This document shows positions 1 through 64,000 of a stretch of DNA of 64,000 nt, piece by piece; the stretch's first letter is position 1, and each line of letters starts with the position of its first letter. Below the pieces are notes generated by a model, which was not told the DNA's origin, did no database searches, and saw only the letters and a list, made by a program, of their open reading frames with translations. Origin of the DNA: Acaryochloris sp. CCMEE 5410. Lineage in GTDB: Bacteria > Cyanobacteriota > Cyanobacteriia > Thermosynechococcales > Thermosynechococcaceae. The position numbers were made by a program, and so were the translations under genes. The stretch lies in the NCBI RefSeq assembly GCF_000238775.2, contig NZ_AFEJ02000002.1:620001-684000 (forward strand), given 5' to 3'.

Positions 1-78
1 TTCTTTTAGGGTTTCTTCTCAAGTATTGCAGGGCAGACTAGTAATGAATGATCGAACAAACCAGCTTTGGGGGCAGGT

Positions 79-1032
79 ATGGCGAATTCAGAGCATTTTC
101 AGATTCTGGAGAAAGGGACAGAAGCCTGGAATCAATGGCGGCAGGATAATCCCACGGTTAGTCCAGACTTACAAGCAGCCAATCTCAGCGGGAAAGACTG
201 TTGCGAGATTAACCTCAGTGGAGCCAATCTTACCCAAGCCAACCTTAGCCGTACTTTTATTCGTTGGGCCAATCTCAGCCAAGCCCAACTGGTCGGCGCA
301 CAGCTAACAGGTACAGATTTAAGCGGTACCAACCTGGAACATGTCAATCTCAGCCAAGCCAACCTGCAAGGGGCAACCATGCGCTGGGTCGACCTCTCCT
401 TTGCTAATCTGACCCAAGCCAATCTTCAGGGAGCAACCTTGAGTGGTTCCAATCTTTGTCATTCCACCTTAGCGGAGACCGATTTCAGACGGGCTGAATT
501 CCGCTGGGCCGATTTGCGAGGGGCTGACCTATTGGAGGCTGACTTAACTTGGGCCGATCTGCGAGGGGCTGACCTGAGAACGGCTGCCCTTGAATCAACA
601 ATTGCTATTGCGGCAGATTTCACTCAAGCCATTTTTACGGGGGCTTGTCTGCAAAACTGGGACATTAGTATCGAAACTAAGCTTGATGATATTGAGTGCC
701 TCCATATTTATCTACAGGCTGACCAGCAGGATCGTCATCCATCCGAAGGAGACTTTACCCCTGATGCATTTAGAAAGCTCGTGCAACCGAAGCTAGCAAC
801 CCTCGATTTGATCTTTATGGATGGTATTGATTGGCTCGCTTTTTTGCAGGCGTTTCAATCGCTATGTACCAAATTTAATCAGGACGAGATTGAGATTCGC
901 GATATTGAAAAAAAACATGGCGGGACTTATAGCATTCGCCTGAAAGTGGATAACCATTCAGATCTGGAGAATATTGAATCGTTTATCAAACAAGCTTATG
1001 ATGAACAGCTTTTAACGGCTGGCAAGGTTTGA
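79..1032 (+). CDS. Pentapeptide-repeat protein with C-terminal alpha/beta tail
   Basis: From about residue 35 to 200 the protein is built of A(D/N)Lxx pentapeptides (for example ADLRGADLLEADLTWADLRG), which form a right-handed quadrilateral beta helix. The last roughly 110 residues are not repetitive, carry acidic and basic stretches (EIRDIEKKHGGTYSIRLKV) and look like a separate small alpha/beta domain. I place the start at the ATG at 79; a TTG at 67 in the same frame would add four residues. No signal peptide or membrane segment is visible, so it is probably cytoplasmic. Members of this family are scaffolds with varied or unknown roles, and nothing nearby assigns a function. Confidence 0.85.
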   Translation: MANSEHFQILEKGTEAWNQWRQDNPTVSPDLQAANLSGKDCCEINLSGANLTQANLSRTFIRWANLSQAQLVGAQLTGTDLSGTNLEHVNLSQANLQGATMRWVDLSFANLTQANLQGATLSGSNLCHSTLAETDFRRAEFRWADLRGADLLEADLTWADLRGADLRTAALESTIAIAADFTQAIFTGACLQNWDISIETKLDDIECLHIYLQADQQDRHPSEGDFTPDAFRKLVQPKLATLDLIFMDGIDWLAFLQAFQSLCTKFNQDEIEIRDIEKKHGGTYSIRLKVDNHSDLENIESFIKQAYDEQLLTAGKV

Positions 1033-1227
1033 CGCAGAATGTTATCAAGATTGTTGTGTAAATTAACATATTCAAGCATCTATCACGCAAAGACCATTTT
1101 TTTAGTTAAATGGGTTGCTTTTTATCCCAAGGCGAATAATGCTGATATTGATGCAAAAATCGTATTCTTCTTGGAAAAATTGCAATTCTCGGTATAAATT
1201 ATTCCGTGATTAATAGAGGGGATAACT

Positions 1228-1626
1228 ATGGGTGCATGGGGATATGGCAACTTTGAAAATGACGATGCGATGGACTGGGTAGCTGACCTAGAAGGCTACT
1301 CAGACGATGGCATGATCATTGATACGCTCAACACCATTATTGACCAAGCAGATGACTATCCCGAAGCTCCAGAATGTTCAGGCGCTGTAGTAGCAGCAGA
1401 AGCCGTTGCAGCCCTTTTAGGAGAACCCCACGAAGATTGCCCAGATGAAATTGATGCATGGGTTGAGGAGCGCACCTCCCCTTCAGCAACGTTGGTGGCT
1501 AAGGCAAGGCAAGCGGTGGAAGTGATTATGTCTAATTCTGAGCTTAAGGATTTATGGCAAGAATCCGAGGATTTTGAGGCGTGGCAATCGAGCTTGGAAG
1601 ATTTACTAACGCGATTGCCATATTGA
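1228..1626 (+). CDS. DUF4259 domain protein
   Basis: A 132-residue acidic protein beginning MGAWGYGNFENDDAMDWVAD, the hallmark opening of the DUF4259 family: glycine/aromatic start followed by the F-x-N-D-D-A-x-D-W motif. The domain spans nearly the whole protein. A good ribosome site (gagggga) lies a few bases before the ATG. No signal peptide or membrane helix is seen. The biochemical function of the family is unknown. The gene is monocistronic and ends before a hairpin shared with the convergent small gene downstream. Confidence 0.85.
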   Translation: MGAWGYGNFENDDAMDWVADLEGYSDDGMIIDTLNTIIDQADDYPEAPECSGAVVAAEAVAALLGEPHEDCPDEIDAWVEERTSPSATLVAKARQAVEVIMSNSELKDLWQESEDFEAWQSSLEDLLTRLPY

Positions 1627-1664
1627 TATAGTTACCATCTGAAACAGTAAAGACATCTGTAAAT

Positions 1665-1710
1665 GAATCAGGAGGGCACCCTCAATTACTTGTGGTTACC
1701 CTCCTGATTC
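1665..1710. terminator. Convergent hairpin, probable bidirectional terminator
   Basis: Perfect 12-bp arms (gaatcaggaggg at 1665-1676 and ccctcctgattc at 1699-1710) separated by 22 bases. It sits between two convergent genes, about 40 bases from either stop codon, which fits a shared terminator. Neither side has a long T run, so it may stop transcription only in part or act as an mRNA-end stabiliser. Confidence 0.6.
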
Positions 1711-1746
1711 GTTAATAAAAGACAGCGCTGCTGATCTTTTCTCGAC

Positions 1747-2028
1747 TTAAGGAGCGACTAGGTTAGAGTTCATTTGAATAAAAACCAAAGCCAATAAGAT
1801 TGCGAGCGCTACCAGCAACAGTGCTCTTCTTTCTTGGACAGACAGTTTCCCACAAGGTCCATCAGGTGGTGGAGTGACAGGAGTCGTTCTGCGACCCCCA
1901 GTTCGCGGAGGAACTGGGCGCACAAACGGCTGCACTTCACGAGTGAGCCGATTGGCAGATGACACTGATGGCGTTCTCCCCCGGTGGGGTGGTCGGATTC
2001 TAGAGGGACGACGGGCTGGACGACTCAT
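1747..2028 (-). CDS. Small Arg/Pro-rich tail-anchored membrane protein
   Basis: 93 residues. The first roughly 65 are strongly basic and proline-rich (MSRPARRPSRIRPPHRGRTP and a further PPRTGGRR stretch), probably disordered and cytoplasmic. Residues about 69-86 form a single hydrophobic helix (LLLVALAILLALVFI) followed by only a short tail, giving a tail-anchor-like topology. Its ATG overlaps the stop of the upstream haloperoxidase gene by four bases (ATGA), so the two are likely translationally coupled. I do not recognise a family. Membrane tethering of, or interaction with, the haloperoxidase is inference from the coupling only. Confidence 0.6.
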   Translation of the reverse strand: MSRPARRPSRIRPPHRGRTPSVSSANRLTREVQPFVRPVPPRTGGRRTTPVTPPPDGPCGKLSVQERRALLLVALAILLALVFIQMNSNLVAP

Positions 2029-3914
2029 CGGCGACCAATCCTTCTAACATCGCCATCAAAGGTAGGCACTGATAAGACAAAGGGATCGGTTGAGTAGGTT
2101 AGAGCCTGCTCTTCCAGAATCCCAATTGCAATTTCTTCACCCATTCGTAAACTGTCGTAGTAGTCAGTGAAGTAATGAACCCCTGCCATATCTCGACCAA
2201 TAGAGATGTTGGCTGCAAGCTTATTCAGCTCGCCTTCCAATGTTAGAAAATATTTAATCTCTCTATCTTCCACTAAATTTCCTGAGGGAGCATCACTTGG
2301 ACTTGATAGGTCAGGTGCCCTAAAAACAATTGGGGAATCATCGCTCTCTTGACGTTTGAAAGCCACTGTATCACCTGATACTGCTAGTACAGCACTCGTA
2401 TCAAAGAATGCCTTGAGGATCGTTACACATGCTCCTGCCACGGTTGCATGGCCTGCTCCATAAGCAGGGTGCATTGGTGAACCTTCAGGAAATGCCATTG
2501 GTAGAAAATAATTCCCTTCAAGAGCATCTAGTGTTGGTTTCAGTTCTGTGGAGAAATTAGCAATGTGTTTCTTGAGTAGCTGAGGAACAGCCGCTTTCTC
2601 TTTTTCTGAAAGACGCTCTTTCTCATCTACAGGGGGACTTACAGGGGGACTACCCAGACGGCGCACAAGCTCAATTCTTGCAGCAAGGGCTTCTGGACGA
2701 AGTCGAATATGATTGTTGAACTTTTGAAATCGGACGGCTTTTAAGGCCCGCGTTGCAACTTCAGTGACTAAGTTCAAAATATGAGGTCCACCATACAATG
2801 CAAATCCACCTGCATTGCGCTTAGTAGTGGGAGAATTTGCTGCTTCACCTACACCCGATAAATGATCGAACCCTGGATCAAAGGGTGTCTTCATTCCCAA
2901 AAGAATGATACAGGCATTGAGATAAGCTTCGTACAGCGCATCATAGTGAACGTAAGTTGCTAAATCACGGGGAGTTGAAATAAACCGTCGACCAGGACGA
3001 TCTGGTGCAATCGCATCAGTACCACCTGCTTTTATGTAGATCTCTGGATTTGTTTTAGGTAGCAAGCCTCTTTGAATTCGGACATACTCCCCCATCTCAG
3101 TCATATAATCAACACTGGGTTTAGCAACGGGGACCCTCTGGTCAATCTGGAGAACACCGTAGGTGATCTTTCCTTCTGCAACTTTTCCTCCACCCCCATT
3201 GATATCGGTATTACCTATCAATAAGAATTGAGATATATAGGGGCCAACTTCTACACCTGGAGATGAACCACGGAATACGGTTTGAGCATCAAGCTCACGA
3301 GTCTTTAGATTAACCTTTCGGGGGCGTCCCGTTTGATTTTTAACATAGCTCAATTTGTTGAGGCGATTAATCGAACTTTCAATATCACCATTGGCTTTAT
3401 CTTTTTCGAAATTATTGAAAGGTTGATCGCGAAGAATGGCCAATTCATATACTTCTGCCATTTCTAGGACCAGCTCTGGATTAGGTTTCCCACTGGCATC
3501 CAGCAATGGTGGGGCTGGGGGCATCGTTACAGCCTGAGCATCTGGGCCTTCTAGCTCAAAAACAACGCCAGCCGTAGGAGCTTCCCATTGTCGGAAATCT
3601 TCTGGCTCGCAAATCTCCTCAACTTTGCCTGATTCTTCATTTAGTGCAAACTTAGCACCATGTCGAACAGGCGAAGTGAAAGCATCGATAAAGCCATCAT
3701 CAATAGCACGGCGGAATTCGACAAAATCTTGAGAATCTTCTAGGAGTCCGGTTTTTCGGTTATGGGGGAGTCCTTTAGTAAAGGACATGAAATATTTAGC
3801 ACCAGCGTATCGTTCTTCATCGCCGTTGGCCTTATGGTCAGGATGATTTCGACTTCTAGCTAGCTCTGCGGCTTCAACTCGAACTGCATAGGAATCTTGT
3901 CGACGATCTGTCAT
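2025..3914 (-). CDS. Vanadium-dependent haloperoxidase
   Basis: A 629-residue enzyme of the vanadate-dependent haloperoxidase/PAP2 superfamily, which oxidises halide with hydrogen peroxide to make halogenating species. Vanadate-pocket motifs are visible: Lys398 with Arg404/Arg406 (QKFNNHIRLRPEA), the block SPMHPAYGAGHA with His482 and His489, and SIGRDMAGVHYFTD with Arg574 and His580. The R-to-H spacing of six matches known enzymes, and the seven-residue H482-to-H489 spacing resembles red-algal bromoperoxidases as I recall them. The Ser of the usual S-G-H triad is Ala487 here. Length and layout resemble algal and cyanobacterial bromoperoxidases rather than fungal chloroperoxidases. No signal peptide is evident. 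It is first in a two-gene unit with the small membrane protein. Bromide versus chloride preference cannot be read from sequence. Confidence 0.9.
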   Translation of the reverse strand: MTDRRQDSYAVRVEAAELARSRNHPDHKANGDEERYAGAKYFMSFTKGLPHNRKTGLLEDSQDFVEFRRAIDDGFIDAFTSPVRHGAKFALNEESGKVEEICEPEDFRQWEAPTAGVVFELEGPDAQAVTMPPAPPLLDASGKPNPELVLEMAEVYELAILRDQPFNNFEKDKANGDIESSINRLNKLSYVKNQTGRPRKVNLKTRELDAQTVFRGSSPGVEVGPYISQFLLIGNTDINGGGGKVAEGKITYGVLQIDQRVPVAKPSVDYMTEMGEYVRIQRGLLPKTNPEIYIKAGGTDAIAPDRPGRRFISTPRDLATYVHYDALYEAYLNACIILLGMKTPFDPGFDHLSGVGEAANSPTTKRNAGGFALYGGPHILNLVTEVATRALKAVRFQKFNNHIRLRPEALAARIELVRRLGSPPVSPPVDEKERLSEKEKAAVPQLLKKHIANFSTELKPTLDALEGNYFLPMAFPEGSPMHPAYGAGHATVAGACVTILKAFFDTSAVLAVSGDTVAFKRQESDDSPIVFRAPDLSSPSDAPSGNLVEDREIKYFLTLEGELNKLAANISIGRDMAGVHYFTDYYDSLRMGEEIAIGILEEQALTYSTDPFVLSVPTFDGDVRRIGRR

Positions 3915-4462
3915 AGAAATCTTCCTTTAGTGTGTGTAGAGTAGTCAGTTATATACTTCTGGATAAGCTGTCAGGGACAAGCAAAAAAATTATGCGATAT
4001 TTGTAAAACATCACATTTGAGAAAGTGGTTTTAGAGTTTGCCCTTACTGATAAGCACTAGAGAGTAAATATCATTGGCTAACCCTATTGATGTGATATTC
4101 AGCTGTTCGGTAGCTCTTATGCCTAACTGCTTTATCGAAGAATTAAGAGAGATGGAAGCATCGCCGAATTGTGGGTTCTCTACAGTGTTGAGATTATCTT
4201 CACAATAGCGAGTGAGATAGTGTTGTTCTTATTGTTAAGTTCCAATTTCTATCATGTCTGCGAAAAAATGTTTAGCATTTGATTATGGTTAGGTAAAAGC
4301 CAAAAACTTATATCTTTAGTGTATATATTGCATGACCGTTTATTCATTGTTTTGTTTCTGCATCGTTAAACAAAAATAAGCACTGAAGGTGTTGGCAAAA
4401 AATTGCTTGCATAATGACAGCTAGGCAGATTACGGCCTGAGCTATATTCTGGGAGCGAATTT
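3915..4462. other. Intergenic region between divergent haloperoxidase and NACHT genes
   Basis: About 550 AT-rich bases between the minus-strand haloperoxidase gene and the plus-strand NACHT/WD40 gene. It must carry both promoters. I see no convincing ORF, RNA gene or strong hairpin, and no promoter I would name with confidence. Confidence 0.5.
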
Positions 4463-4821
4463 GTGCCAATCGAAATAGGTCCCCTTGTTGGAGCAATCGA
4501 AATAGGTCCCCTTGTTGGAGCAATTGCAAAAATTGCCGCACCTGTTGCAGCTAATAAACTGCAACGGAATGAGGTCGTGATTAAGCTGCTCACGCAATTT
4601 GACCTGGTTCCTGAACACCCGCCTGCTGACTTTAGTGGTGCATATGCCTATGCTCTGGTGGAATATGGTGTGGGCAAACCTCCGTTAATGTTGGAGTTAT
4701 TGCGGCAGGATGAAATTTGCCGGATCTTCAGGGAGTCATTTGAGCACAATAATCCCAATATTTTGCTAGCTGAAGGGGAGCGATATGTTCATGATTTTGC
4801 TTTAGGGGATGAGATTAGGGC
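4463..4821 (+). pseudogene. NACHT/WD40 NLR-like gene, 5' fragment (interrupted by ISAs1 element)
   Basis: First piece of an ancestral gene whose other pieces are at 5987-7510 and 9061-10675. It starts at a GTG with a clean ribosome site (gggag, seven bases upstream) and encodes about 120 residues: a duplicated nonapeptide (IEIGPLVGA twice), then a small helical domain (IAKIAAPVAANKLQRNEVV and on) of the kind often placed in front of NACHT ATPases as an adaptor or effector-associated module. Its reading frame runs a few codons into the insertion before stopping at 4846. Deleting the element plus one target copy joins it in frame to the next piece (GDEIR then AEEIDYPLEF). The present product would be a truncated orphan. 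Confidence 0.75.
4467..4520 (+). repeat. 27-bp perfect tandem duplication at the NACHT gene start
   Basis: Two adjacent copies of a 27-base unit (4467-4493 and 4494-4520, beginning caatcgaaataggtcccc), in frame, giving the nine residues IEIGPLVGA twice immediately after the start codon. Confidence 0.9.
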
Positions 4822-5986
4822 CAGGGTTGTTTTACGTTCCTCCTAGAAAAAATAGGATGGTTCTACTGACCAACAGTAGAGAGACCGATGAGCCATCTAA
4901 TCGATACTTTGAAGCAAGTCCCGGATTTCCGCAGTGCCCATGGCCGTATTCATCCGTTATGGCTGCTGTTGCTATTGATGGTGATGGGCATGCTTGCTGG
5001 ATATCAAGGGTACCGTCCGTTAGAAACCTTTGTGAGCGATTATCGCCAGCCTTTAAGTGAGCTATTGGGGCTTGAGAGCCTCGAAGTTCCGTCTCACTGT
5101 ACCTTTCGTCGAGTGATGAAGGGGCTTGACTTCCAAGCGTTGAGCCACCAATTTGAAGCATGGATGCTCTCGAAAGCCCAGACTCACTCTCCCGATAATT
5201 ATGCAGCCTCCATTGATGGCAAACGGATTCGTCAGGGGCTGACAGATGCCAAGGGGAAGCAGCGTTTTGTGGGCTTGGTGAGTTTATTTGCGGTGGAAGC
5301 AGGCATCACCCTCAAGCTCGAAGCCCTCACTCAGGAGGATAATAGCGAAATCAAAGTCGTCCAGGCTTTGTTGGAAACCCTTCAACTCGATGGCTTGCTG
5401 ATTACCATGGATGCCTTACACGCCCAAAAAACACTTGAGAAGATTGTGGCCTCGGGTAACGACTATCTTGTGGCGGTCAAATCCAATCAGGGAAGACTTT
5501 ACGACCACCTCCAGACTTACTTTGAGTGTCTTAAACCCATGGCTGAGCACATCCACTCCGCCCAAAGTAGAGGACGAGATGAACATCGGTGTATACAGGT
5601 TTATGAGCCTGTCGGCATAGCCCTACAAGAATGGGAGGCAATTCGCTCTGTGCTTTGTGTCCAACGATGGGGCACTCGCAAAGGAAAGGAGTATCACAAT
5701 ACCGCCTATTACATCAGTTCAGCTGCCACCTCACCCCATCATTGGCAATCTCTGGTCCGAGAACATTGGGGCATTGAAAATCGGTTGCATTGGCCGAAGG
5801 ATGTTGTTTTTGGCGAAGATGATTATCGACTCGAAGATGAACAAGCACTGCTCAATTGGTCAGTGCTTAGAACTATTGGGATTAATATCCTGCGGCTAAA
5901 CGACTATCAATCCCTCAAAACCGCGATGACTAAGCTTGCTAATCGGGTCGATATTATTTTTTCGCTGCTAACTTAAAACAGCCCTG
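4822..5986. mobile_element. ISAs1-family insertion sequence, complete with target duplication
   Basis: A 1165-bp element. The ends are inverted repeats: left cagggttgttttacgtt, and right (reverse complement) cagggctgttttaagtt, 15 of 17 identical. It is flanked by a perfect 10-bp direct repeat, agattagggc, at 4812-4821 and 5987-5996, the size expected for ISAs1-type transposition. It contains one intact transposase gene. Perfect target copies and an intact transposase suggest recent insertion. Confidence 0.9.
4888..5976 (+). CDS. ISAs1-family DDE transposase
   Basis: 362 residues, the usual length. The N-terminal transposase-associated region has the KQVPDFRSAHGRIHPLW motif (family form: FxxIPDxR...HPL) and a hydrophobic stretch. 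The catalytic domain follows with the expected acidic residues in ASIDGKRI, LITMDALHA and the C-terminal HWGIENRLHW block. The frame is intact from ATG to stop and lies wholly inside the element bounded by inverted repeats, so it is probably active. It interrupts the NACHT/WD40 gene in the same orientation. Confidence 0.9.
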   Translation: MSHLIDTLKQVPDFRSAHGRIHPLWLLLLLMVMGMLAGYQGYRPLETFVSDYRQPLSELLGLESLEVPSHCTFRRVMKGLDFQALSHQFEAWMLSKAQTHSPDNYAASIDGKRIRQGLTDAKGKQRFVGLVSLFAVEAGITLKLEALTQEDNSEIKVVQALLETLQLDGLLITMDALHAQKTLEKIVASGNDYLVAVKSNQGRLYDHLQTYFECLKPMAEHIHSAQSRGRDEHRCIQVYEPVGIALQEWEAIRSVLCVQRWGTRKGKEYHNTAYYISSAATSPHHWQSLVREHWGIENRLHWPKDVVFGEDDYRLEDEQALLNWSVLRTIGINILRLNDYQSLKTAMTKLANRVDIIFSLLT

Positions 5987-7510
5987 AGATTAGGGCTGAG
6001 GAAATTGACTATCCGCTTGAATTTGCCCGTTTCAGTGCCATTTTTTTTGAAGTGGCAAATCGGACGAGAAAGCCTGCAGAGGTCAGACGAGATCAGAATA
6101 TTGCCAGTCTTCGAGATGGCTTAGATCGGGTACAAGAAAGACTTAATCGGCTACCTACTGTGGAAGCGATGCGGGCAGAGATGGCTCGCTTGGTTTCTCA
6201 AGATGGACTTATGCTGACGGGCAGTGACTCATCCCCCCAAGAGAGTTGTCGAGCCTATGGGTTGGCTCAGCAAATGCGGGGGTGGTTTGAGACGTTGGAC
6301 TATGAGTTTGAGTCTTATGAGGCTTGGGAAACAGACTATTTTGAGTGGATTATTACCTATCGAGTGAGTCGGCGGCGATTTAATCGGGTGCTGGTGAGGG
6401 GGGTAGATGGCGAAGGGGGGGTTGCAGATGTTGAGGCTCTAGCGCAATCGGTTAAAGGCCAACGTACTGATGAAGGATGGCTGGTCAGTAGTCGTCGAAT
6501 GAGCGAGGCAGCCAGGGAAGAGGTGGCGCAAACTGAGAATGAGCATTTGGAGTGCTACACCTTTGATGAATTGCTGGATCAGGATGCGGATTTTAGTGGC
6601 TATTTGACTTGGTTGGAGTCGGAGATTCAGCGTCGGCAGATTGATGAGCAATATGTGCCCCTGGCCTGTACAAAGGAGGAATTTAGTCCTCAAACCCAAC
6701 AACGAATTGCGTTAAGTCGATATGGCGAAGCGAATGGTTGGATTGATGGCTATGTGGATGTGTGGCTGGATGACCCTGCCAAGGAACATATTTCTGTATT
6801 GGGAGAGTTTGGGACGGGAAAGACTTGGTTTACGCTGCACTATGCCTGGAAGGCTTTACAAGACTATCGCGAAGCACAGCAACGAGGAACTGAGCGACCG
6901 CGATTACCTTTAGTGATTCCGCTGCGAGATTATGCCAAAGCGGTAAGCGTGGAGTCGCTGTTTTCAGAGTTTTTCTTTCGCAAGCATGAGATTCCGATTC
7001 CGGGCTATTCAGCTTTTGAACAGTTGAATCGAATGGGGAAGCTGCTGCTGATCTTTGATGGCTTTGATGAGATGGCAGCGCGGGTCGATCGGCAACAGAT
7101 GATAAACAATTTTTGGGAGCTGGCCAAGGTGGTGGTGCCAGGATCAAAAGCTATTCTGACCTGTCGGACGGAGCATTTTCCTGAAGCTAAGGAAGGGCGA
7201 GATTTATTGAATGCCGAGCTAAAGGCTTCGACAGCGGCTTTGACAGGGGAACCGCCTCAATTTGAAGTCCTGGAACTGGAAAAGTTTAATGAGGAGCAAA
7301 TTCGGCAAGTGCTGTCCTTTCGGGCAGATGAGGAATCCGTGCAGCAAATTATGGGCTATCCCCAGCTTTTGGATTTGGCTCGTCGCCCAGTGATGACGGA
7401 GCTAATTTTGGATGCGTTGCCGGAGATTACTGCGGGCAAGCCAATTGATTTAGTGCGGGTGTATCTGTATGCCGTGCGGCGGAAGATGGAGCGGGATATT
7501 AAGGCAGAGC
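5987..7510 (+). pseudogene. NACHT/WD40 NLR-like gene, central NACHT fragment
   Basis: Middle piece of the interrupted gene, between the ISAs1 and IS66 insertions. An ORF can be read from GTG 6052 to a stop inside the IS66 element at 7578. Domains in order: a linker and short coiled coil (RDGLDRVQERLNRLP); a region resembling an Mrr-type restriction-endonuclease fold (TDYFEWIITYRVSRRRFNRV ... DEGWLVSSRRMSEAA ... CYTFDELLD) in which the usual E/QxK catalytic strand is not obvious; then a NACHT P-loop ATPase with Walker A GEFGTGKT (about residues 389-396 of the restored protein) and Walker B LLLIFDGFDEM (Asp474), followed by winged-helix-like sequence. NACHT proteins act as STAND ATPase sensors, several of them in bacterial antiphage defence. 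The nuclease assignment is inference. Confidence 0.8.
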
Positions 7511-9060
7511 GTTACTGCCCAGGCTTAAATCATTGTGTTGAGAATGAAGGTATAACTCTATCTGAGACTATGTTTTAAGCACACCAGCAGTCAATCCGTA
7601 CTCATTCGTTGAACAAGAAAGTCTCTGACCAGAAAATTAGTGAATCTGATATTCGAGCAATCTACCATCAAGGAGAGGATGCAGTTGTTGAGCTGGTCAC
7701 CCTTCTTATTAAACGGATAGAGCGACTAGAAGAGCATCTTGGCAAAGATAGTCGGAACAGTAGTAAACCACCCTCAAGCGATGGCTTTGGGAAGCGGACC
7801 AAAAGTCTACGGGGTAAGAGTAAGCGTAAAAGTGGGGGTCAAAAAGGCCATCCCGGTAGTACCTTGGAATGGCGTGAAACCGTCGATGCCGTAGTGTTAC
7901 ATCCAGTCACTCAATGTCAAGGCTGTGGTGCCTCGTTAACAGAGGTCGCCGTCCTTGAGTATGAACTGCGCCAGGTTCATGAGCTGCCCTCCTTGTCATT
8001 ACAGGTCATCGAGCATCAAGCAGAAGTCAAATATTGTGAGCACTGTCAAACCTTGAACCGGGGTAAATTCCCCAGCGATGTCACCAATGTGGTTCAGTAT
8101 GGCAGTAATCTCAAAGGCTTGATGGTGTATTTGATGGAGGCTCAACTGTTGCCGTTTGAGCGCACCCGTGAACTGCTTAAAGACCTCTTGGGTTGTCAGG
8201 TTTCTGAAGGAACCCTGTGCAACACCCGTACAACCTGTGCCCAGCAATTAGAACCGATTGAAGCCCAGATCAAAGACGCTATTGAGCAAGCAGCTGTGGG
8301 ACATTTTGACGAGACGGGGTTGCGAGTCAACAGCAAGTTGTGGTGGCTGCATGTCGCTTGTACGAGTGGATTAACCTACTACTTTGTCCATGCCAAACGC
8401 GGCACAGCAGCGATGGACGAAATGGATATTCTGCCAAACTTTACGGGCACGAGTATTCATGATGGTTGGAAGAGCTATGCCCGCTATGGTTGTACGCATA
8501 GCTTATGCAATGCCCATCATTTGCGCGAACTCCGATTTATTGTTGAACGCTACAAACAACCTTGGGCTGAGGAGATGATCTCACTGCTGCTAGATATCAA
8601 AGCTGAGGTAGAGCGGGCAAAAGCTGAACACTTAAGCGTTCTCGATGCGAGACAAGTCGAGGCGTTTGAGCAGCGGTATCGCCAAGTGTTAGCCGATGGA
8701 TTCAAGCATAATCCAATGCCAACCGTCGATGAAAATGCACCCAAGAAACGAGGCAAGCAGAAGCAGAGTACACCCAAAAACTTGCTCGACCGACTTCGAA
8801 AGCACCAAGCTGCTGTCTTGGCGTTTATGTATGATTTCAGGTGCCTTTTGATAACAATCAGGCTGAGCGCGATATCCGCATGATGAAGTTGAAGCAGAAG
8901 ATATCGGGATGTTTTCGCTCCTTGGCAGGTGCCCAGCAGTTCTGCCGCATTCGCGGTTATATTTCAACTTTGAGAAAGCAAGATATCCCTGTACTGGATG
9001 CACTCAAAAGTATTTTTGCTGACAATCCTGTTAGACCAGTGCTTCAGCCTGGGCAGTAAC
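7511..9060. mobile_element. IS66-family insertion sequence with 8-bp target duplication
   Basis: A 1550-bp element. Inverted-repeat ends are gttactgcccaggcttaa on the left and gttactgcccaggctgaa (reverse complement) on the right. It is flanked by a perfect 8-bp direct repeat, ggcagagc, at 7503-7510 and 9061-9068, matching IS66 behaviour. It carries only a transposase-type ORF, without the tnpA/tnpB accessory genes of the larger IS66 elements. Confidence 0.9.
7609..9059 (+). pseudogene. IS66-family transposase, frameshifted near its C-terminus
   Basis: An N-terminal leucine-rich helix and the conserved DSRNSSKPPSSDG segment are followed by a zinc-binding module (CQGCGASL ... CEHCQTL) and the DDE domain (HFDETGLRV, SIHDGWKSY). 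The first frame runs 7609-8883. The conserved end [19 protein letters not shown], with the catalytic Glu, is in the -1 frame (8841-9059). One missing base around 8837-8842 (ttcaggtgcc) explains this. Programmed -1 shifting is not typical of IS66 and I see no slippery heptamer, so the transposase is probably dead unless this is a sequencing error. Confidence 0.8.
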
Positions 9061-10675
9061 GGCAGAGCGAACCTTTACCTCGTTGGCGGATAAGCTTTAT
9101 TTTCTGTGTGAGCTGTCTTGGGAGATGATTCTGTCGGATCAGATGCGGCTGAACTATAAGCTTTTTCCAGAACGGATTCGGAAGCTATTTGGCCCAGTGG
9201 TGCAAGAGCAAACGGATCTGGACCATTGGCACTACGACATGATGGGACAGTCGATGCTGATTCGGGATGCGGAGGGGAACTACAGCCCTGCCCATCGATC
9301 GCTGCTAGAGTTTTTTGTCGCCTACAAGCTGGTGGCTTTGCTGGGGGTTTTGGCTCCTGATTTTCTGGATGTGGCGCGGGAACAACCCCATATTGATCAA
9401 GCATTGCCTGCCCAGGAATATGACTGGTGGGATTATTACCAGCGGCAAGTGGATGAGCAGGGTGCCATCCAAGAGATTGCTCCTCTACTTCGGTTTAGAT
9501 CAGAAGATCGTGAGAGTCTTCAGCCGCTACTGGTGCTTGCCCCACTAGCTAAGGCAATTTTGGATTTGGCCGTTCCCATGATCGACTCAGACCTAATGGT
9601 GGAACGGTTACTTCCCCAAATTCAAGCCACTCGGGGACAAACTCAGGAACAGGCAGGGTATTGGGGTGGTAACCTAACGCAGCTTTTGGTTGATAGGAAT
9701 CCTTGGGCTTTGGAAACCCATGATTTGAGTAACACCCATTTACAAGGGGTTAATTTTGCCAATGTCAGCTTACTACAAGTGAATTTGGCCAGAGCTAGCT
9801 TGGCAGAAGCCCGTTTCAATAAAGTTCTAGCGGTCATTTATACCATTGCTGTTAGTCCCGATGGCCAGTGGTGGGCTATTGGGGAGAGTAACGGCAGACT
9901 GCAGATGTGGGACGCCAGTACCGGGCGCGTGTTATGGATCCGACAAGAACATTCTGGTGCTATTCGGTCGGTGGCCTTTAGCCCCGATGGCCAGCGGATT
10001 GTCAGTGGCAGTGATGACAAAACCCTCCGACTCTGGGATGCACAGGGCAACCCCATCGGCCAACCCTGGACAGGCCATAGGGCTTCTGTCAGGTCGGTGG
10101 CCTTTAGCCCCGATGGCCAGCGGATTGTCAGTGGCAGTGATGACAAAACCCTCCGACTCTGGGATGCACAGGGCAACCCCATCGGCCAACCCTGGACAGG
10201 CCATAGGGCTTCTGTCAGGTCGGTGGCCTTTAGCCCCGATGGCCAGCGGATTGTCAGTGGCAGTGATGACAAAACCCTCCGACTCTGGGATGCACAGGGC
10301 AACCCCATCGGCCAACCCTGGACAGGCCATAGGGCTTCTGTCAGGTCGGTGGCCTTTAGCCCCGATGGCCAGCGGATTGTCAGTGGCAGTGATGACACAA
10401 CCCTCCGACTCTGGGATGCACAGGGCAACCCCATTGGCCAACCCTGGACAGGCCATACGAATTCTGTCTTGTCGGTGGCCTTTAGCCCCGATGGCCAGCG
10501 GATTGTCAGTGGCAGTGATGACAAAACCCTCCGACTCTGGGAGGTCGATACGGGTAAATGTTTAGGAGTTGTTCAAACAGGTTTATGTGGTGGCATGGAC
10601 TTTAGTGGTGCCCTGGGTTTAACAGCAGCCCAAGAGATGGCCTTGAAAGCAATGGGTGCCTACTGTAACGATTAG
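9061..10675 (+). pseudogene. NACHT/WD40 NLR-like gene, C-terminal WD40 fragment
   Basis: Third piece of the interrupted gene, joined in frame to the NACHT part when the IS66 element and one target copy are removed (KAER then TFTSLADKL). It holds the end of the STAND helical region (YSPAHRSLLEFFVAYKLVAL), a short pentapeptide-like run (HDLSNTHLQGVNFANVSLLQ), then a WD40 propeller: one divergent blade (about 9835-9967) and five near-identical blades with motif SVAFSPDGQRIVSGSDDKTL. The tail GMDFSGALGLTAAQ is typical of cyanobacterial NACHT/WD40 proteins. The restored protein would be about 1159 residues. As it stands the fragment could start only from TTG or an internal codon such as the TTG at 9083. 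Confidence 0.8.
9968..10540 (+). repeat. 126-bp WD40-coding tandem repeats
   Basis: Five units with a 126-base period begin at 9968, 10094, 10220, 10346 and 10472 (the last incomplete). Units 1-3 are identical at every base as far as I can compare; unit 4 has a few changes (acaacc for aaaacc, a changed linker). Each unit encodes one 42-residue WD40 blade with linker (DAQGNPIGQPWTGHRA). Perfect identity implies recent duplication or gene conversion. Confidence 0.95.
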
Positions 10676-10733
10676 GAGTCTCCGCACCTTTGCCAATGGA
10701 TATACTTCAGCTAGCAAGTCATTCTACTTGCCC

Positions 10734-11654
10734 CTAGCTCTCTACAATCTCAACGGCAGAAGTGAGTTCCTTTAACTCATCTGCCGACAAATCAGACACG
10801 ATCGCATAGTGAAACTCACCATCACTCCAGAACACCCCACCCGGTCCATCTTGGATCGCGAGATAGAGCTTCTCTGGTGTGAACTGAGGCAGCTCTGGCC
10901 GTTGAGAACGAGCAATCTGGTAAAACGAGACCTTGCCATGGTGCTCCGTATCGTACATGATCCGGACGCCCTTAGCCTTACCAAACGTGCAAACACTGCC
11001 CCCCAACAACTTAGAACTCATCTGGGAAAGAATCGGCATCGCTGAGGGCATTGGGGCCTGCGCCCTGAGTAAGGCAGCTAGCTCCATCGGCTGATTACTG
11101 GGGATGTCCACCGCCTTTGGCCCCTTCTTGAGCGACTTGTGATGATCCACTAGAATCTGTTCTACCCCTTGCCAGTTGCGGTTAACAAACGTATCCGTCG
11201 TGGTAATCACCACATTTCTAGGTGCGGTCTGAGGCATCGTCGAGGGCAGTGTAGCCATCAGACTTTTTTGTTCAGCCAACTCCTGGCGAACTTGAGCCAA
11301 TTGTTGCTGAAAGTGGACGGTTTGCAACCCTAAAGCCATTGTTGTGACAGCTGCAATACCGCCAAAGATTTTGGCCCAAGGGCGTTGTGGATGGGGACTC
11401 GATTTGAGGGGCTCAGCGGATTGAGTCTGAGCCGTCTGCATCATCCGCTCCCGAGCGGAGGGTTGAGGTTGGGATTCAGCCAGGGCAAAGGGCAATAAAT
11501 CCAGGGTCTCTTGCAGCCCAGCGACCTCCTCCCATAGAGAGGGGTGTTCTACCGCTAACTGCTGAAACTCAGCCATCTCTTCAGAGTCGAGGTTACCCAG
11601 CACATAGCCTGCGGTGAGTTCTTCAAATCGGTGATGGGGGGTTGGATCGACCAT
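10734..11654 (-). CDS. Anti-sigma factor (RskA/ZAS-like membrane protein)
   Basis: 306 residues. The N-terminal cytoplasmic part has the anti-sigma opening (HHRFEELTAGYVLGNLDSEE), followed by a proline-rich linker, one transmembrane helix at about residues 95-112 (AKIFGGIAAVTTMALGLQTV), a short coiled coil, and an extracytoplasmic domain of about 170 residues. The gene begins five bases after the stop of the ECF sigma gene, so the two form one transcript. Its likely role is to bind the sigma factor at the membrane and release it on an envelope or redox signal. I do not see the HxxxCxxC zinc motif, so it would be a non-ZAS type. The signal is unknown. Confidence 0.8.
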   Translation of the reverse strand: MVDPTPHHRFEELTAGYVLGNLDSEEMAEFQQLAVEHPSLWEEVAGLQETLDLLPFALAESQPQPSARERMMQTAQTQSAEPLKSSPHPQRPWAKIFGGIAAVTTMALGLQTVHFQQQLAQVRQELAEQKSLMATLPSTMPQTAPRNVVITTTDTFVNRNWQGVEQILVDHHKSLKKGPKAVDIPSNQPMELAALLRAQAPMPSAMPILSQMSSKLLGGSVCTFGKAKGVRIMYDTEHHGKVSFYQIARSQRPELPQFTPEKLYLAIQDGPGGVFWSDGEFHYAIVSDLSADELKELTSAVEIVES

Positions 11655-11658
11655 AAGA

Positions 11659-12273
11659 CTAAAGCTCCATTTGCGTTCGTAGCGACTGGCGAAGTTGGAT
11701 CAATCCTTTCCTTGCCCAGGTTTTGACCGTGCCTAAAGGCTTGTCCAATTGCTCGGCAATTTGGGACTGACTATATCCCCCGAAATAACTGAGTTCTAAA
11801 ACTTGACGATACTCTTCCGGCAGTTCCGTTAAAGCCTGCTGAAGGGCTTGGCGTTTCTCGGACTGACTGGCATGGTCCAAGGGCGTCGGAGAAGGATTAG
11901 GTGACAGGCTGTCTTGCCACTGGGACAAAATGCGCCGACGATTTCCCTTCATTCGCAGTCGATCGATGGCCCTGGACCGAGTCACCGTCGCCAAAAAGCT
12001 TGATAAGCTGCCCCGGCTGGGGTTGTAAGTGCAGCGTTCCCACAGCCCCAGAAAGATCTCTTGCATCAAGTCTTCCGCTTCTGAGGAATTGCCCAAAATT
12101 TTATAAGCCAGGGTATAAACCAAACTGGAATACTGGTCGAACAAATATCCAAGGGCGTCTAACTCCTGTCGCTTAATCGCTGCAACCAGGTCAGCAATAT
12201 CTGCATATTGAGAAGAGGGAACGGGGCGGTTCTCTTCTGAAGATGGATTGGGTTGGGGAACTTTCAAAAGCAT
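11659..12273 (-). CDS. ECF-type (group 3/4) RNA polymerase sigma factor
   Basis: 204 residues with the two-domain ECF layout: region 2 (LFDQYSSLVYTLAYKILGN ... EDLMQEIFLGLWER) and region 4 (LPEEYRQVLELSYFGGYSQS, then a helix-turn-helix AEQLDKPLGTVKTWARKG). Region 3 is absent. The N-terminus has about 30 extra residues before region 2. It is followed directly by its probable membrane anti-sigma factor, which argues that activity is set by protein sequestration. Targets cannot be read from the window. Confidence 0.88.
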   Translation of the reverse strand: MLLKVPQPNPSSEENRPVPSSQYADIADLVAAIKRQELDALGYLFDQYSSLVYTLAYKILGNSSEAEDLMQEIFLGLWERCTYNPSRGSLSSFLATVTRSRAIDRLRMKGNRRRILSQWQDSLSPNPSPTPLDHASQSEKRQALQQALTELPEEYRQVLELSYFGGYSQSQIAEQLDKPLGTVKTWARKGLIQLRQSLRTQMEL

Positions 12274-12529
12274 CTGCCCACAGCATCATTGCACTCATTC
12301 TATATACGAGTCAGGTCTGCGATCGGATGTGGGTATCGCCCCATCTTTTTGAACCACATCCAATGGCTTCCCTCGTTCGTATTGAAAATAAGCACAAAAA
12401 AAAGGGACAAAATTGTCCCCGAACATCACTTTATTTCTAGGAGCCAGAGTATCATGGCAGCTCAATCAAAACGATCCAGATGTCTGCAAGCCATAACCTT
12501 ACAGTGAGCGATTCCCCTTAAAGTGACCG

Positions 12530-13804
12530 ATGGCTTCTTCCACTCCTCCCCTTATTGTGATTATTGGCGCTGGTTTTGGTGGCCTACAAACGGCTACTTC
12601 CCTGGGGGGAGCAGCAGCTCGGGTCACATTAATCGATCGCAATAATTACCACACCTTTGTGCCGTTGCTCTATCAAGTGGCAACGGCCACCTTGGAGCCA
12701 GAGTGGATTGCATTGCCGATTCATAAGCTGCTGCGTCGATATAAAAATGTTCAGTTTGTCCAGGGCAATGTCGAAGCCGTTGACTTGACGGCGCAGCGAG
12801 TGCAAACCGAACAGGTTATGTTGCAGTACGACTATCTGGTGCTAGCCACGGGGAGTCAGACTCATCTGCAGGGCGTGCCCGGAGCAAAGGAACATGCGCT
12901 GCCCCTCAGGACTTTGGAGGATGCGATCGCACTCAAGCATCATCTTTTACAGTGCATCGAACAAGCCGCCCAAACCAAAAATCCAGATGAGCGCAGGCAA
13001 CTCTTAACTATCGCCATCGTCGGCGGTGGGGCGACGGGGGTAGAAATGGCAGGGGCTTTGGTGGAGTTGTGTCACCAATCCTGGCCCAAGGACTATCCCT
13101 GGCTCCAGGATGATCCAGTGCAGCTAATTTTGGTGCAGTCAGGATCAGAACTCCTACCTGAATTTCCCCATTCCTTGCGAACTTATACCTATAAAAAGCT
13201 GGCTATTTTAGGTGTAAACATTCAGGTAGAGACCAAAGTCGCATCAGTTCATGCCTCTCATCTAGAACTGGATAGCGGTACCCGGATTCCCTGTGCGACG
13301 ACCATTTGGACCGCTGGGGTCAAAGCTGCCCACCCGCCCACGGAAGCAGCATTACCTCAAGGTCATCGAGATAAAATCCCCGTTCTCTCCAGCTTACAGC
13401 TGCAGCAGTACCCAGAGGTCTATGCCCTGGGGGATGCCGCTCAAGTTCCCGATCAAGCCTTAGCTGGTGTTGCTCCTGAAGCCTTACAGCAAGGAGTTTG
13501 TACGGCTCGCAATTTGCGTCGTCAGCTTAAGGGACTCACTCCCCAGCCCTTTCGATATTTCAATAAAGGTCGGCTGGCAATTATTGGCTGCTTTTCTGGG
13601 GTAGGCAAGATTGGCCCCTTTCCCCTTCGGGGTTTTCTCGGGTGGTTTCTCTGGCTGGCAGTCCATTGGGTCTATTCCCCTGGCTATCGCAATCGTTTGA
13701 TGATTTTGGTCACCTGGCTGCAATCCTTTGGCTCCCGAGATAAATTAGCCCGGCAATTGTTGAAGCGTTCTCCGTCAAAATCTCCTGCTCGATTCAAGGT
13801 GTAA
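12530..13804 (+). CDS. ndh: Type II NADH dehydrogenase (NDH-2), FAD-dependent
   Basis: 424 residues of the NDH-2/pyridine nucleotide-disulphide oxidoreductase family. The N-terminal FAD Rossmann motif is IVIIGAGFGGLQ, a second NAD-binding motif is IAIVGGGATGVEMAG, and the conserved NYHTFVPLLYQVATA segment is diagnostic. A late FAD motif, VYALGDAAQV, is present. The C-terminus has an amphipathic or hydrophobic stretch (FLGWFLWLAVHWVY) expected to sit on the thylakoid or plasma membrane. It moves electrons from NAD(P)H to quinone without pumping protons, and in cyanobacteria is thought to act mainly as a redox sensor. Upstream bases are convergent-free, so it has its own promoter. Confidence 0.9.
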   Translation: MASSTPPLIVIIGAGFGGLQTATSLGGAAARVTLIDRNNYHTFVPLLYQVATATLEPEWIALPIHKLLRRYKNVQFVQGNVEAVDLTAQRVQTEQVMLQYDYLVLATGSQTHLQGVPGAKEHALPLRTLEDAIALKHHLLQCIEQAAQTKNPDERRQLLTIAIVGGGATGVEMAGALVELCHQSWPKDYPWLQDDPVQLILVQSGSELLPEFPHSLRTYTYKKLAILGVNIQVETKVASVHASHLELDSGTRIPCATTIWTAGVKAAHPPTEAALPQGHRDKIPVLSSLQLQQYPEVYALGDAAQVPDQALAGVAPEALQQGVCTARNLRRQLKGLTPQPFRYFNKGRLAIIGCFSGVGKIGPFPLRGFLGWFLWLAVHWVYSPGYRNRLMILVTWLQSFGSRDKLARQLLKRSPSKSPARFKV

Positions 13805-13937
13805 TCGCTTCCCATAAAGGATCGACATTGTGCTCTAAACCGGGCCGTCCTGTCGATTCCCAGACCAGCGTTTTCTACTGTTTTTAGCCCTACAGACTAA
13901 ACATCATCCTAGTTTTTTTACTATTTCGAGGACCATC

Positions 13938-14345
13938 ATGACTACAACGTCTACAAATTCCAATCTCTCCATGCAGGCGTTTTCTTTATTACTCTTGCGC
14001 CTCGTGGTCGTGGCAATTTTTCTCTATCACGGTTTTCCCAAAGCCATTAATTGGGCAATGGCCAGCGAGAAATTTATCGGCTTTGGCTTACCCGGATTTT
14101 TGGGGCCGATTACAGGCATTGTTGAAGTGATTGCCAGCATCCTCATCCTGATCGGCTTTCAAAACTTCTGGGCCAACTGGGTATTGGTAGCGATTATGGC
14201 CGGTGCGATCGCAACGGTTCAATTCCCCAAAGCCATTAGCGAAGGGGCATTTATCGCCGGTCTAGAACGAGATTTAATGATTTTGGCAGCCTGTACCGTA
14301 TCCGCTGCTTTTGGCCCAGGAGCATTAGCTTTGAAAAAGCGCTAG
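13938..14345 (+). CDS. DoxX family membrane protein
   Basis: 135 residues with four predicted transmembrane helices and the DoxX signature near the first helix (LLLRLVVVAIFLYHGFPK) plus the glycine-rich segment GFGLPGFLGPITGIVEV. The family contains quinone-related and oxidative-stress membrane proteins, but most members are functionally unassigned. It follows NDH-2 by 133 bases in the same direction, so a shared redox context is possible but not shown. Confidence 0.85.
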   Translation: MTTTSTNSNLSMQAFSLLLLRLVVVAIFLYHGFPKAINWAMASEKFIGFGLPGFLGPITGIVEVIASILILIGFQNFWANWVLVAIMAGAIATVQFPKAISEGAFIAGLERDLMILAACTVSAAFGPGALALKKR

Positions 14346-14539
14346 GGTCCTTCTTCTCTACTGCAGTCAGTTACTTTTAAGTCTTCGGCATCATCGACAC
14401 TAAAGCAATATTATCTGCTACTCATAACGGTATCCATAATCACAACTCTCGAGCAAACAATAGAATGGCACTCAATTTTGGGTACACTAGCCTAATGATA
14501 GGCCCAGATAATCCTTTACTTAAACAGAAATAGAATCGT

Positions 14540-14950
14540 ATGGTCACGGTTGACGAATCCCAACAAATTAGTGATTGCTTGCAACAAGTTTTAACCGTCA
14601 ACGGTGCGCTAGCTGCTGGCATTGGCAATTGGAAAACAGGTCAATGCTTATTTAAAGAAGGTCTCAATAAGCCTGATTTCCCAACGTCTAAGATTGAAAT
14701 CGCGGTCACCCATAATTCAGAGGTGATTAGGGCAAAACAGCGGGCTGCAGCGGCGCTAGAGTTTGATGACAAAATTGATGATATTTTGATTAGTCTGACT
14801 CGCCAGTGGCATATTATGAAACTGTTGAAAGTGGAAGGCTACTTTCTCTACATCGCTTTAGATCGATCCAAAGCCAGTATTGCATCCGCTGGACTCAAGT
14901 TAAAACAAGCGAATCGAGAGCTATCAAAAATCCTAGTCAACTATCCCTAA
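14540..14950 (+). CDS. Roadblock/LC7-like small protein
   Basis: 136 residues. The pattern of a first helix (ISDCLQQVLTVNGALAAGIGN), beta strands (GQCLFKEG), a long central helix, and strand-strand-helix (GYFLYIALDRSKASIASAGL) resembles the Roadblock/LC7 fold, seen in MglB-like GTPase regulators and small signalling proteins. I infer this from fold pattern only. No partner GTPase gene is adjacent. Soluble, with no membrane segment. Confidence 0.5.
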   Translation: MVTVDESQQISDCLQQVLTVNGALAAGIGNWKTGQCLFKEGLNKPDFPTSKIEIAVTHNSEVIRAKQRAAAALEFDDKIDDILISLTRQWHIMKLLKVEGYFLYIALDRSKASIASAGLKLKQANRELSKILVNYP

Positions 14951-15028
14951 AGGTTGCCACCCTGTAGCTTTTCAGATAATGAATCGACGGTTGGGACCCC
15001 AATCACCATATCCCAGATCAGTCCCCCA

Positions 15029-15454
15029 CTAAAGCTGAGTCCCTGGCCCTTTCTCTACGGGGAACTTCGCCTGTCGCCATGCTTTGATATCCCCATCCAA
15101 ATGGTAAAGTCGATCAAAGCCAGCTTCCTGTAAGGCAGTTTCCGCGATTTGGGCACGGAATCCTCGCTCGCAGTAGACAACAACATCCTGACTAGCAAAA
15201 GATTGCAGATCTTGGATCCGTTTGGGCACATCTCGGAAATAAATCTGAATTGCCCCTGGGATATGCCCTGCTTCATATTCTTCGACCGTGCGCACATCCA
15301 AAATAACGGGCGGATTGCCCGCATTGATTTGCGCTAGGAGCTGGGTGGGGGTGATCAGTTCATGGGCCTCCCAACTCGGGACACAGGATGTTTGCCCCAG
15401 CATCATGACCAGGGCGGGGACTGGCATCCAGATCAAAGCTCTACGCTGCATCAC
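15029..15454 (-). CDS. Rhodanese-domain lipoprotein
   Basis: 141 residues. The signal segment MMQRRALIWMPVPALVMMLG leads to a lipobox-like GQTSC, predicting a lipid-anchored periplasmic or thylakoid-lumen protein. The rest is a single rhodanese domain: VILDVRTVEEYEAGHIPGAI, and the active-site loop VVYCERGFRA with its catalytic Cys. Single-domain rhodaneses transfer sulfane sulfur or act in redox tasks; the exact substrate is unknown. It lies 16 bases after the HAD hydrolase gene on the same strand and may be co-transcribed. Confidence 0.85.
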   Translation of the reverse strand: MMQRRALIWMPVPALVMMLGQTSCVPSWEAHELITPTQLLAQINAGNPPVILDVRTVEEYEAGHIPGAIQIYFRDVPKRIQDLQSFASQDVVVYCERGFRAQIAETALQEAGFDRLYHLDGDIKAWRQAKFPVEKGPGTQL

Positions 15455-15470
15455 TCATTTTCCCGCCTGG

Positions 15471-16103
15471 TCATCGATTTTCCTGCTGAAGATAGGCCAA
15501 CAGCTCTTTGGGCTGATGGATTAAGACTTCTGCCCCTGCCTCTGTTAGCTCCTCTTCACTGCCATAACCCCACAGAACCCCCACGCAGGTAGAGAGCCCT
15601 TGCCCTGCTGCCATATCACTGGCACGGTCGCCAATCATCCATAGGGCTGCCTTTTCATGCCTTTGAATATCATGCAATAGTTCGGCTTTGTGGCGACTTA
15701 ATCCACAACCCAAAACATCGATAAAGTAGGAGCTTAATTCAAAATAATCGATGACCGATTGGGCAATATCTGTCCGCTTAGCCGTCACAATATACAGACG
15801 ATACCCTTGAGATATCAGTGCTTTTAACAGCTCTGGAATACCAGGGTATAAGATATTTTCGGTATAACCAATGGCCATATATCGCTCTCGATACAACGTA
15901 ATGGCTTGATGGATAACCGCCTCTTCTGTCGTATTCAGCAACTGAGAGAACGTCCCCACCAAAGGTGGACCAATATACTGGGTCAAGTCCTTGGGGGCGA
16001 TGCTGGCAGCATCCAGTTTTTCCAGGGCATAGTTGATAGAAGCTGTGATACCTTGGGCTGGGTCACTGAGGGTTCCATCCAAGTCAAATGCAATGACAGC
16101 CAT
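15471..16103 (-). CDS. HAD-family hydrolase (phosphoglycolate phosphatase-like)
   Basis: 210 residues. HAD motif I is AVIAFDLDGTLSDP (nucleophile Asp), motif II the IVTAKRTD segment, and motif IV WMIGDRASDMAAG. The cap is the helical C1 type between motifs I and II, which groups it with Gph/PgmB-like phosphatases. Phosphoglycolate is one candidate substrate (photorespiration), but this family cannot be assigned on sequence alone. Upstream of and probably co-transcribed with the rhodanese gene. Confidence 0.8.
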   Translation of the reverse strand: MAVIAFDLDGTLSDPAQGITASINYALEKLDAASIAPKDLTQYIGPPLVGTFSQLLNTTEEAVIHQAITLYRERYMAIGYTENILYPGIPELLKALISQGYRLYIVTAKRTDIAQSVIDYFELSSYFIDVLGCGLSRHKAELLHDIQRHEKAALWMIGDRASDMAAGQGLSTCVGVLWGYGSEEELTEAGAEVLIHQPKELLAYLQQENR

Positions 16104-16188
16104 TGATCAGCGTGATCCTCTCGAATGAACCTATCTTTTCCCTTATAGCCAGTTAGACCACAATCAGATTGTCCCTAGTGCCAGAGGA

Positions 16189-17253
16189 TTAGGGAGCAAC
16201 TGGCTTTACGTTTACCTCCGATGGAGCCAGTTTAATAGAGCTGAGAATGGACCGATTGGTGGCGGCTAGTTCATTATAGAAATTCACTTTTTGAGAGTAG
16301 GCATCATATTGCTGATTGAATTGCTGAATCCGATCCTGCAATTGCTGGACTTGCCCGTTAAACTCCCCAACTTCACTGTTAAACCGAGATCGGGCCTGCT
16401 CAAAGTCATTGACCAAGCTATCATCCCCCCGACTTAGAGAGGCTTCCGCCTGTTGCTTTAAACGGGTCAGATTGGTTTTCATCCGCTCTAAATCCCGATA
16501 ATACGTCTTTAAATCATCTTCTGCTCGCTGAATATAGTCCTTCTCGGCTTTCAGGTTGATCTCAAGACTATTCAACTCAGGCTCTAACTGATCAACTTGG
16601 GACTCAATTTTGGCTAAGACCCTGCGAGAACGGTCTGAAAAAGCCACGACCTGTTTGCGATCACGAAAGTACTGCCGATAATACTCTTCTAATTCTGGGT
16701 CTCCCAAATCCCCTAAGCTCGTTCCTAAGTGGGAATGCAGCTCATTGACATACAGGTCTTGATCACCCGACTCATACTCATTGAGCACCGCCAATAAATG
16801 CTCATCTTTCACCCGTTTAGCAGCACGTTTTAACTTGGATGCCAGTTGAGATCGCTTCTGGTTACTCAGCTGCTGATAGGCCGCATGGAGCATCTCATGA
16901 GCTGCCACCATTTCCATCATTCCATCCAGCCGAGGATCAGTCACCGACTGGATGATGATAGAACCTTCATAGCCATTACTAATAAAACATCCCAGCAGAA
17001 TAGTCTTTTCCGTATTGTGACTAGCCTTCCGGCACAGTTTATGGAATGTTTTCTTCGGCTCAATTCTCGGCTCTTGCTGATAAAACAGCTGCTGAGCCTT
17101 TTGGGTCATCATGGTATCGATCGCCAACTGTTCAACCTTAGGCGAAGTTGGCTCATAGACCTTTGGCGCCAGTAAAGAGCAACCACTCAGCCACCCACCC
17201 CCTGCAACAATCCATAGTGAAACGGTGAAAATGGGGTGCCAAGATTTTTGCAT
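16189..17253 (-). CDS. HExxH metallopeptidase-like lipoprotein with coiled coil
   Basis: 354 residues. The signal peptide ends in the lipobox LSGC (Cys25), predicting a lipoprotein. A zinc-peptidase motif, AAHEMLHA (His119, Glu120, His123), sits in a small N-terminal domain with nearby cysteines. From about residue 200 to 330 there is a long heptad-rich coiled coil (LNSLEINLKAEKDYIQRAED and on). The combination suggests a membrane-anchored periplasmic peptidase on a rod-like stalk. I do not recognise a named family. The third zinc ligand is not identified by eye. Confidence 0.65.
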   Translation of the reverse strand: MQKSWHPIFTVSLWIVAGGGWLSGCSLLAPKVYEPTSPKVEQLAIDTMMTQKAQQLFYQQEPRIEPKKTFHKLCRKASHNTEKTILLGCFISNGYEGSIIIQSVTDPRLDGMMEMVAAHEMLHAAYQQLSNQKRSQLASKLKRAAKRVKDEHLLAVLNEYESGDQDLYVNELHSHLGTSLGDLGDPELEEYYRQYFRDRKQVVAFSDRSRRVLAKIESQVDQLEPELNSLEINLKAEKDYIQRAEDDLKTYYRDLERMKTNLTRLKQQAEASLSRGDDSLVNDFEQARSRFNSEVGEFNGQVQQLQDRIQQFNQQYDAYSQKVNFYNELAATNRSILSSIKLAPSEVNVKPVAP

Positions 17254-17510
17254 TGGATAGGGGTGAGTGAGGAGTCTCTTAACTCAAGATAGACAAGTTT
17301 TTTGACCAATATGACTAAAAAGTGATTTTGAGCTAAGAGCACCACGGATTAACTCATCCGCAATCAAGCTTTTTACTCAACAGCCGTTCCCTCAATCACT
17401 CTATACCGTGCTGAACATCACAAAAGCACTGAGGGGTTGATCACTGTGCCAAAGGGAGAAATTGAGGACTATAGCCATAGCAAGCAACCACACCGAACCA
17501 GGAGAAAAGC

Positions 17511-17825
17511 ATGAAGCTAACACATCGAGCCCTTTCAGTACTCTCGATTTCCTTTATGTCTCTTATGGCAGCCGCCCCCGTCTTGGCAGCTCCTGCCTAT
17601 TTAGTGGGACAATCTGGTGGTCGAATCAATGTTCGGTCCTCCCCTAGCACTTCCGCCTCTTCTCCTCACTACGGTATCGTGGGCGATCGCGTTCAAGTCA
17701 TTGATGCAACCTATAGTGACGATGGCTACCACTGGTATTACGTTGAGTTTTCATCCGGTGCTCGCGGTTGGGTCCGAGGCGATTTAGTGAATGTTCAGGA
17801 TCCGATTGGATTCGATGACTTCTAG
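17511..17825 (+). CDS. Secreted bacterial SH3-domain protein
   Basis: 104 residues. Residues 1-27 form a Sec signal peptide ending in AAAPVLAAPA. The remainder is one bacterial SH3 (SH3b) domain: GRINVRSSPSTSA ... YGIVGDRVQVI ... WYYVEFSSGARGWVRGDLV. SH3b domains commonly bind peptidoglycan or cell-surface ligands. It is a stand-alone domain with no catalytic partner fused. Followed by a strong terminator. Confidence 0.85.
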   Translation: MKLTHRALSVLSISFMSLMAAAPVLAAPAYLVGQSGGRINVRSSPSTSASSPHYGIVGDRVQVIDATYSDDGYHWYYVEFSSGARGWVRGDLVNVQDPIGFDDF

Positions 17826-17909
17826 GCAATCTAGAGACATCCAGCTATCCATATGGATACATTGAAACGCTGCTTCACTTGCATCAGCTACCCATACTGA
17901 AGATTGAAC

Positions 17910-17942
17910 AATGCGATGGTCTCTAACCATCGCATTTTCTTT
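17910..17942 (+). terminator. Rho-independent terminator after the SH3 gene
   Basis: Perfect 11-bp arms aatgcgatggt and accatcgcatt with a 5-base loop, followed by ttcttt. It lies 85 bases beyond the SH3 gene stop codon. Confidence 0.85.
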
Positions 17943-18062
17943 GGCAAACCCTAAAGCGCTCTCCAGCCGTAGTGGGTGATGATCATGTCACCCAATTCTC
18001 TTTCAACCCCCATATCTGAAAATCTTCTTGAAAGCTTTAAGGTCACAAGGTCATGTAACAGC

Positions 18063-18566
18063 TTAGCTTGACTTGAACCCGGTAAAGACCGTTGGCCAAG
18101 AGACCAATAACAACATGACTAAGTTTGCAGCCCAGAACAGAATCACAACGCGAAAAGCCACCAATGGCAAAGAAGACAATGTTAACTGTCCAAATCCATC
18201 CACTAGCTGCCACAACCGAAAAGCTGTGTAGACAAAGCCAATCGGGACCACAATACTGGGTACTAACCGTCGACTCAAGAAACCTTCTGAGAATATTTGA
18301 ATCACCAACGTCAATAAGTAACCGCACCAGAATAATCGTGCAGCAGGTTGCTTCCAAGACTGAATAAGCAGCAGAATAGGCAACAAAATTCCAGCGACCC
18401 AAGCTAGGAGTAACCACCCTCGTATAAATTGAAGTTGACTAGCATTAAACCCAAGTTCTTCTGTGAAAGGTAAATATTGAGCTTTTACGCCAAATCCATA
18501 GCCAATCATTAGGATTGTCGTCAATAGGATAAAAAGAGCGATAATCAATCCATTTTTATTTAGCAT
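18063..18566 (-). CDS. Multi-pass membrane protein, unknown function
   Basis: 167 residues, almost entirely hydrophobic, with about five predicted transmembrane helices (LIIALFILLTTILMIGYGFG; WLLLAWVAGILLPILLLI; LFWCGYLLTLVIQIF; VVPIGFVYTAFRLW; FRVVILFWAANLVMLLLVSW). No conserved motif I recognise. It stands alone, converging on the SH3 gene's terminator. Confidence 0.7.
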   Translation of the reverse strand: MLNKNGLIIALFILLTTILMIGYGFGVKAQYLPFTEELGFNASQLQFIRGWLLLAWVAGILLPILLLIQSWKQPAARLFWCGYLLTLVIQIFSEGFLSRRLVPSIVVPIGFVYTAFRLWQLVDGFGQLTLSSLPLVAFRVVILFWAANLVMLLLVSWPTVFTGFKSS

Positions 18567-19411
18567 CTACTCGAAGGGGTTAAGCACATTTCTACAAACA
18601 CAAGAAATTATTGGTATTTACACACTATTTTTTGAATACATCCTTCCAAGGGCATAATACATAACTGATACAAAGCTGAACTTAATCAATCACATATCAA
18701 ACAATCCTCAGAACTTTTATTTAAAACTTCATTGCTATCCATATCCTAAAAGGCATAAATAACGCCTGAAATCCAGCCTCGGAATAGCTTGACTAGTACC
18801 TCTAGAGAGCACGTCCTCTATGAGAGTTCGTTATCGCTTTGAGTGACTCCGAAAAAGCTCGAGATTGTAGATCAGTTATGAGTTCAAAGATTATCAGCAG
18901 TATTCTCCTTTTTATGAACGCTCCCTCAAACCAACACCATCCAATCCTTTGATATCAAAGGCCTTAGCACCCTTTCAGCCTTGCCTTTCTGAGCTTATAT
19001 AGAGATTAGAAAGCAGCACAAATACCTTAGAAAGATATTTTGTGCAGGTGCTTGCGTATCGTCGGCCGCTTCTTAGCACAACCATTTCCCGAGGTAAGAG
19101 TATATCGCTCGTCATACAGTCATGATTAAACCATTACCAGACTGTTCTGAGCTAGTTGTTAGTGACTTATGCCCCTAAAGATGACAACTAGGCCTAGAAT
19201 AACAATGCTAAGTCTATACGCTTTTTAGGGCGAGTACCGACTGGGGCCAACATAATAGCTTGAGGCTTAAAACCTACTAAGGAGATATACCTATTTTTTT
19301 AGACTTAATCAATATAAATAGTATCTTGAAACCACAATAATTTTTTTCTTAGGCTGAAAAATATCTAGCAAAAAGTATGTCAATTACTAGTGGTGAGTTG
19401 CTAATAAATTA
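18567..19411. other. Gene-poor AT-rich region
   Basis: About 850 bases with frequent stops in all frames. I see no supported coding region, RNA gene or repeat array here. The next features are the terminator and small gene at 19412-19696. Confidence 0.5.
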
Positions 19412-19464
19412 GAAAAAACTAGAGGCTAAGAGCAGCTAAAAAGTTACACTCTTTCACCTCTAGT
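19412..19464 (-). terminator. Rho-independent terminator downstream of the 59-residue gene
   Basis: Read on the minus strand: arm actagagg (19464-19457), a 31-base loop, arm cctctagt (19425-19418), then a run of six T (ttttttctaat). It lies about 55 bases past the stop codon of the small gene at 19517-19696. Confidence 0.6.
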
Positions 19465-19516
19465 AGTTTTTAAAAAATTATTCGTAAGTTGTTATTTAAA
19501 CAACTTTTTTTGTTAC

Positions 19517-19696
19517 TCAACGACAAGACAGAGTTCTTAAACTAAATACACTATCGGCATCACAAACTGTGGATGTTTTAACAAGAATTGCGAATATTAG
19601 TCCTACTACAAATAAGCTTCCAACTGTAACTAGAATAGTTGTAAAAGCAGACATATAGCCATTGTCAACAGCGGCGTTATTTTTTGAATTAGCCAT
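19517..19696 (-). CDS. Small single-pass membrane protein (59 aa)
   Basis: A short ORF: ATG at 19696-19694, stop at 19519-19517. It begins MANSKNNAAVDNGYMSAFTT, has one transmembrane helix at about residues 18-39 (TILVTVGSLFVVGLIFAILV), and a C-terminal tail with two cysteines (TVCDADSVFSLRTLSCR). A terminator follows on the same strand, which argues for a real gene in an otherwise empty region. The ribosome site is weak. I do not recognise a family; a subunit of a membrane complex or a stress peptide are both possible. Confidence 0.55.
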   Translation of the reverse strand: MANSKNNAAVDNGYMSAFTTILVTVGSLFVVGLIFAILVKTSTVCDADSVFSLRTLSCR

Positions 19697-19957
19697 AATT
19701 AAAATCCCGTAACGATAAGGGTAAATAGGAGTTTAACAAGTGAGTTTTCAAAGCTTGCACTTGTCTATCTTTTTGTAAGAGCAACTTAACCATATAATCT
19801 GAGGTTAGAGGTTCGCGAATAAGTTGAACAAAAATTAATATTAATTTTTGTAAAAGTATATCTGTCATTTCTGGTCTACTGACTGATTTGAGACCTTGTT
19901 CAAGTATCGACTTTCTCTACAGCTTGCTCTCTAGGTGACGTTTCATCCGAGACAAAT

Positions 19958-21023
19958 GGCACTGTTCATTTAAGAAGTGACTGCTAGGATGATTCTGCAG
20001 TATCAGTTTTAGAGCAATGCAATGCATCCATTGTCAAAGCGAAAATGTCGTTAAGAACGGAACTAAGACGCTGAAAACAGCTCAAGTGGTTCAGTACTTT
20101 CTGTGCAAAGACTGTGGTCGTCGCTTCAACGAGCGTAGTGGGACGCCGATGGCGAGATTGAGAACGCCAGTAGAGATGATATCAATGGCCATCAATGCCC
20201 GCACCGAAGGCCTAGGGATTAGAGCTGCGGGGAGAGTGCTCGGAAAATCACCCAACAGTATCATCCTTTGGGAGAAGCGTTTATCAGCGCAATTATCAAA
20301 CTTCTCCCCTCCTTCTCCCCAAGCAGCAGAGGTCACAATTGAAGGCGATGAAGTGTACCCCCGCGTAGGTGAAAATCTTCCCCCCCTGGCTCAGTGAAGG
20401 TTGGACCATTCATTTCATCGACCGTGAGAGTCGCTATTGGTTCGAGGCTCGCGCGGGTCTTAAGGATGAATCATTATTGAGAAAGTGTCAAAGCTGCTTG
20501 GGATTGGGCTAAACCCAGTTCATCGATTCGTTGGTTCACAGATGGAGAACGTCGATACTCCAAGGTATTGTGGAAGCTAGCGAGTACTTACTTGCCCAGG
20601 AGTACCACGACCCAGGCCTATCCTTTTCGCAAAGTATGGCGAGCGGGTTTAGAGGTGGCGATGAAGATCAAAGGGTCTCAAGGAAAACCTCGGGTAATGT
20701 GGGTTAATCGAGAGCATCCTTATACGGCCATTAGCCCCAAGAGCGATGTCCATGCCAATCATCTTGAAGCCCTCCACAGTTCTTTGAGACGACGGGCTAG
20801 CGGTTATCGTAGACGCCAGAACCACTATGCCAAAACCGTTGAGGGATTACAAAGAGCGCTGAATGTGCAGCGATTGATTCACAATTGGTGTCGTGCTCAC
20901 TACAGCCATGGATACCAGCGAACCCCAGCAATGGTGATGGGATTTATCCAAAGGCCCGTTAAGATTGGCGAAGTGTTGGCAGTCAGAGCTTTTGAATACC
21001 TCACTTCTTAACTGAACAGTGCC
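19958..21023. mobile_element. Decayed IS1-family element
   Basis: A 1066-bp element bounded by inverted repeats: ggcactgttcatttaagaag at the left and ggcactgttcagttaagaag (reverse complement) at the right, differing at one position. I cannot find a clear target duplication beside it (gagacaaat versus ataaacatt). The transposase inside is frameshifted, so this is an old, immobile copy. Confidence 0.8.
20017..21011 (+). pseudogene. IS1-family transposase, frameshifted
   Basis: The N-terminal zinc-ribbon (MQCIHCQSENVVKNG ... YFLCKDCGRRF) and helix-turn-helix region read to 20397, then the frame breaks at a C run near 20380-20388. The DDE part continues in another frame (WLSEGWTIHFIDRESRYWF), breaks again near 20480, and resumes to a stop at 21011 (WFTDGERRYSKVLWKL ... 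ALHSSLRRRASGYRRRQNHY). At least two frameshifts make it non-functional. IS1 elements can use one natural frameshift, but the positions here do not fit that. Confidence 0.75.
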
Positions 21024-21160
21024 ATAAACATTTTGAATTTGGAGAATTAGGGCTTCCCAAAACTTCAATATAGTCACCGTTTTGCAAAAAATTGATTCAT
21101 AATCACCCCTGATCTTCACCAACCCTAACCAAGCATCAAGATCAATACCAAACTCTCCTA

Positions 21161-21668
21161 TTAACGATGAGGATGCTCCTCATGTTCATTGCCTTGAGTG
21201 TCCACCCACCATTTACTCCTTCCCCAAGTGTCACATCGCATATTCTCAATCGGTTGAATGGTTGGACTTTGAGAGAATTGGAGCTGATCAAACCAATTCC
21301 AAGTTACGACGTCTTGTAATCTCCCAGGTAAATCATCTAATTTCAAAGGCTGAATAGGCTGACCATCACAGTCATAGGGCAAAGGGGCTGAATAGCCATG
21401 CCCATAAGAATATAAACCTAACAATAGCGAACCGCTCGATATAGTTGCTGTGATAGTCTGAATTTCTCAAGCAGTGGTTTTTCAAGATTTTGAACACTTC
21501 AACTTCATTACTCGCAATAGCCAATAACCAACATAGATCAACGTAATCCCATGACTTGGAAGAACGTGGGTGTAAAACTTCCTGCACATTTATCCGCTGC
21601 GACGATACTGCGGAAGGAAGACGTTTAGAGCTTGGGGGTTGGATGGGGTTACTATTGCTCCAGTCAGA
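21161..21668 (-). pseudogene. Degenerate or hypothetical gene fragment beside IS630 element
   Basis: Two overlapping reading frames on the minus strand (about 21668-21372 and 21424-21161) look like one sequence split by a frameshift. The downstream part encodes 87 residues with a glycine/tyrosine-rich start (LGLYSYGHGYSAPLPYDCDG) and a Trp-rich end (DTWGRSKWWVDTQGNEHEEH). The upstream part is cut by the IS630-type element at 21671. I recognise no family. It may be a small exported protein gene broken by the insertion and later decay. Confidence 0.3.
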
Positions 21669-21670
21669 TA

Positions 21671-22691
21671 CAGCAATTTTCACAATGGTTCATGACAGTA
21701 ACAATGTGCGAACCAATTGCGAATATCCTCGCTCTCAATCAGTTCTAATCCTGCAGTGAGCGCCTCATCTAACCCCTCTCTAACTCTGGCTTTGACCTTA
21801 CGCAGATAGGTTTTGAGCTTCGACCAACAGTGCTCAATGGGATTGAAATCAGGTGAGTAGGGGGACAGGTACACTAACTTCGCCCCCGCATCTTCAATGA
21901 GTGTTCTGATACCATCCACCTTGTGAGCAGGCAGATTATCCATCACCACCACCGCCCCCTTCCATAATTGAGGTACCAACACTGTTCGGACATAGAAACG
22001 ATAAATATCGCCTGTAGTACCCCCATCGAAACTCAAGATCGCCATCACACCTCGCAGCGCCATTGCCCCAATCAGGGTTACATTGATGCCTCGTTTATTC
22101 GGCTTCATGTTATAGACTCGATGGCCCTGCTGTGCTCTTCCATAGAGAGGCACCATCGCCAAGTTCACCCCAGTCTCATCCAGGAAGACTAAATCTTCGA
22201 GGGCAACATCATTCATCAGCTCTCAGTAGTGACAGCGCAGCTTTTGGACGCGGTCTGTGTAGGCTTCGGTCGCCTTGAACGACTTTTTTTCCGTATGAGC
22301 TTCAACTTGACTAACGCTCGATGAAGGGTGCTAATACCCACTTGCACTTGCGTACGCTCGTAGAGCTGATTAGCCAGCGTTTCGAGCGTTGCATCTTGTT
22401 GCTGGTCAACCAATTGTTAAAGGATGTTTAACTGCTGAGCGTTCAGTTTGGCGACAGCACCACCACCATGAGGTTTAGGCGCAATGGTTCCAGCCTAACG
22501 ATGCCGTTGAATTAGGTCATTGACAAAACTAGCACTAACGTTGAAGCGCGCTGCCAACTGACGAATCGAGCCTTCGCCCTTTTGGCAGGCATCGAAGACT
22601 TTCTGGCGCAGGTCCATTGAGTAGGCTTTCATGAGGATTATCACCCCGATAGCAGCACCTCTAGCGTATGCTACTCATGTGAAAATTTCTG
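21671..22691. mobile_element. Decayed IS630-family element flanked by TA
   Basis: A 1021-bp element. The left end cagcaattttcaca and right end (reverse complement) cagaaattttcaca match at 13 of 14 bases. It is flanked on both sides by TA (21669-21670 and 22692-22693), the IS630/Tc1-type target. The transposase gene inside contains stops. Confidence 0.8.
21680..22632 (-). pseudogene. IS630-family transposase with internal stops
   Basis: Begins at ATG 22632 with the helix-turn-helix start MKAYSMDLRQKVFDACQKGE. Stops interrupt at RH R-TAG-AGT and NIL-TAA-QLV, and the frame changes again around 22216-22290. The last part (22216-21680) holds the DDE domain: LVFLDETGVNL, VVMDNLPAHK and LPYSPDFNPIEHCW-type sequence (SPYSPDFNPIEHCWSKLK). 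Several lesions make it inactive. Confidence 0.8.
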
Positions 22692-22754
22692 TATTTGTCA
22701 GGCATGATGGGTAGGCTAAAAACAGTTCGATGCTTTCTAGCTTACCTATCTAAT

Positions 22755-22847
22755 TCAGTGTGGTCGAGCACTAGCTCCAGGCCAATTAACGTTGGAGAAA
22801 TCCCGCTCTCCAGCAGCATATCGCTCCAACAATTCCTCAGCAGTCAT
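22755..22847 (-). pseudogene. Truncated 5' remnant of a pentapeptide-repeat gene
   Basis: Thirty codons on the minus strand beginning MTAEELLERYAAGERDFSNV, the standard opening of cyanobacterial pentapeptide-repeat proteins (compare the intact protein at 38941), then NWPGASARPH and a stop. The repeat body is missing and an IS630-type element ends about 60 bases further on. Probably debris left by insertion and deletion. Confidence 0.4.
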
Positions 22848-22965
22848 CACTAGAACTCAAGAAATACAATGGTTCCCACCGGGTTCCAATTCCTCCAGGA
22901 TTCCACTCCATTTAACCTCAACTCCCCAGGCACAAAGAGCCTCAGCTGTCAGTCCATAGGGGAAA

Positions 22966-22990
22966 CCCTGATTCAGAGACTGAACCAGGG
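22966..22990 (-). terminator. Hairpin downstream of the ATP synthase operon
   Basis: On the minus strand, 11-base arms ccctggttcag and ctgaatcaggg (one G-T pair) around a 3-base loop, followed by a short T tract (tttcccc). It lies 60 bases after the gamma-subunit stop codon and probably ends the operon transcript. The rest of 22694-23049 holds only the pentapeptide remnant and a short start-less frame. Confidence 0.55.
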
Positions 22991-23049
22991 CTGACGGGGA
23001 ATATAAACACTTAGATCAAGAGAGCAGTCAGACTACGGGGTAAAACCCT

Positions 23050-24003
23050 TTAGTTCAGGGCTTCAGCACCACCGACCACCTCAAGCAGTTCTTGGGTAAT
23101 CGCTGCTTGTCGAGCCTTGTTATAGGACAAGGTCAGCGTTCCAATCAATTCAGACGCATTATCACTGGCATTGTTCATCGCAGTCATTCGAGCAGCCAAT
23201 TCACTGGCGGCTGATTCTTGCAATGCCCGCAGTAGCTGATTGTTTAAATACAGCGGTAACAAAGCATCCAGAATTTGAATGGGATTTTGCTCGAAGATCA
23301 TGTCAGAAGGCATTTCCTGGGGAGTTCCCCGCTCCATGCGCTCACGTTCCACCTGAAACTGTCCACCCCGGGTGGTTAATCGGAAGACTTCATCTTCTTC
23401 AGCAACGACCAACGCATCTGGATCGAGAGGTAGTAGGGTCTGGACCACAGGTCGAGAATTCACCAGGGAGATAAACCGGGTGTAAATCAACTCAACGTGA
23501 TCTACTTCTTCTGATAGATAGAGAGACAAAAGCTCATCAGCAATCTCAGAAGCCTCTTGAGCAGTTGGGATTTGCTCCAGACCACCGTAAGTAGCTTCGA
23601 TAGGCTGATCGCGGCGTTGGAAATACTGAATCGCTTTCCGACCCACAAGGACAAACGTATAGTCAATCCCTTTGGCTTTTAGCTCATTGGATCGTTCTTC
23701 TGCGCGCTTAATCACACTACTGTTATAAGCACCACAGAGACCGCGATCGCCTGTGACCACTAAGAGACAGACTTTACGCAAAGCCCGTTCTTGCAGTAAG
23801 GGTAACTCTACTTCTTCGAACTTAAGTCTAGCCTGCAAGCCATAGAGCACTTGAGCAAGCCGATCCGCGAAAGGACGAGTTGCCGTCACCTGCTCTTGGG
23901 CACGCCGGACCTTGGCGGCGGCCACTAGCCGCATCGCCTCAGTAATTTTTTTAGTATTCTTGACCGTTGAAATACGATCGCGAATCGATTTGAGGTTTGG
24001 CAT
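23050..24003 (-). CDS. atpG: F-type ATP synthase gamma subunit
   Basis: 317 residues, the cyanobacterial length: longer than the bacterial ~287 because of the insertion in the middle (around [17 protein letters not shown]). The N-terminal rotor helix reads [20 protein letters not shown] and the C-terminal helix [19 protein letters not shown]. The conserved [14 protein letters not shown] segment is present. The chloroplast redox cysteine pair is absent, as expected for cyanobacteria. It forms the central stalk that couples proton flow to catalysis. Called atpC in cyanobacterial nomenclature. Last gene of the operon, nine bases after alpha; beta and epsilon are not nearby. Confidence 0.95.
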
Positions 24004-24012
24004 AATTCCCTC

Positions 24013-25530
24013 CTAGACCGCAGCCATAAAAGATTTCTTAAAGTCAGCAATGGCTGTTTTGAGAATTCCTTCGGCTTCGTCACCCATTTTCTTCTCGCTA
24101 CGGACTAACTCGCCATACTTGCCATGGTTGGCTTTCAGGTCATCCCGCATGCCTTGAACAAACTCCGTCACTTTATCCGTGGGGACATCATCCAGATAGC
24201 CATTGGTACCGGCATAAATGACTGCAACCATCTCTTCTACTGGTAATGGAGAATATTGAGGCTGCTTCAGAATTTCCCGTAGACGAGCACCCCGAGCCAA
24301 CTGATTCTGGGTGGCTTGGTCTAGGTCAGAGGCAAACTGAGCAAACGCTTCTAGTTCAGCAAACTGAGCTAGCTCTAGCTTGAGCTTACCGGCCACCTGT
24401 TTCATGGCTTTAATCTGGGCTGCAGATCCCACTCGGGACACGGAAATACCGGCGTTAATCGCAGGCCGCAGACCAGCGTTGAACAAGTCAGAAGACAAGA
24501 AGATCTGACCGTCGGTAATGGAAATAACGTTAGTAGGAATGTAGGCCGACACGTCACCCGCTTGAGTTTCCACAATCGGTAGAGCGGTCATACTGCCTTC
24601 ACCCAATTCAGGACTGAGCTTGGCAGCGCGCTCCAACAAGCGAGAGTGGAGATAGAACACGTCACCAGGATAAGCCTCACGTCCGGGTGGACGACGGAGA
24701 AGCAGAGACATCTGACGATAAGCCTGAGCTTGCTTGGAAAGGTCATCGTAGATCACCAAGGTGTGCTTGCCGTTGTACATAAAGTACTCAGCAATAGCTG
24801 CACCGGTATAAGGCGCCAAATATTGGAGGGTGGCTGGGTCGTTGGCGTTGGCAGCAACCACGACGGTGTAGTCAAGAGCACCCCGCTCTCTTAAGACTTC
24901 AACCACCTGAGCCACGGTAGAGGCTTTTTGACCGATGGCGACGTAGACACAAATCACATCTTCAGACTTTTGGTTGAGGATAGTGTCAATGGCAACGGCG
25001 GTCTTACCCGTTTGACGGTCACCAATAATCAACTCACGCTGACCTCGGCCAATGGGCACCATGGAGTCAATCGCGGTAATCCCCGTTTGCATGGGCTCAT
25101 ACACGGACTTTCGCTCAATAATGCCAGGGGCAGGAGACTCAATTAGGCGAGTTTCAGAGGTGTTGATGTCGCCTTTACCATCGATGGGGCGAGCTAGAGC
25201 ATCTAGAACGCGACCAATCAAAGCATCACCCACGGGAATCTGGGCGATTTTGCCCGTGGAGCGCACCGTGCTGCCTTCTTGCAGGTCACGACCGTCTCCC
25301 ATGAGCACCGCACCCACGTTGTCTTCTTCCAGGTTTAGGGCGATACCGACAGTACCGTCTTCAAAGTCTAGAAGTTCCCCTGCCATGGCTTGTTCTAGGC
25401 CATAAACACGGGCGATACCGTCACCCACCTGGAGGACGGTGCCAACATTGTCAACTTTGACTTGCTGGTCGTATTGTTCAATCTGTTGGCGAATAATATT
25501 GCTAATTTCGTCGGGTCTGATGCTTACCAT
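24013..25530 (-). CDS. atpA: F-type ATP synthase alpha subunit
   Basis: 505 residues, full length. Walker A GDRQTGKT is at residues 170-177, with the regulatory-site signature [17 protein letters not shown] further on. N-terminal beta-barrel ([20 protein letters not shown]) and C-terminal helical domain are complete. It is the non-catalytic nucleotide-binding subunit of F1 at the thylakoid or plasma membrane. It sits between delta and gamma in the conserved cyanobacterial order. Confidence 0.97.
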
Positions 25531-25603
25531 GGGACTTGCTCTGATTTGTGATGTGGGTAAAGGTCAAACAACTTAAGCGGCAATTAAGAAAATTGCCATT
25601 ACC

Positions 25604-26161
25604 TTAAGACAGGCTTGTTATAGAAGAATTCATCCGGCGCAACTGGCCACGAATGCTGGCGTCTAAAACTTGAGAGCCAATTTTAATAATCACTCCGCCA
25701 ATGAGGTCAGGATCGATGTTTGTTTCAAGATCAACCTGGGCCGCTTGACTCATATGTTTCACTTTGTCAGTGATGGCATGACGTTGCTCATCGGTAAGTT
25801 CTACCGTTGAGGTCACTTCTGCCAAAACCGTGTTATTGAGTTTGCGTAGTAATGCCTGATAGTACTTGCAAATACCTTCCAAGAAGATGATGCGTCGTCG
25901 ATCAATCAAGAGCAGTAGAAAATTGAAGAACTGCTTCTGGACCCGCGATTCAGCCAACTGCCGGAGAACGGCCTTCTGGGCATCGGCGGGGGTAAGTGGA
26001 TTGACCAAGAAATCTTTCAGGTCATCAGAGGTTTGCAACAGACTGAGGACAAAGCTGACATCTTCACCAATTTGGTTGGTGAGATTATTGCTTTGGGCCA
26101 CAGACATTAACGCCTCGGCATAGGGTTCAACAATTGTGGAGCTAACCGTGCTTTGTGTCAT
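25604..26161 (-). CDS. atpH: F-type ATP synthase delta subunit
   Basis: 185 residues. The N-terminal helical bundle starts [17 protein letters not shown] and the C-terminal domain ends with the signature [20 protein letters not shown]. It joins the peripheral stalk b/b' to the top of F1. Its ATG overlaps the b-subunit stop codon by four bases (ATGA), giving translational coupling. Called atpD in the cyanobacterial naming scheme. Confidence 0.95.
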
Positions 26162-26718
26162 GAGTTGCCTCCTAGCAAGGCAATGCTTTGATCGACTAAT
26201 TTCCGCTGGGCGGATTCATTATTCCCTAACTGATTTTTCAAATCAGCTTCCACTTTCTCTAGGGCCATAGCGGTAACGCGCTGTCGAATTTCTGCGATCG
26301 CACGTTCCTGACTTGCAGAAGTGTCTTGAGATCCAGCATCTTTGATGCGTTGAATCTCAGTTTTTGCTTCAGCCAGGATTTGCTCCTTCGCTTTACTCGC
26401 ATTGGTCTGAGCATTTGCCAAAATCTTTTTCGCTTCTGCTTGGGCTTGAGCAAGCTTCTCTTGCTCCTCTGCCAAAGTTGCAGCAGCCTTCTTTTGATTG
26501 GCTTCAGCTTCGGAGATTGCGGTTTCAATGGCTTCTCGTCGCTTTACTAGGGACTCCCCTAAAAAGCCTCGACCAAAATAAATGAGTAATCCGATAACGA
26601 TTACCAAGTTGACGAGATTGGCTTCCAAAATATCAAAGTTAAGGCTGTAACCACCAGCCTCAGCTAGTTGTGGAAACCCAGTCATGCCAGCGCTTGCCAG
26701 CCAATTAAACATCCCCAT
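26158..26718 (-). CDS. atpF: F-type ATP synthase subunit b
   Basis: 186 residues. An N-terminal segment is followed by one transmembrane helix ([20 protein letters not shown]) and then a long charged alpha helix ([20 protein letters not shown] and on) that dimerises with b' as the peripheral stalk. The length is typical for cyanobacterial b, which is longer than b'. Overlaps the delta gene by four bases. Confidence 0.95.
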
Positions 26719-26750
26719 GTTTATAGTCCTAACTGCGGTGCGGTGATGGC

Positions 26751-27179
26751 TTATGCCAGGGTGGAGCCTAAGAGCTTATTGAGAATTTGCTGGCTGAGGG
26801 TATCAACCTGCTTCTCTAATTCGCTAAAGGCGGACTGTTTCTGTGACTCGAGTTCGGCTTGAGCTTTCATCACTTCAGCTTGAACTTGTTTCTGGGCTTC
26901 AGTGATTTGTGTTTGAGCAATTTTTTGGGCTTCGGCTTGAGCATCTGCCAACACTTGTTGTGATTGCTTTCGCGTGCCTGCCAACTCCTGTTCATATTGC
27001 TCAGTTAAGCTCTTGGCTTTAGCCAAACGCTCACGGGCTTCAGTATTGTTGGTGCGAATAAACCCATCTCGCTCATCAATCGCTTGAGTGAGGGGTTTGA
27101 AGAACACTGCGTTCAGCACAGCGACCAACAAAAAGAACTGGAACATCATCAATGGCAACGTGCCATTAAAATCAAACAT
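26751..27179 (-). CDS. atpF2: F-type ATP synthase subunit b'
   Basis: 142 residues, shorter than b. It starts with the b' signature [20 protein letters not shown] and the membrane helix, then a long helix rich in Ala, Gln and Glu. In phototrophs the peripheral stalk is a b/b' heterodimer, so both genes are expected. It lies 32 bases upstream of the b gene. Named atpG in cyanobacterial literature. Confidence 0.95.
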
Positions 27180-27290
27180 TGTTTTGCTCAGTCTAAAAAA
27201 GGGTCAGATCAGAAAAAGTCGGAGTTGTAGTGGATGGTGATGAGAACTTAAAGAAGCGCCATCTGGATGCAATACAACTAGAAACGGAGA

Positions 27291-27313
27291 AGGGACGCTA
27301 CGGGAACGTCCCT
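27291..27313 (-). terminator. Hairpin between subunit c and b' genes (attenuator or RNA-processing element)
   Basis: 7-bp arms agggacg and cgtccct around a 9-base loop, 12 bases after the c-subunit stop codon on the coding (minus) strand, inside a 145-base gap that is longer than the other spacings within the F1 half of the operon. No long T run follows, so partial termination or 3'-end protection is more likely than full stop. Confidence 0.45.
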
Positions 27314-27324
27314 CACTAACCTGT

Positions 27325-27672
<348 letters not shown>

Positions 27673-27700
27673 TTACTGTTTCAGTAACCTGACTTTGAGG

Positions 27701-28471
27701 TTAGTGGGCCTCTTCTTCTTCCCCATGACCTTCTAATGACTCGTGAATATAGGCACCAGCCAAGGTCGCAAATACCAATGCTTGAATACCGCTGGTAAAG
27801 AGTCCCAGCAACATCACAGGCAAAGGCACAATTAAGGGAACCAGTAACACCAAAACAGCAACCACTAGTTCGTCAGCAAGGATGTTACCAAACAGACGGA
27901 AACTAAGGGAAAGCGGCTTGGTGAAATCTTCAAGAATCGCAATTGGGAGCAGTACCGGAGTGGGTTCGATGTACTTGCGAAAGTAACCGAGTCCTTTTTT
28001 CCGAAATCCTGCGTAAAAGTAAACAAACGAGGTACACAATGCCAATGCGACAGTGGTGTTGATGTCGTTTGTGGGTGCTGCGAGTTCTCCCTCAGGAAGG
28101 CTAATCAGCTTCCAGGGGAATAAAGCACCGGACCAATTGGAGACAAAAATGAACAGAAAGAGCGTCCCGATGAATGGCACCCATGGACGGTATTCTTTCT
28201 CGCCAATTTGATTTTTGGTCAAATCACGGACAAACTCTAGCGCGTACTCCATGAAATTTTGGAGACCACTAGGAATGCGCTCAACCTTGCGGGTTGACAG
28301 CACAGACACAATGACTAAGATGCCGATGACGATCCAGGATGTAATCAGAACCTGACCATGAACCTTTAAGCCACCGATCTGCCAGTATAAGTGCTGACCC
28401 ACCTCTAAACTTGCTAAAGGCAAGGCGGTGAACCCATTAAAAGAATCTAGCAGAAGGCTGCTGTGATGCAT
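27701..28471 (-). CDS. atpB: F-type ATP synthase subunit a
   Basis: 256 residues with five or six membrane helices. The conserved proton-path region is [20 protein letters not shown], with the essential Arg in SFRLFGN, and the late signature is [20 protein letters not shown]. The His- and Glu-rich C-terminus (GHGEEEEAH) is usual. Forms the stator half-channels against the c-ring. Named atpI in cyanobacterial literature. Confidence 0.95.
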
Positions 28472-28530
28472 AATACGCCCAACCTCGTTGGAACTTCAGG
28501 CAAAAAAAATAGGGGCATTCTGTCGCTGTC

Positions 28531-28980
28531 TCAAGGGTTAGTTGAGGGGGACAGAACTGCAGACCACAAGGCGAAAACGAGGATGCCAACTTTGTAGGTG
28601 AGAAATCCTAAAAAAACAGGTAGGACGTCTAACTGATTCCACTGAGTTGCCACAACAATCAGTAAGACGAAAACACCGAGCTGGCCTTTACCGACCTGGG
28701 TATTCCCGCTTCCTAATTGCTCAACATTCTTCGCCAAAATCCTGAGATATAACACTCCAACGGATGCCCCAAGCAAATAGCTGCTGGCAACCTTTAGAGA
28801 GTACATCCACCACACAGGGCCAAAAAATAACCCTGCTATAACTGAAGATGAAATTATCAAGCCATTTTTGAGTTGATAAAAGTCATCCATCGAATCTCCT
28901 GCTTGAGAAGTCTCTACTTCAGCTAGCTCACTCTCGCTGGAGATGGGGCCGGTCTGAAGGGGAGGATCTGTCAATTCCAC
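28531..28980 (-). CDS. atpI: ATP synthase subunit I (atp1)
   Basis: 149 residues. An acidic N-terminal region is followed by four predicted membrane helices (GLIISSSVIAGLFFGPVWWM; YLLGASVGVLYLRILAK; LGVFVLLIVVATQWNQL; FLGFLTYKVGILVFALW). It is the first gene of the operon, the usual place of the Atp1/I protein that assists c-ring assembly. Sequence conservation in the family is low, so the call rests on position and topology. Confidence 0.85.
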   Translation of the reverse strand: MELTDPPLQTGPISSESELAEVETSQAGDSMDDFYQLKNGLIISSSVIAGLFFGPVWWMYSLKVASSYLLGASVGVLYLRILAKNVEQLGSGNTQVGKGQLGVFVLLIVVATQWNQLDVLPVFLGFLTYKVGILVFALWSAVLSPSTNP

Positions 28981-29053
28981 AGGTTAGAAATTTGGTTTGG
29001 ATGCGTTACTGCAGGCCAAGGCCAATGATATCACGACTGGGTAACATTACTTA

Positions 29054-30070
29054 ATGAATAACCTCGAGAATCTAAAATTTAACCCAAAGATATTCTGGTC
29101 ATTTTTATTTCTATGCGTAGGGGGATGTTCGGTGGCTGAAAAACCTGGTATTTCGTCTTCCCAGCCACAACCCTCGCCATTGCCGATCCAGACCTCTGAA
29201 CAGATTGACAAGCCACTACAACAGATCATCCCTGTCTCTACTGAAGAGGGCTTAAGGTCGGTGCAGTCCTCTCAATCAAAGGCTTCTAGGGTTGGTGTAG
29301 TGATGAATGCGATCGCAGGTTGGAATCGGAATTTGCAGGTCAAAGACGTTTATTACGATTTGTATCTACCGCCACAATTACAAGAAAACCCCAATCCTCA
29401 GCGTCCCTGTTTAGTGGTTTTACCGGGCTGGGACTTTCCCCGAACCAGCTGGGTCGAAAACACCAACTTAGTCAGCTTTGCCGATCGCTACGGCTATGTC
29501 TTGTTGCTGCCAGAGATGGACAAAACCCTCTATGCCAGCGCCTACTATCCTGAAACCACCCTCAAGTGGAACAGCATCCCAGGGGGAGCATTCATCAAGG
29601 AAGCGTTTATCCCCGCCGTCCAGAAACGTCATCAGCTACTCCTGCCGGGCCAGCACAACACCCTGCTGGGTCTGTCTACTGGAGGCAGAGGAGTGGCTTT
29701 GGTAGCCCTCGAAAATCCAAGCTTATTTGTTGCGGGAGCTAGCTTGTCAGGAGACTTTAGCCAAGAGAATACGCCTGAGGATCGGCTAATGACCGCCTTG
29801 TATGGTCCTTTTGCGCAATTCCAATCCCGTTGGCTGGGGCGAGATAACCCTCAAGCTAGAGCATCAGAATGGACCATGCCGCTTTATCTATCCCACGGCA
29901 CGGCAGATGACATTGTGCCAGAGTCGCAGAGTCGCTTGTTTTTTGAAGCCTTAAAACAGCAGCCGTCGGCAGTTGTGGAGTATCATCCAGTGGCTGGTGC
30001 TGGCCATGATTATCCCTATTGGGGAAGCCAATTAGAGGCCGTCTTTAAGTTTATTGACCAGCCCCGATAG
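29054..30070 (+). CDS. Esterase-like alpha/beta-hydrolase lipoprotein
   Basis: 338 residues. A hydrophobic N-terminus ends in a lipobox (FLCVGGC), predicting lipid anchoring. The catalytic part has the nucleophile elbow GLSTGGRG, an acid region near SHGTADDIVPESQ (Asp), and GAGHDYPYWG with the catalytic His. This is the feruloyl/PHB-depolymerase-like esterase group. The substrate is unknown. Divergent from the ATP synthase operon, with 73 bases between the start codons. Confidence 0.75.
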   Translation: MNNLENLKFNPKIFWSFLFLCVGGCSVAEKPGISSSQPQPSPLPIQTSEQIDKPLQQIIPVSTEEGLRSVQSSQSKASRVGVVMNAIAGWNRNLQVKDVYYDLYLPPQLQENPNPQRPCLVVLPGWDFPRTSWVENTNLVSFADRYGYVLLLPEMDKTLYASAYYPETTLKWNSIPGGAFIKEAFIPAVQKRHQLLLPGQHNTLLGLSTGGRGVALVALENPSLFVAGASLSGDFSQENTPEDRLMTALYGPFAQFQSRWLGRDNPQARASEWTMPLYLSHGTADDIVPESQSRLFFEALKQQPSAVVEYHPVAGAGHDYPYWGSQLEAVFKFIDQPR

Positions 30071-30100
30071 TCTGGCTGTTTCTAAGTTCCTGTTGAACCC

Positions 30101-31438
30101 ATGCGCATTGTTGCCTATCTCTACCAGGACTTAACGTGGGAAACGCAATTGGATTCCACCATTTGGGGCTGGGAAGTCGATCGGGTCTATCAGGATTTGG
30201 ATTGGCGACGATCTCAACTGGCGGCGATGTTGGCGGATTTTCAGGCCGAGACACCTGATTATTTGTTGGTGATGCGGCTGGAAGATTTGGGGGAATCTCT
30301 GAGCCAGGTTACGGAGAATCTAGTGCAGTTGGAAGGACTGGGGATTTGCCTGATTGCAATTGAACAGGATTACCAATCTCCGAATTTCAAACTAGGCCAG
30401 GCCAAAATTGAGCAGAATGGTGCAGAAAGCACAGATTCATCCCAGCTATTAGTCTTACTGGATGCCATTCAAGCGGAGCAGCGCAGTCGGCGCATTCGCC
30501 ACGGTCATGCCCAGAATCGGATCAAACGACGTCCCCCGCCGGGGAAAGCCCCCTATGGCTATAAGCGGGGCAAGGACCGATACGTGATCGATCGCACTGT
30601 TTCTCCAGTCGTTAAGGACTTCTTTGAACATTTTTTGCTGTACGGATCGTTGCGTGGATCAGTGCGACATATTGCCAAGAAGCACGGCAAGAAAATATCG
30701 GTTTCAACGGGGCGACGATGGCTAACTAACCCTGTATATCGAGGCGATTTAACCTACCAAAACCAGCAGGTGGTCATGGATACCCATACACCACTACTTT
30801 CCCGAGAAGAAGGAGCCCAGGTGGATCGGCTCTTGCGCCGAAATCGAAGTATGACGCCTAGGGCTGCGAGTGCACCTCGGTCTCTGTCTGGCATTGTATT
30901 TTGTGCTACTTGCCAATCGCCCATGACGATTTCGCGAGTGATGCCCCGAGGGAAGGGTAAGGAATATCTCTATCTTCGCCCCACCAAATGCCCTGATAAA
31001 CCCAGATGCCAAGCGATTTCCTACGACAAGATTTTGCAGAAAACGATTCAATCTATTTGTGATCAACTCCCTCAAGCCGTAGCCGGGGTGAACCAACCGA
31101 TTCTGAGTCAGTTTAAGCAAGGGGTAGATGCAGAAATTGCAGCCAAGCAAAAAATTTTGTCTCAATTGCCTGAACTGGTGGAAACCAATGTACTCGACCA
31201 ATCGACGGCTGATTTGCGGGCCTATAATTTGCAAACGGAAATTGCAGAGTTAAAAAGTCGGTTGGCTCAACTCCCTCCGGTTAACTTAAAGGAGATCGCT
31301 CAAACGGTGTCCATTGATCAGTTTTGGATGGATTTATCAGAATCTGAACGACGCTTTTATTTTCGAGAATTTATTCGCCAGGTGGATCTAATTAGGGATG
31401 GCAAAGACTGTGCGGTCAAACTGAATTTTATGTTCTGA
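30101..31438 (+). CDS. Large serine recombinase-family protein, catalytic serine apparently missing
   Basis: 445 residues, resembling the XisF-like recombinases of cyanobacteria. Domains: a resolvase-type N-terminal domain (about 1-140), a recombinase domain (RPPPGKAPYGYKRGKDRYV ... RWLTNPVYRGDLTYQ), a zinc beta-ribbon (FCATCQSP ... KCPDKPRC), and a C-terminal coiled coil. The N-terminus reads MRIVAYLYQDLTWE where catalytic enzymes have Y-x-R-V-S; no serine fits, and of the DRLxR arginines only one (VMRLEDLGES) remains. DNA binding may persist without cleavage. It follows the esterase gene by 30 bases on the same strand. No associated element is visible at its ends. Confidence 0.7.
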   Translation: MRIVAYLYQDLTWETQLDSTIWGWEVDRVYQDLDWRRSQLAAMLADFQAETPDYLLVMRLEDLGESLSQVTENLVQLEGLGICLIAIEQDYQSPNFKLGQAKIEQNGAESTDSSQLLVLLDAIQAEQRSRRIRHGHAQNRIKRRPPPGKAPYGYKRGKDRYVIDRTVSPVVKDFFEHFLLYGSLRGSVRHIAKKHGKKISVSTGRRWLTNPVYRGDLTYQNQQVVMDTHTPLLSREEGAQVDRLLRRNRSMTPRAASAPRSLSGIVFCATCQSPMTISRVMPRGKGKEYLYLRPTKCPDKPRCQAISYDKILQKTIQSICDQLPQAVAGVNQPILSQFKQGVDAEIAAKQKILSQLPELVETNVLDQSTADLRAYNLQTEIAELKSRLAQLPPVNLKEIAQTVSIDQFWMDLSESERRFYFREFIRQVDLIRDGKDCAVKLNFMF

Positions 31439-31624
31439 TAGATGAACGAGAATTTATCAATTTATAGTCTTTTTTAAACGCCATCAAACTACCAAAGAAA
31501 AAACATTCGCGTTTTTGGTATGAGTGCAAGAATTATTTCTATTCTTTTATAAATAATTCGTCATTCTATTCGCTAGATTTGGGCAATCTAGATCAGTGAA
31601 GGTAATGAATTAGGCTTCTAAAAG

Positions 31625-33880
31625 ATGGATTTGTCTCAGGCAATTGGAAATCTCTTTGATCAGGAAGAGGGAGCTAAATCAGAAGATTCAAAACTTTCAG
31701 ACTTGCTAAGCCGCATCGCCCAGCTTTTACCAGACACTTCATCTTCTAATCCTGATGGTGACCAAGACGCAGAAGTCCTCTACAGACAACTGACTGATGC
31801 CGCCCGTTCAGGCCAGAATGACTTGTTTTTGGAATTAGTGAAAGCTGAAAAAACGCAACCACCTTCTAATGAACCTACTTTACTGATGGCAGCCGTCTTG
31901 GCTCATCAGCATGAAGTTGTGAAAGCATTGATGGCCGCAGGAGCTGATGTTAATGCCAAGGTCAAAAAGTTCTTTGAATTTAATGCCTTGGATCTGGCTG
32001 TTGGCGAAGAAAATATTGCCATTACCCAAACGCTTCTAGAGGCTGGTGCTGACCCCAACTGGATCAATACCAGTCCAGGGCTTGCTCCAATCACTAAAGC
32101 GATCCAGAAAAACAATACTGAACTGGTACGCTTGCTCTTGAAACATAATGCCAGTGTGGTGTTTGAGACAAAGGCAAAACCTCTGGTGGAAGCGGCTCAA
32201 AACGATAATCCAGAGATCATCAATCTGTTAATCGAAGCTGGTTGCAGCATTAACGACAAGAACTATAATAGCCAATCAGCACTACAGATCGCTTGCCTAA
32301 ACTGCAACGTTGAAACCATTAAAACTTTGCTTGCTGCTGGCGCTCAGCTTAGTGCTTCTGGGGATGAGCTGTTTTCAATTTTTTATGCTAAAGGATATGC
32401 CAGACAACTATCAGGTTTATTAGGCGAGAAACCTGACCCTACACCCAAAATTCCCCTTGCTCTGCAAGCTCTAATCGATGCAGGTGCCGATCTAAATGTG
32501 GTTAGCAATACGGGTACAACGGCATTGGCAACAGCTATTCAGCATGGATATTTAGAGGCCGTTAAGTTGCTGTTGGCAAAAGGGGCAGATCCAAACTTGT
32601 CCTGTCAGTCCATCGATTCATGGATGTTACAGAACCCCGAACTGCAGGATCATTATCGTGAACGTTTTGATAAAACGATGCCCCTGAATTTGGCGGCTGC
32701 TTTTGGCCGATTTGAAATGGTTCAAACCTTACTTGATGCGGGTGCAGATCCAGGATGTATAGATGAAAAAGGACGAACCGCTCTAAAGATTGCCATTAAG
32801 GAGGGGCATCAAGACATTGTTACGCTTCTCAAGAAGACAGGTGCCCCTGATACCCCTGAGGTTATGGAGCATCCTTCGGATACTTTGCTGGGTGCCGCTA
32901 AAAAGGGACATCTAGAGTTACTCTCATCTGCATTAGCTGCAGGGGCTGATCCGAACGCAAGCCAAGTTTCAGCCGGGCGTCAACGACGGGAAAAGACAGC
33001 CCTGATGTTTGCTGCAGAAAGGGGGCATTTAGATGTCGTCAAACGGCTGCTAGAAGCTGGTGCTGAGGTGGACTTGAGCGATCGCCCTGGCAAGAAATTT
33101 GGCAAAACTCCCCTGATGTATGCAGCTCAAAGTGATCAGGCTGATATTCTCAAGTATTTTCTGGAAGCAGGAGCAGTGATAGATGCTCAAGATAAGCGAG
33201 GCCAAACGGCTCTGTTTTATGCGGTGGAGGCTAAAGCAGCAGCGGCGGTAGAAGTCTTACTCACCTATGGGGCCGATCCCCATAAACAAAGCTGGGATGG
33301 TACTCCGTTTGAGCAAGCGAGCTACAGCAATTCACAAATCACCAAATTGATTACGACTGCCGACCATCAGCGAAGCAGCGAGATGAGTGCAGAGGCTCGG
33401 GTGGAAATGCTTAGTTCAGCTGCATTCGACGGTAATGCAGACCTAGTAAGGGATTTGATCCACCAAGGAGTGGATATTAATGCAACGGACAAGGATAGCG
33501 GTTGGACGGCCCTGATGTCTGGGGCGGCCCAAGGGCACATCACAGTTGTGCAATTGCTACTTGCTGCAGGAGCTGAGGTCAATCGAGACCTTCCTTCTGG
33601 GAAAACGGCTTTATCCGAAGCTGCTTACTGGGGCCGCACCGAGATTGTCAAACTGCTAATTTCAGCAGGCGCTAATCTTAACTCGGCAGATTCAGACGGC
33701 TGGACACCCGTTATGAAAACCCTGGTTTGGAACGCCACTGAAGTGTTGCAGGTTTTACTAGATGCTGGCGCAGATGCTTCGGTGCGAAATGAGGATGGGA
33801 AAATGGTCCTGGCGATAGCAATTGCGGATGGAAAAACTGAGATCGCAAATATCCTTCGCCAAGCTGGAGTGACCGAATAA
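31625..33880 (+). CDS. Ankyrin-repeat protein
   Basis: 751 residues containing about 17 ankyrin repeats from residue 90 to the end (for example KTALMFAAERGHLDVVKRLL and WTALMSGAAQGHITVVQLLL), two of them degenerate around residues 260-290 and 570-600. The first 80 residues are a non-repeat acidic helical region. No signal peptide, so probably cytoplasmic. Ankyrin arrays bind partner proteins. Convergent with the unknown gene downstream, only 5 bases apart. Confidence 0.9.
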   Translation: MDLSQAIGNLFDQEEGAKSEDSKLSDLLSRIAQLLPDTSSSNPDGDQDAEVLYRQLTDAARSGQNDLFLELVKAEKTQPPSNEPTLLMAAVLAHQHEVVKALMAAGADVNAKVKKFFEFNALDLAVGEENIAITQTLLEAGADPNWINTSPGLAPITKAIQKNNTELVRLLLKHNASVVFETKAKPLVEAAQNDNPEIINLLIEAGCSINDKNYNSQSALQIACLNCNVETIKTLLAAGAQLSASGDELFSIFYAKGYARQLSGLLGEKPDPTPKIPLALQALIDAGADLNVVSNTGTTALATAIQHGYLEAVKLLLAKGADPNLSCQSIDSWMLQNPELQDHYRERFDKTMPLNLAAAFGRFEMVQTLLDAGADPGCIDEKGRTALKIAIKEGHQDIVTLLKKTGAPDTPEVMEHPSDTLLGAAKKGHLELLSSALAAGADPNASQVSAGRQRREKTALMFAAERGHLDVVKRLLEAGAEVDLSDRPGKKFGKTPLMYAAQSDQADILKYFLEAGAVIDAQDKRGQTALFYAVEAKAAAAVEVLLTYGADPHKQSWDGTPFEQASYSNSQITKLITTADHQRSSEMSAEARVEMLSSAAFDGNADLVRDLIHQGVDINATDKDSGWTALMSGAAQGHITVVQLLLAAGAEVNRDLPSGKTALSEAAYWGRTEIVKLLISAGANLNSADSDGWTPVMKTLVWNATEVLQVLLDAGADASVRNEDGKMVLAIAIADGKTEIANILRQAGVTE

Positions 33881-33885
33881 CCTCC

Positions 33886-35106
33886 TTAGTAACGTCTAAG
33901 AAAATCAACTCGCTCAAAACAAGGATCGTTAGCCATCATACTTAAAGGGGGGACATAGATTCCTTCTTGGACAAAGGTTTCATGGATAAATTGACGAATC
34001 ACTTCCCACTCTGAATCGTCAAAGTTATCGAATTCAGGCTCCTCGCGAATATCTGATTCAAACCTAAATTCATCACAATATCCCGCATCCTCAATCTTTT
34101 TCCCTTGATCATAAATTTGATAACCAAATGCGCCAGAAGTATCTTCTTCTTCAAGGGCAATTGCTGAGGTTTGTAACGTAGCAGAACAATGTTCGCAAAT
34201 TTTCTCTAGATTTTCCCACTCGTCAACAATCCAATACACAACAGTCCAAGGGTTACTGGTTGGCTGAAGCATTGGAATCCAATAGGCTTTGTCGTCATAG
34301 GGCAGAGCCTCATAAATTCGCTTAGGACTTTGACTCTGCTTTTGCCACTCTTTGACTTCAAATTGGTCCATGAGAATGGGGCCAACCAGTTCAATGGGAG
34401 CTTTGATAGCAAAGATGGCATATTCTGGATGACCTAAATCCATCCAGTCTCTAAATTCTTTCATTCCCAATGGGAATTCAGGCAATGTTAGTAAGTCCAC
34501 TCGCTCCACTTGTGGATCTGCCAAGTTGAGATCTAATCCTGGAAGATAGATAGCTTGTTCCGCTAGCAGTTCATCAATGGACTGGTCTAGAGCGCTTCGA
34601 ATTTCAGTAGGACTGATTTTTTTCAGATGAGGCTGTCTACGCAGGGATGACTCAAAGTAAACGCTGTCGTCATAAATCATCCATTCTGCGAACTCTACGT
34701 CGTTTTGATTTTCATAACAAAACCATTCCACCCATTTTGACGTGTCTTGTTCGGTTAGGTGCATTACTTTGGTCTTGAGCTTTCCTGATAAAGTGCGACA
34801 GTCTTCTCTTAATAAGGGGGCTCGCCCAATCTCCCAATACACGACACACCAAGGGTTGTCTTTAAACTTAACCACTGGCACACCTTGTAAATCCGAAAGC
34901 TTGCCAGTCAGCGGCAATCTTGCTTGATGGCCCTGAATACGAAACACTCTTTGTAGCTCAGGGATTAGCTCGTCCATTTCCACTTTGGCTGTGAAAATGC
35001 TGTAGGGGGCGTTCTGTTCTCTGACCCAATTTCGAAACGTAAAAGGTGAGTGTGTGGTATTCACAGGCTGTATTACACGTCTGATTACTTGACTCAGTAT
35101 GCCCAA
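33886..35106 (-). CDS. Internally duplicated protein of unknown function
   Basis: 406 residues made of two similar halves of about 200 residues each. Matching blocks: APYSIFTAKVEMDELIP with PEYAIFAIKAPIELVGP; NPWCVVYWEIG with NPWTVVYWIVD; EQAIYLPGLDLNLADPQVER with QEGIYVPPLSMMANDPCFER; and both halves end VERVDLL / FERVDFL. Soluble, acidic, rich in Trp and Tyr. No catalytic motif is obvious. I recognise no named domain. Confidence 0.7.
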   Translation of the reverse strand: MGILSQVIRRVIQPVNTTHSPFTFRNWVREQNAPYSIFTAKVEMDELIPELQRVFRIQGHQARLPLTGKLSDLQGVPVVKFKDNPWCVVYWEIGRAPLLREDCRTLSGKLKTKVMHLTEQDTSKWVEWFCYENQNDVEFAEWMIYDDSVYFESSLRRQPHLKKISPTEIRSALDQSIDELLAEQAIYLPGLDLNLADPQVERVDLLTLPEFPLGMKEFRDWMDLGHPEYAIFAIKAPIELVGPILMDQFEVKEWQKQSQSPKRIYEALPYDDKAYWIPMLQPTSNPWTVVYWIVDEWENLEKICEHCSATLQTSAIALEEEDTSGAFGYQIYDQGKKIEDAGYCDEFRFESDIREEPEFDNFDDSEWEVIRQFIHETFVQEGIYVPPLSMMANDPCFERVDFLRRY

Positions 35107-35346
35107 GCTAGCCGCAGATCTTGGGCGCTAAATCAAGATAAAAACAATTATTTATGATTGGCAAAAAATATTTGCTGATCCCTCAGTTGTAGATTGATTG
35201 GCTAATAACTTTGAGTTTTTTGTATTTAATCTTTCTAGGGATTGAGTCTATAAATTTTGGGTTTATTACTGGGTAAATATTTTGCAACATCACTCAGATT
35301 TGATTCCCAAATAGTGCCGCACCATAATAATTTACTTCGCTTCCTC

Positions 35347-36291
35347 TCAGCCTTGAGTAAACTCTGCTCCCAGTTGATATAGTTCTACGGATGCTCGTTG
35401 GTAGCTATAAAGTGCCACTTGGGTGAACTTTTGAATAGGGTAGATTTTGTAGATAGGATCCTTACAGTTCAATCCGTTTAGATAACTCCCATCACTGACA
35501 TCCCAGAAAGAAATACTGCCATCATTTCCTACTGTCATCAAGATTGCGCCACCAGGCAAGAATTTAACATCTCGAATTACTTCTAAATGTTGGCGCAATC
35601 TAGGATGACTAGAGCTGTTAATACAAACTACTGTATCCAACGAGTTAAGGTCCCAAACTTGGATTCCCCCTTTACCACCTATTCCAATCAAAGTATCCAT
35701 GTCATTAAAATCTAAGTGATAGGGGCGAAATGTTTGCTTCACTTCTGATGCATTTATCTGTTGTCCAGTCTCTGTTGCATAAATACCAAGGACATCAACA
35801 TCCTTATCACACTCATAATCTGAAGCAATAAATTTCTGCCCATCAGTTGTAAAGGCAAAATTTAGGGTGCCATGGCAGGATTTAAACCGAAATCTTCTCT
35901 GTTTATTAGATAAATTCCAGGCAGTAATAGTTTCTCCAGAACCAGTCAATAGAGTGTTACTCAACACATTACTCCCCATTGCCAATGGCCAATGGCTGCC
36001 CACATTGTAAGAGCGGATTTTCGTGCGACTTTCCAGATTCCACGCCTGTAACAAAGCCCCTCCAACGATTAAGCAACGACAATCTTCAGTTACGGTCAAT
36101 GCTTGAATTCGATTGCAATCAGGAAAGTGATGTAAGTTGGCGATTGCCCAAGACGCCTCTAGAGTTCCCTGAGCGATGTTCCACAGTTGAATTGTCCGGT
36201 CGAGACCACCACAAATAAAGTAACGACCATCAGGGGTGACGGTAGTAGAAAACGGGCAAGAGTCAAGTTTAAAGTAAGCCTTCGATAGCAT
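35347..36291 (-). CDS. WD40-repeat protein
   Basis: 314 residues forming one WD40 propeller. Blades are divergent but readable: PFSTTVTPDGRYFICGGLDR then TIQLWNIAQG; GGIQVWDLNSLDTVV; GAILMTVGNDGSISFWDVSD. There is no attached catalytic or signal domain. It is likely a protein-binding scaffold. Unrelated in detail to the near-identical blades of the NACHT gene. Confidence 0.75.
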   Translation of the reverse strand: MLSKAYFKLDSCPFSTTVTPDGRYFICGGLDRTIQLWNIAQGTLEASWAIANLHHFPDCNRIQALTVTEDCRCLIVGGALLQAWNLESRTKIRSYNVGSHWPLAMGSNVLSNTLLTGSGETITAWNLSNKQRRFRFKSCHGTLNFAFTTDGQKFIASDYECDKDVDVLGIYATETGQQINASEVKQTFRPYHLDFNDMDTLIGIGGKGGIQVWDLNSLDTVVCINSSSHPRLRQHLEVIRDVKFLPGGAILMTVGNDGSISFWDVSDGSYLNGLNCKDPIYKIYPIQKFTQVALYSYQRASVELYQLGAEFTQG

Positions 36292-36444
36292 GATTCATGT
36301 GCTCTGCGAATCAAGTAGACGAAGAATGCAACCTAAAGTGTAGATCTGATGAAGTATGAGTTCATAATCCCTATTCTTCAATATTCCTAATGCTCTTTGC
36401 TCACTATTATTCAGGATTTGCTCGCATCCTTTCTCTCAAGAATG

Positions 36445-36960
36445 TTATGAAGATTTACGAAATACTAAAGGTTCAAAAGGCTCGTTAGTCTCATCATAGA
36501 AACTGAATTCAAGTCGCTCATTTTGGAGGCGAAGTCTAACTGTGACTACTGAGGAGTCTCCAGGATCACCAATATCTTCATGCCAAACTGCCTTCCCCTG
36601 AAATACGGAAGCAGTAGTCTTTCCATTTTGAAGCGAGAATTCCTGCTGTAAAGTAGTTCCTAGCCTAATAATGCCACTTTGTATTCGCAGCACCTTATTC
36701 TCTTCAATTATCAGATTTAAGAGGGTTTCTAAGTTCTCGCGCTTTTGGGGATGAGTTGTGGCATCAAGCTTAGTTTGTATCTTTGCGATGCTTGAACTTT
36801 TCTCAGGGACGAGATCATAGTTGCCATCAAACTGCGCTGTGCTTACCTTGGATGGTACTGAAAATTCCTGTTTTGGGTTGAAGGTTGGGACACTACAACC
36901 AGCTAAAAACACCACTATCACAAGCATTTGTGAAAGCCATAGAACTTTCAATGGCATCAC
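36445..36960 (-). CDS. Lipoprotein, unknown function
   Basis: 171 residues. The N-terminal signal MMPLKVLWLSQMLVIVVFLA leads to the lipobox LAGC. The mature part has acidic and beta-strand-rich sequence (TASVFQGKAVWHEDIGDPGD) with no motif I recognise. Its start codon overlaps the stop of the upstream DUF2059 gene by four bases, so the two are translated together and probably act in the same compartment. Confidence 0.65.
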   Translation of the reverse strand: MMPLKVLWLSQMLVIVVFLAGCSVPTFNPKQEFSVPSKVSTAQFDGNYDLVPEKSSSIAKIQTKLDATTHPQKRENLETLLNLIIEENKVLRIQSGIIRLGTTLQQEFSLQNGKTTASVFQGKAVWHEDIGDPGDSSVVTVRLRLQNERLEFSFYDETNEPFEPLVFRKSS

Positions 36961-37823
36961 GGTTTGGGTGCGACCTTTTCATCTTCTGGGCTTGATTGGG
37001 GCGATTCAGGCCCAAATTCTTCTTGCATGATTTCTTGTAAAAGCTGAGTGATTTCGGGTAGCAAAATATCGTTCGATTGAGCCAACGCTTCTTTTGTTAG
37101 TTGAGGCAAAGTTGCGATCGCTTTTCGTCCTGTTGGCGTTTGGTAGAACTTGATTAAGTCTTTTAGCTCCTTCTCGGTGTAGTACTTGGCATACAGATTG
37201 GTGCTAATTTCCTCCGTTATTTCACCAATATTGACCCGGCTGGGCAATAACTCGCGATACCGTTTTACCATTCGTTGGGCTGTGGTTGTGACGCGTTTTA
37301 CCAGTTCATCCCCTTGTAACTGAGTGCGATCGCGGATCATATTGGCCAACACCTTCGGCAAGGTTTCCTCCATATTGGCCAACATGACCTCTAGGCGCTG
37401 TTCAGCATTTTTTTTCTGCTCCGTAATCAGCAACAGCCGCTGAATCAAAGCTAATTTCTTAGGAGAAGGAGGGGGTGCAGTTTCTTCAGGTAGGGCTGTT
37501 TCCTTGGGTGTGTCCTTTGCACCACTTTTGTGGGTATCTACAGTCGGTGTGACCGTTTTAGGATCTTCCGCTTTCTCTTCAGAATCAACTGGGGGTTGCT
37601 TATCTAGTTTGGGGGATGAAGAATCTTGTGGTGTCTCCGTTGCTGGGGCAGCTGGCTCGGTTGTTGCATTCTCTTCCTGAATCGATGTGGTCTGGTCTTC
37701 CGCTTTTACCTCAAAGGGGATACCCATTGGCGTGCCCAGTATCGTCATCGATAGTCCAAATAACCCAATTCTTACACCCCAAGATTGAACCAAGATGTCT
37801 GCACTCCTAATAACCGTAAACAA
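36957..37823 (-). CDS. DUF2059 domain protein, exported
   Basis: 288 residues. N-terminal hydrophobic signal (GVRIGLFGLSMTILGTPMG), then a long low-complexity linker rich in Glu, Thr and Pro, then a C-terminal DUF2059 domain including ELKDLIKFYQTPTGRKAI. The linker suggests a periplasmic protein held away from the membrane. Function of DUF2059 is unknown. Translationally coupled to the lipoprotein gene downstream. Confidence 0.75.
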   Translation of the reverse strand: MFTVIRSADILVQSWGVRIGLFGLSMTILGTPMGIPFEVKAEDQTTSIQEENATTEPAAPATETPQDSSSPKLDKQPPVDSEEKAEDPKTVTPTVDTHKSGAKDTPKETALPEETAPPPSPKKLALIQRLLLITEQKKNAEQRLEVMLANMEETLPKVLANMIRDRTQLQGDELVKRVTTTAQRMVKRYRELLPSRVNIGEITEEISTNLYAKYYTEKELKDLIKFYQTPTGRKAIATLPQLTKEALAQSNDILLPEITQLLQEIMQEEFGPESPQSSPEDEKVAPKP

Positions 37824-37976
37824 CTTATGGGTGCCAGTTTAGCAATTCCTTAAAGACATCATTATTTTGCCTCCAAAGGTTAGCGTGCTTGAATCAGTTA
37901 CAGGCTTATTTCTACCAAAGTCCTTGTCCAAAAGACTCTTAGAATTAAGTCATAGGTTGTATTGAAGATCCTGACC

Positions 37977-38642
37977 ATGCCTAAGATTCCATCCCAAACT
38001 AGTACTGCCTGGCACAGCCCACAGTGGTATCAACGTTTTTTTGCCTGGGCGATGGCTACGGCTGCTCAGGGGTATGAAACCAAAATGGCTGATCGCAAAC
38101 GCCAGCTGTTTGCACACCTACACGGAGAAATCTTAGAACTGGGACCTGGTGCAGGGCCAAACCTCCCGTACTTCAAACCTGAAATCCATTGGTTAGGTCT
38201 AGAGCCCAATCCCTATATGCACCCTTACCTCCAGCAGCAAGCGGATGCGTTAGGGCTAAATATTGAAGTACAGACAACGACCCTCGCTGACATTGCTATT
38301 CCCGATAACAGCAAGGATGTCGTCTTATGTACCCTCGTCCTCTGTTCGGTCCCAGATTTAGAATCCACGGTACAAAATATTCTGCGGGTGCTGAAGCCTG
38401 GGGGACAGTTTTTATTTATAGAGCATGTCATGGCTCCTGCGGGTAGTTTTCTGCGCCGCGTCCAAACGGGACTTTGTCCCCTCTGGCAAGTCATCGGAGA
38501 TGGCTGTCGCCTAGATCGAGAGACCGGTAAGGTGATTGAATCTGCTGGATTTGCCAAGGTTGACTATCAAACCTTTGAAGCACCTGTCCCAATTGCGGTC
38601 GTCAAGCCCCACATTATTGGGGCTGCGACCAAAGCCTCTTAA
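37977..38642 (+). CDS. Class I SAM-dependent methyltransferase
   Basis: About 221 residues from the ATG at 37977 (a TTG at 37962 is in frame). Motif I is ILELGPGAGPNLPYF, motif II/III region DVVLCTLVLCSVPDLE, and the post-motif LKPGGQFLFIEHV; this is the methyltransferase-11-like type. The C-terminal part (AGFAKVDYQTF) is typical. Substrate unknown; similarity to quinone or lipid methyltransferases is possible. Confidence 0.85.
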   Translation: MPKIPSQTSTAWHSPQWYQRFFAWAMATAAQGYETKMADRKRQLFAHLHGEILELGPGAGPNLPYFKPEIHWLGLEPNPYMHPYLQQQADALGLNIEVQTTTLADIAIPDNSKDVVLCTLVLCSVPDLESTVQNILRVLKPGGQFLFIEHVMAPAGSFLRRVQTGLCPLWQVIGDGCRLDRETGKVIESAGFAKVDYQTFEAPVPIAVVKPHIIGAATKAS

Positions 38643-38743
38643 TCCTCACAACTTCCTCAAACTCTTTGCCTAATTTGGATATATCGAAATAAGGGAAGGG
38701 TCAAGTCCCCTTCCAGCTTTGGTTGGTATTGGGAGGATTGCTC

Positions 38744-38857
38744 ATGAATACGACCCGTCGTCAGAATGATCTCTGGCATCGTGACCCTTACGGCATTGTA
38801 TTTTCAGGTTTGCTTATTTTGTTATTTCTGTTTTTTTCCATCGCATCACTGTTTTAG
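38744..38857 (+). CDS. Small membrane protein (37 aa)
   Basis: A 37-codon ORF from ATG 38744 with a strong ribosome site (gggagga) eight bases upstream. It starts MNTTRRQNDLWHRDPYG and has one hydrophobic helix (IVFSGLLILLFLFFSIASLF) reaching the C-terminus. The good ribosome site and the hairpin that follows support a real gene. Function unknown; small single-helix proteins are common in cyanobacterial membrane complexes. Confidence 0.6.
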   Translation: MNTTRRQNDLWHRDPYGIVFSGLLILLFLFFSIASLF

Positions 38858-38874
38858 AGGGGTGATGCAGGACG

Positions 38875-38913
38875 GAGAGAGTGAATCTATCTGGAGAGGA
38901 GATTCACTCTCTC
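38875..38913. terminator. Hairpin between the 37-aa gene and the pentapeptide gene
   Basis: Perfect 13-bp arms gagagagtgaatc (38875-38887) and gattcactctctc (38901-38913) with a 13-base loop, lying 18 bases after the small gene's stop. No T run follows, so it may be a partial terminator or mRNA-end stabiliser. It also lies just before the start of the next gene. Confidence 0.5.
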
Positions 38914-38940
38914 GATGGTAAGTATGCAGAGGGAAAGCTT

Positions 38941-39417
38941 ATGAATTCAACTCAATTGTTACGAGACTATGGTTCTGGACAACGTAGTTTCCAGAATGCC
39001 TATTGTCATCAGATTGATCTGCGGGGTGCAGCCTTAAGTCAGATCAATTTGAGTGGGGCTGATCTGAGTCAAGCGGACTTAGCCAGTACAAACTTAAATG
39101 GTGCCAATCTGAGTTGCGCTAATTTGACAGATGCTGATTTGAGTCAGGCCGATCTGCGGAGTGCAAACTTGAGTCAGGTCAATTTGATTGGTGCTGATCT
39201 CAGTGGGGCAAAGTTGGGGCGGGCTAATCTCAAAGGTGCTGACTTGCGGTGTGCCAATCTGAGTCATGCCGATTTCATTGGGGCTTGTTTGGATGGCGCT
39301 GAATTGAGTGGGGCTGAGTTAAACGGTGCCAACATTACCCAAGCAGAATTAAGCCAAACGGCGCGGCATAGTGGTGAATCCCATCGGTGGGTTACTTGGG
39401 CCGGTGGTCGCTCCTAG
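38941..39417 (+). CDS. Pentapeptide-repeat protein
   Basis: 158 residues from ATG 38941, preceded by gagggaaag as ribosome site; an upstream GTG (38881) is in frame but lies inside the hairpin. The opening MNSTQLLRDYGSGQRSF matches the usual cyanobacterial family start. About 20 pentapeptides follow (NLSGADLSQADLASTNLNGA and on), forming a compact beta-helix. Function unknown. Confidence 0.85.
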   Translation: MNSTQLLRDYGSGQRSFQNAYCHQIDLRGAALSQINLSGADLSQADLASTNLNGANLSCANLTDADLSQADLRSANLSQVNLIGADLSGAKLGRANLKGADLRCANLSHADFIGACLDGAELSGAELNGANITQAELSQTARHSGESHRWVTWAGGRS

Positions 39418-39530
39418 GTTAATGACCGCTCTCTCCTCTCGCCTGGGCTACAGAATGACCTCGTAACTCGGTTTTGGATTACCGTTATATTGAGGAAATG
39501 GTGTAGCCCTGCTAGGCGTAGGAGATTTGG

Positions 39531-40175
39531 GTGAAGACAGTCTACAAAGACAATTGGTTTGATCGGGCTTTTATTTGGTTGTTCTCAGAAAAGATGGCCC
39601 AGGTCGCGGGTCAAAAAAGTGAGCTAGCGGGTTACGAAGGGCTGGTCGATCTGTCTGTGCAAATTATGCGAGGTCGAAATGCCAAGCAGCAGCAGGAAGC
39701 TTTAGCTACGGTGTTGCGATCGCTCATCCCCAGCTTTGTCTTACTCGGAATTCGCACCCTATTCAATCCCACTCAACGCATCCTGGAATGGAATGCCTGG
39801 TTTGCCAGCCGGATGTTTACTTGGCTGGTAGGTCCCTGTGATCTGACGGAGGTAGAGGTCGTCGGTGAGAATGGACAGCTCCGCACGCAACGAAGCGGTC
39901 TTCATATTCAAAAATGTCGCTATCTAGAAGAAAGTGGCTGCGTGGGTATGTGTGTGAATATGTGTAAGTTACCCACCCAAGACTTTTTTGCCAAGGAGTT
40001 TGGCTTTCCCCTCACCCTCACCCCGAACTTTGAGGATATGAGTTGCGAGATGGTGTTTGGTCATTCTGCACCCCCTATCGAGGAAGAAGCGGTTTACAAT
40101 CAGCCCTGTCTAGTAGGTGAATGCCAGATTGCTCAACCCAAGGCCCTGGCTTGCCCGCAGATGCGAAGCAACTGA
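39531..40175 (+). CDS. DUF4033 (D27-like carotenoid isomerase family) protein
   Basis: 214 residues, GTG start with ggag nearby. The cysteine-rich signature CRYLEESGCVGMCVNMCKLP and the segment TPNFEDMSCEMVFG define the DUF4033 family, which includes plant DWARF27 beta-carotene isomerase (strigolactone pathway; iron-dependent). Cyanobacterial members exist but their substrate is not settled. The C-terminal cysteines (YNQPCLVGECQI) may bind metal. Confidence 0.85.
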   Translation: MKTVYKDNWFDRAFIWLFSEKMAQVAGQKSELAGYEGLVDLSVQIMRGRNAKQQQEALATVLRSLIPSFVLLGIRTLFNPTQRILEWNAWFASRMFTWLVGPCDLTEVEVVGENGQLRTQRSGLHIQKCRYLEESGCVGMCVNMCKLPTQDFFAKEFGFPLTLTPNFEDMSCEMVFGHSAPPIEEEAVYNQPCLVGECQIAQPKALACPQMRSN

Positions 40176-40187
40176 CGGGAGCATGGC

Positions 40188-40508
40188 CTAATAGTGATAT
40201 TTTTCTGCTAGCAAATATACTTTCCCATCCCGAACAAGATTAACAATGCGGTGTTCTTGATTCAGGCGTCGGGACCACAAATTAGAACCCAGATGCTTAA
40301 GCGCTTCGGGCTTGCCAATGCCCGTAAATGGATCTGTGGCAATGGATTCAACCACAACCATTAACCTTAGCGCCAGCTTCCGATCCTGTTGAATCCAATA
40401 CTGCAAATCTTCTCTAAAATTTGGATCAAGGATGATTTCCCACTTGACCTCAGAAGGGATAAACTTAGCCTTCTTCTTCCCCAAAACCCAGCTCCTGGGT
40501 GAGTTCAT
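40188..40508 (-). CDS. YoeB/Txe-type toxin
   Basis: 106 residues from ATG 40508; the core from about residue 20 aligns with E. coli YoeB (FREDLQYWIQQDRKLALRL, GKPEALKHLGSNLWSRRLNQ, EHRIVNLV, EKYHY). YoeB catalytic residues Glu, Arg and His appear in GKPEAL, SRRL and KYHY. It cleaves mRNA at the ribosome when free of its antitoxin. The ATG lies inside the end of the antitoxin gene (44-base overlap), as in typical yefM-yoeB pairs. The antitoxin frame upstream is broken. Confidence 0.85.
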   Translation of the reverse strand: MNSPRSWVLGKKKAKFIPSEVKWEIILDPNFREDLQYWIQQDRKLALRLMVVVESIATDPFTGIGKPEALKHLGSNLWSRRLNQEHRIVNLVRDGKVYLLAEKYHY

Positions 40509-40757
40509 TTAGAGTCGTGTGCTGTCCTTCTCCTGCTTCAGCTCGTGCGATCGCATCAAAGAGACGGGTGGCATTGGCGGGCGATCTCAGTAGGTGAACC
40601 GTTTCCATCATGCTGCTCAGCTCATCTGCCGCAATTAAAGCCACACCGGGTCGATTCGGACGTTGAACAATGACATAGAGCGATTGTCTTCAACATCATT
40701 CAGGGTCTCTGCAAAATTAGCACGAGCCTGACTATAACTAAGGGTTTTTGGCAGCAT
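40465..40757 (-). pseudogene. YefM/Axe-type antitoxin, frameshifted
   Basis: From ATG 40757 the start MLPKTLSYSQARANFAETLN is a YefM/Phd DNA-binding opening. After VEDNRS the frame runs to a stop at 40635-40637, while the conserved remainder (YVIVQRPNRPGVALIAADEL ... LLRSPANATRLFDAIARAEA) continues in another frame to a stop at 40465. One missing base around 40676-40679 explains it. If real, the antitoxin would be a 40-residue fragment. A sequencing error is possible. Confidence 0.65.
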
Positions 40758-40858
40758 TGACGTACTTAAATCCGGTACGTCAATATTCTAGCAATTGGAA
40801 TTCTGGTTTCAGGAGAGCTGTAACAGTAGCGGTTGAACATTGCTTCCAAACCAGAATG

Positions 40859-41644
40859 CTAGCTGAGTTGATACGCCCATATCTCAAACTGGGCTTCTGA
40901 CGATATTTCAGTTTTTAATGAGCCATAGTGCCCAAGGCAAAACGTCTCAAATTCATTTAGTGCCTGTTCAAAGTCTTCATCAGACGACCGCCAACATAAA
41001 CCGTAGGCGCGAGCATGCAGAAACCCCAGCAGCTCTTCCACCGTATTGCTCACCAGCCATTTCTTAGCAACTGCATAGTTGGCTCGATATCCTTTTTTGC
41101 CGAAATAGTCTTCTACGTTAATCTCTTGGCTGGGGGTGGAAGATGGTGTGTGGGTACCCTTCGCCAAAAACGCTTTGAAGTAATGCTCAAACTCCATGCG
41201 GGCAGGTGGTGTGATCCATTGGGCATTCAAATAGAATCCTCCCGGTTTGAGAACTCGTTCCACCTCACCTAAGAATTTCTGCCAGTGAGAGACGGTATGC
41301 ACCATATGAACCGTAAGGACAACATCGAAACTGTTATCTGGCAAGGGAAGTTGGGATGCATCTGCCTGGATCAGAGTCAGATTTTCAGGATTGCCCTTCA
41401 GCTTATGGCGAAATTGATCGAGCATTTCCTGGGAAATATCTATGCCAGTCACAGAATAGCCCCGCTTAACCAAGGGAAGGACATTCAAGCCAGTCCCCAC
41501 ACCAGGCTCTAAAAAAGAGGTGTCTGGATTGGCATTAACCAACTCCAAAATGTAATCTGCGACCTCTTCTGCCACTGACTCCGACATCCAGCGCGTTTGG
41601 TCATAGATTGAAGCGATGTTGTCGTAATAGTTGGATGGGCTCAT
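40859..41644 (-). CDS. Class I SAM-dependent methyltransferase
   Basis: 261 residues. Motif I FLEPGVGTGLNVLPLVKRGY, acidic end GIDISQEML, post-motif NSFDVVLTVHMVHTV, then VLKPGGFYLNAQW: Methyltransferase_11/25 type. The start MSPSNYYDNIASIYDQTRWM resembles methyltransferases acting on small molecules or lipids. Substrate cannot be inferred. Not related by close neighbourhood to the other methyltransferase at 37977. Confidence 0.85.
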   Translation of the reverse strand: MSPSNYYDNIASIYDQTRWMSESVAEEVADYILELVNANPDTSFLEPGVGTGLNVLPLVKRGYSVTGIDISQEMLDQFRHKLKGNPENLTLIQADASQLPLPDNSFDVVLTVHMVHTVSHWQKFLGEVERVLKPGGFYLNAQWITPPARMEFEHYFKAFLAKGTHTPSSTPSQEINVEDYFGKKGYRANYAVAKKWLVSNTVEELLGFLHARAYGLCWRSSDEDFEQALNEFETFCLGHYGSLKTEISSEAQFEIWAYQLS

Positions 41645-41705
41645 ATTGCTGAATACTCAACCGTACTCAAAGCTTATTGGAAGCAAACAATATCTGAACC
41701 TACGA

Positions 41706-41975
41706 CTAACCCCACTCATATCCACATTGGTTGCACCGCAATTTTGGGTTAGTCTCCATAAGATCACACCTACCTAAAGAAATCAATCCCTTGTCCAAAT
41801 CTTGCTTCAATTGATCGTCAAAACTGGGTAATCCATACAAGATCAAAGACGTATTTTGAGCATCACAACTAGGACATGGTAGTTGATGGATTTCCTCAAG
41901 ATACTGGCGTTCAGCGGCAACTTTAGCCTTGGCTCTGGCGGCTGCCCGATATTTTTTACTGTGGATTCTGGCCAT
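41706..41975 (-). CDS. Small zinc-ribbon protein
   Basis: 89 residues. A basic N-terminus (ARIHSKKYRAAARAKAKVAA) is followed by two CxxC pairs (CPSCDAQNTS ... RCNQCGYEWG), which probably bind one zinc. Basic tail plus zinc ribbon suggests nucleic-acid or ribosome contact, but I do not recognise a named family. Confidence 0.65.
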   Translation of the reverse strand: MARIHSKKYRAAARAKAKVAAERQYLEEIHQLPCPSCDAQNTSLILYGLPSFDDQLKQDLDKGLISLGRCDLMETNPKLRCNQCGYEWG

Positions 41976-42029
41976 GGTTCATCCCAGGAGCGTGCCGTTG
42001 CTAACTCAGCTTTTTGGAATCGCAAACGC

Positions 42030-42860
42030 CTACAAAGAACTGGAATCTAGACTTTGTGACTCTTCAGGGGTTTGTGGTAAGTGCAAACCACATTCTTCCT
42101 TGAGTCCTTGGAACCGGGTGGCGCGATCATTGTCGTCATCGGCACCGACTGGACGGCTAGAATGCCAATCTCCGACAGTGGTATAGCCTAAGTCAAAGAA
42201 GGGGTGATAGGGCAAATCATGGGCTTGTAGATATTGGTAAATATCTTTAGAGTGCCAGTTCAGGATGGGGAGAATTTTATACAGATCGCCTTGAGTCTCA
42301 ACTCGGCGTAAAGACTGCCGAAAATTAGTTTGCTTACTCCGTAGTCCAGCCAGCCATGCGGTCGCCTGCAGTTCCTGCAAAGCTCGCTGCATGGGTTCAA
42401 CTTTCCGCATCTGATCGTACTGATTGAACGCTTTGACATCATTGAATTCCCACAGCTTGCCGTAGAGCGCTTCCATGCGGGCAGGGCTAATAGCAGACTG
42501 ATACACCTTGAGGTTAAGCCCCAGTCGTTCAGTTAGTTGTTCAGCAAACAAATAGGTTTGTGCAGGCAGATATCCCGTATCAATCCAAATAACGGGAATA
42601 TCAGGGACAACCTGCGTGACTAAATGCAGCATTACCGCAGCTTGGATGCCAAAGCTAGTACTCATCACTAAGCCGTCCCCAAAAGACTTGGCAGCCCAAC
42701 CAACAATATCCTCAGCAGACGCTTGATCAAACTGTTGGTTGATCTGTTCTAAATCCATTGTTTGGCTCGAAGGTTCCATTGCTGGGGAACCAGTTGAAGT
42801 GCGGAGGCCATCGGGTTCCCTGCTCTGTTCAGAAGGGGAGGCATCAATTAAGGACATCAC
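42030..42860 (-). CDS. cysH: Phosphoadenylyl-sulfate (PAPS) reductase
   Basis: 276 residues. The PP-loop-type ATP-pyrophosphatase fold ([16 protein letters not shown]), [15 protein letters not shown], and the C-terminal redox motif KEECGLH with catalytic Cys257. The extra CC...CxxC iron-sulfur motif of APS reductases is absent, so it should use PAPS with thioredoxin or glutaredoxin. It reduces activated sulfate to sulfite in assimilatory sulfur metabolism. The first 40 residues ([10 protein letters not shown] and on) are a non-conserved extension. Confidence 0.92.
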
Positions 42861-43110
42861 AATACCAACGCAGGTTCAAATCTATTAGTACCATGCTTTT
42901 TCTATCCGCGATTGATGATTTGTACCGTTCATCCTAGGCAAACGCAGTCTTTATAGATATTGGGGGTTCTAGGGTTGTTCCTGTCTATGCCAGCCCCCAT
43001 AGTATTAGTGCAGTCTGACTCAACCATTCCTCTCGTTCTGGGGAGTTCCCAAAGCTTCTTCCATCGCTTTATGCTGGGGATTAAAGTTGACATAAGGGAT
43101 AGAGCTGATC

Positions 43111-43569
43111 GTGTCACTGGTATTTATTCGTAAGCTGTCTAAAGCAGAAAAACGTGAAGCGGATTTGACATTAGCGTTAACAGCGGAAGAACGAACGCGA
43201 TCGCGCCATAAATTCCAAACCCCAGAAGGCCAAACCGTCTTCCTACAGCTAGATCGAGGCACGGTTCTTTATGACAATGACTTGCTGCAATCTGATAGCG
43301 ATACCGTATTGCGTATCGTTGCCAAACCCGAACCTGTTTTAACGGTCCAGGCTCCCACTCCCCTAGATTTATTGCGAGGGGCCTACCATTTAGGCAATCG
43401 CCACGTTCCCTTAGAAATTACATCGACCTGCTTGCGTCTTGCACCTGATTCGGTTTTGCAAAATATGCTGGAACAGCTGGGAATGGATGTGACGGAAGAG
43501 ATGCATCCCTTTCAGCCTGAAGCGGGCGCTTATGGTCAGCAGGGACACCACCATAGCCATTCCCATTAA
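43111..43569 (+). CDS. ureE: Urease accessory protein UreE
   Basis: 152 residues, GTG start. The N-terminal peptide-binding half ([31 protein letters not shown]) and the C-terminal metal-binding half ([18 protein letters not shown]) are present, ending in a His-rich nickel tail ([11 protein letters not shown]). It delivers nickel during urease activation. The structural urease genes are not in this window; ureF and ureG lie 4 kb away, separated by unrelated genes and an IS remnant. Confidence 0.93.
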
Positions 43570-43635
43570 CTAGCCATCAATCCTGTCCATAGATCTTAGA
43601 GGCTAAAATAGTCTCATTGCTCGTTAGAAGATCCC

Positions 43636-44208
43636 ATGAATCCTGCTGCAATAGAAGAGCGTGTTCGCTGGACCACTTCGGACCTAGAATTACTTCCTGA
43701 AAGTAGCAACCGCTATGAAATTATTGATGGAGATCTGTTTGTGACTCGTGCCCCTCATTGGCAACATCAAAATGTCAGTGGTAACGTTTATGCTGAATTG
43801 CGGGCTTGGTCTTTAGAAACAGGGCTGGGGCAAGCAGTTATGGCTCCCGGTCTTATTTTTAGCGATGCAGATAATGTTATTCCTGATGTGGTGTGGATTG
43901 GTAAAGAACGTCTAGCCGTTGCCTTGGATGAATCAGGACATCTCGTGGCCGCACCTGAGTTAGTGATTGAAGTTTTGTCAGCGGGTACAGAAAATGAGCG
44001 CAGAGATCGCCAAGCCAAACTCAAGCTCTACAGCGTACGGGGGGTGCAAGAATACTGGATTATCAATTGGCAATTGCAACAGGTGGAGATCTACCGTCGC
44101 CAACAGGCGATGTTGAAGTTGGTTACAGCGCTACTCGATGATGCAGAGACGCTCACTTCCCCCCTTTTGCCTAACTTTGTTTGTCCTCTCTCGCGAATCT
44201 TTGTTTAG
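43636..44208 (+). CDS. Uma2-family (DUF820) putative endonuclease
   Basis: 190 residues. Uma2/DUF820 fold: RYEIIDGDLFVTRAPHWQHQ, VIPDVVWIGKERL, PELVIEVLSAGTENERRDRQ, KLKLYSVRGVQEYWIIN. The conserved Asp, Glu and Lys positions of a PD-(D/E)xK core are visible (ELVIEVLS ... AKLKLY). These proteins are abundant in cyanobacteria and their role is unproven. Confidence 0.88.
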   Translation: MNPAAIEERVRWTTSDLELLPESSNRYEIIDGDLFVTRAPHWQHQNVSGNVYAELRAWSLETGLGQAVMAPGLIFSDADNVIPDVVWIGKERLAVALDESGHLVAAPELVIEVLSAGTENERRDRQAKLKLYSVRGVQEYWIINWQLQQVEIYRRQQAMLKLVTALLDDAETLTSPLLPNFVCPLSRIFV

Positions 44209-44224
44209 GAACCGATTGTCATTA

Positions 44225-45328
44225 TCAGGATGACTGAGCTGAAGATAGACTCTGGCTATAGTATTTGCGGATTACTTGTTCTGCCGGTTTGTTTTGGGGC
44301 GAGAAACCAGCCCCTTGTTGTTTAGGATTGGCCTCAATTGAGGGGAACCACTTCCACCAGTACACCCCAGCCAACCAATCTTCCTGCCAGATGGTTTGGA
44401 AAAAGGCTTCATAACAATTGGCTTGAGTCTGTAAACCGTCTGGGGTTGCTAATTTAGAGGGATTAATCTCAGAGGTATCAGGCCATTTCCACGGTTCGAT
44501 AGCGGCATCGGACGTACTGCGATAGCCCAATTCTGTGAAGATAACGGGTTTTTGATATTTATTGTGGAGGGATGCGATCGCATCCCTATACTTCTGCCAA
44601 GCCTGCTTCAACTCCGCTACCCTCGGCTCAGTTTTAGAGGCCAGGGGAAAATACGCTTGAATACCAATAAAGTCCAAGGCATCCCAAAACTGGATTTGTT
44701 CATAGGCTTCATACCAGTTGGCAGCATAGGTAAGCTGACCGGGATACACCTGCCGAATTTCAGCAATTAATTGTCGCCAATCTTGTTCTCGTTCTACGGC
44801 TGTCGTCTGCAGTTCAGTGCCAATACAGAGGATGGGAATATTCTGCTGTTTGGCTAACTGGGCATAATGCAAAATAAATTGGCGATAGTTGGTAAACCAG
44901 GTCTGCCAATCCGCCTCAGACTTCATTTTGATATCCGTCCGCCACTTGCCATCACGGGGGCGAGTCAGCCAGATATGCGGTTTTAACAGGGTTTGAATAC
45001 CCTGCTTTTGGGCCAGTTGGGTGGTGGTGATCAGCCCCTCATCGGTCTCGCCCCACCAAACCCCTTTGGTGGTTAACGCTAAATCAGGGGAGTCAATATC
45101 CTGCTGCCATCCAAAAGGGGTTTGAACAATCCAATTCACATGGGCATTAGTTAGGGTTTCAAAATTCTGGGCAGAAATGGGTGTCCGTTCAGCCGTCCAA
45201 GACATCCCTCTCTGCTTAGCTCCAGGTTCAATTTGAGCGGTAGCTGGCGCTTGACTATCAGCTGGGAAGAGCTTGCACCCCACTATCAGCATTACGGTCA
45301 AACTCAAGAGCAGGATAAATTTTCTCAT
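44225..45328 (-). CDS. GH113-like glycoside hydrolase lipoprotein
   Basis: 367 residues. Signal and lipobox RKFILLLSLTVMLIVGC predict a lipid-anchored exported protein. The TIM-barrel part has RGMSWTAERTPISAQNF, LLKPHIWL, a catalytic acid in CIGTELQT, DFIGIQAYFPL, and the likely nucleophile in VIFTELGYRS. This pattern matches GH113 (beta-mannanase family). Substrate specificity, mannan or other, is inferred. Convergent with Uma2. Confidence 0.8.
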   Translation of the reverse strand: MRKFILLLSLTVMLIVGCKLFPADSQAPATAQIEPGAKQRGMSWTAERTPISAQNFETLTNAHVNWIVQTPFGWQQDIDSPDLALTTKGVWWGETDEGLITTTQLAQKQGIQTLLKPHIWLTRPRDGKWRTDIKMKSEADWQTWFTNYRQFILHYAQLAKQQNIPILCIGTELQTTAVEREQDWRQLIAEIRQVYPGQLTYAANWYEAYEQIQFWDALDFIGIQAYFPLASKTEPRVAELKQAWQKYRDAIASLHNKYQKPVIFTELGYRSTSDAAIEPWKWPDTSEINPSKLATPDGLQTQANCYEAFFQTIWQEDWLAGVYWWKWFPSIEANPKQQGAGFSPQNKPAEQVIRKYYSQSLSSAQSS

Positions 45329-45447
45329 TCAGTCTCTCAAATGGTTTCCTAACCTGGTTCCTAGGCTAAAGGATTTAGATAATGGCAATATGAGTAATTG
45401 CTGAAAATCATCTCCGATAGAATATTTCTACAGGTGAGGAATACTCA

Positions 45448-45771
45448 ATGCTGGACGAGATTTTAAATTCAATCTATGTGGCAATTGTTCTAGATATTTT
45501 TGGAGGAGCGGCACTTGCTTTAGGTGCTTCGGCTGGATTGCTTTATTTATCAGTCCTATCAGGACTTTACTCTGAAAGATGTTATGTTTTGACCACATGG
45601 TCATTAATTGGCCTTACCCCAGTCTTGGTCGTAATCTTAAGCGCCAACGCCGGATGGGTTGCAACATTGAGTTTCTGGGTTGGTTATGGGGTTCTTATAG
45701 TATTTCCATCTCTAAGTAGGGCTTGCTTCGAAAGTCTAAGGTTGAATATTTGCAGTGTATCCAAGTGTTGA
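45448..45771 (+). CDS. Small membrane protein, unknown function
   Basis: 107 residues with about three transmembrane helices (IVLDIFGGAALALGASAGLL; YVLTTWSLIGLTPVLVVIL; GWVATLSFWVGYGVLIVF). The start has the ribosome site aggtgagg. It ends just before the IS5/IS1182-type transposase remnant, so its C-terminus could have been altered by the insertion. I recognise no family. Confidence 0.55.
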   Translation: MLDEILNSIYVAIVLDIFGGAALALGASAGLLYLSVLSGLYSERCYVLTTWSLIGLTPVLVVILSANAGWVATLSFWVGYGVLIVFPSLSRACFESLRLNICSVSKC

Positions 45772-45834
45772 GCGCCCTTGAGAAGTGCAAGGAAAATCGT
45801 TCAAAATACTCAAAACCTTTGCACATGCACCCCA

Positions 45835-47374
45835 ATGTATCGTCGCCCATCCCCCGGTCAACTGTCCTTTAAGAACTTCTACTTGCCCTTCGGAGGCAAA
45901 CTATCAGAAGAGAATCGCTGGGTCAAACTCGCCGAGCTGATTCCCTGGGAAGCTTTGAATCAGAATATGCAGACCAATTCAGTCAGACCATGGGGGCACC
46001 TGCCAAACCCTTTCGTGTGGCCTTAGGGACCTTAATCATCAAGAGAAACTGGGTGTATCCGATGCAGAGACCGTAGAACAGATTCGAGAGAACCCCTACT
46101 TGCAGTACTTTCTGGGTTTTAGTGAATATCGAGAGAGTGCTCCGTTTGATGCCTCCATGCTGGTTCACTTTCGCCAACGGTTGAATCTAGAGCTACTGAC
46201 TCAAGTCAACGACGCAGTCGTGGAATCAGTGCTCGCATCTGAGGGTTCTCCTGTTGTGATGTCCCCTGAGTCATCTCCTTCTCCTGAAGATGACGAAGAT
46301 GAGCCTCCTGCCCCTCCCAACCAGGGCCAATTGTTGATAGACGCGACCTGTGCGCCAGCCGATATTCGCTATCCGACAGACTTAGATCTGCTCAATGATG
46401 CCCGCAAAGCGAGTGAAGCCATCCTTGATGCTTTATATGCTCAAGTCATGCTGTCTCTCAAGGGCAAACCTCGCACCTACCGCCAAAAGGCCCGCAAAGC
46501 TTATCTGGCCATTGCCAAGAAACGTCAACCGAGTCGCAAGCTGATTCGTAAAGGGATTCGTCAGCAGTTGGGCTATGTGCGTCGGAATCTAGCCCACATT
46601 GATGGATTGATAGCTTTAGGAGCGTCTCTGTCCCGACTGTCCCGGCGACAGTACCGTCTGTTGCTGGTGATTCATGAAGTCTTTCGACAGCAAGAGTGGA
46701 TGTATCAACAGCACGTGCGTCGAGTAGATGACCGTATTGTCAGCCTCACTCAGCCTCATGTCCGACCGATGGTCCGAGGCAAAGCTGGAGTACCTGTTGA
46801 GTTTGGGGCCAAGCTATCCCTCAGTTGTGTCAACGGATGTGTGTTTCTGGAACGTTTAAGCTGGGATGCGTTCAATGAATCCCAGCATCTTCAATATCAA
46901 GTGGAAGCTTTTCATCGTCGCTTTGGCCATTATCCTCTCTCAGTCCATGCCGACCAAATCTATCGAACCCGAGCTAATCGACGATGGTGTAAAGCTCGAG
47001 GTATCCGATTGAGTGGACCACCGTTAGGAAGACCTCAACAAGACCCCCAGGTGCAGGGCCAACTCAAGCAACAAGCACGGGAGGACGAAAAGGTGAGAGT
47101 CCAAATTGAGGGCAAGTTTGGGCAGGCCAAGCGAAGATTTGGCTTGAATCGAGTGATGGCGAAGTTAGCGGATACGGCTGCTAGTGCGATTGCTATCACG
47201 TTCTTGGTGATGAATCTAGAGCGGTGGCTCCGCCACCTTTTATCATTCATTTTTGGGTGGGATTGCTGGTGTTGGAAAGCGTTATGGAGCTGCCAGGGCT
47301 GCCTTGGGGCTTTTCTAGGGCCAGTGAAGGAATATGGCCCTGGCCGTCACAACTGGGTTGATTGTACGATTTGA
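45835..47374 (+). pseudogene. IS5/IS1182-type transposase, frameshifted
   Basis: The transposase begins at ATG 45835 (MYRRPSPGQLSFKNFYLPFG). It breaks frame near 45955 (from EALNQN to ESEYADQFSQTMGAPAKPF) and again near 46045, then runs open from 46100 to 47374 with the core HFRQRLNLELL, LLIDATCAPADIRYPTDLDL and the C-terminal KFGQAKRRFGLNRVM. At least two lesions make it inactive. I could not find matching terminal inverted repeats, so element ends are unset. Confidence 0.75.
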
Positions 47375-47493
47375 TGCCAGGAATTAGCTCAATTTACTTT
47401 TTCAGCAAACCCTAAGTAGAATAAATGTCTGGGTACCGATGCGAACGACAATAACCTACTTAATGGCTTTTGCTCTTGTAACAGTAACTTCGA

Positions 47494-48195
47494 TTGTCTT
47501 TCTCTCCTATCAACTTGGATATTACTCAGCGCTTACTTCAACTTACTAGCCCTGCTTTACCCGTCGGGGCCTATAGCTATTCCGAAAGTCTGGAATGGTT
47601 AGTTGACCAGGGAACGATCAATAACGAGTCCCATTTGCAGACCTGGCTGCTGCAAGAGTTAGCCTATGGCTCCATTCGTATGGAAACTGCGGTCATGGTC
47701 CGTGGGTATCGAGCAAACACCGATGTGCAAATATTGCAGTACTGGAATGCTTGGTTATCTGCTGCCAGGGAAACGGAAGAGTTGAGATTACAAAGCTTAC
47801 AGATGGGGCGATCGCTGTTGCGATTATCTAAAGCCTTGCAAGATCCAGAACACACTAGCCCTGAATTGATGGAGGTTTGGGAGCAATTACAGGCCGGATG
47901 CAATTTTGCGATCGCATTTGGACTCACTGCCAACCTCTGGCAAATCCCCTTAGAATCAGCCACCATTGGATATCTCCATAGTTGGGCCACCAATCTGATT
48001 AGTGCCGGAATTAAGCTGATCCCGTTGGGACAAACGACAGGCCAACAACTGCTCTTTCAGCTACAGCCCCATATCGAAGCAGCCACCCAATCCATCCTTT
48101 TATTAGAAGATGAGGATCTCTGTAGCTGTGGCTGGGGACTGGCTCTGGCCAGTATGGCCCATGAAACGCAATACAGTCGTTTGTTTCGCAGTTAA
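47494..48195 (+). CDS. ureF: Urease accessory protein UreF
   Basis: 233 residues, start TTG 47494; an upstream in-frame stop (47485) rules out a longer form. Conserved UreF blocks: [20 protein letters not shown], the helical FRLA-like middle ([17 protein letters not shown]) and [12 protein letters not shown]. UreF gates GTP hydrolysis by UreG in the urease-activation complex. It is followed 89 bases later by ureG on the same strand. Confidence 0.92.
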
Positions 48196-48284
48196 AACAT
48201 TAGAACCATAGGCCCACTAAGGCTTGTAAGATACTGGCAGCCTTTTTATTGATCAACCTTCTAAAACCCTAGGACTGACCTCAA

Positions 48285-48899
48285 ATGAATTCCCTTCGCG
48301 TGGGGGTTGCCGGCCCCGTTGGATCAGGCAAAACGGCACTCGTCGATGCCCTCTGTAAAGCCATGCGGGATCAGTACAATCTTGCCGTTGTCACCAACGA
48401 TATTTACACCCAAGAAGATGCCCAATTCTTAGTTCGTAGTCAGGCCTTAAGCCAAGACAGAATTCTGGGGGTCGAGACTGGAGGCTGTCCCCACACCGCC
48501 ATCCGCGAAGATGCCTCCATCAACCTAGCGGCGATTGAAGACTTAGAGCAACAGTTTTCTCCCGATATCGTGTTTGTCGAAAGCGGGGGAGATAACTTAG
48601 CGGCCACCTTTAGTCCTGAGCTAGTCGATCTCACCATTTATGTCATTGACGTAGCGGGTGGTGACAAAATTCCCCGCAAAGGTGGACCTGGGATCACCAA
48701 ATCAGACTTATTGGTTATCAATAAAACGGATCTTGCGCCTTATGTAGGGGCCAGCCTCCAAGTCATGGAAGAAGATACGAAGAAAATGCGTGGCCCTAAA
48801 CCCTTTGTGATGACGAATCTTAAGCAGCAGGTGGGTCTCCCCACCGTCATGGAATTTATCGTCCAACATATTCAGCCAGTCCCCAATAAAAAGCGGTAA
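48285..48899 (+). CDS. ureG: Urease accessory GTPase UreG
   Basis: 204 residues. The P-loop is [18 protein letters not shown]3-type [15 protein letters not shown] carries the Cys-Pro-His nickel site, and [13 protein letters not shown] is the base-recognition motif. It hydrolyses GTP to insert nickel into urease. A hairpin overlaps its stop codon. Confidence 0.95.
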
Positions 48900-48919
48900 T
48901 CAGCAAAGCCAATTACCGC
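48893..48919 (+). terminator. Hairpin at the end of ureG
   Basis: 8-bp arms gcggtaat and attaccgc around an 11-base loop, spanning the ureG stop codon. No T run follows, so the terminator call is weak. It lies between convergent ureG and the porin gene. Confidence 0.35.
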
Positions 48920-48973
48920 GCAGAGAAGTGAGTAAGGAGTCAAACCATGAAGTTCACTCCAGGAGTTAAAAAG

Positions 48974-50809
48974 CTAGAACGAGAACACAACCCGTAGTAA
49001 GCCCTGATAGAGATTAGGCTCAATACTGCTACTGTTGGGGTTCAAAATAGCCGAGAAGATAGGGCTAATCGTGATGTTGTCATTCACAGGGAAACGATAG
49101 AAGGCTTCCAAGTTAATTTGGTCTTCATCGTTTATGCCTACCCCTGGTGATGGCAGATTGTTGAGGAAAGGCATCCCTGCAGATACTGCAAACAAAGAGC
49201 CGGGTACTAATAAATCGTGAATACCAGCACCTGCCTGCCAAGTTTGGGCATCAAAGCGGCCTACAGTGCCTGCAGCAAAGGGAATGGGGTTAGCCACACC
49301 TTGGCCATCAGCAAAGGAATAACCATAGCGACCGAATACGCCAAACTGGCCAAACTTCGCTTCGGCATTCACACCCACAACATTTTGTTGGACGCCAAAG
49401 GTCTCAGAGTTTGTAAATTGCAACTTAATGGCAAAGTTAGAATCATCACCTAACTCACCCGCATACTCCAACTCAGCCGTAGCTTGATAGGGATCACCCA
49501 CTAAACCACCATCACTGGGAGGACCCGTGTTGACTGCGGAAAAACCATTCACAGCCACATAAGCACCCCGTAGGGACACTGGACCGCCATTGAAATTCCA
49601 ATCAAAACCAGCACCCGCACCCCCTAAAAAGTTGGTGACATAAGGGGTTATCAAGGGGTTATTGATCAAGAACCAGGTACTAAAACCTGTAAACGGACTG
49701 GTGTAGCTATTGCCATCAATAATATCCGTGGGATAGTACAACGGAGCAATGGTGACAGCCAAGTCTTCAACCGGTTTGAAGGTATAAGCTAAGCGATAAA
49801 GCGTTGCATTATTCGGCAAACCTGCAAAGTAGTACTGACCAGGGTTGAATAAAGGTGCACTTTGGGCAAAGGGCAGTGTTGCAGTGCTTCCAACCTGGGC
49901 ATTGGAGAATAAATCTTGACCGTTGTTACCAAAGAACAACGTGGTTTGCAAAAGGTCATCTCCAGAGAAGCTGGTATTGAAGCTCATGTAAACAGAGCCA
50001 ATTGCACTTGCCCGTGAGTCTGCCAATTGGTTAACGCCAGGCGTTAAACCATCGGAAGAGTTATCGAAAGCTTGGTTGTCTGAGTCACCAAATTGGGCCG
50101 TAAAAACAGCATCAACACTCAATTTAGTCGTTGTGGAGAACTGCTGTGCTTCAACGGTTGCGACCCGAGCTTCTAGACCATCAACCCGTCCTCTAAGGGT
50201 GGCAAGCTCAGCTGCAAACTCATCTTGCAGAGCTTTTAGAGCATCCAGATCTTCCTTGGTTGCAAAGCGATTACTAAGGTTATCCAGACAGGCGTTCACC
50301 AAAGCCGCTGCTTCCCGACGAGACATGGCTCGGCTCGGACGAAACGTACCGTTGGGGTAACCGGCGACACAGCCATAGCGTTCAACTAAAGATTGAATCG
50401 CCTGAAACGCCCAATCATCTGGCTGAACATCAGATAATTGGGATACGGAGGTCACTTGACCCACAGAATCAGTTTGGGTTTCCTCCATCAACTCTGCGAC
50501 AGACGGGGAGGTTGCAGTCGATTGATCTGCGAGATATAAAGACTCCACTTCCGCTACTGAGCTGTTAGAAGCCTCATCAGACTTGACATCCACTTCTGTC
50601 AGTAATTCTGAAGGGGCCAAGGATACCTGAACGTCCTCACTATTGTTAACTTCGGAATTGAGCGCTAACTCCAAGGAGGGGATCGCAGTGGTATCGACTT
50701 GTACTTCTTCTAAAGCGGCTGGTTCTACTGCTCCTACTGCTGTAGGGAGCAAGCAGGCCCATAATGCAAGAGATGAAAAAACGAGGGATTTATCCCGAAT
50801 ATTGGTCAT
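48974..50809 (-). CDS. SLH-domain OprB-type porin
   Basis: 611 residues. Sec signal (LVFSSLALWACLLPTAVGAV), an acidic linker, one SLH domain (VQPDDWAFQAIQSLVERYG ... YPNGTFRPSRAMSRREAA), a short coiled coil (LATLRGRVDGLEARVATVEA), then a beta-barrel of OprB type ending in Phe (LLRVVFSF). Cyanobacterial outer-membrane porins of this build tie the outer membrane to the cell wall and pass ions or small solutes. It is divergent from the urea transporter across the long 1.2-kb region, so the two might share control, but that is inference. Confidence 0.9.
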   Translation of the reverse strand: MTNIRDKSLVFSSLALWACLLPTAVGAVEPAALEEVQVDTTAIPSLELALNSEVNNSEDVQVSLAPSELLTEVDVKSDEASNSSVAEVESLYLADQSTATSPSVAELMEETQTDSVGQVTSVSQLSDVQPDDWAFQAIQSLVERYGCVAGYPNGTFRPSRAMSRREAAALVNACLDNLSNRFATKEDLDALKALQDEFAAELATLRGRVDGLEARVATVEAQQFSTTTKLSVDAVFTAQFGDSDNQAFDNSSDGLTPGVNQLADSRASAIGSVYMSFNTSFSGDDLLQTTLFFGNNGQDLFSNAQVGSTATLPFAQSAPLFNPGQYYFAGLPNNATLYRLAYTFKPVEDLAVTIAPLYYPTDIIDGNSYTSPFTGFSTWFLINNPLITPYVTNFLGGAGAGFDWNFNGGPVSLRGAYVAVNGFSAVNTGPPSDGGLVGDPYQATAELEYAGELGDDSNFAIKLQFTNSETFGVQQNVVGVNAEAKFGQFGVFGRYGYSFADGQGVANPIPFAAGTVGRFDAQTWQAGAGIHDLLVPGSLFAVSAGMPFLNNLPSPGVGINDEDQINLEAFYRFPVNDNITISPIFSAILNPNSSSIEPNLYQGLLRVVFSF

Positions 50810-51077
50810 TTAAAAATCCTCACACACACCTAGAACAGAGATTCATATTTTGAATCTGTTCTCAAATACTAATAAGCCATCAAAAACAATGAACAGACTG
50901 CTTAACCACAGACACTAAATGCGAATGATTTAGATGTTGTGGGAGCTTTTGAGTGTTGAATCAGACAAACTAAATCCATAAAAACGCATCAATTGACTAT
51001 AAAACAGTAGCCAGGAAGACAAAGGATCCGCTTTTAACACTCTGGTCACATTGCTTAGATGATAATTTCCTAACTCC

Positions 51078-51111
51078 TAGATTAAGGGAGTCTTAGAAGA
51101 TCCTTAATCTA
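51078..51111. other. 10-bp inverted repeat in the porin leader region
   Basis: Perfect arms tagattaagg (51078-51087) and ccttaatcta (51102-51111) around a 14-base spacer. It lies about 270 bases upstream of the porin start on the porin's transcript side. It may be an operator or an RNA hairpin; no T run follows. Confidence 0.4.
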
Positions 51112-51349
51112 AGTCCCCCAATTACAACTACGTTATGGCAGGTAATTATTTTGTAAAATGCAATACAAATTCAGAAATAATTAAACTTGTGACTTCTTGC
51201 AATCGAAACTGACTTATTCTTAATGGACTCTAGAACTCTTCAATATGTTAACTTTGGCAATAGATATTGAAATATTTGAGTGATATGATGATAGGATTTC
51301 GAATTTGAAAAATGAGCTATTGGCCTTGACAAACCACTGTTAAAGAACT

Positions 51350-51423
51350 ACTCATTGAGTGATTTCTCAGCTGAATCGTCAAAGCCAAAAACAGATTTTT
51401 TTGACTCATTGAGTGATTTCTCA
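51350..51423. repeat. Two 20-bp direct repeats containing a dyad
   Basis: The sequence actcattgagtgatttctca occurs at 51350-51369 and 51404-51423, start-to-start 54 bases (about five helical turns). Each contains the dyad actca-t-tgagt. Two identical dyads on one face of the helix resemble paired operator sites. Confidence 0.5.
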
Positions 51424-51773
51424 ATTATTAGCCTAAGAATAGAGAAAATTTATAATTTCTCATGTATGGGCTAGCAGCATCCAAGTCTAAGAAGATAAGG
51501 CTTAGCCGAACTCAGGTAACAAAAGATATATGTAAGTACGGGTCTAAATGAGCAATTTTCTTTAAAAATAACCAAATTAGGTTTTTAGCCACTATTACTA
51601 GAACTTGAGTTTAATAATCATGTTCAAACGTCATGCCCATAGTGTTCTAGCATCAGGGAAAGTATTGGAATTTAAGCTTTTGTTAATAAAGTCAACAAAT
51701 TCCTATAGTCTTTACAGGGCAAGAGCTTTGGGTTTTATCCGCTTCTGCGAATAGGAGGAAAAGCAGATTTTCT

Positions 51774-51816
51774 GTATCAGAGGCAACATTTTTCTTGTAA
51801 CGTAAATCCCTAGTAT
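51774..51816 (+). promoter_or_regulatory. NtcA-type activated promoter candidate for urtABCDE
   Basis: GTAtcagaggcAAC at 51774-51787 fits the NtcA consensus GTA-N8-TAC with one mismatch (and TGT-N10-ACA fully). TAGTAT at 51811-51816 follows 23 bases later, the spacing usual between an NtcA box and the -10 of class II promoters. It leaves a leader of about 200 bases to urtA. Urea transport genes are known NtcA targets in other cyanobacteria. Not experimentally supported here. Confidence 0.45.
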
Positions 51817-52017
51817 TTCCCTGTTAAAGGTAATGTTGTTGAAAATCAACGGTTATTAGTATCGTGCTAGTCAAAGGACAAAGCAACTGAATTAGGGGGA
51901 AGATCGGAACTGTTTCTTCGGAGATTGAGAAAAAATTGTCTACCTATGACATGTTATGTAAGCAATCTGTTATTTGTAAAACATGTCTGTAGTTTTAAAG
52001 TTACTTTGTGTTGAGGA

Positions 52018-53322
52018 GTGAATCGGTTTATGGCCAGAGGATTTGGTCGGCGCGAATTCCTAATCATGGGTTCCGTCGCTTCAGGGAGCGTGCTGCTCAA
52101 AGCCTGTACACCAGGTAGTCAAGAAGGTAGTAGCACTGATAGTGGTAGTGCTTCTGGTGACACCATCAAAGTAGGGATTCTCCACTCTTTAAGTGGAACC
52201 ATGGCGATTAGTGAAAAAAGTGTGGTTGACGCTGAAAAACTAGCTATTAAGGAAATTAATGAAGCTGGTGGCGTCCTTGGGAAACAGATCGAGGCCATTG
52301 TTGAAGATGGTCAGTCTGACTGGGATAAGTTCTCTGAAAAGGCTAAAAAGCTGATTGAGCAAGACAAGGTTGTGACCGTCTTCGGATGTTGGACCTCTGC
52401 TAGTAGAAAAGCTGTCAAACCTGTATTTGAATCCAAAGACCATATGCTTTGGTATCCCGTTCAGTACGAAGGCCAAGAGTGCTCTAAGAATATTTTCTAT
52501 ACAGGTGCGGCTCCAAACCAGCAAATTGAGCCTTCCGTTGATTGGTTGCTGGAAGAATATAAGGACAAGCCTTTCTTTTTGGTTGGGTCAGACTACGTTT
52601 TCCCCCGCACTGCAAACACCATCATTAAGGCTCAGCTAGAAGCGAAGGGCGGTAAGCATGTGGGTGAAGAATATATCCAGTTGGGTAGTACTGATGTCAC
52701 CCCTGTGATTGCCAAAATCCAAGCGGCCTTGCCGGATGGGGGTGTTATTTACAACAGCCTAAATGGTGATACCAACGTTGCCTTCTTTAAGCAACTCCAA
52801 GGTAAAGGACTAGGCCCCGATAAATACCCCTCCATGTCAGTCAGTATTGCGGAAGAAGAAGTAAAGGCCATCGGGGTTGAGTATCTTAAAGATCACTATG
52901 CAGCTTGGAACTACTTCCAAACGGTTGATTCTCCTGAAAGTAAGAAGTTCGTCGAAGCCTTCAAAAAAGAATATGGCGAGGATCGGGTTGTGAACGATCC
53001 CATGGAAGCGTCTTACATCATGGTTTATTTGTGGAAGCAAGCTGTTGAACAGGCAGGCACTGCAGATGATCTAGAAAAAGTAAGAGCTGCTGCGATTGGC
53101 CAAGAATTTGCAGCACCCAATGGTCCTGTTAAGGTTGCAGGCAACCACCATATTTCCAAGACCGTGAGAATTGGCAAGATTGGAGAGGATGGTCTCTTTG
53201 AAATTGTGAATTCCACCGATGGTCCTGTAGAACCCATTGCCTGGAACCAATTTGTGAAGGATACCAAGGGATATGCCTGTGATTGGTCTGATCCCAATAA
53301 AGGCGAGAAATATAAGATCTAA
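52018..53322 (+). CDS. urtA: Urea ABC transporter substrate-binding protein UrtA
   Basis: 434 residues from GTG 52018; ATG 52030 ([14 protein letters not shown]) is an equally good start. The N-terminus combines an RR motif ([10 protein letters not shown]) with a lipobox (LLKAC), suggesting a lipoprotein, possibly Tat-exported. The periplasmic Leu/Ile/Val-binding-type fold follows ([39 protein letters not shown]). Binds urea for uptake. First gene of a five-gene operon. Confidence 0.95.
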
Positions 53323-53368
53323 ACCTCGCCTAACGTTATCAACAACCCTGTCACCATAAGGAGATGCT

Positions 53369-54529
53369 TTGCTCACTTCGTTATTGGACGGTTTGTTTGA
53401 TGGCATCAGCATAGGCTCAGTGTTGCTGTTAGCAGCATTGGGCCTTGCCATTGTTTTTGGCCTAATGGGTGTGATTAACATGGCCCATGGGGAGTTGATG
53501 ATGATCGGTGCCTATACAACCTTCGTGGTCCAGAATGCTTTTAAATCGTTCGGGGAACCCTGGTTCGGTGCCTATATTTTTGTGGCATTGATCTGTGCTT
53601 TTTTAGTCACCGCTTTATTGGGGCTCATTCTAGAAAGAGGAGTCATTCGCCACCTTTATGGCAGACCTTTAGAGACACTCCTGGCAACCTGGGGGGTCAG
53701 CTTAATTCTGCGACAGTTTGTGCGGAGTGTAAGCTGGGTGATGGTGCTAGGGATAGGCGTGTTTTGCATCCTTTACTTTGGGGCAATGATCATTATTTCC
53801 CGGATGCCAAATGTCGAAAAAATCCGAGGCTGGGCGCGTACTGTTTTAATCCCTCTTTCTGCCGGGATCGCCTGGTCAGCCGGTAGCATGTTGGGGCAAA
53901 CCTATCAGCTAGCAGCGACTAAACCTTGGTTTGGTGCCCAAAATGTCGATGTCACTGCGCCAGGTTGGCTACGGAAGGGGATCAAGCTAGGCACCTATCA
54001 ATTGCCTTATGTTCGTCTATTTATCCTGGTATTGACGATTGTTTGCATCATTGGCATGTATATGTTTTTACAACGCTCGGCTTGGGGACTGCGGATTCGA
54101 GCAGTAACCCAAAATCGGAGTATGAGCGCTTGTTTAGGCATTCCCACCAAGCGAGTGGACGCCCTTACTTTTGCCTTGGGGTCAGGTCTGGCAGGGGTTG
54201 CGGGTTGTGCCGTGAGTTTATTAGGTTCCGTTGGTCCCAATACAGGCCAGAATTATATCGTGGACACCTTTATGGTGGTTGTTGTCGGGGGAGTAGGCAA
54301 GCTGGTCGGCAGCATTGTTGCGGCAATGGCGATTGGCATCGCCAATTATATGATTGGCGCTAATGCCCTTAGTCCGCTAGTAGCCTGGTTTCCTCAGCTG
54401 GCTAGTGTTTTAGAGTTCTTCGCCAACGCTAGTATGGCGAAAGTGCTGGTCTTTGCGCTCATCGTTACGTTCTTGCAATTCCGACCTGCTGGCATATTCC
54501 CTCAAAAAGGACGCATGGTAGATGCTTAA
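53369..54529 (+). CDS. urtB: Urea ABC transporter permease UrtB
   Basis: 386 residues from TTG 53369, with aaggag six bases before. LivH-type permease with about eight to ten membrane helices; the signature is GLAIVFGLMGVINMAHGELM and, near the end, VDTFMVVVVGGVGKLVGSIV. Forms the channel with UrtC. Lies 46 bases after urtA. Confidence 0.95.
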   Translation: MLTSLLDGLFDGISIGSVLLLAALGLAIVFGLMGVINMAHGELMMIGAYTTFVVQNAFKSFGEPWFGAYIFVALICAFLVTALLGLILERGVIRHLYGRPLETLLATWGVSLILRQFVRSVSWVMVLGIGVFCILYFGAMIIISRMPNVEKIRGWARTVLIPLSAGIAWSAGSMLGQTYQLAATKPWFGAQNVDVTAPGWLRKGIKLGTYQLPYVRLFILVLTIVCIIGMYMFLQRSAWGLRIRAVTQNRSMSACLGIPTKRVDALTFALGSGLAGVAGCAVSLLGSVGPNTGQNYIVDTFMVVVVGGVGKLVGSIVAAMAIGIANYMIGANALSPLVAWFPQLASVLEFFANASMAKVLVFALIVTFLQFRPAGIFPQKGRMVDA

Positions 54530-54538
54530 AAGCAGCAT

Positions 54539-55717
54539 ATGATTACAGATTCTTCTCCCGTCAAGTCCTCATCTGCCATGCGCCGACGCTCATTATTGAT
54601 CGAAGGGGTGATCGTGGTTGTGATCGCACTCTTTATCCAATTTGGTGCGCCCCTACTGCTCACTGCCATCGGTCAGGAATTCCGCATCAATATGCTGGGC
54701 CGCTTTATGTCCTTAGCGATTGTGGCTTTGGGGATTGATCTGATCTGGGGCTACACTGGCATGCTCAGCTTAGGCCACGGTATCTTCTTCTCATTAGGGG
54801 GATATGCCCTAGGCATGTTTCTGCAGCTCCAACTCCCGGAAGGTCAGCTCCCAGAGTTTTTTACCTTATTTGGGGTAGACAAGCTCCCCGGGTTTTGGCA
54901 ACCCTTTCACTCCCTACCCTTTACCCTGGCAGCCATTGTGTTGATTCCGGCTTCAATTGCTGCCCTACTCGGCTACTTAGTGTTTCGCAATCGCATTCGA
55001 GGAGTGTACTTCTCAATCCTGACCCAAGCGTCTCTGATTGTGTTCTTTAACTTTTTCAATAGCCAACAGAAGCTGATTAACGGCACAAACGGCCTAAAAA
55101 CTGATACTACGAAGATATTTGGGGTTTATGCAGGATCAGACCAAGCCCAGGCTGTTTTCTACACCCTCACGGTTATTTTCTTAGTCTTGGCCTACTTACT
55201 CTGTCGATGGTTGACCAGTGGCCGGTTGGGCCGATTATTAATTGCGATTCGGGATGATGAAAGTCGGGTGAGATTTTCAGGTTACGATCCGACGGGTTTC
55301 AAGGTTCTGGTCTTTGCCGTATCAGCAGGACTTGCCGGAATTGCTGGCGCACTCTATACCGTCCAATCAGGGATTATCTCACCTAAAACTATGGATATCG
55401 CCTTTTCCATTGAGATGGTCATTTGGGTTGCTGTTGGGGGAAGAGCCAGTTTAGTCGGTGCCATTTTTGGGGCATTGGCCGTTAATTTCGCCAAAAGTCT
55501 TTTGAGTGAGCAATTCCCCGAAATTTGGCTGTTTTTCCAGGGGGCTTTGTTCTTGGTGGTTGTTACCGTCCTCCCCGGTGGATTTGTCGGTTGGCTACGC
55601 AACGAAGGACAGGAACTGCTCCGCTCCTTGCTGGGTCGACCGCGGCGAATCATGACCTACCCTAGTTTGGCTGAAGATCCGGAAGTAGACTATGAGCGAC
55701 AAAATCTTAGAAATTGA
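54539..55717 (+). CDS. urtC: Urea ABC transporter permease UrtC
   Basis: 392 residues, LivM-type permease: IDLIWGYTGMLSLGHGIFFS, GVYFSILTQASLIVFFNFF, VSAGLAGIAGALYTVQSGII. About ten membrane helices. Its last 26 bases overlap the urtD start, so the two are translationally linked. Confidence 0.95.
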   Translation: MITDSSPVKSSSAMRRRSLLIEGVIVVVIALFIQFGAPLLLTAIGQEFRINMLGRFMSLAIVALGIDLIWGYTGMLSLGHGIFFSLGGYALGMFLQLQLPEGQLPEFFTLFGVDKLPGFWQPFHSLPFTLAAIVLIPASIAALLGYLVFRNRIRGVYFSILTQASLIVFFNFFNSQQKLINGTNGLKTDTTKIFGVYAGSDQAQAVFYTLTVIFLVLAYLLCRWLTSGRLGRLLIAIRDDESRVRFSGYDPTGFKVLVFAVSAGLAGIAGALYTVQSGIISPKTMDIAFSIEMVIWVAVGGRASLVGAIFGALAVNFAKSLLSEQFPEIWLFFQGALFLVVVTVLPGGFVGWLRNEGQELLRSLLGRPRRIMTYPSLAEDPEVDYERQNLRN

Positions 55718-56447
55718 AAATTTAACCGTCAGCTTTGAGGGGTTTAAAGCCCTGAACCAGCTCAACTTCAGCATGGACACCGGAGAGCTGCGGGTCATTA
55801 TTGGTCCCAATGGCGCTGGCAAAACCACCTTTCTGGACGTGATTACAGGTAAGGTTCAACCCACAACCGGGAGGGCCTTATTCAAAGGTAAAAATCTCCG
55901 TTCCAGATCCGAGCACAACATCTCTCGGCTGGGGATTGGTCGCAAGTTCCAAACGCCGCGGGTCTATCTCCAACTCACCCCCCGCGAAAACTTAGATTTA
56001 TCTTGCAATCGCCATAAAAATGTCTTGGCGACTTTGATGGGACGCCCTTCTGGAACAGAACATCGCACCGTTGCCGGGTTACTTGAAACCATCGGACTGA
56101 CCACCAAAGCGGATATTCCGGCGGCGCTCCTGTCCCATGGTGAAAAACAACGTCTAGAAATTGGCATGCTTGTGGCCCAATCACCGGATTTACTGTTAGT
56201 AGATGAACCTGTTGCCGGTTTAACGGATGAGGAAACAGAAAATGTGGGCAGCTTGTTGATCACCCTGGCTGAAAGTCATTCGATCATTGTGATCGAGCAT
56301 GACATGGAATTTGTCCGCCAGATTGCCCGACAAGTCACGGTATTGCATCAAGGTTCTGTCTTATGTGAAGGCACCATGGATGAAGTGCAGAATAATCCCC
56401 AAGTGATAGAAGTTTATTTGGGACAGCCGGAGGAAGACGATGGTTAA
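55692..56447 (+). CDS. urtD: Urea ABC transporter ATPase UrtD
   Basis: 251 residues, LivG-type ATPase. Walker A IIGPNGAGKTT, signature LSHGEKQRLEIGM (Ser-His instead of SGG), Walker B LLLVDEPVAGL, and the H-loop region IVIEHDMEFV. Powers urea import with UrtE. Overlaps urtC upstream and urtE downstream. Confidence 0.96.
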   Translation: MSDKILEIENLTVSFEGFKALNQLNFSMDTGELRVIIGPNGAGKTTFLDVITGKVQPTTGRALFKGKNLRSRSEHNISRLGIGRKFQTPRVYLQLTPRENLDLSCNRHKNVLATLMGRPSGTEHRTVAGLLETIGLTTKADIPAALLSHGEKQRLEIGMLVAQSPDLLLVDEPVAGLTDEETENVGSLLITLAESHSIIVIEHDMEFVRQIARQVTVLHQGSVLCEGTMDEVQNNPQVIEVYLGQPEEDDG

Positions 56448-57186
56448 TCACATGGACTCGTCCCCAAATCAAACCCCCCAGCCTCTCCTCGATATTTCCA
56501 ACCTCAATGTCTACTACGGCGAAAGCCATATTCTTCGCAATGTGGATATGAGTGTAGGCCCGGGCAAAATGGTCTGCCTGATTGGTCGCAACGGCGTTGG
56601 TAAAACGACCCTGCTCAAAACGGTTTTAGGCTTACTGTCTCCCCGAACAGGCAACATTGCGTTGGACGGTCTCCCGTTACTCAATAAAACACCCGATCAG
56701 CGGGCACGATTAGGGATTGGGTACGTTCCCCAAGGCCGAGAAATCATTCCCAGTCTGACGGTGCAAGAAAATCTAATTTTGGGGTTAGAAGCCCGACCTC
56801 AAGGTCGCAAAAACAGCTCAGCCATTCCTGATCAAGTGTTTCAACTCTTTCCAGTCTTAGCCAGTATGCTGGGACGAATGGGAGGAGACCTGAGTGGCGG
56901 TCAGCAGCAACAATTAGCCATTGCTAGAGCATTAGTTGGTGAGCCACGTCTATTGGTTTTAGATGAACCGACGGAAGGCATTCAGCCGTCGATTATCCTT
57001 GAAATTGAAGCTGCTGTGCGCCGAATTGTTGAAACCACAGGCGTCTCTGTGCTTTTGGTTGAACAACATCTTCATTTTGTACGCCAGGCGGATTGGTATT
57101 ACGCTATGCAAAAGGGGGGGATTGTTGCATCTGGGTCAACTGATGAGCTGAGTAATCAAGTGATTCAAGAGTTTTTAGCTGTTTGA
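56440..57186 (+). CDS. urtE: Urea ABC transporter ATPase UrtE
   Basis: 248 residues, LivF-type ATPase. Walker A LIGRNGVGKTTLL, signature LSGGQQQQLAIARAL, Walker B LLVLDEPTEGIQP. Starts at ATG 56440 inside urtD (8-base overlap); a second ATG at 56452 is possible. Last gene of the urt operon. Confidence 0.96.
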   Translation: MVNHMDSSPNQTPQPLLDISNLNVYYGESHILRNVDMSVGPGKMVCLIGRNGVGKTTLLKTVLGLLSPRTGNIALDGLPLLNKTPDQRARLGIGYVPQGREIIPSLTVQENLILGLEARPQGRKNSSAIPDQVFQLFPVLASMLGRMGGDLSGGQQQQLAIARALVGEPRLLVLDEPTEGIQPSIILEIEAAVRRIVETTGVSVLLVEQHLHFVRQADWYYAMQKGGIVASGSTDELSNQVIQEFLAV

Positions 57187-57349
57187 TCCCTTTGTACCTA
57201 GACTAGGCCGACACTGCTTGAGACAAATGCTATCTTACCCATAAACATGATCTTAGGGAGATAAGCGAATAAAACGCTAGAATTGCAATCCGAGACCAAA
57301 TGATAAGCCCTTTACGCTGTCATACGGTTCCATACGTCCGGATATAGTG

Positions 57350-57967
57350 ATGAGCAAATTCAAAGTATACGGCGATATCTATTCTGGTAACTGCTATAAG
57401 GTCAAGCTACTTTTGTCTTTACTAGAGATAGAGCATGACTGGATTCATGTTGATATCCTGAAAGGCGAAAGCCGGACCAATGAATTTTTAGAACGGAATC
57501 CCAATGGTCGTGTGCCTGTATTGGGGCTTCCAGACGGGCGATGGCTGTTTGAATCGAATGCGATTCTCCATTACTTAGCTAAAGACTCATCTTTTTTGCC
57601 AGCAGAGCCCTTTGCCCAGGCCCAAGTGTTGCAGTGGCAGTTTTTTGAGCAATATAGCCACGAACCTTATATTGCGACATCTCGTTACATCATTCGCTAT
57701 TTAGGGTCTCCCCCGGATCGGCAGGCTGATTTGGAGGCTCGGAGAGTCTGGGGATATGCCGCGTTGGACGTTATGGAGAGTCATTTAGAGAAACAAGATT
57801 TTTTTGTGAACACTCAATATTCTATTGCCGATATCTCCTTATATGCCTATACCCATGTGGCTTCAGAAGGAGGGTTCTCCCTTAAACCTTATACGAATGT
57901 TCGCAAATGGTTACGGCGTGTTTCCCAACATCCTAAACATGTGACGATGGATCAATTTGCACCTTAG
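57350..57967 (+). CDS. Glutathione S-transferase family protein
   Basis: 205 residues from ATG 57350. Thioredoxin-fold N-terminus (KVYGDIYSGNCYKVKLLLSL; Ser in the usual catalytic position), cis-Pro segment NPNGRVPVLGL, GSH-binding FESNAILHYLA, then a helical C-domain. Beta- or theta-like soluble GST, with detoxification or peroxide roles possible. Separate from the urt operon by 163 bases. Confidence 0.85.
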   Translation: MSKFKVYGDIYSGNCYKVKLLLSLLEIEHDWIHVDILKGESRTNEFLERNPNGRVPVLGLPDGRWLFESNAILHYLAKDSSFLPAEPFAQAQVLQWQFFEQYSHEPYIATSRYIIRYLGSPPDRQADLEARRVWGYAALDVMESHLEKQDFFVNTQYSIADISLYAYTHVASEGGFSLKPYTNVRKWLRRVSQHPKHVTMDQFAP

Positions 57968-58009
57968 ATTAGAAACCCAGAGTATTCCAGGTTGACTATC
58001 AGCTAGCGT

Positions 58010-59185
58010 TCAAAGTCGCTGAGGAACATCGCTATTGACTAAGATGCGAGGAAGCCGATGCTTGAACCCGCAGACAATCTCGTAAGAAATAGTACCCAGA
58101 ACGTCTGCCCAGTTTTCTGCTGAGATTGAAGCCTTACCATCCTGGCCTAAGATGGTGACCACTTCTCCCACCTGCAAATTGGGAACATCGCTGACATCCA
58201 CCATCAGTTGGTCCATAGTAATAGCACCGATTTGAGGGGCCAACCGCCCTCGGATAATCACATTCATCTGATTAGATAAGGACCGGGGGACCCCATCTGC
58301 ATAGCCGATGCCAACGACTGCGACAGTGAGGGGCTGCTCGGTCGTGAAGGTATGGTTATAGCTCACCCCCGATCCTGCAGGTAAGGTTTTGATTTGGGTG
58401 ATTCGAGCCTTCACTTGCATTACTGGCTGCAGGGCAATTGCTTGCTGGAAGTGGGGAGCCGGATAAAGCCCGTAAAGTGCTAGTCCCACTCGAACTAAGT
58501 CGTAATGAAATTGAGGGCCGACTAAGGTTCCGGCCGAGTTGGCTAGGTGCAGTTTAGGTAAAGGGATATCTTGAGCTTGGATGCGGCTTAAAACATCCTG
58601 CAACCGACTTTGCTGCTGCAGCATAAAGCTAGAGTCTGCATCATCGGCCGTGGCCAGATGGGAATAGATACTGGCAATTTTAAGGTTCGGTAGGCGGGAG
58701 ACAAATTCAATAAAGGTGGCTCCCTGCTGCCAAATGGGACCCAATCGAGACATGCCTGTATCCACTTTGAGGTGAATGGGTAATGGATGTTGTAAGTGCC
58801 GGGAAAAGATGAGGGCTTGTTCTGGACTACAGAGGGTCGGCTGCAGTTGCCAGCGAACAATCGCTTCAATTTCTTGAACAGTATGGGTGGCCCCGAGGAT
58901 TAAGATGGGCGCATTGATATCGGCTTGGCGGAGTTCAATCCCTTCCAGGATGGTGGCAACCCCCAGCCAAGTCGCTCCATTCTCCAAGGCGGTTTGGGCA
59001 ACCGTAACGGCACCATGGCCATAGCCATCGGCTTTGACCACGGCCATAAGTGCGGTTTGGGGCAACAATTGTTGCTTGATTTGGCGAACATTGTTTTCAA
59101 GCGCTTTAAGATCGATATTGACCCAAGCGCGTTCACAAGCCAATGTCCCAGGGGATGCATGCTTTACCATTCCTGAATCCGGCAC
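58010..59185 (-). CDS. alr: Alanine racemase
   Basis: 391 residues. The PLP lysine is Lys51 in ALMAVVKADGYGHGAV. A second active-site block VSYNHTFTTEQP contains the catalytic Tyr, and HLKVDTGMSRLG is the usual substrate segment. Converts L- to D-alanine for peptidoglycan. Follows purE on the same strand by 12 bases. Confidence 0.93.
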   Translation of the reverse strand: MPDSGMVKHASPGTLACERAWVNIDLKALENNVRQIKQQLLPQTALMAVVKADGYGHGAVTVAQTALENGATWLGVATILEGIELRQADINAPILILGATHTVQEIEAIVRWQLQPTLCSPEQALIFSRHLQHPLPIHLKVDTGMSRLGPIWQQGATFIEFVSRLPNLKIASIYSHLATADDADSSFMLQQQSRLQDVLSRIQAQDIPLPKLHLANSAGTLVGPQFHYDLVRVGLALYGLYPAPHFQQAIALQPVMQVKARITQIKTLPAGSGVSYNHTFTTEQPLTVAVVGIGYADGVPRSLSNQMNVIIRGRLAPQIGAITMDQLMVDVSDVPNLQVGEVVTILGQDGKASISAENWADVLGTISYEIVCGFKHRLPRILVNSDVPQRL

Positions 59186-59197
59186 ACTGTTCGAATC

Positions 59198-59737
59198 TTA
59201 GCCTGCAGAGGAGGCAGCTTGATAGTCCTTGAGGTATTGTTGATAACCGACCGTTGCTAATTGTTCCTGTTTGTCTTGAACCATTTCTGAGAGGGAGCGA
59301 CGATAGGCAATGACCTGCTCTAGGAGCTCTGGGCGCTGAGCAGCCAACATTTGAATGGCCAAGAGACCCGCATTTTTGGCATTGCCAATGGCAACGGTGG
59401 CCACGGGAATACCCCCTGGCATTTGGACAATGGAGTAGAGGGAATCCAATCCTTTTAAGTGGCGGCTGGCCACGGGGACACCAATCACGGGTAAGGGAGA
59501 TAGAGCTGCCACCATCCCTGGTAGATGTGCTGCCCCCCCAGCTCCGGCAATGATCACTTTTATGCCCTGTTGGTGAGCCTGTTGGGCAAATTCCACCATC
59601 CGTTGAGGGGTGCGATGGGCGGAAATGATTTCCACATGGGGCGTGACTTTGAAGTCTTCGCAGACTGTGATCGCAGCTTGCATCGTCGGTAAGTCCGAAT
59701 CACTGCCCATAATGATGGCAACTTCAGGATGACTCAA
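59198..59737 (-). CDS. purE: N5-carboxyaminoimidazole ribonucleotide mutase PurE
   Basis: 179 residues. Class I PurE signatures: [68 protein letters not shown]. Isomerises N5-CAIR to CAIR in purine synthesis. Directly upstream of alr. Confidence 0.95.
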
Positions 59738-59948
59738 GGGCGCTTCTTTCCTTTGTTAAAACAGGGACAACGTTAAAATAGGACCATTCACAGGAGCAGC
59801 AAGTCTTGTTTTTTAATTAAAAACATCCCGTTTGATCTGGATTTGTCTAAAATTTGATCACTTCTGGCAAACGGCATGTTTCATGATCATCAGCCTTCCA
59901 GACAACCTGCAACATTGAGAAATTCTAATTCTTTTTGAGGACGCTTCG

Positions 59949-60212
59949 ATGAATCCGTTACAAGGGTACCGTTTTTCCTGCACCCTCACCTTTGGCGACA
60001 TCTATGCCCAGGTGATTATTTGGTTGATTGTGATTTTCATTGCTTTAGCCTCCTCCGTTGCCCTATACCAGAACCCCATGTATGCCTTTTTAACTGGGGG
60101 ATTGATTTTGGTTTTGTCATTACCTTTTCTGCTGTTTGCCTTTGTGACGACCCTACTGAATCACATTGAGCTGACGCCCGTAGAGCCCAAAGAAGAGGTT
60201 TCAGCAAGCTAG
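59949..60212 (+). CDS. Small two-helix membrane protein, unknown function
   Basis: 87 residues with two to three hydrophobic helices (QVIIWLIVIFIALASSVALY; AFLTGGLILVLSLPFLLFAF). Ribosome site tgagga precedes the ATG. Ends 10 bases before nagA, so likely co-transcribed. I recognise no family. Confidence 0.65.
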   Translation: MNPLQGYRFSCTLTFGDIYAQVIIWLIVIFIALASSVALYQNPMYAFLTGGLILVLSLPFLLFAFVTTLLNHIELTPVEPKEEVSAS

Positions 60213-60222
60213 CGTCAAGGCC

Positions 60223-61389
60223 ATGAGCACTTTACCCATCCGGCTAGAGAATGCTCGGATCATCGGCTACTCAAAATTGCAGGAAGTCAGTATCCAAAAT
60301 GGGGTGATTCAGACGATTCAACCCATGGATGCTTCGCCCCTAACGCCCGCCCCGCAAGCAATTGATTTAGCGGGCGATTGGCTGTCTCTCGGTGGCATTG
60401 ATTTGCAGATCAATGGTGCTTTGGGCCAAGCTTTTCCCGATTTGACCCATGCCGATCAAGCAAAACTACAGGAGATTTGCCAGTTTTTGTGGCAGCACGG
60501 TGTTGACGGTTTCTTGCCAACGTTGGTGACGACGTCCGTAGAGAAGTTCCAGCAAGCCTTGGCTACCCTGTCTACTCAGCGTTCACAAAATGGTAAAGGC
60601 CAAGCACAAATTTTAGGCGCCCATTTGGAAGGTCCCTGTTTGAATGCCACCAAACGGGGTGCCCATCCCCAGGAATATCTGCAGCCTTTGAGTATTGAAA
60701 CCCTACAAGCGGTCATGGGGCCCTACATAGATAGGGTTCGGGTCATCACCCTAGCGCCAGAGTTAGAGCCATCTGGGGAAGCAGTCGCCTGGTTACGTTC
60801 CCACAATATTATCGTTAGTCTCGGCCATTCCCAGGCCACGGCAGCAGAAGCGGAGGCAGCCTTTGAACAGGGCGCCACCATGGTGACCCATGCCTTTAAT
60901 GCCATGCCGAGCTTGCACCATCGCCAACCCGGATTATTAGCAGCAGCATTGATGCATCCCCAAGTTTGGTGTGGTTTTATTGCCGATGGTCAACATGTTG
61001 ACCCATTGATGCTCAAGCTAATGCTTCAGGCTAGCCCTGAGCAGGGCCTATTTCTCGTGAGTGATGCCCTTGCCCCCCTCGGGTTACCGGATGGCGTTTA
61101 CCCTTGGGACTCTCGCCAGATTGAAGTAGTGGCAGGGACGGCCCGGCTCCCTGATGGCACTTTGTCTGGAACCACCTTGTCCCTATTGGCTGGAGTGCAG
61201 AATCTAGTCCGCTGGAACCTTTGTTCTGTGGAGCGTGCCATTGCCTTAGGGACAGAAGCACCGCGACAGGCTTTAGGGTTAACCGGTCTGGGTCCAGGAC
61301 AACCAGCTTGCTGTTTGCTGCGTTGGCGTCATCATCCTCAGACCCAAACTCTGAAATGGCAGCGCTTGTTTCCCTCTGAAAATGCTTAA
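60223..61389 (+). CDS. nagA: N-acetylglucosamine-6-phosphate deacetylase
   Basis: 388 residues of the NagA amidohydrolase family: SLGGIDLQINGALGQAFPDL, HGVDGFLPTLVTTS, LGAHLEGPCLN, GATMVTHAFNAMPSLHHRQP, LVSDALAPLGLPDG (Asp). The metal ligands and catalytic Asp are in these blocks. Releases acetate from GlcNAc-6-P in amino-sugar recycling. Adjacent to the aminotransferase gene 6 bases downstream. Confidence 0.9.
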   Translation: MSTLPIRLENARIIGYSKLQEVSIQNGVIQTIQPMDASPLTPAPQAIDLAGDWLSLGGIDLQINGALGQAFPDLTHADQAKLQEICQFLWQHGVDGFLPTLVTTSVEKFQQALATLSTQRSQNGKGQAQILGAHLEGPCLNATKRGAHPQEYLQPLSIETLQAVMGPYIDRVRVITLAPELEPSGEAVAWLRSHNIIVSLGHSQATAAEAEAAFEQGATMVTHAFNAMPSLHHRQPGLLAAALMHPQVWCGFIADGQHVDPLMLKLMLQASPEQGLFLVSDALAPLGLPDGVYPWDSRQIEVVAGTARLPDGTLSGTTLSLLAGVQNLVRWNLCSVERAIALGTEAPRQALGLTGLGPGQPACCLLRWRHHPQTQTLKWQRLFPSENA

Positions 61390-61395
61390 TGCCCT

Positions 61396-62550
61396 ATGGA
61401 AAATCCCTTGCTGCTGATGATTCCGGGTCCCACTCCAGTGCCCGAACCCGTCTTGTTTGCTTCGGCTAAACAGCCCATCAGCCATCGTAGCCAGGATTTT
61501 CGGGATTTGATGGCTGATATTACGGCTCATTTGAAATGGCTTCACCAAACCCAAAATGAGGTGTTGATATTAGCCAGCAGTGGCACCGGGGCCATGGAAG
61601 CTGGCATCATTAATTTTCTCAGCCCAGGTGATCGAGTATTGGTGGGATGTAATGGCAAGTTTGGCGATCGCTGGGCGCTGGTTTGTGAACAATTTGGCCT
61701 AATTACTGAGCGGATTACGGTCCCTTGGGGACAGGTGTTGAATCCAGAACTGTTTCGCCAGCATTTAGAGACAGATCAAGACAAGCAAATTAAAGCTGTG
61801 ATTTTGACCCACAGCGAAACCTCAACCGGAGTTCTGAACGATCTTGAAACCATTAGCCGTCATATCACAGCCCATGGACAAGCCCTCAGCATTATTGATG
61901 CGGTCACCAGTTTGGGGATTTGTCCAGTTCCTGTCGATAAATGGGGCTTGGATGTGGTAGTCTCTGCATCCCAAAAAGGATATCGAATGCCGCCAGGTTT
62001 AGGGTTTGTTTGTGTTAGCCCTAAAGCGTGGCAGGCGTATGAAACGGCTCGGTTCCCCCGGTTTTATTTAGACCTCGGGAAATGCCGCACGGATGCAGCA
62101 GCGAATACGACCCCGTTTACCCCACCTGTAAATTTGTTCTTTGCTTTGCAGGTGAGTTTAACCATGATGAAGGCAGAAGGGCTTTCGACTATGTTTGCTC
62201 ATCAGCAGCGATTGATGCAGGCAACCCGAGCCGCCCTCCGCGCCCTGGACCTGCCTCTATTTATTCCAGATCCTTATGTGGCTAGCCCTGCTGTTACTGC
62301 CATTGCCCCTGATCAGGTGGCGCCAGAAACACTTCGATTCAAATTACAGCAGCAATATGGAGTGGTGATTGCTGCAGGGCAAGACCATATGCGAGGTAAG
62401 CTTGTCCGCATCGGCCACTTGGGTTATGTTTGCGATCGCAGTATCGTTACTACCATTGCCGCTATAGAAGCAGCCTTAAAAGATTTAGACTATCCATTTC
62501 AGGTTGGGGCAGGTGTGGAGGCTGCTCACCGCGTCTTCAAAAGGAGTTAG
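61396..62550 (+). CDS. PLP-dependent aminotransferase (alanine/serine-glyoxylate type)
   Basis: 384 residues, class V aminotransferase fold: MIPGPTPVPEPVLFA, ASSGTGAMEAGIINFLSPGD, VILTHSETSTGVLND, AVTSLGICPVPVDKWGLDVV and the PLP lysine in VSASQKGYRMPPGLGFV. This matches alanine/serine-glyoxylate aminotransferases used in photorespiration and serine cycling. Which amino donor it uses is not decidable. Starts 6 bases after nagA. Confidence 0.9.
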   Translation: MENPLLLMIPGPTPVPEPVLFASAKQPISHRSQDFRDLMADITAHLKWLHQTQNEVLILASSGTGAMEAGIINFLSPGDRVLVGCNGKFGDRWALVCEQFGLITERITVPWGQVLNPELFRQHLETDQDKQIKAVILTHSETSTGVLNDLETISRHITAHGQALSIIDAVTSLGICPVPVDKWGLDVVVSASQKGYRMPPGLGFVCVSPKAWQAYETARFPRFYLDLGKCRTDAAANTTPFTPPVNLFFALQVSLTMMKAEGLSTMFAHQQRLMQATRAALRALDLPLFIPDPYVASPAVTAIAPDQVAPETLRFKLQQQYGVVIAAGQDHMRGKLVRIGHLGYVCDRSIVTTIAAIEAALKDLDYPFQVGAGVEAAHRVFKRS

Positions 62551-62592
62551 GATTTGCCTAACCCTATGTTTCAAATCCCTTAAATTTGCAAA

Positions 62593-62820
62593 TTATGTTG
62601 TTTCCAGCCAATCATAAATTTGATTGAGTTGATCCAAAGTAATCAAACCATATTGCCAGAGCACAATCGGCAACGGTCCTGGATCTTGCTCAAGGTGGCG
62701 AAGGGCGAGACCAATAGAGTCGCTCGGCAATGCTAGCTCTTCCTGCAGAAAAGTCAGCAATCGCTTTTGCGATGCTGATTTCAAACCAGAAAAATCTTTT
62801 GTAAACCGAGATACTGCCAT
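62593..62820 (-). CDS. DUF2949 domain protein
   Basis: 75 residues spanning one DUF2949 domain: RLLTFLQEELALPSDSIGLA, GPLPIVLWQYGLITLDQLNQ, IYDWLETT. This family is restricted mainly to cyanobacteria and is of unknown function. Soluble and monocistronic. Confidence 0.85.
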   Translation of the reverse strand: MAVSRFTKDFSGLKSASQKRLLTFLQEELALPSDSIGLALRHLEQDPGPLPIVLWQYGLITLDQLNQIYDWLETT

Positions 62821-63653
62821 TGTTACTAACTAAGAAACCGAGTTTTACCTATGAGAGGAGAGTATTAAAGCGTATTAATAAAGAATCCTACGGACTTAAA
62901 CCAACTAGGTGAGAGTAGAGATAGTTTTTGACCTATTTCACTACCAAGAACCTTCTAGGACTCTTAACCAAATCGTGGTGTAACTAATATCAACTGACAT
63001 TGATTGAATTACAACCAAAAAGAGCTTTGCCTATGCGATGCCGCCGCAAAAGCCTCTAAAAAAAGAAGCTATTGGAATGGATGATATGAGGTTCTAAGAG
63101 CAAACCAGATAACTTGCGCTGCACTAGCTAAACATTGCAGAAAAAATTGCGAAAAGCCGATCAAACGCAACACAAAAAAACTTTCAATCGACAATTAGGC
63201 TTCCCCCGGACCCTAGGAAAAGAATTACTGCAAACTACCAATCAGTAGTTGAAATTTCAGTAAGTATTTCCAGTCGTATTGGGATAAGAGTGTAACACAA
63301 TCTTTAAAGATTGATCCAACTTCAATATTTATTTTTATAAAGTTCCTAGAAACTTAAAGATGCCGGTCAGATGGCTAAGTAAATACACTTAAAGGGTAGG
63401 CTTGGTAAACTTGTCCCACTAAGGGTTATAGAAGTATGGTCTAGCTCTATAAATCTGAGGTTTAGAAAGGGTTTTAGAAAAAATCAATGGGTGATGAGCA
63501 TCCGGAATCCGACGATGGAATTGTCTAGTTAATGTCATCTGTGGGGCAAAATAAGTTCATAATTTTGTGTAAGCTTAACCGGAAAGGCGATTTCTTTTCG
63601 CCTCACACTGCTTATCCAACTCCAATGATGATTCGTGTAGAGGCTGCAAATTG
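62821..63653. other. Intergenic region upstream of heme oxygenase
   Basis: About 830 AT-rich bases without a supported ORF or RNA gene. A small hairpin (aggcga/tcgcct) near 63585-63603 lies close to the heme oxygenase start and could be part of its leader. I see no tRNA or CRISPR signal. Confidence 0.5.
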
Positions 63654-64000
63654 ATGAGTGGTAAGTTGGCGACCCGGCTACGAGAAGGGACGAAACAATC
63701 TCATTCTTTGGCAGAAAATGCGGATTTCATCCAATGTTTTCTCAAAGGAGTGGTTGAGAAAACGTCTTATCGCCAACTATTGGGAAATTTTTACTTTGTC
63801 TATACTGCCCTAGAAGATCAGCTGACTCAGCATCAAAATCATCCACTTTTAAGTCAACTTTATTTTCCAGAGCTATATCGCCAGCAGAGTTTGGCGACAG
63901 ATCTCAGTTATTATTGGGGACCTCAGTGGCAAACGGCAATTACCCCTTCCGATGCTACCCAGCGTTATGTTGACAGAATTAATGATATTGCGATCGCAGA
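63654..64000 (+). CDS. ho1: Heme oxygenase, 5' part (cut by window edge)
   Basis: 115 codons to the window end. It starts MSGKLATRLREGTKQSHSLA, with the proximal heme-ligand His at residue 17 and the expected NADFIQCFLKGVVEKTSYRQ and LLGNFYFVYTALEDQL helices of cyanobacterial HO1. It opens heme to biliverdin for phycobilins. The TTG at 63651 is in frame, but the ATG is preferred. Confidence 0.95.
   Translation, partial: MSGKLATRLREGTKQSHSLAENADFIQCFLKGVVEKTSYRQLLGNFYFVYTALEDQLTQHQNHPLLSQLYFPELYRQQSLATDLSYYWGPQWQTAITPSDATQRYVDRINDIAIA

Follow-up and report, generated by a model that had tools for sequence, protein, structure and literature searches.

A conserved cyanobacterial relative of the large serine recombinases, devoid of catalytic residues and probably retained as a DNA-binding protein

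Introduction

Serine integrases are known as enzymes that cut and join DNA. What, then, should we make of a gene that has the build of a large serine recombinase (LSR) and lacks the residues with which such enzymes cut? The question is raised by a locus of Acaryochloris sp. CCMEE 5410, lying in a stretch of 64,000 nucleotides that was analysed as a whole and is termed here the window (contig NZ_AFEJ02000002.1, positions 620,001 to 684,000 of the forward strand). An earlier note, made from the letters of the sequence, had recognized a serine recombinase relative without its catalytic serine at 30101-30420, a segment that does lie within the open reading frame, while making up only the N-terminal quarter of the gene, which extends over 30101-31438 (Table 1).

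Domain organization and predicted structure

The window protein is matched, in this order, by the Pfam profiles PF00239 (Resolvase, weakly), PF07508 (Recombinase) and PF13408 (Zn_ribbon_recom), all above cut-off, and the same ordered series was found in all 35 members compared (E <= 0.01), which places the family in the LSR superfamily. The recombinase and zinc-ribbon parts have thus persisted, as had been proposed, since PF07508 and PF13408 are both matched; the four cysteines expected to bind zinc are invariant in the 35 orthologues. The match to PF00239 skips the first 31 positions of the model, where the serine is located. A search with PADLOC returned no match.

An AlphaFold model of the monomer, built from 35 sequences and of moderate confidence (mean pLDDT 77, pTM 0.54), has a predicted fold that belongs with the LSR superfamily. 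The top Foldseek and VIA-align matches are LSR structures, whether residues 1-445 or 132-445 are submitted; the best VIA-align match is with the A118 integrase (4kis_B, Z 16.8 over 289 residues, rmsd 6.1), followed by Bxb1, phiC31 and other serine integrases, and the N-terminal domain aligns with the catalytic domains of gamma-delta resolvase and Sin with a Z of about 10-11.

Table 1. Features of the locus, in window coordinates
Feature	Position	Strand	Evidence
Entire gene, coding for a catalytically dead LSR of 445 aa	30101..31438	+	ORF, Pfam, orthologues
Catalytically dead N-terminal domain of the resolvase type (residues 1-144), with helix 112-143 at the place of the dimer helix	30101..30532	+	PF00239 match 24-139, AlphaFold secondary structure, VIA-align
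Residues 8-10 (YQD) at the R-V-S position of active enzymes; Arg8 replaced by Tyr, no Ser	30122..30130	+	
Residues 61-65 (EDLGE) at the D-R-L-x-R position of active enzymes; both Arg replaced by acidic residues	30281..30295	+	
Linker (PPPG) and DNA-binding recombinase domain, together residues 145-255; conservation within the protein is highest here	30533..30865	+	PF07508 167-248
Zinc-ribbon DNA-binding domain, residues 256-334, Cys268/Cys271/Cys297/Cys303	30866..31102	+	PF13408 262-314
Pair of long helices (residues 335-361, 367-390) where LSRs have their coiled-coil arm	31103..31276	+	AlphaFold; structural alignment to A118, Bxb1 integrases
Conserved C-terminal tail, FWxDLSExERRFYFREFIRQ...	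31277..31435	+	
Upstream neighbour on the same strand, outside the feature: putative esterase, at a distance of 30 nt	29054..30070	+	PF00756

Loss of the catalytic residues

The N-terminus of the protein, MRIVAYLYQDLTWE, indeed holds no serine among its first 18 residues. One could have imagined that an alternative upstream start restored a proper Y-x-R-V-S motif; this is ruled out by an in-frame stop situated six codons 5' of the ATG, so that no other start can supply it. Another way out would have been that close orthologues still had the serine, the present copy being merely broken: they lack it as well, and the loss is therefore a trait of the family. This was established on a set of 205 loci scoring above 300 bits, which correspond to 193 distinct proteins; a further 13 matches, below 85 bits, are XisF-like or other recombinases, and seven of the XisF-like ones were aligned as a control, the other six being left out.

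With active-site numbering that we take to follow gamma-delta resolvase, Y-x-R-x-S occurs in none of the 193 orthologues, and a serine is found four residues past Tyr6 in only one of them; three residues past Tyr6, a serine or threonine is present in 151/193, the window protein having a glutamine there. The column of Arg8 has a tyrosine in 184/193 and never an arginine. The earlier note had also considered the arginine pair of the DRLxR motif to be reduced. The pair has certainly changed, yet replacement is the proper word, both arginines having given way to acidic residues (LEDLGES in the window protein): at Arg68 we find Glu in 163 and Asp in 24 proteins (E/D in 187/193, Arg in a single one), and at Arg71 Asp in 149 and Glu in 26 (D/E in 175/193, Arg in none). 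One orthologue (L173) does contain a literal DRLxR, but by chance and farther downstream than the site (GDRLQR). Asp36 is kept in 192/193 orthologues and Arg45 in 189/193. In the seven XisF-like controls, from the same genome collection, the serine, Arg8 and Arg68 are present in all and Arg71 in six. Both marks of an active LSR, the serine of Y-x-R-x-S and the arginines 8, 68 and 71, are consequently missing from the window protein, which has Tyr, Asp and Glu in place of the latter.

Selection and inverted conservation

Purifying selection on the gene is strong. Within Acaryochloris, dN/dS is 0.03-0.055 for the whole gene (five sequences, ten pairs, with dS saturated in several) and 0.00-0.05 for the recombinase domain, in those pairs where it could be computed. 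Were the gene a decayed recombinase devoid of function, an idea suggested by the loss of the catalytic residues and by the stop-codon remnants seen in a few genomes, neither these ratios nor the open frames sharing the same substitutions throughout the phylum would be expected; dN/dS and conservation together refute it for the window copy, and as a general account it may practically be dismissed.

Where selection acts is of particular significance. In 3975 out of 4000 orthologue pairs, conservation is higher in the half of the protein that follows residue 144, and that would bind DNA, than in the catalytic half, while among the active XisF-like proteins the catalytic half is the more conserved in 20 of 21 pairs and the DNA-binding half in one, a small control drawn from seven proteins. 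The mean sum of squared frequencies tells the same story, with 0.75 and 0.73 for the linker and the recombinase domain against 0.51 for the catalytic domain, and the recombinase domain is almost invariant across the phylum. Because of this inverted conservation and of the low dN/dS, the suggestion that the gene codes for a DNA-binding protein rather than a recombinase is well supported. Selection acts on the N-terminal domain too, however, which is hence not merely passive. One genome (G069, locus L235) has lost the catalytic domain and retains an open frame of 347 codons, beginning at about model position 119, that is, the DNA-binding half alone; given other changes there, this copy may be decaying.

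The replacements at the active site could have created a new one, of the metal-dependent nuclease or topoisomerase-like kind, in which an acidic cluster (E/D at the sites of Arg68 and Arg71, D/N/E at that of the serine) would be combined with the nearly invariant Tyr6 and Tyr8. Tyr8 in 184/193 orthologues and acidic residues at both arginine sites in most of them do speak of conserved replacement and not of random decay. Nevertheless, the domain in question is the less conserved half of the protein, and the acidic cluster is degenerate in genus g188, so that we regard a new catalytic site as highly improbable.

Distribution and descent

In a scan of genome contigs, the best 80 of 125 relatives were all cyanobacterial, with best segments at 53-97% identity. 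Among the carriers of an orthologue are Nostoc and genus g22 of family f12, whose genomes measure 2.7-2.8 Mb. The class was sampled with 388 genomes, 101 belonging to family f2 and 287 to other families. In the latter the gene is whole in 222, partial in eight, and absent or represented by weak matches only in 57; none of the 101 f2 genomes exceeds a weak match, which two of them display. Most cyanobacteria outside f2 have one copy per genome. Family f14, presumably Gloeobacter-like, is without the gene and is low in the repeat HIP1 discussed in the next section. Stop-codon remnants were seen in two genomes of genus g72 that are HIP1-poor (L220 and L221, in G188 and G304), a HIP1-rich member (G184) having the gene whole. 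Some lineages can do without the gene.

In a tree made with a quick method and rooted at midpoint, the long branches of which were flagged by the tool, 172 orthologue rows form one clade apart from the seven active proteins (SH-aLRT 100; branches of 1.73 and 2.32), and the rows of Nostocaceae, Microcoleaceae and Acaryochloris group together. There is no close relative on plasmids (four matching records out of 72,556, with identities of 22-24%), nor in phages (80 of 50,697 records match, all below 60% identity, the 12 matches listed being at 25% or less), and no relative is encoded in any of 38 candidate viral stretches; from this near-absence it follows that the gene is chromosomal and inherited mostly vertically, with losses. 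The absence of flanking mobile-element ends, remarked upon previously, was borne out, as direct repeats of at least 14 nt are missing from 28900-31700; neither occurrence in phages or plasmids nor att-like repeats identify the gene as the integrase of a mobile element. As far as the comparison of sequences reaches, the family-wide loss of catalytic residues, the selection, the stronger constraint on the DNA-binding half and the chromosomal inheritance are thereby demonstrated.

Genomic neighbourhood and the search for a DNA target

In 95 of the 197 loci with at least 600 nt upstream, the gene is directly preceded, on its own strand, by one of the glyoxalase/VOC family (for example L188:4581-4973; one member was checked with Pfam). 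In seven of 193 loci (L202, L015, L198, L199, L092, L178 and L194) a divergent tRNA-Lys(TTT) gene is found 42-190 nt upstream, and tRNA-Lys accounts for nine of the 15 tRNA genes over all loci; this neighbour may mark the position, or the integration site, of an ancestral element. No tRNA gene was found in the window, and the genome has an identical tRNA-Lys some 725 kb from the gene. Downstream in the window (31625-33880, plus strand) lies the gene of a 751-residue ankyrin-repeat protein, with 15 stretches of PF00023.

Footprinting of 104 non-redundant upstream regions with 8-mers and gapped palindromes revealed no coherent motif beyond the neighbouring tRNA gene, and hence no DNA target. The strongest coherent upstream signal, TCGGTTAAAAGCCGA, was rejected as a target, being part of the tRNA-Lys gene; another block, TAGCACAG, situated between the gene and tRNA-Lys, is a possible promoter of the tRNA.

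Co-distribution suggested that the protein might read HIP1 (GCGATCGC), the highly repeated palindrome of cyanobacteria, and organize the chromosome in this way. This was tested on 386 genomes of the phylum and 388 of the class, as well as on the DNA-binding residues. Presence of the gene was set against HIP1 in the 287 non-f2 genomes, those without a listed match or with weak matches (remnants or paralogues) being counted as absent, the eight partial ones as not absent, and six genomes with 100-200 HIP1/Mb remaining outside the Fisher test. The gene is absent from 15/30 HIP1-poor genomes (<100/Mb) and from 40/251 HIP1-rich ones (>=200/Mb; odds ratio 5.3, p 6e-5), or, counting genera split by HIP1 state, from 8/15 poor and 9/122 rich (p 4e-5). 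Family f2 has neither HIP1 nor the gene, and in genus g72 the gene is gone from the three HIP1-poor genomes and kept in the HIP1-rich one. These statistics, however, ignore phylogeny, and there are counterexamples both ways: genus g34 of family f24 is HIP1-rich, yet the gene is absent or weakly matched in 23/23 genomes, while two HIP1-poor genomes (G535 and G540) have an intact gene scoring like those of HIP1-rich members of their own genus. The near-invariant residues of the recombinase domain are unaffected by loss of HIP1 (zero deviation in L192 and L018, for instance), and upstream regions are not enriched in the repeat (16 seen, 21.2 expected). In Elhai (2015; PMC4390886), HIPs are tied to DNA methyltransferases, a link that we count against HIP1 as a target of the protein, and rCCGGy takes the place of HIP1 in Oscillatoria PCC 10802, which in our data carries an intact orthologue (L018). 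HIP1 as the target is not supported, and we deem it distinctly improbable, DNA-binding residues not following the repeat. As a separate observation, GCGATCGC is present more than 1000 times in some genomes of families f43, f47 and f48, of the same phylum and outside the class, a number that greatly exceeds the reversed control; no genome of these families is among the matches listed for the gene.

Origin and mode of action

An LSR dimer sits on its site with recombinase and zinc-ribbon domains reading the DNA, and coiled-coil arms join two dimers, as in A118, Bxb1 and phiC31. We may take this as a start to understand what the dead family does. Probably, it descends from an ancient, mostly vertically inherited LSR of the XisF type that became a non-cutting DNA-binding dimer, gripping specific sites and maybe joining two of them. 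An XisF-type LSR would have been captured once, by an early cyanobacterium; the residues that cut strands would have been lost along the stem leading to the clade, after which the gene would have been a chromosomal one, passed on mostly vertically. The protein would dimerize through its resolvase-fold domain and long helix, its recombinase and zinc-ribbon domains would grip specific sites, and the retained coiled-coil arm may join two sites as in the first steps of recombination, with no cleavage to follow. Homology and the predicted monomer are what dimerization, sequence-specific binding and bridging rest upon. The binding may serve regulation or the architecture of the nucleoid, as the earlier note had considered, or else keep out incoming elements. 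The arginines that hold the scissile phosphate being now acidic, the usual way of cleaving DNA should be closed to the protein.

That the recombinase domain is nearly invariant suggests that the target is conserved in most of the phylum. More tentatively, we may propose that the capture took place near the cyanobacterial base, once the Gloeobacter-like lineages, which are without the gene, had branched off, and that the recombinase became a chromosome-bridging or site-marking protein reading a site conserved phylum-wide, its acidic active site allowing a synapse and never a cut. The same invariance bears on another proposal, according to which the protein acts on active serine recombinases, by forming mixed dimers with them, competing with them or blocking their sites, for example as an immunity protein against integrating elements. 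The dimer helix and the DNA-binding parts are retained, and some of these genomes also encode XisF-like proteins. A domain that hardly varies across the phylum would nevertheless face active XisF-like proteins that are diverse (mean identity of 30% in the DNA-binding half), and the genome of the window has just three other Resolvase-domain genes, which makes a role as partner unlikely.

Relationship to known systems

If the non-cutting DNA-binding dimer is the right reading, it would illustrate how an integrase can enter the service of its host, and LSRs that are dead by nature could find use as DNA-binding modules. Cyanobacteria would then have an uncharacterized conserved DNA-binding protein, for which the nearest NCBI family model is entitled 'XisF recombinase'. 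The open-licence literature that was searched (including PMC4874684, PMC5101192, PMC3025956 and PMC4390886) contained no description of this family.

Among known systems, staphylococcal CcrA and CcrB are related through weak profile similarity (CcrA in 25/35 members, CcrB in 4/35), but they are the active enzymes of a mobile cassette. The phage serine integrases A118, Bxb1 and phiC31 align structurally with the window protein over recombinase domain, zinc ribbon and coiled-coil region, at about 16% identity, whereas the family described here is catalytically dead, chromosomal and mostly vertical in its inheritance. The closest parallel is with XisF, the recombinase that excises the fdxN element (NCBIfam NF041201): the architecture is common to both and all 35 aligned orthologues match the model, while the window protein, with 129 bits for a cut-off of 375, falls well short of being an equivalent of XisF. 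Unlike XisF, the dead family has neither catalytic serine nor arginines and gives no sign of an excisable element, and it is present also in cyanobacteria that, as is the case of Acaryochloris, have no heterocysts.
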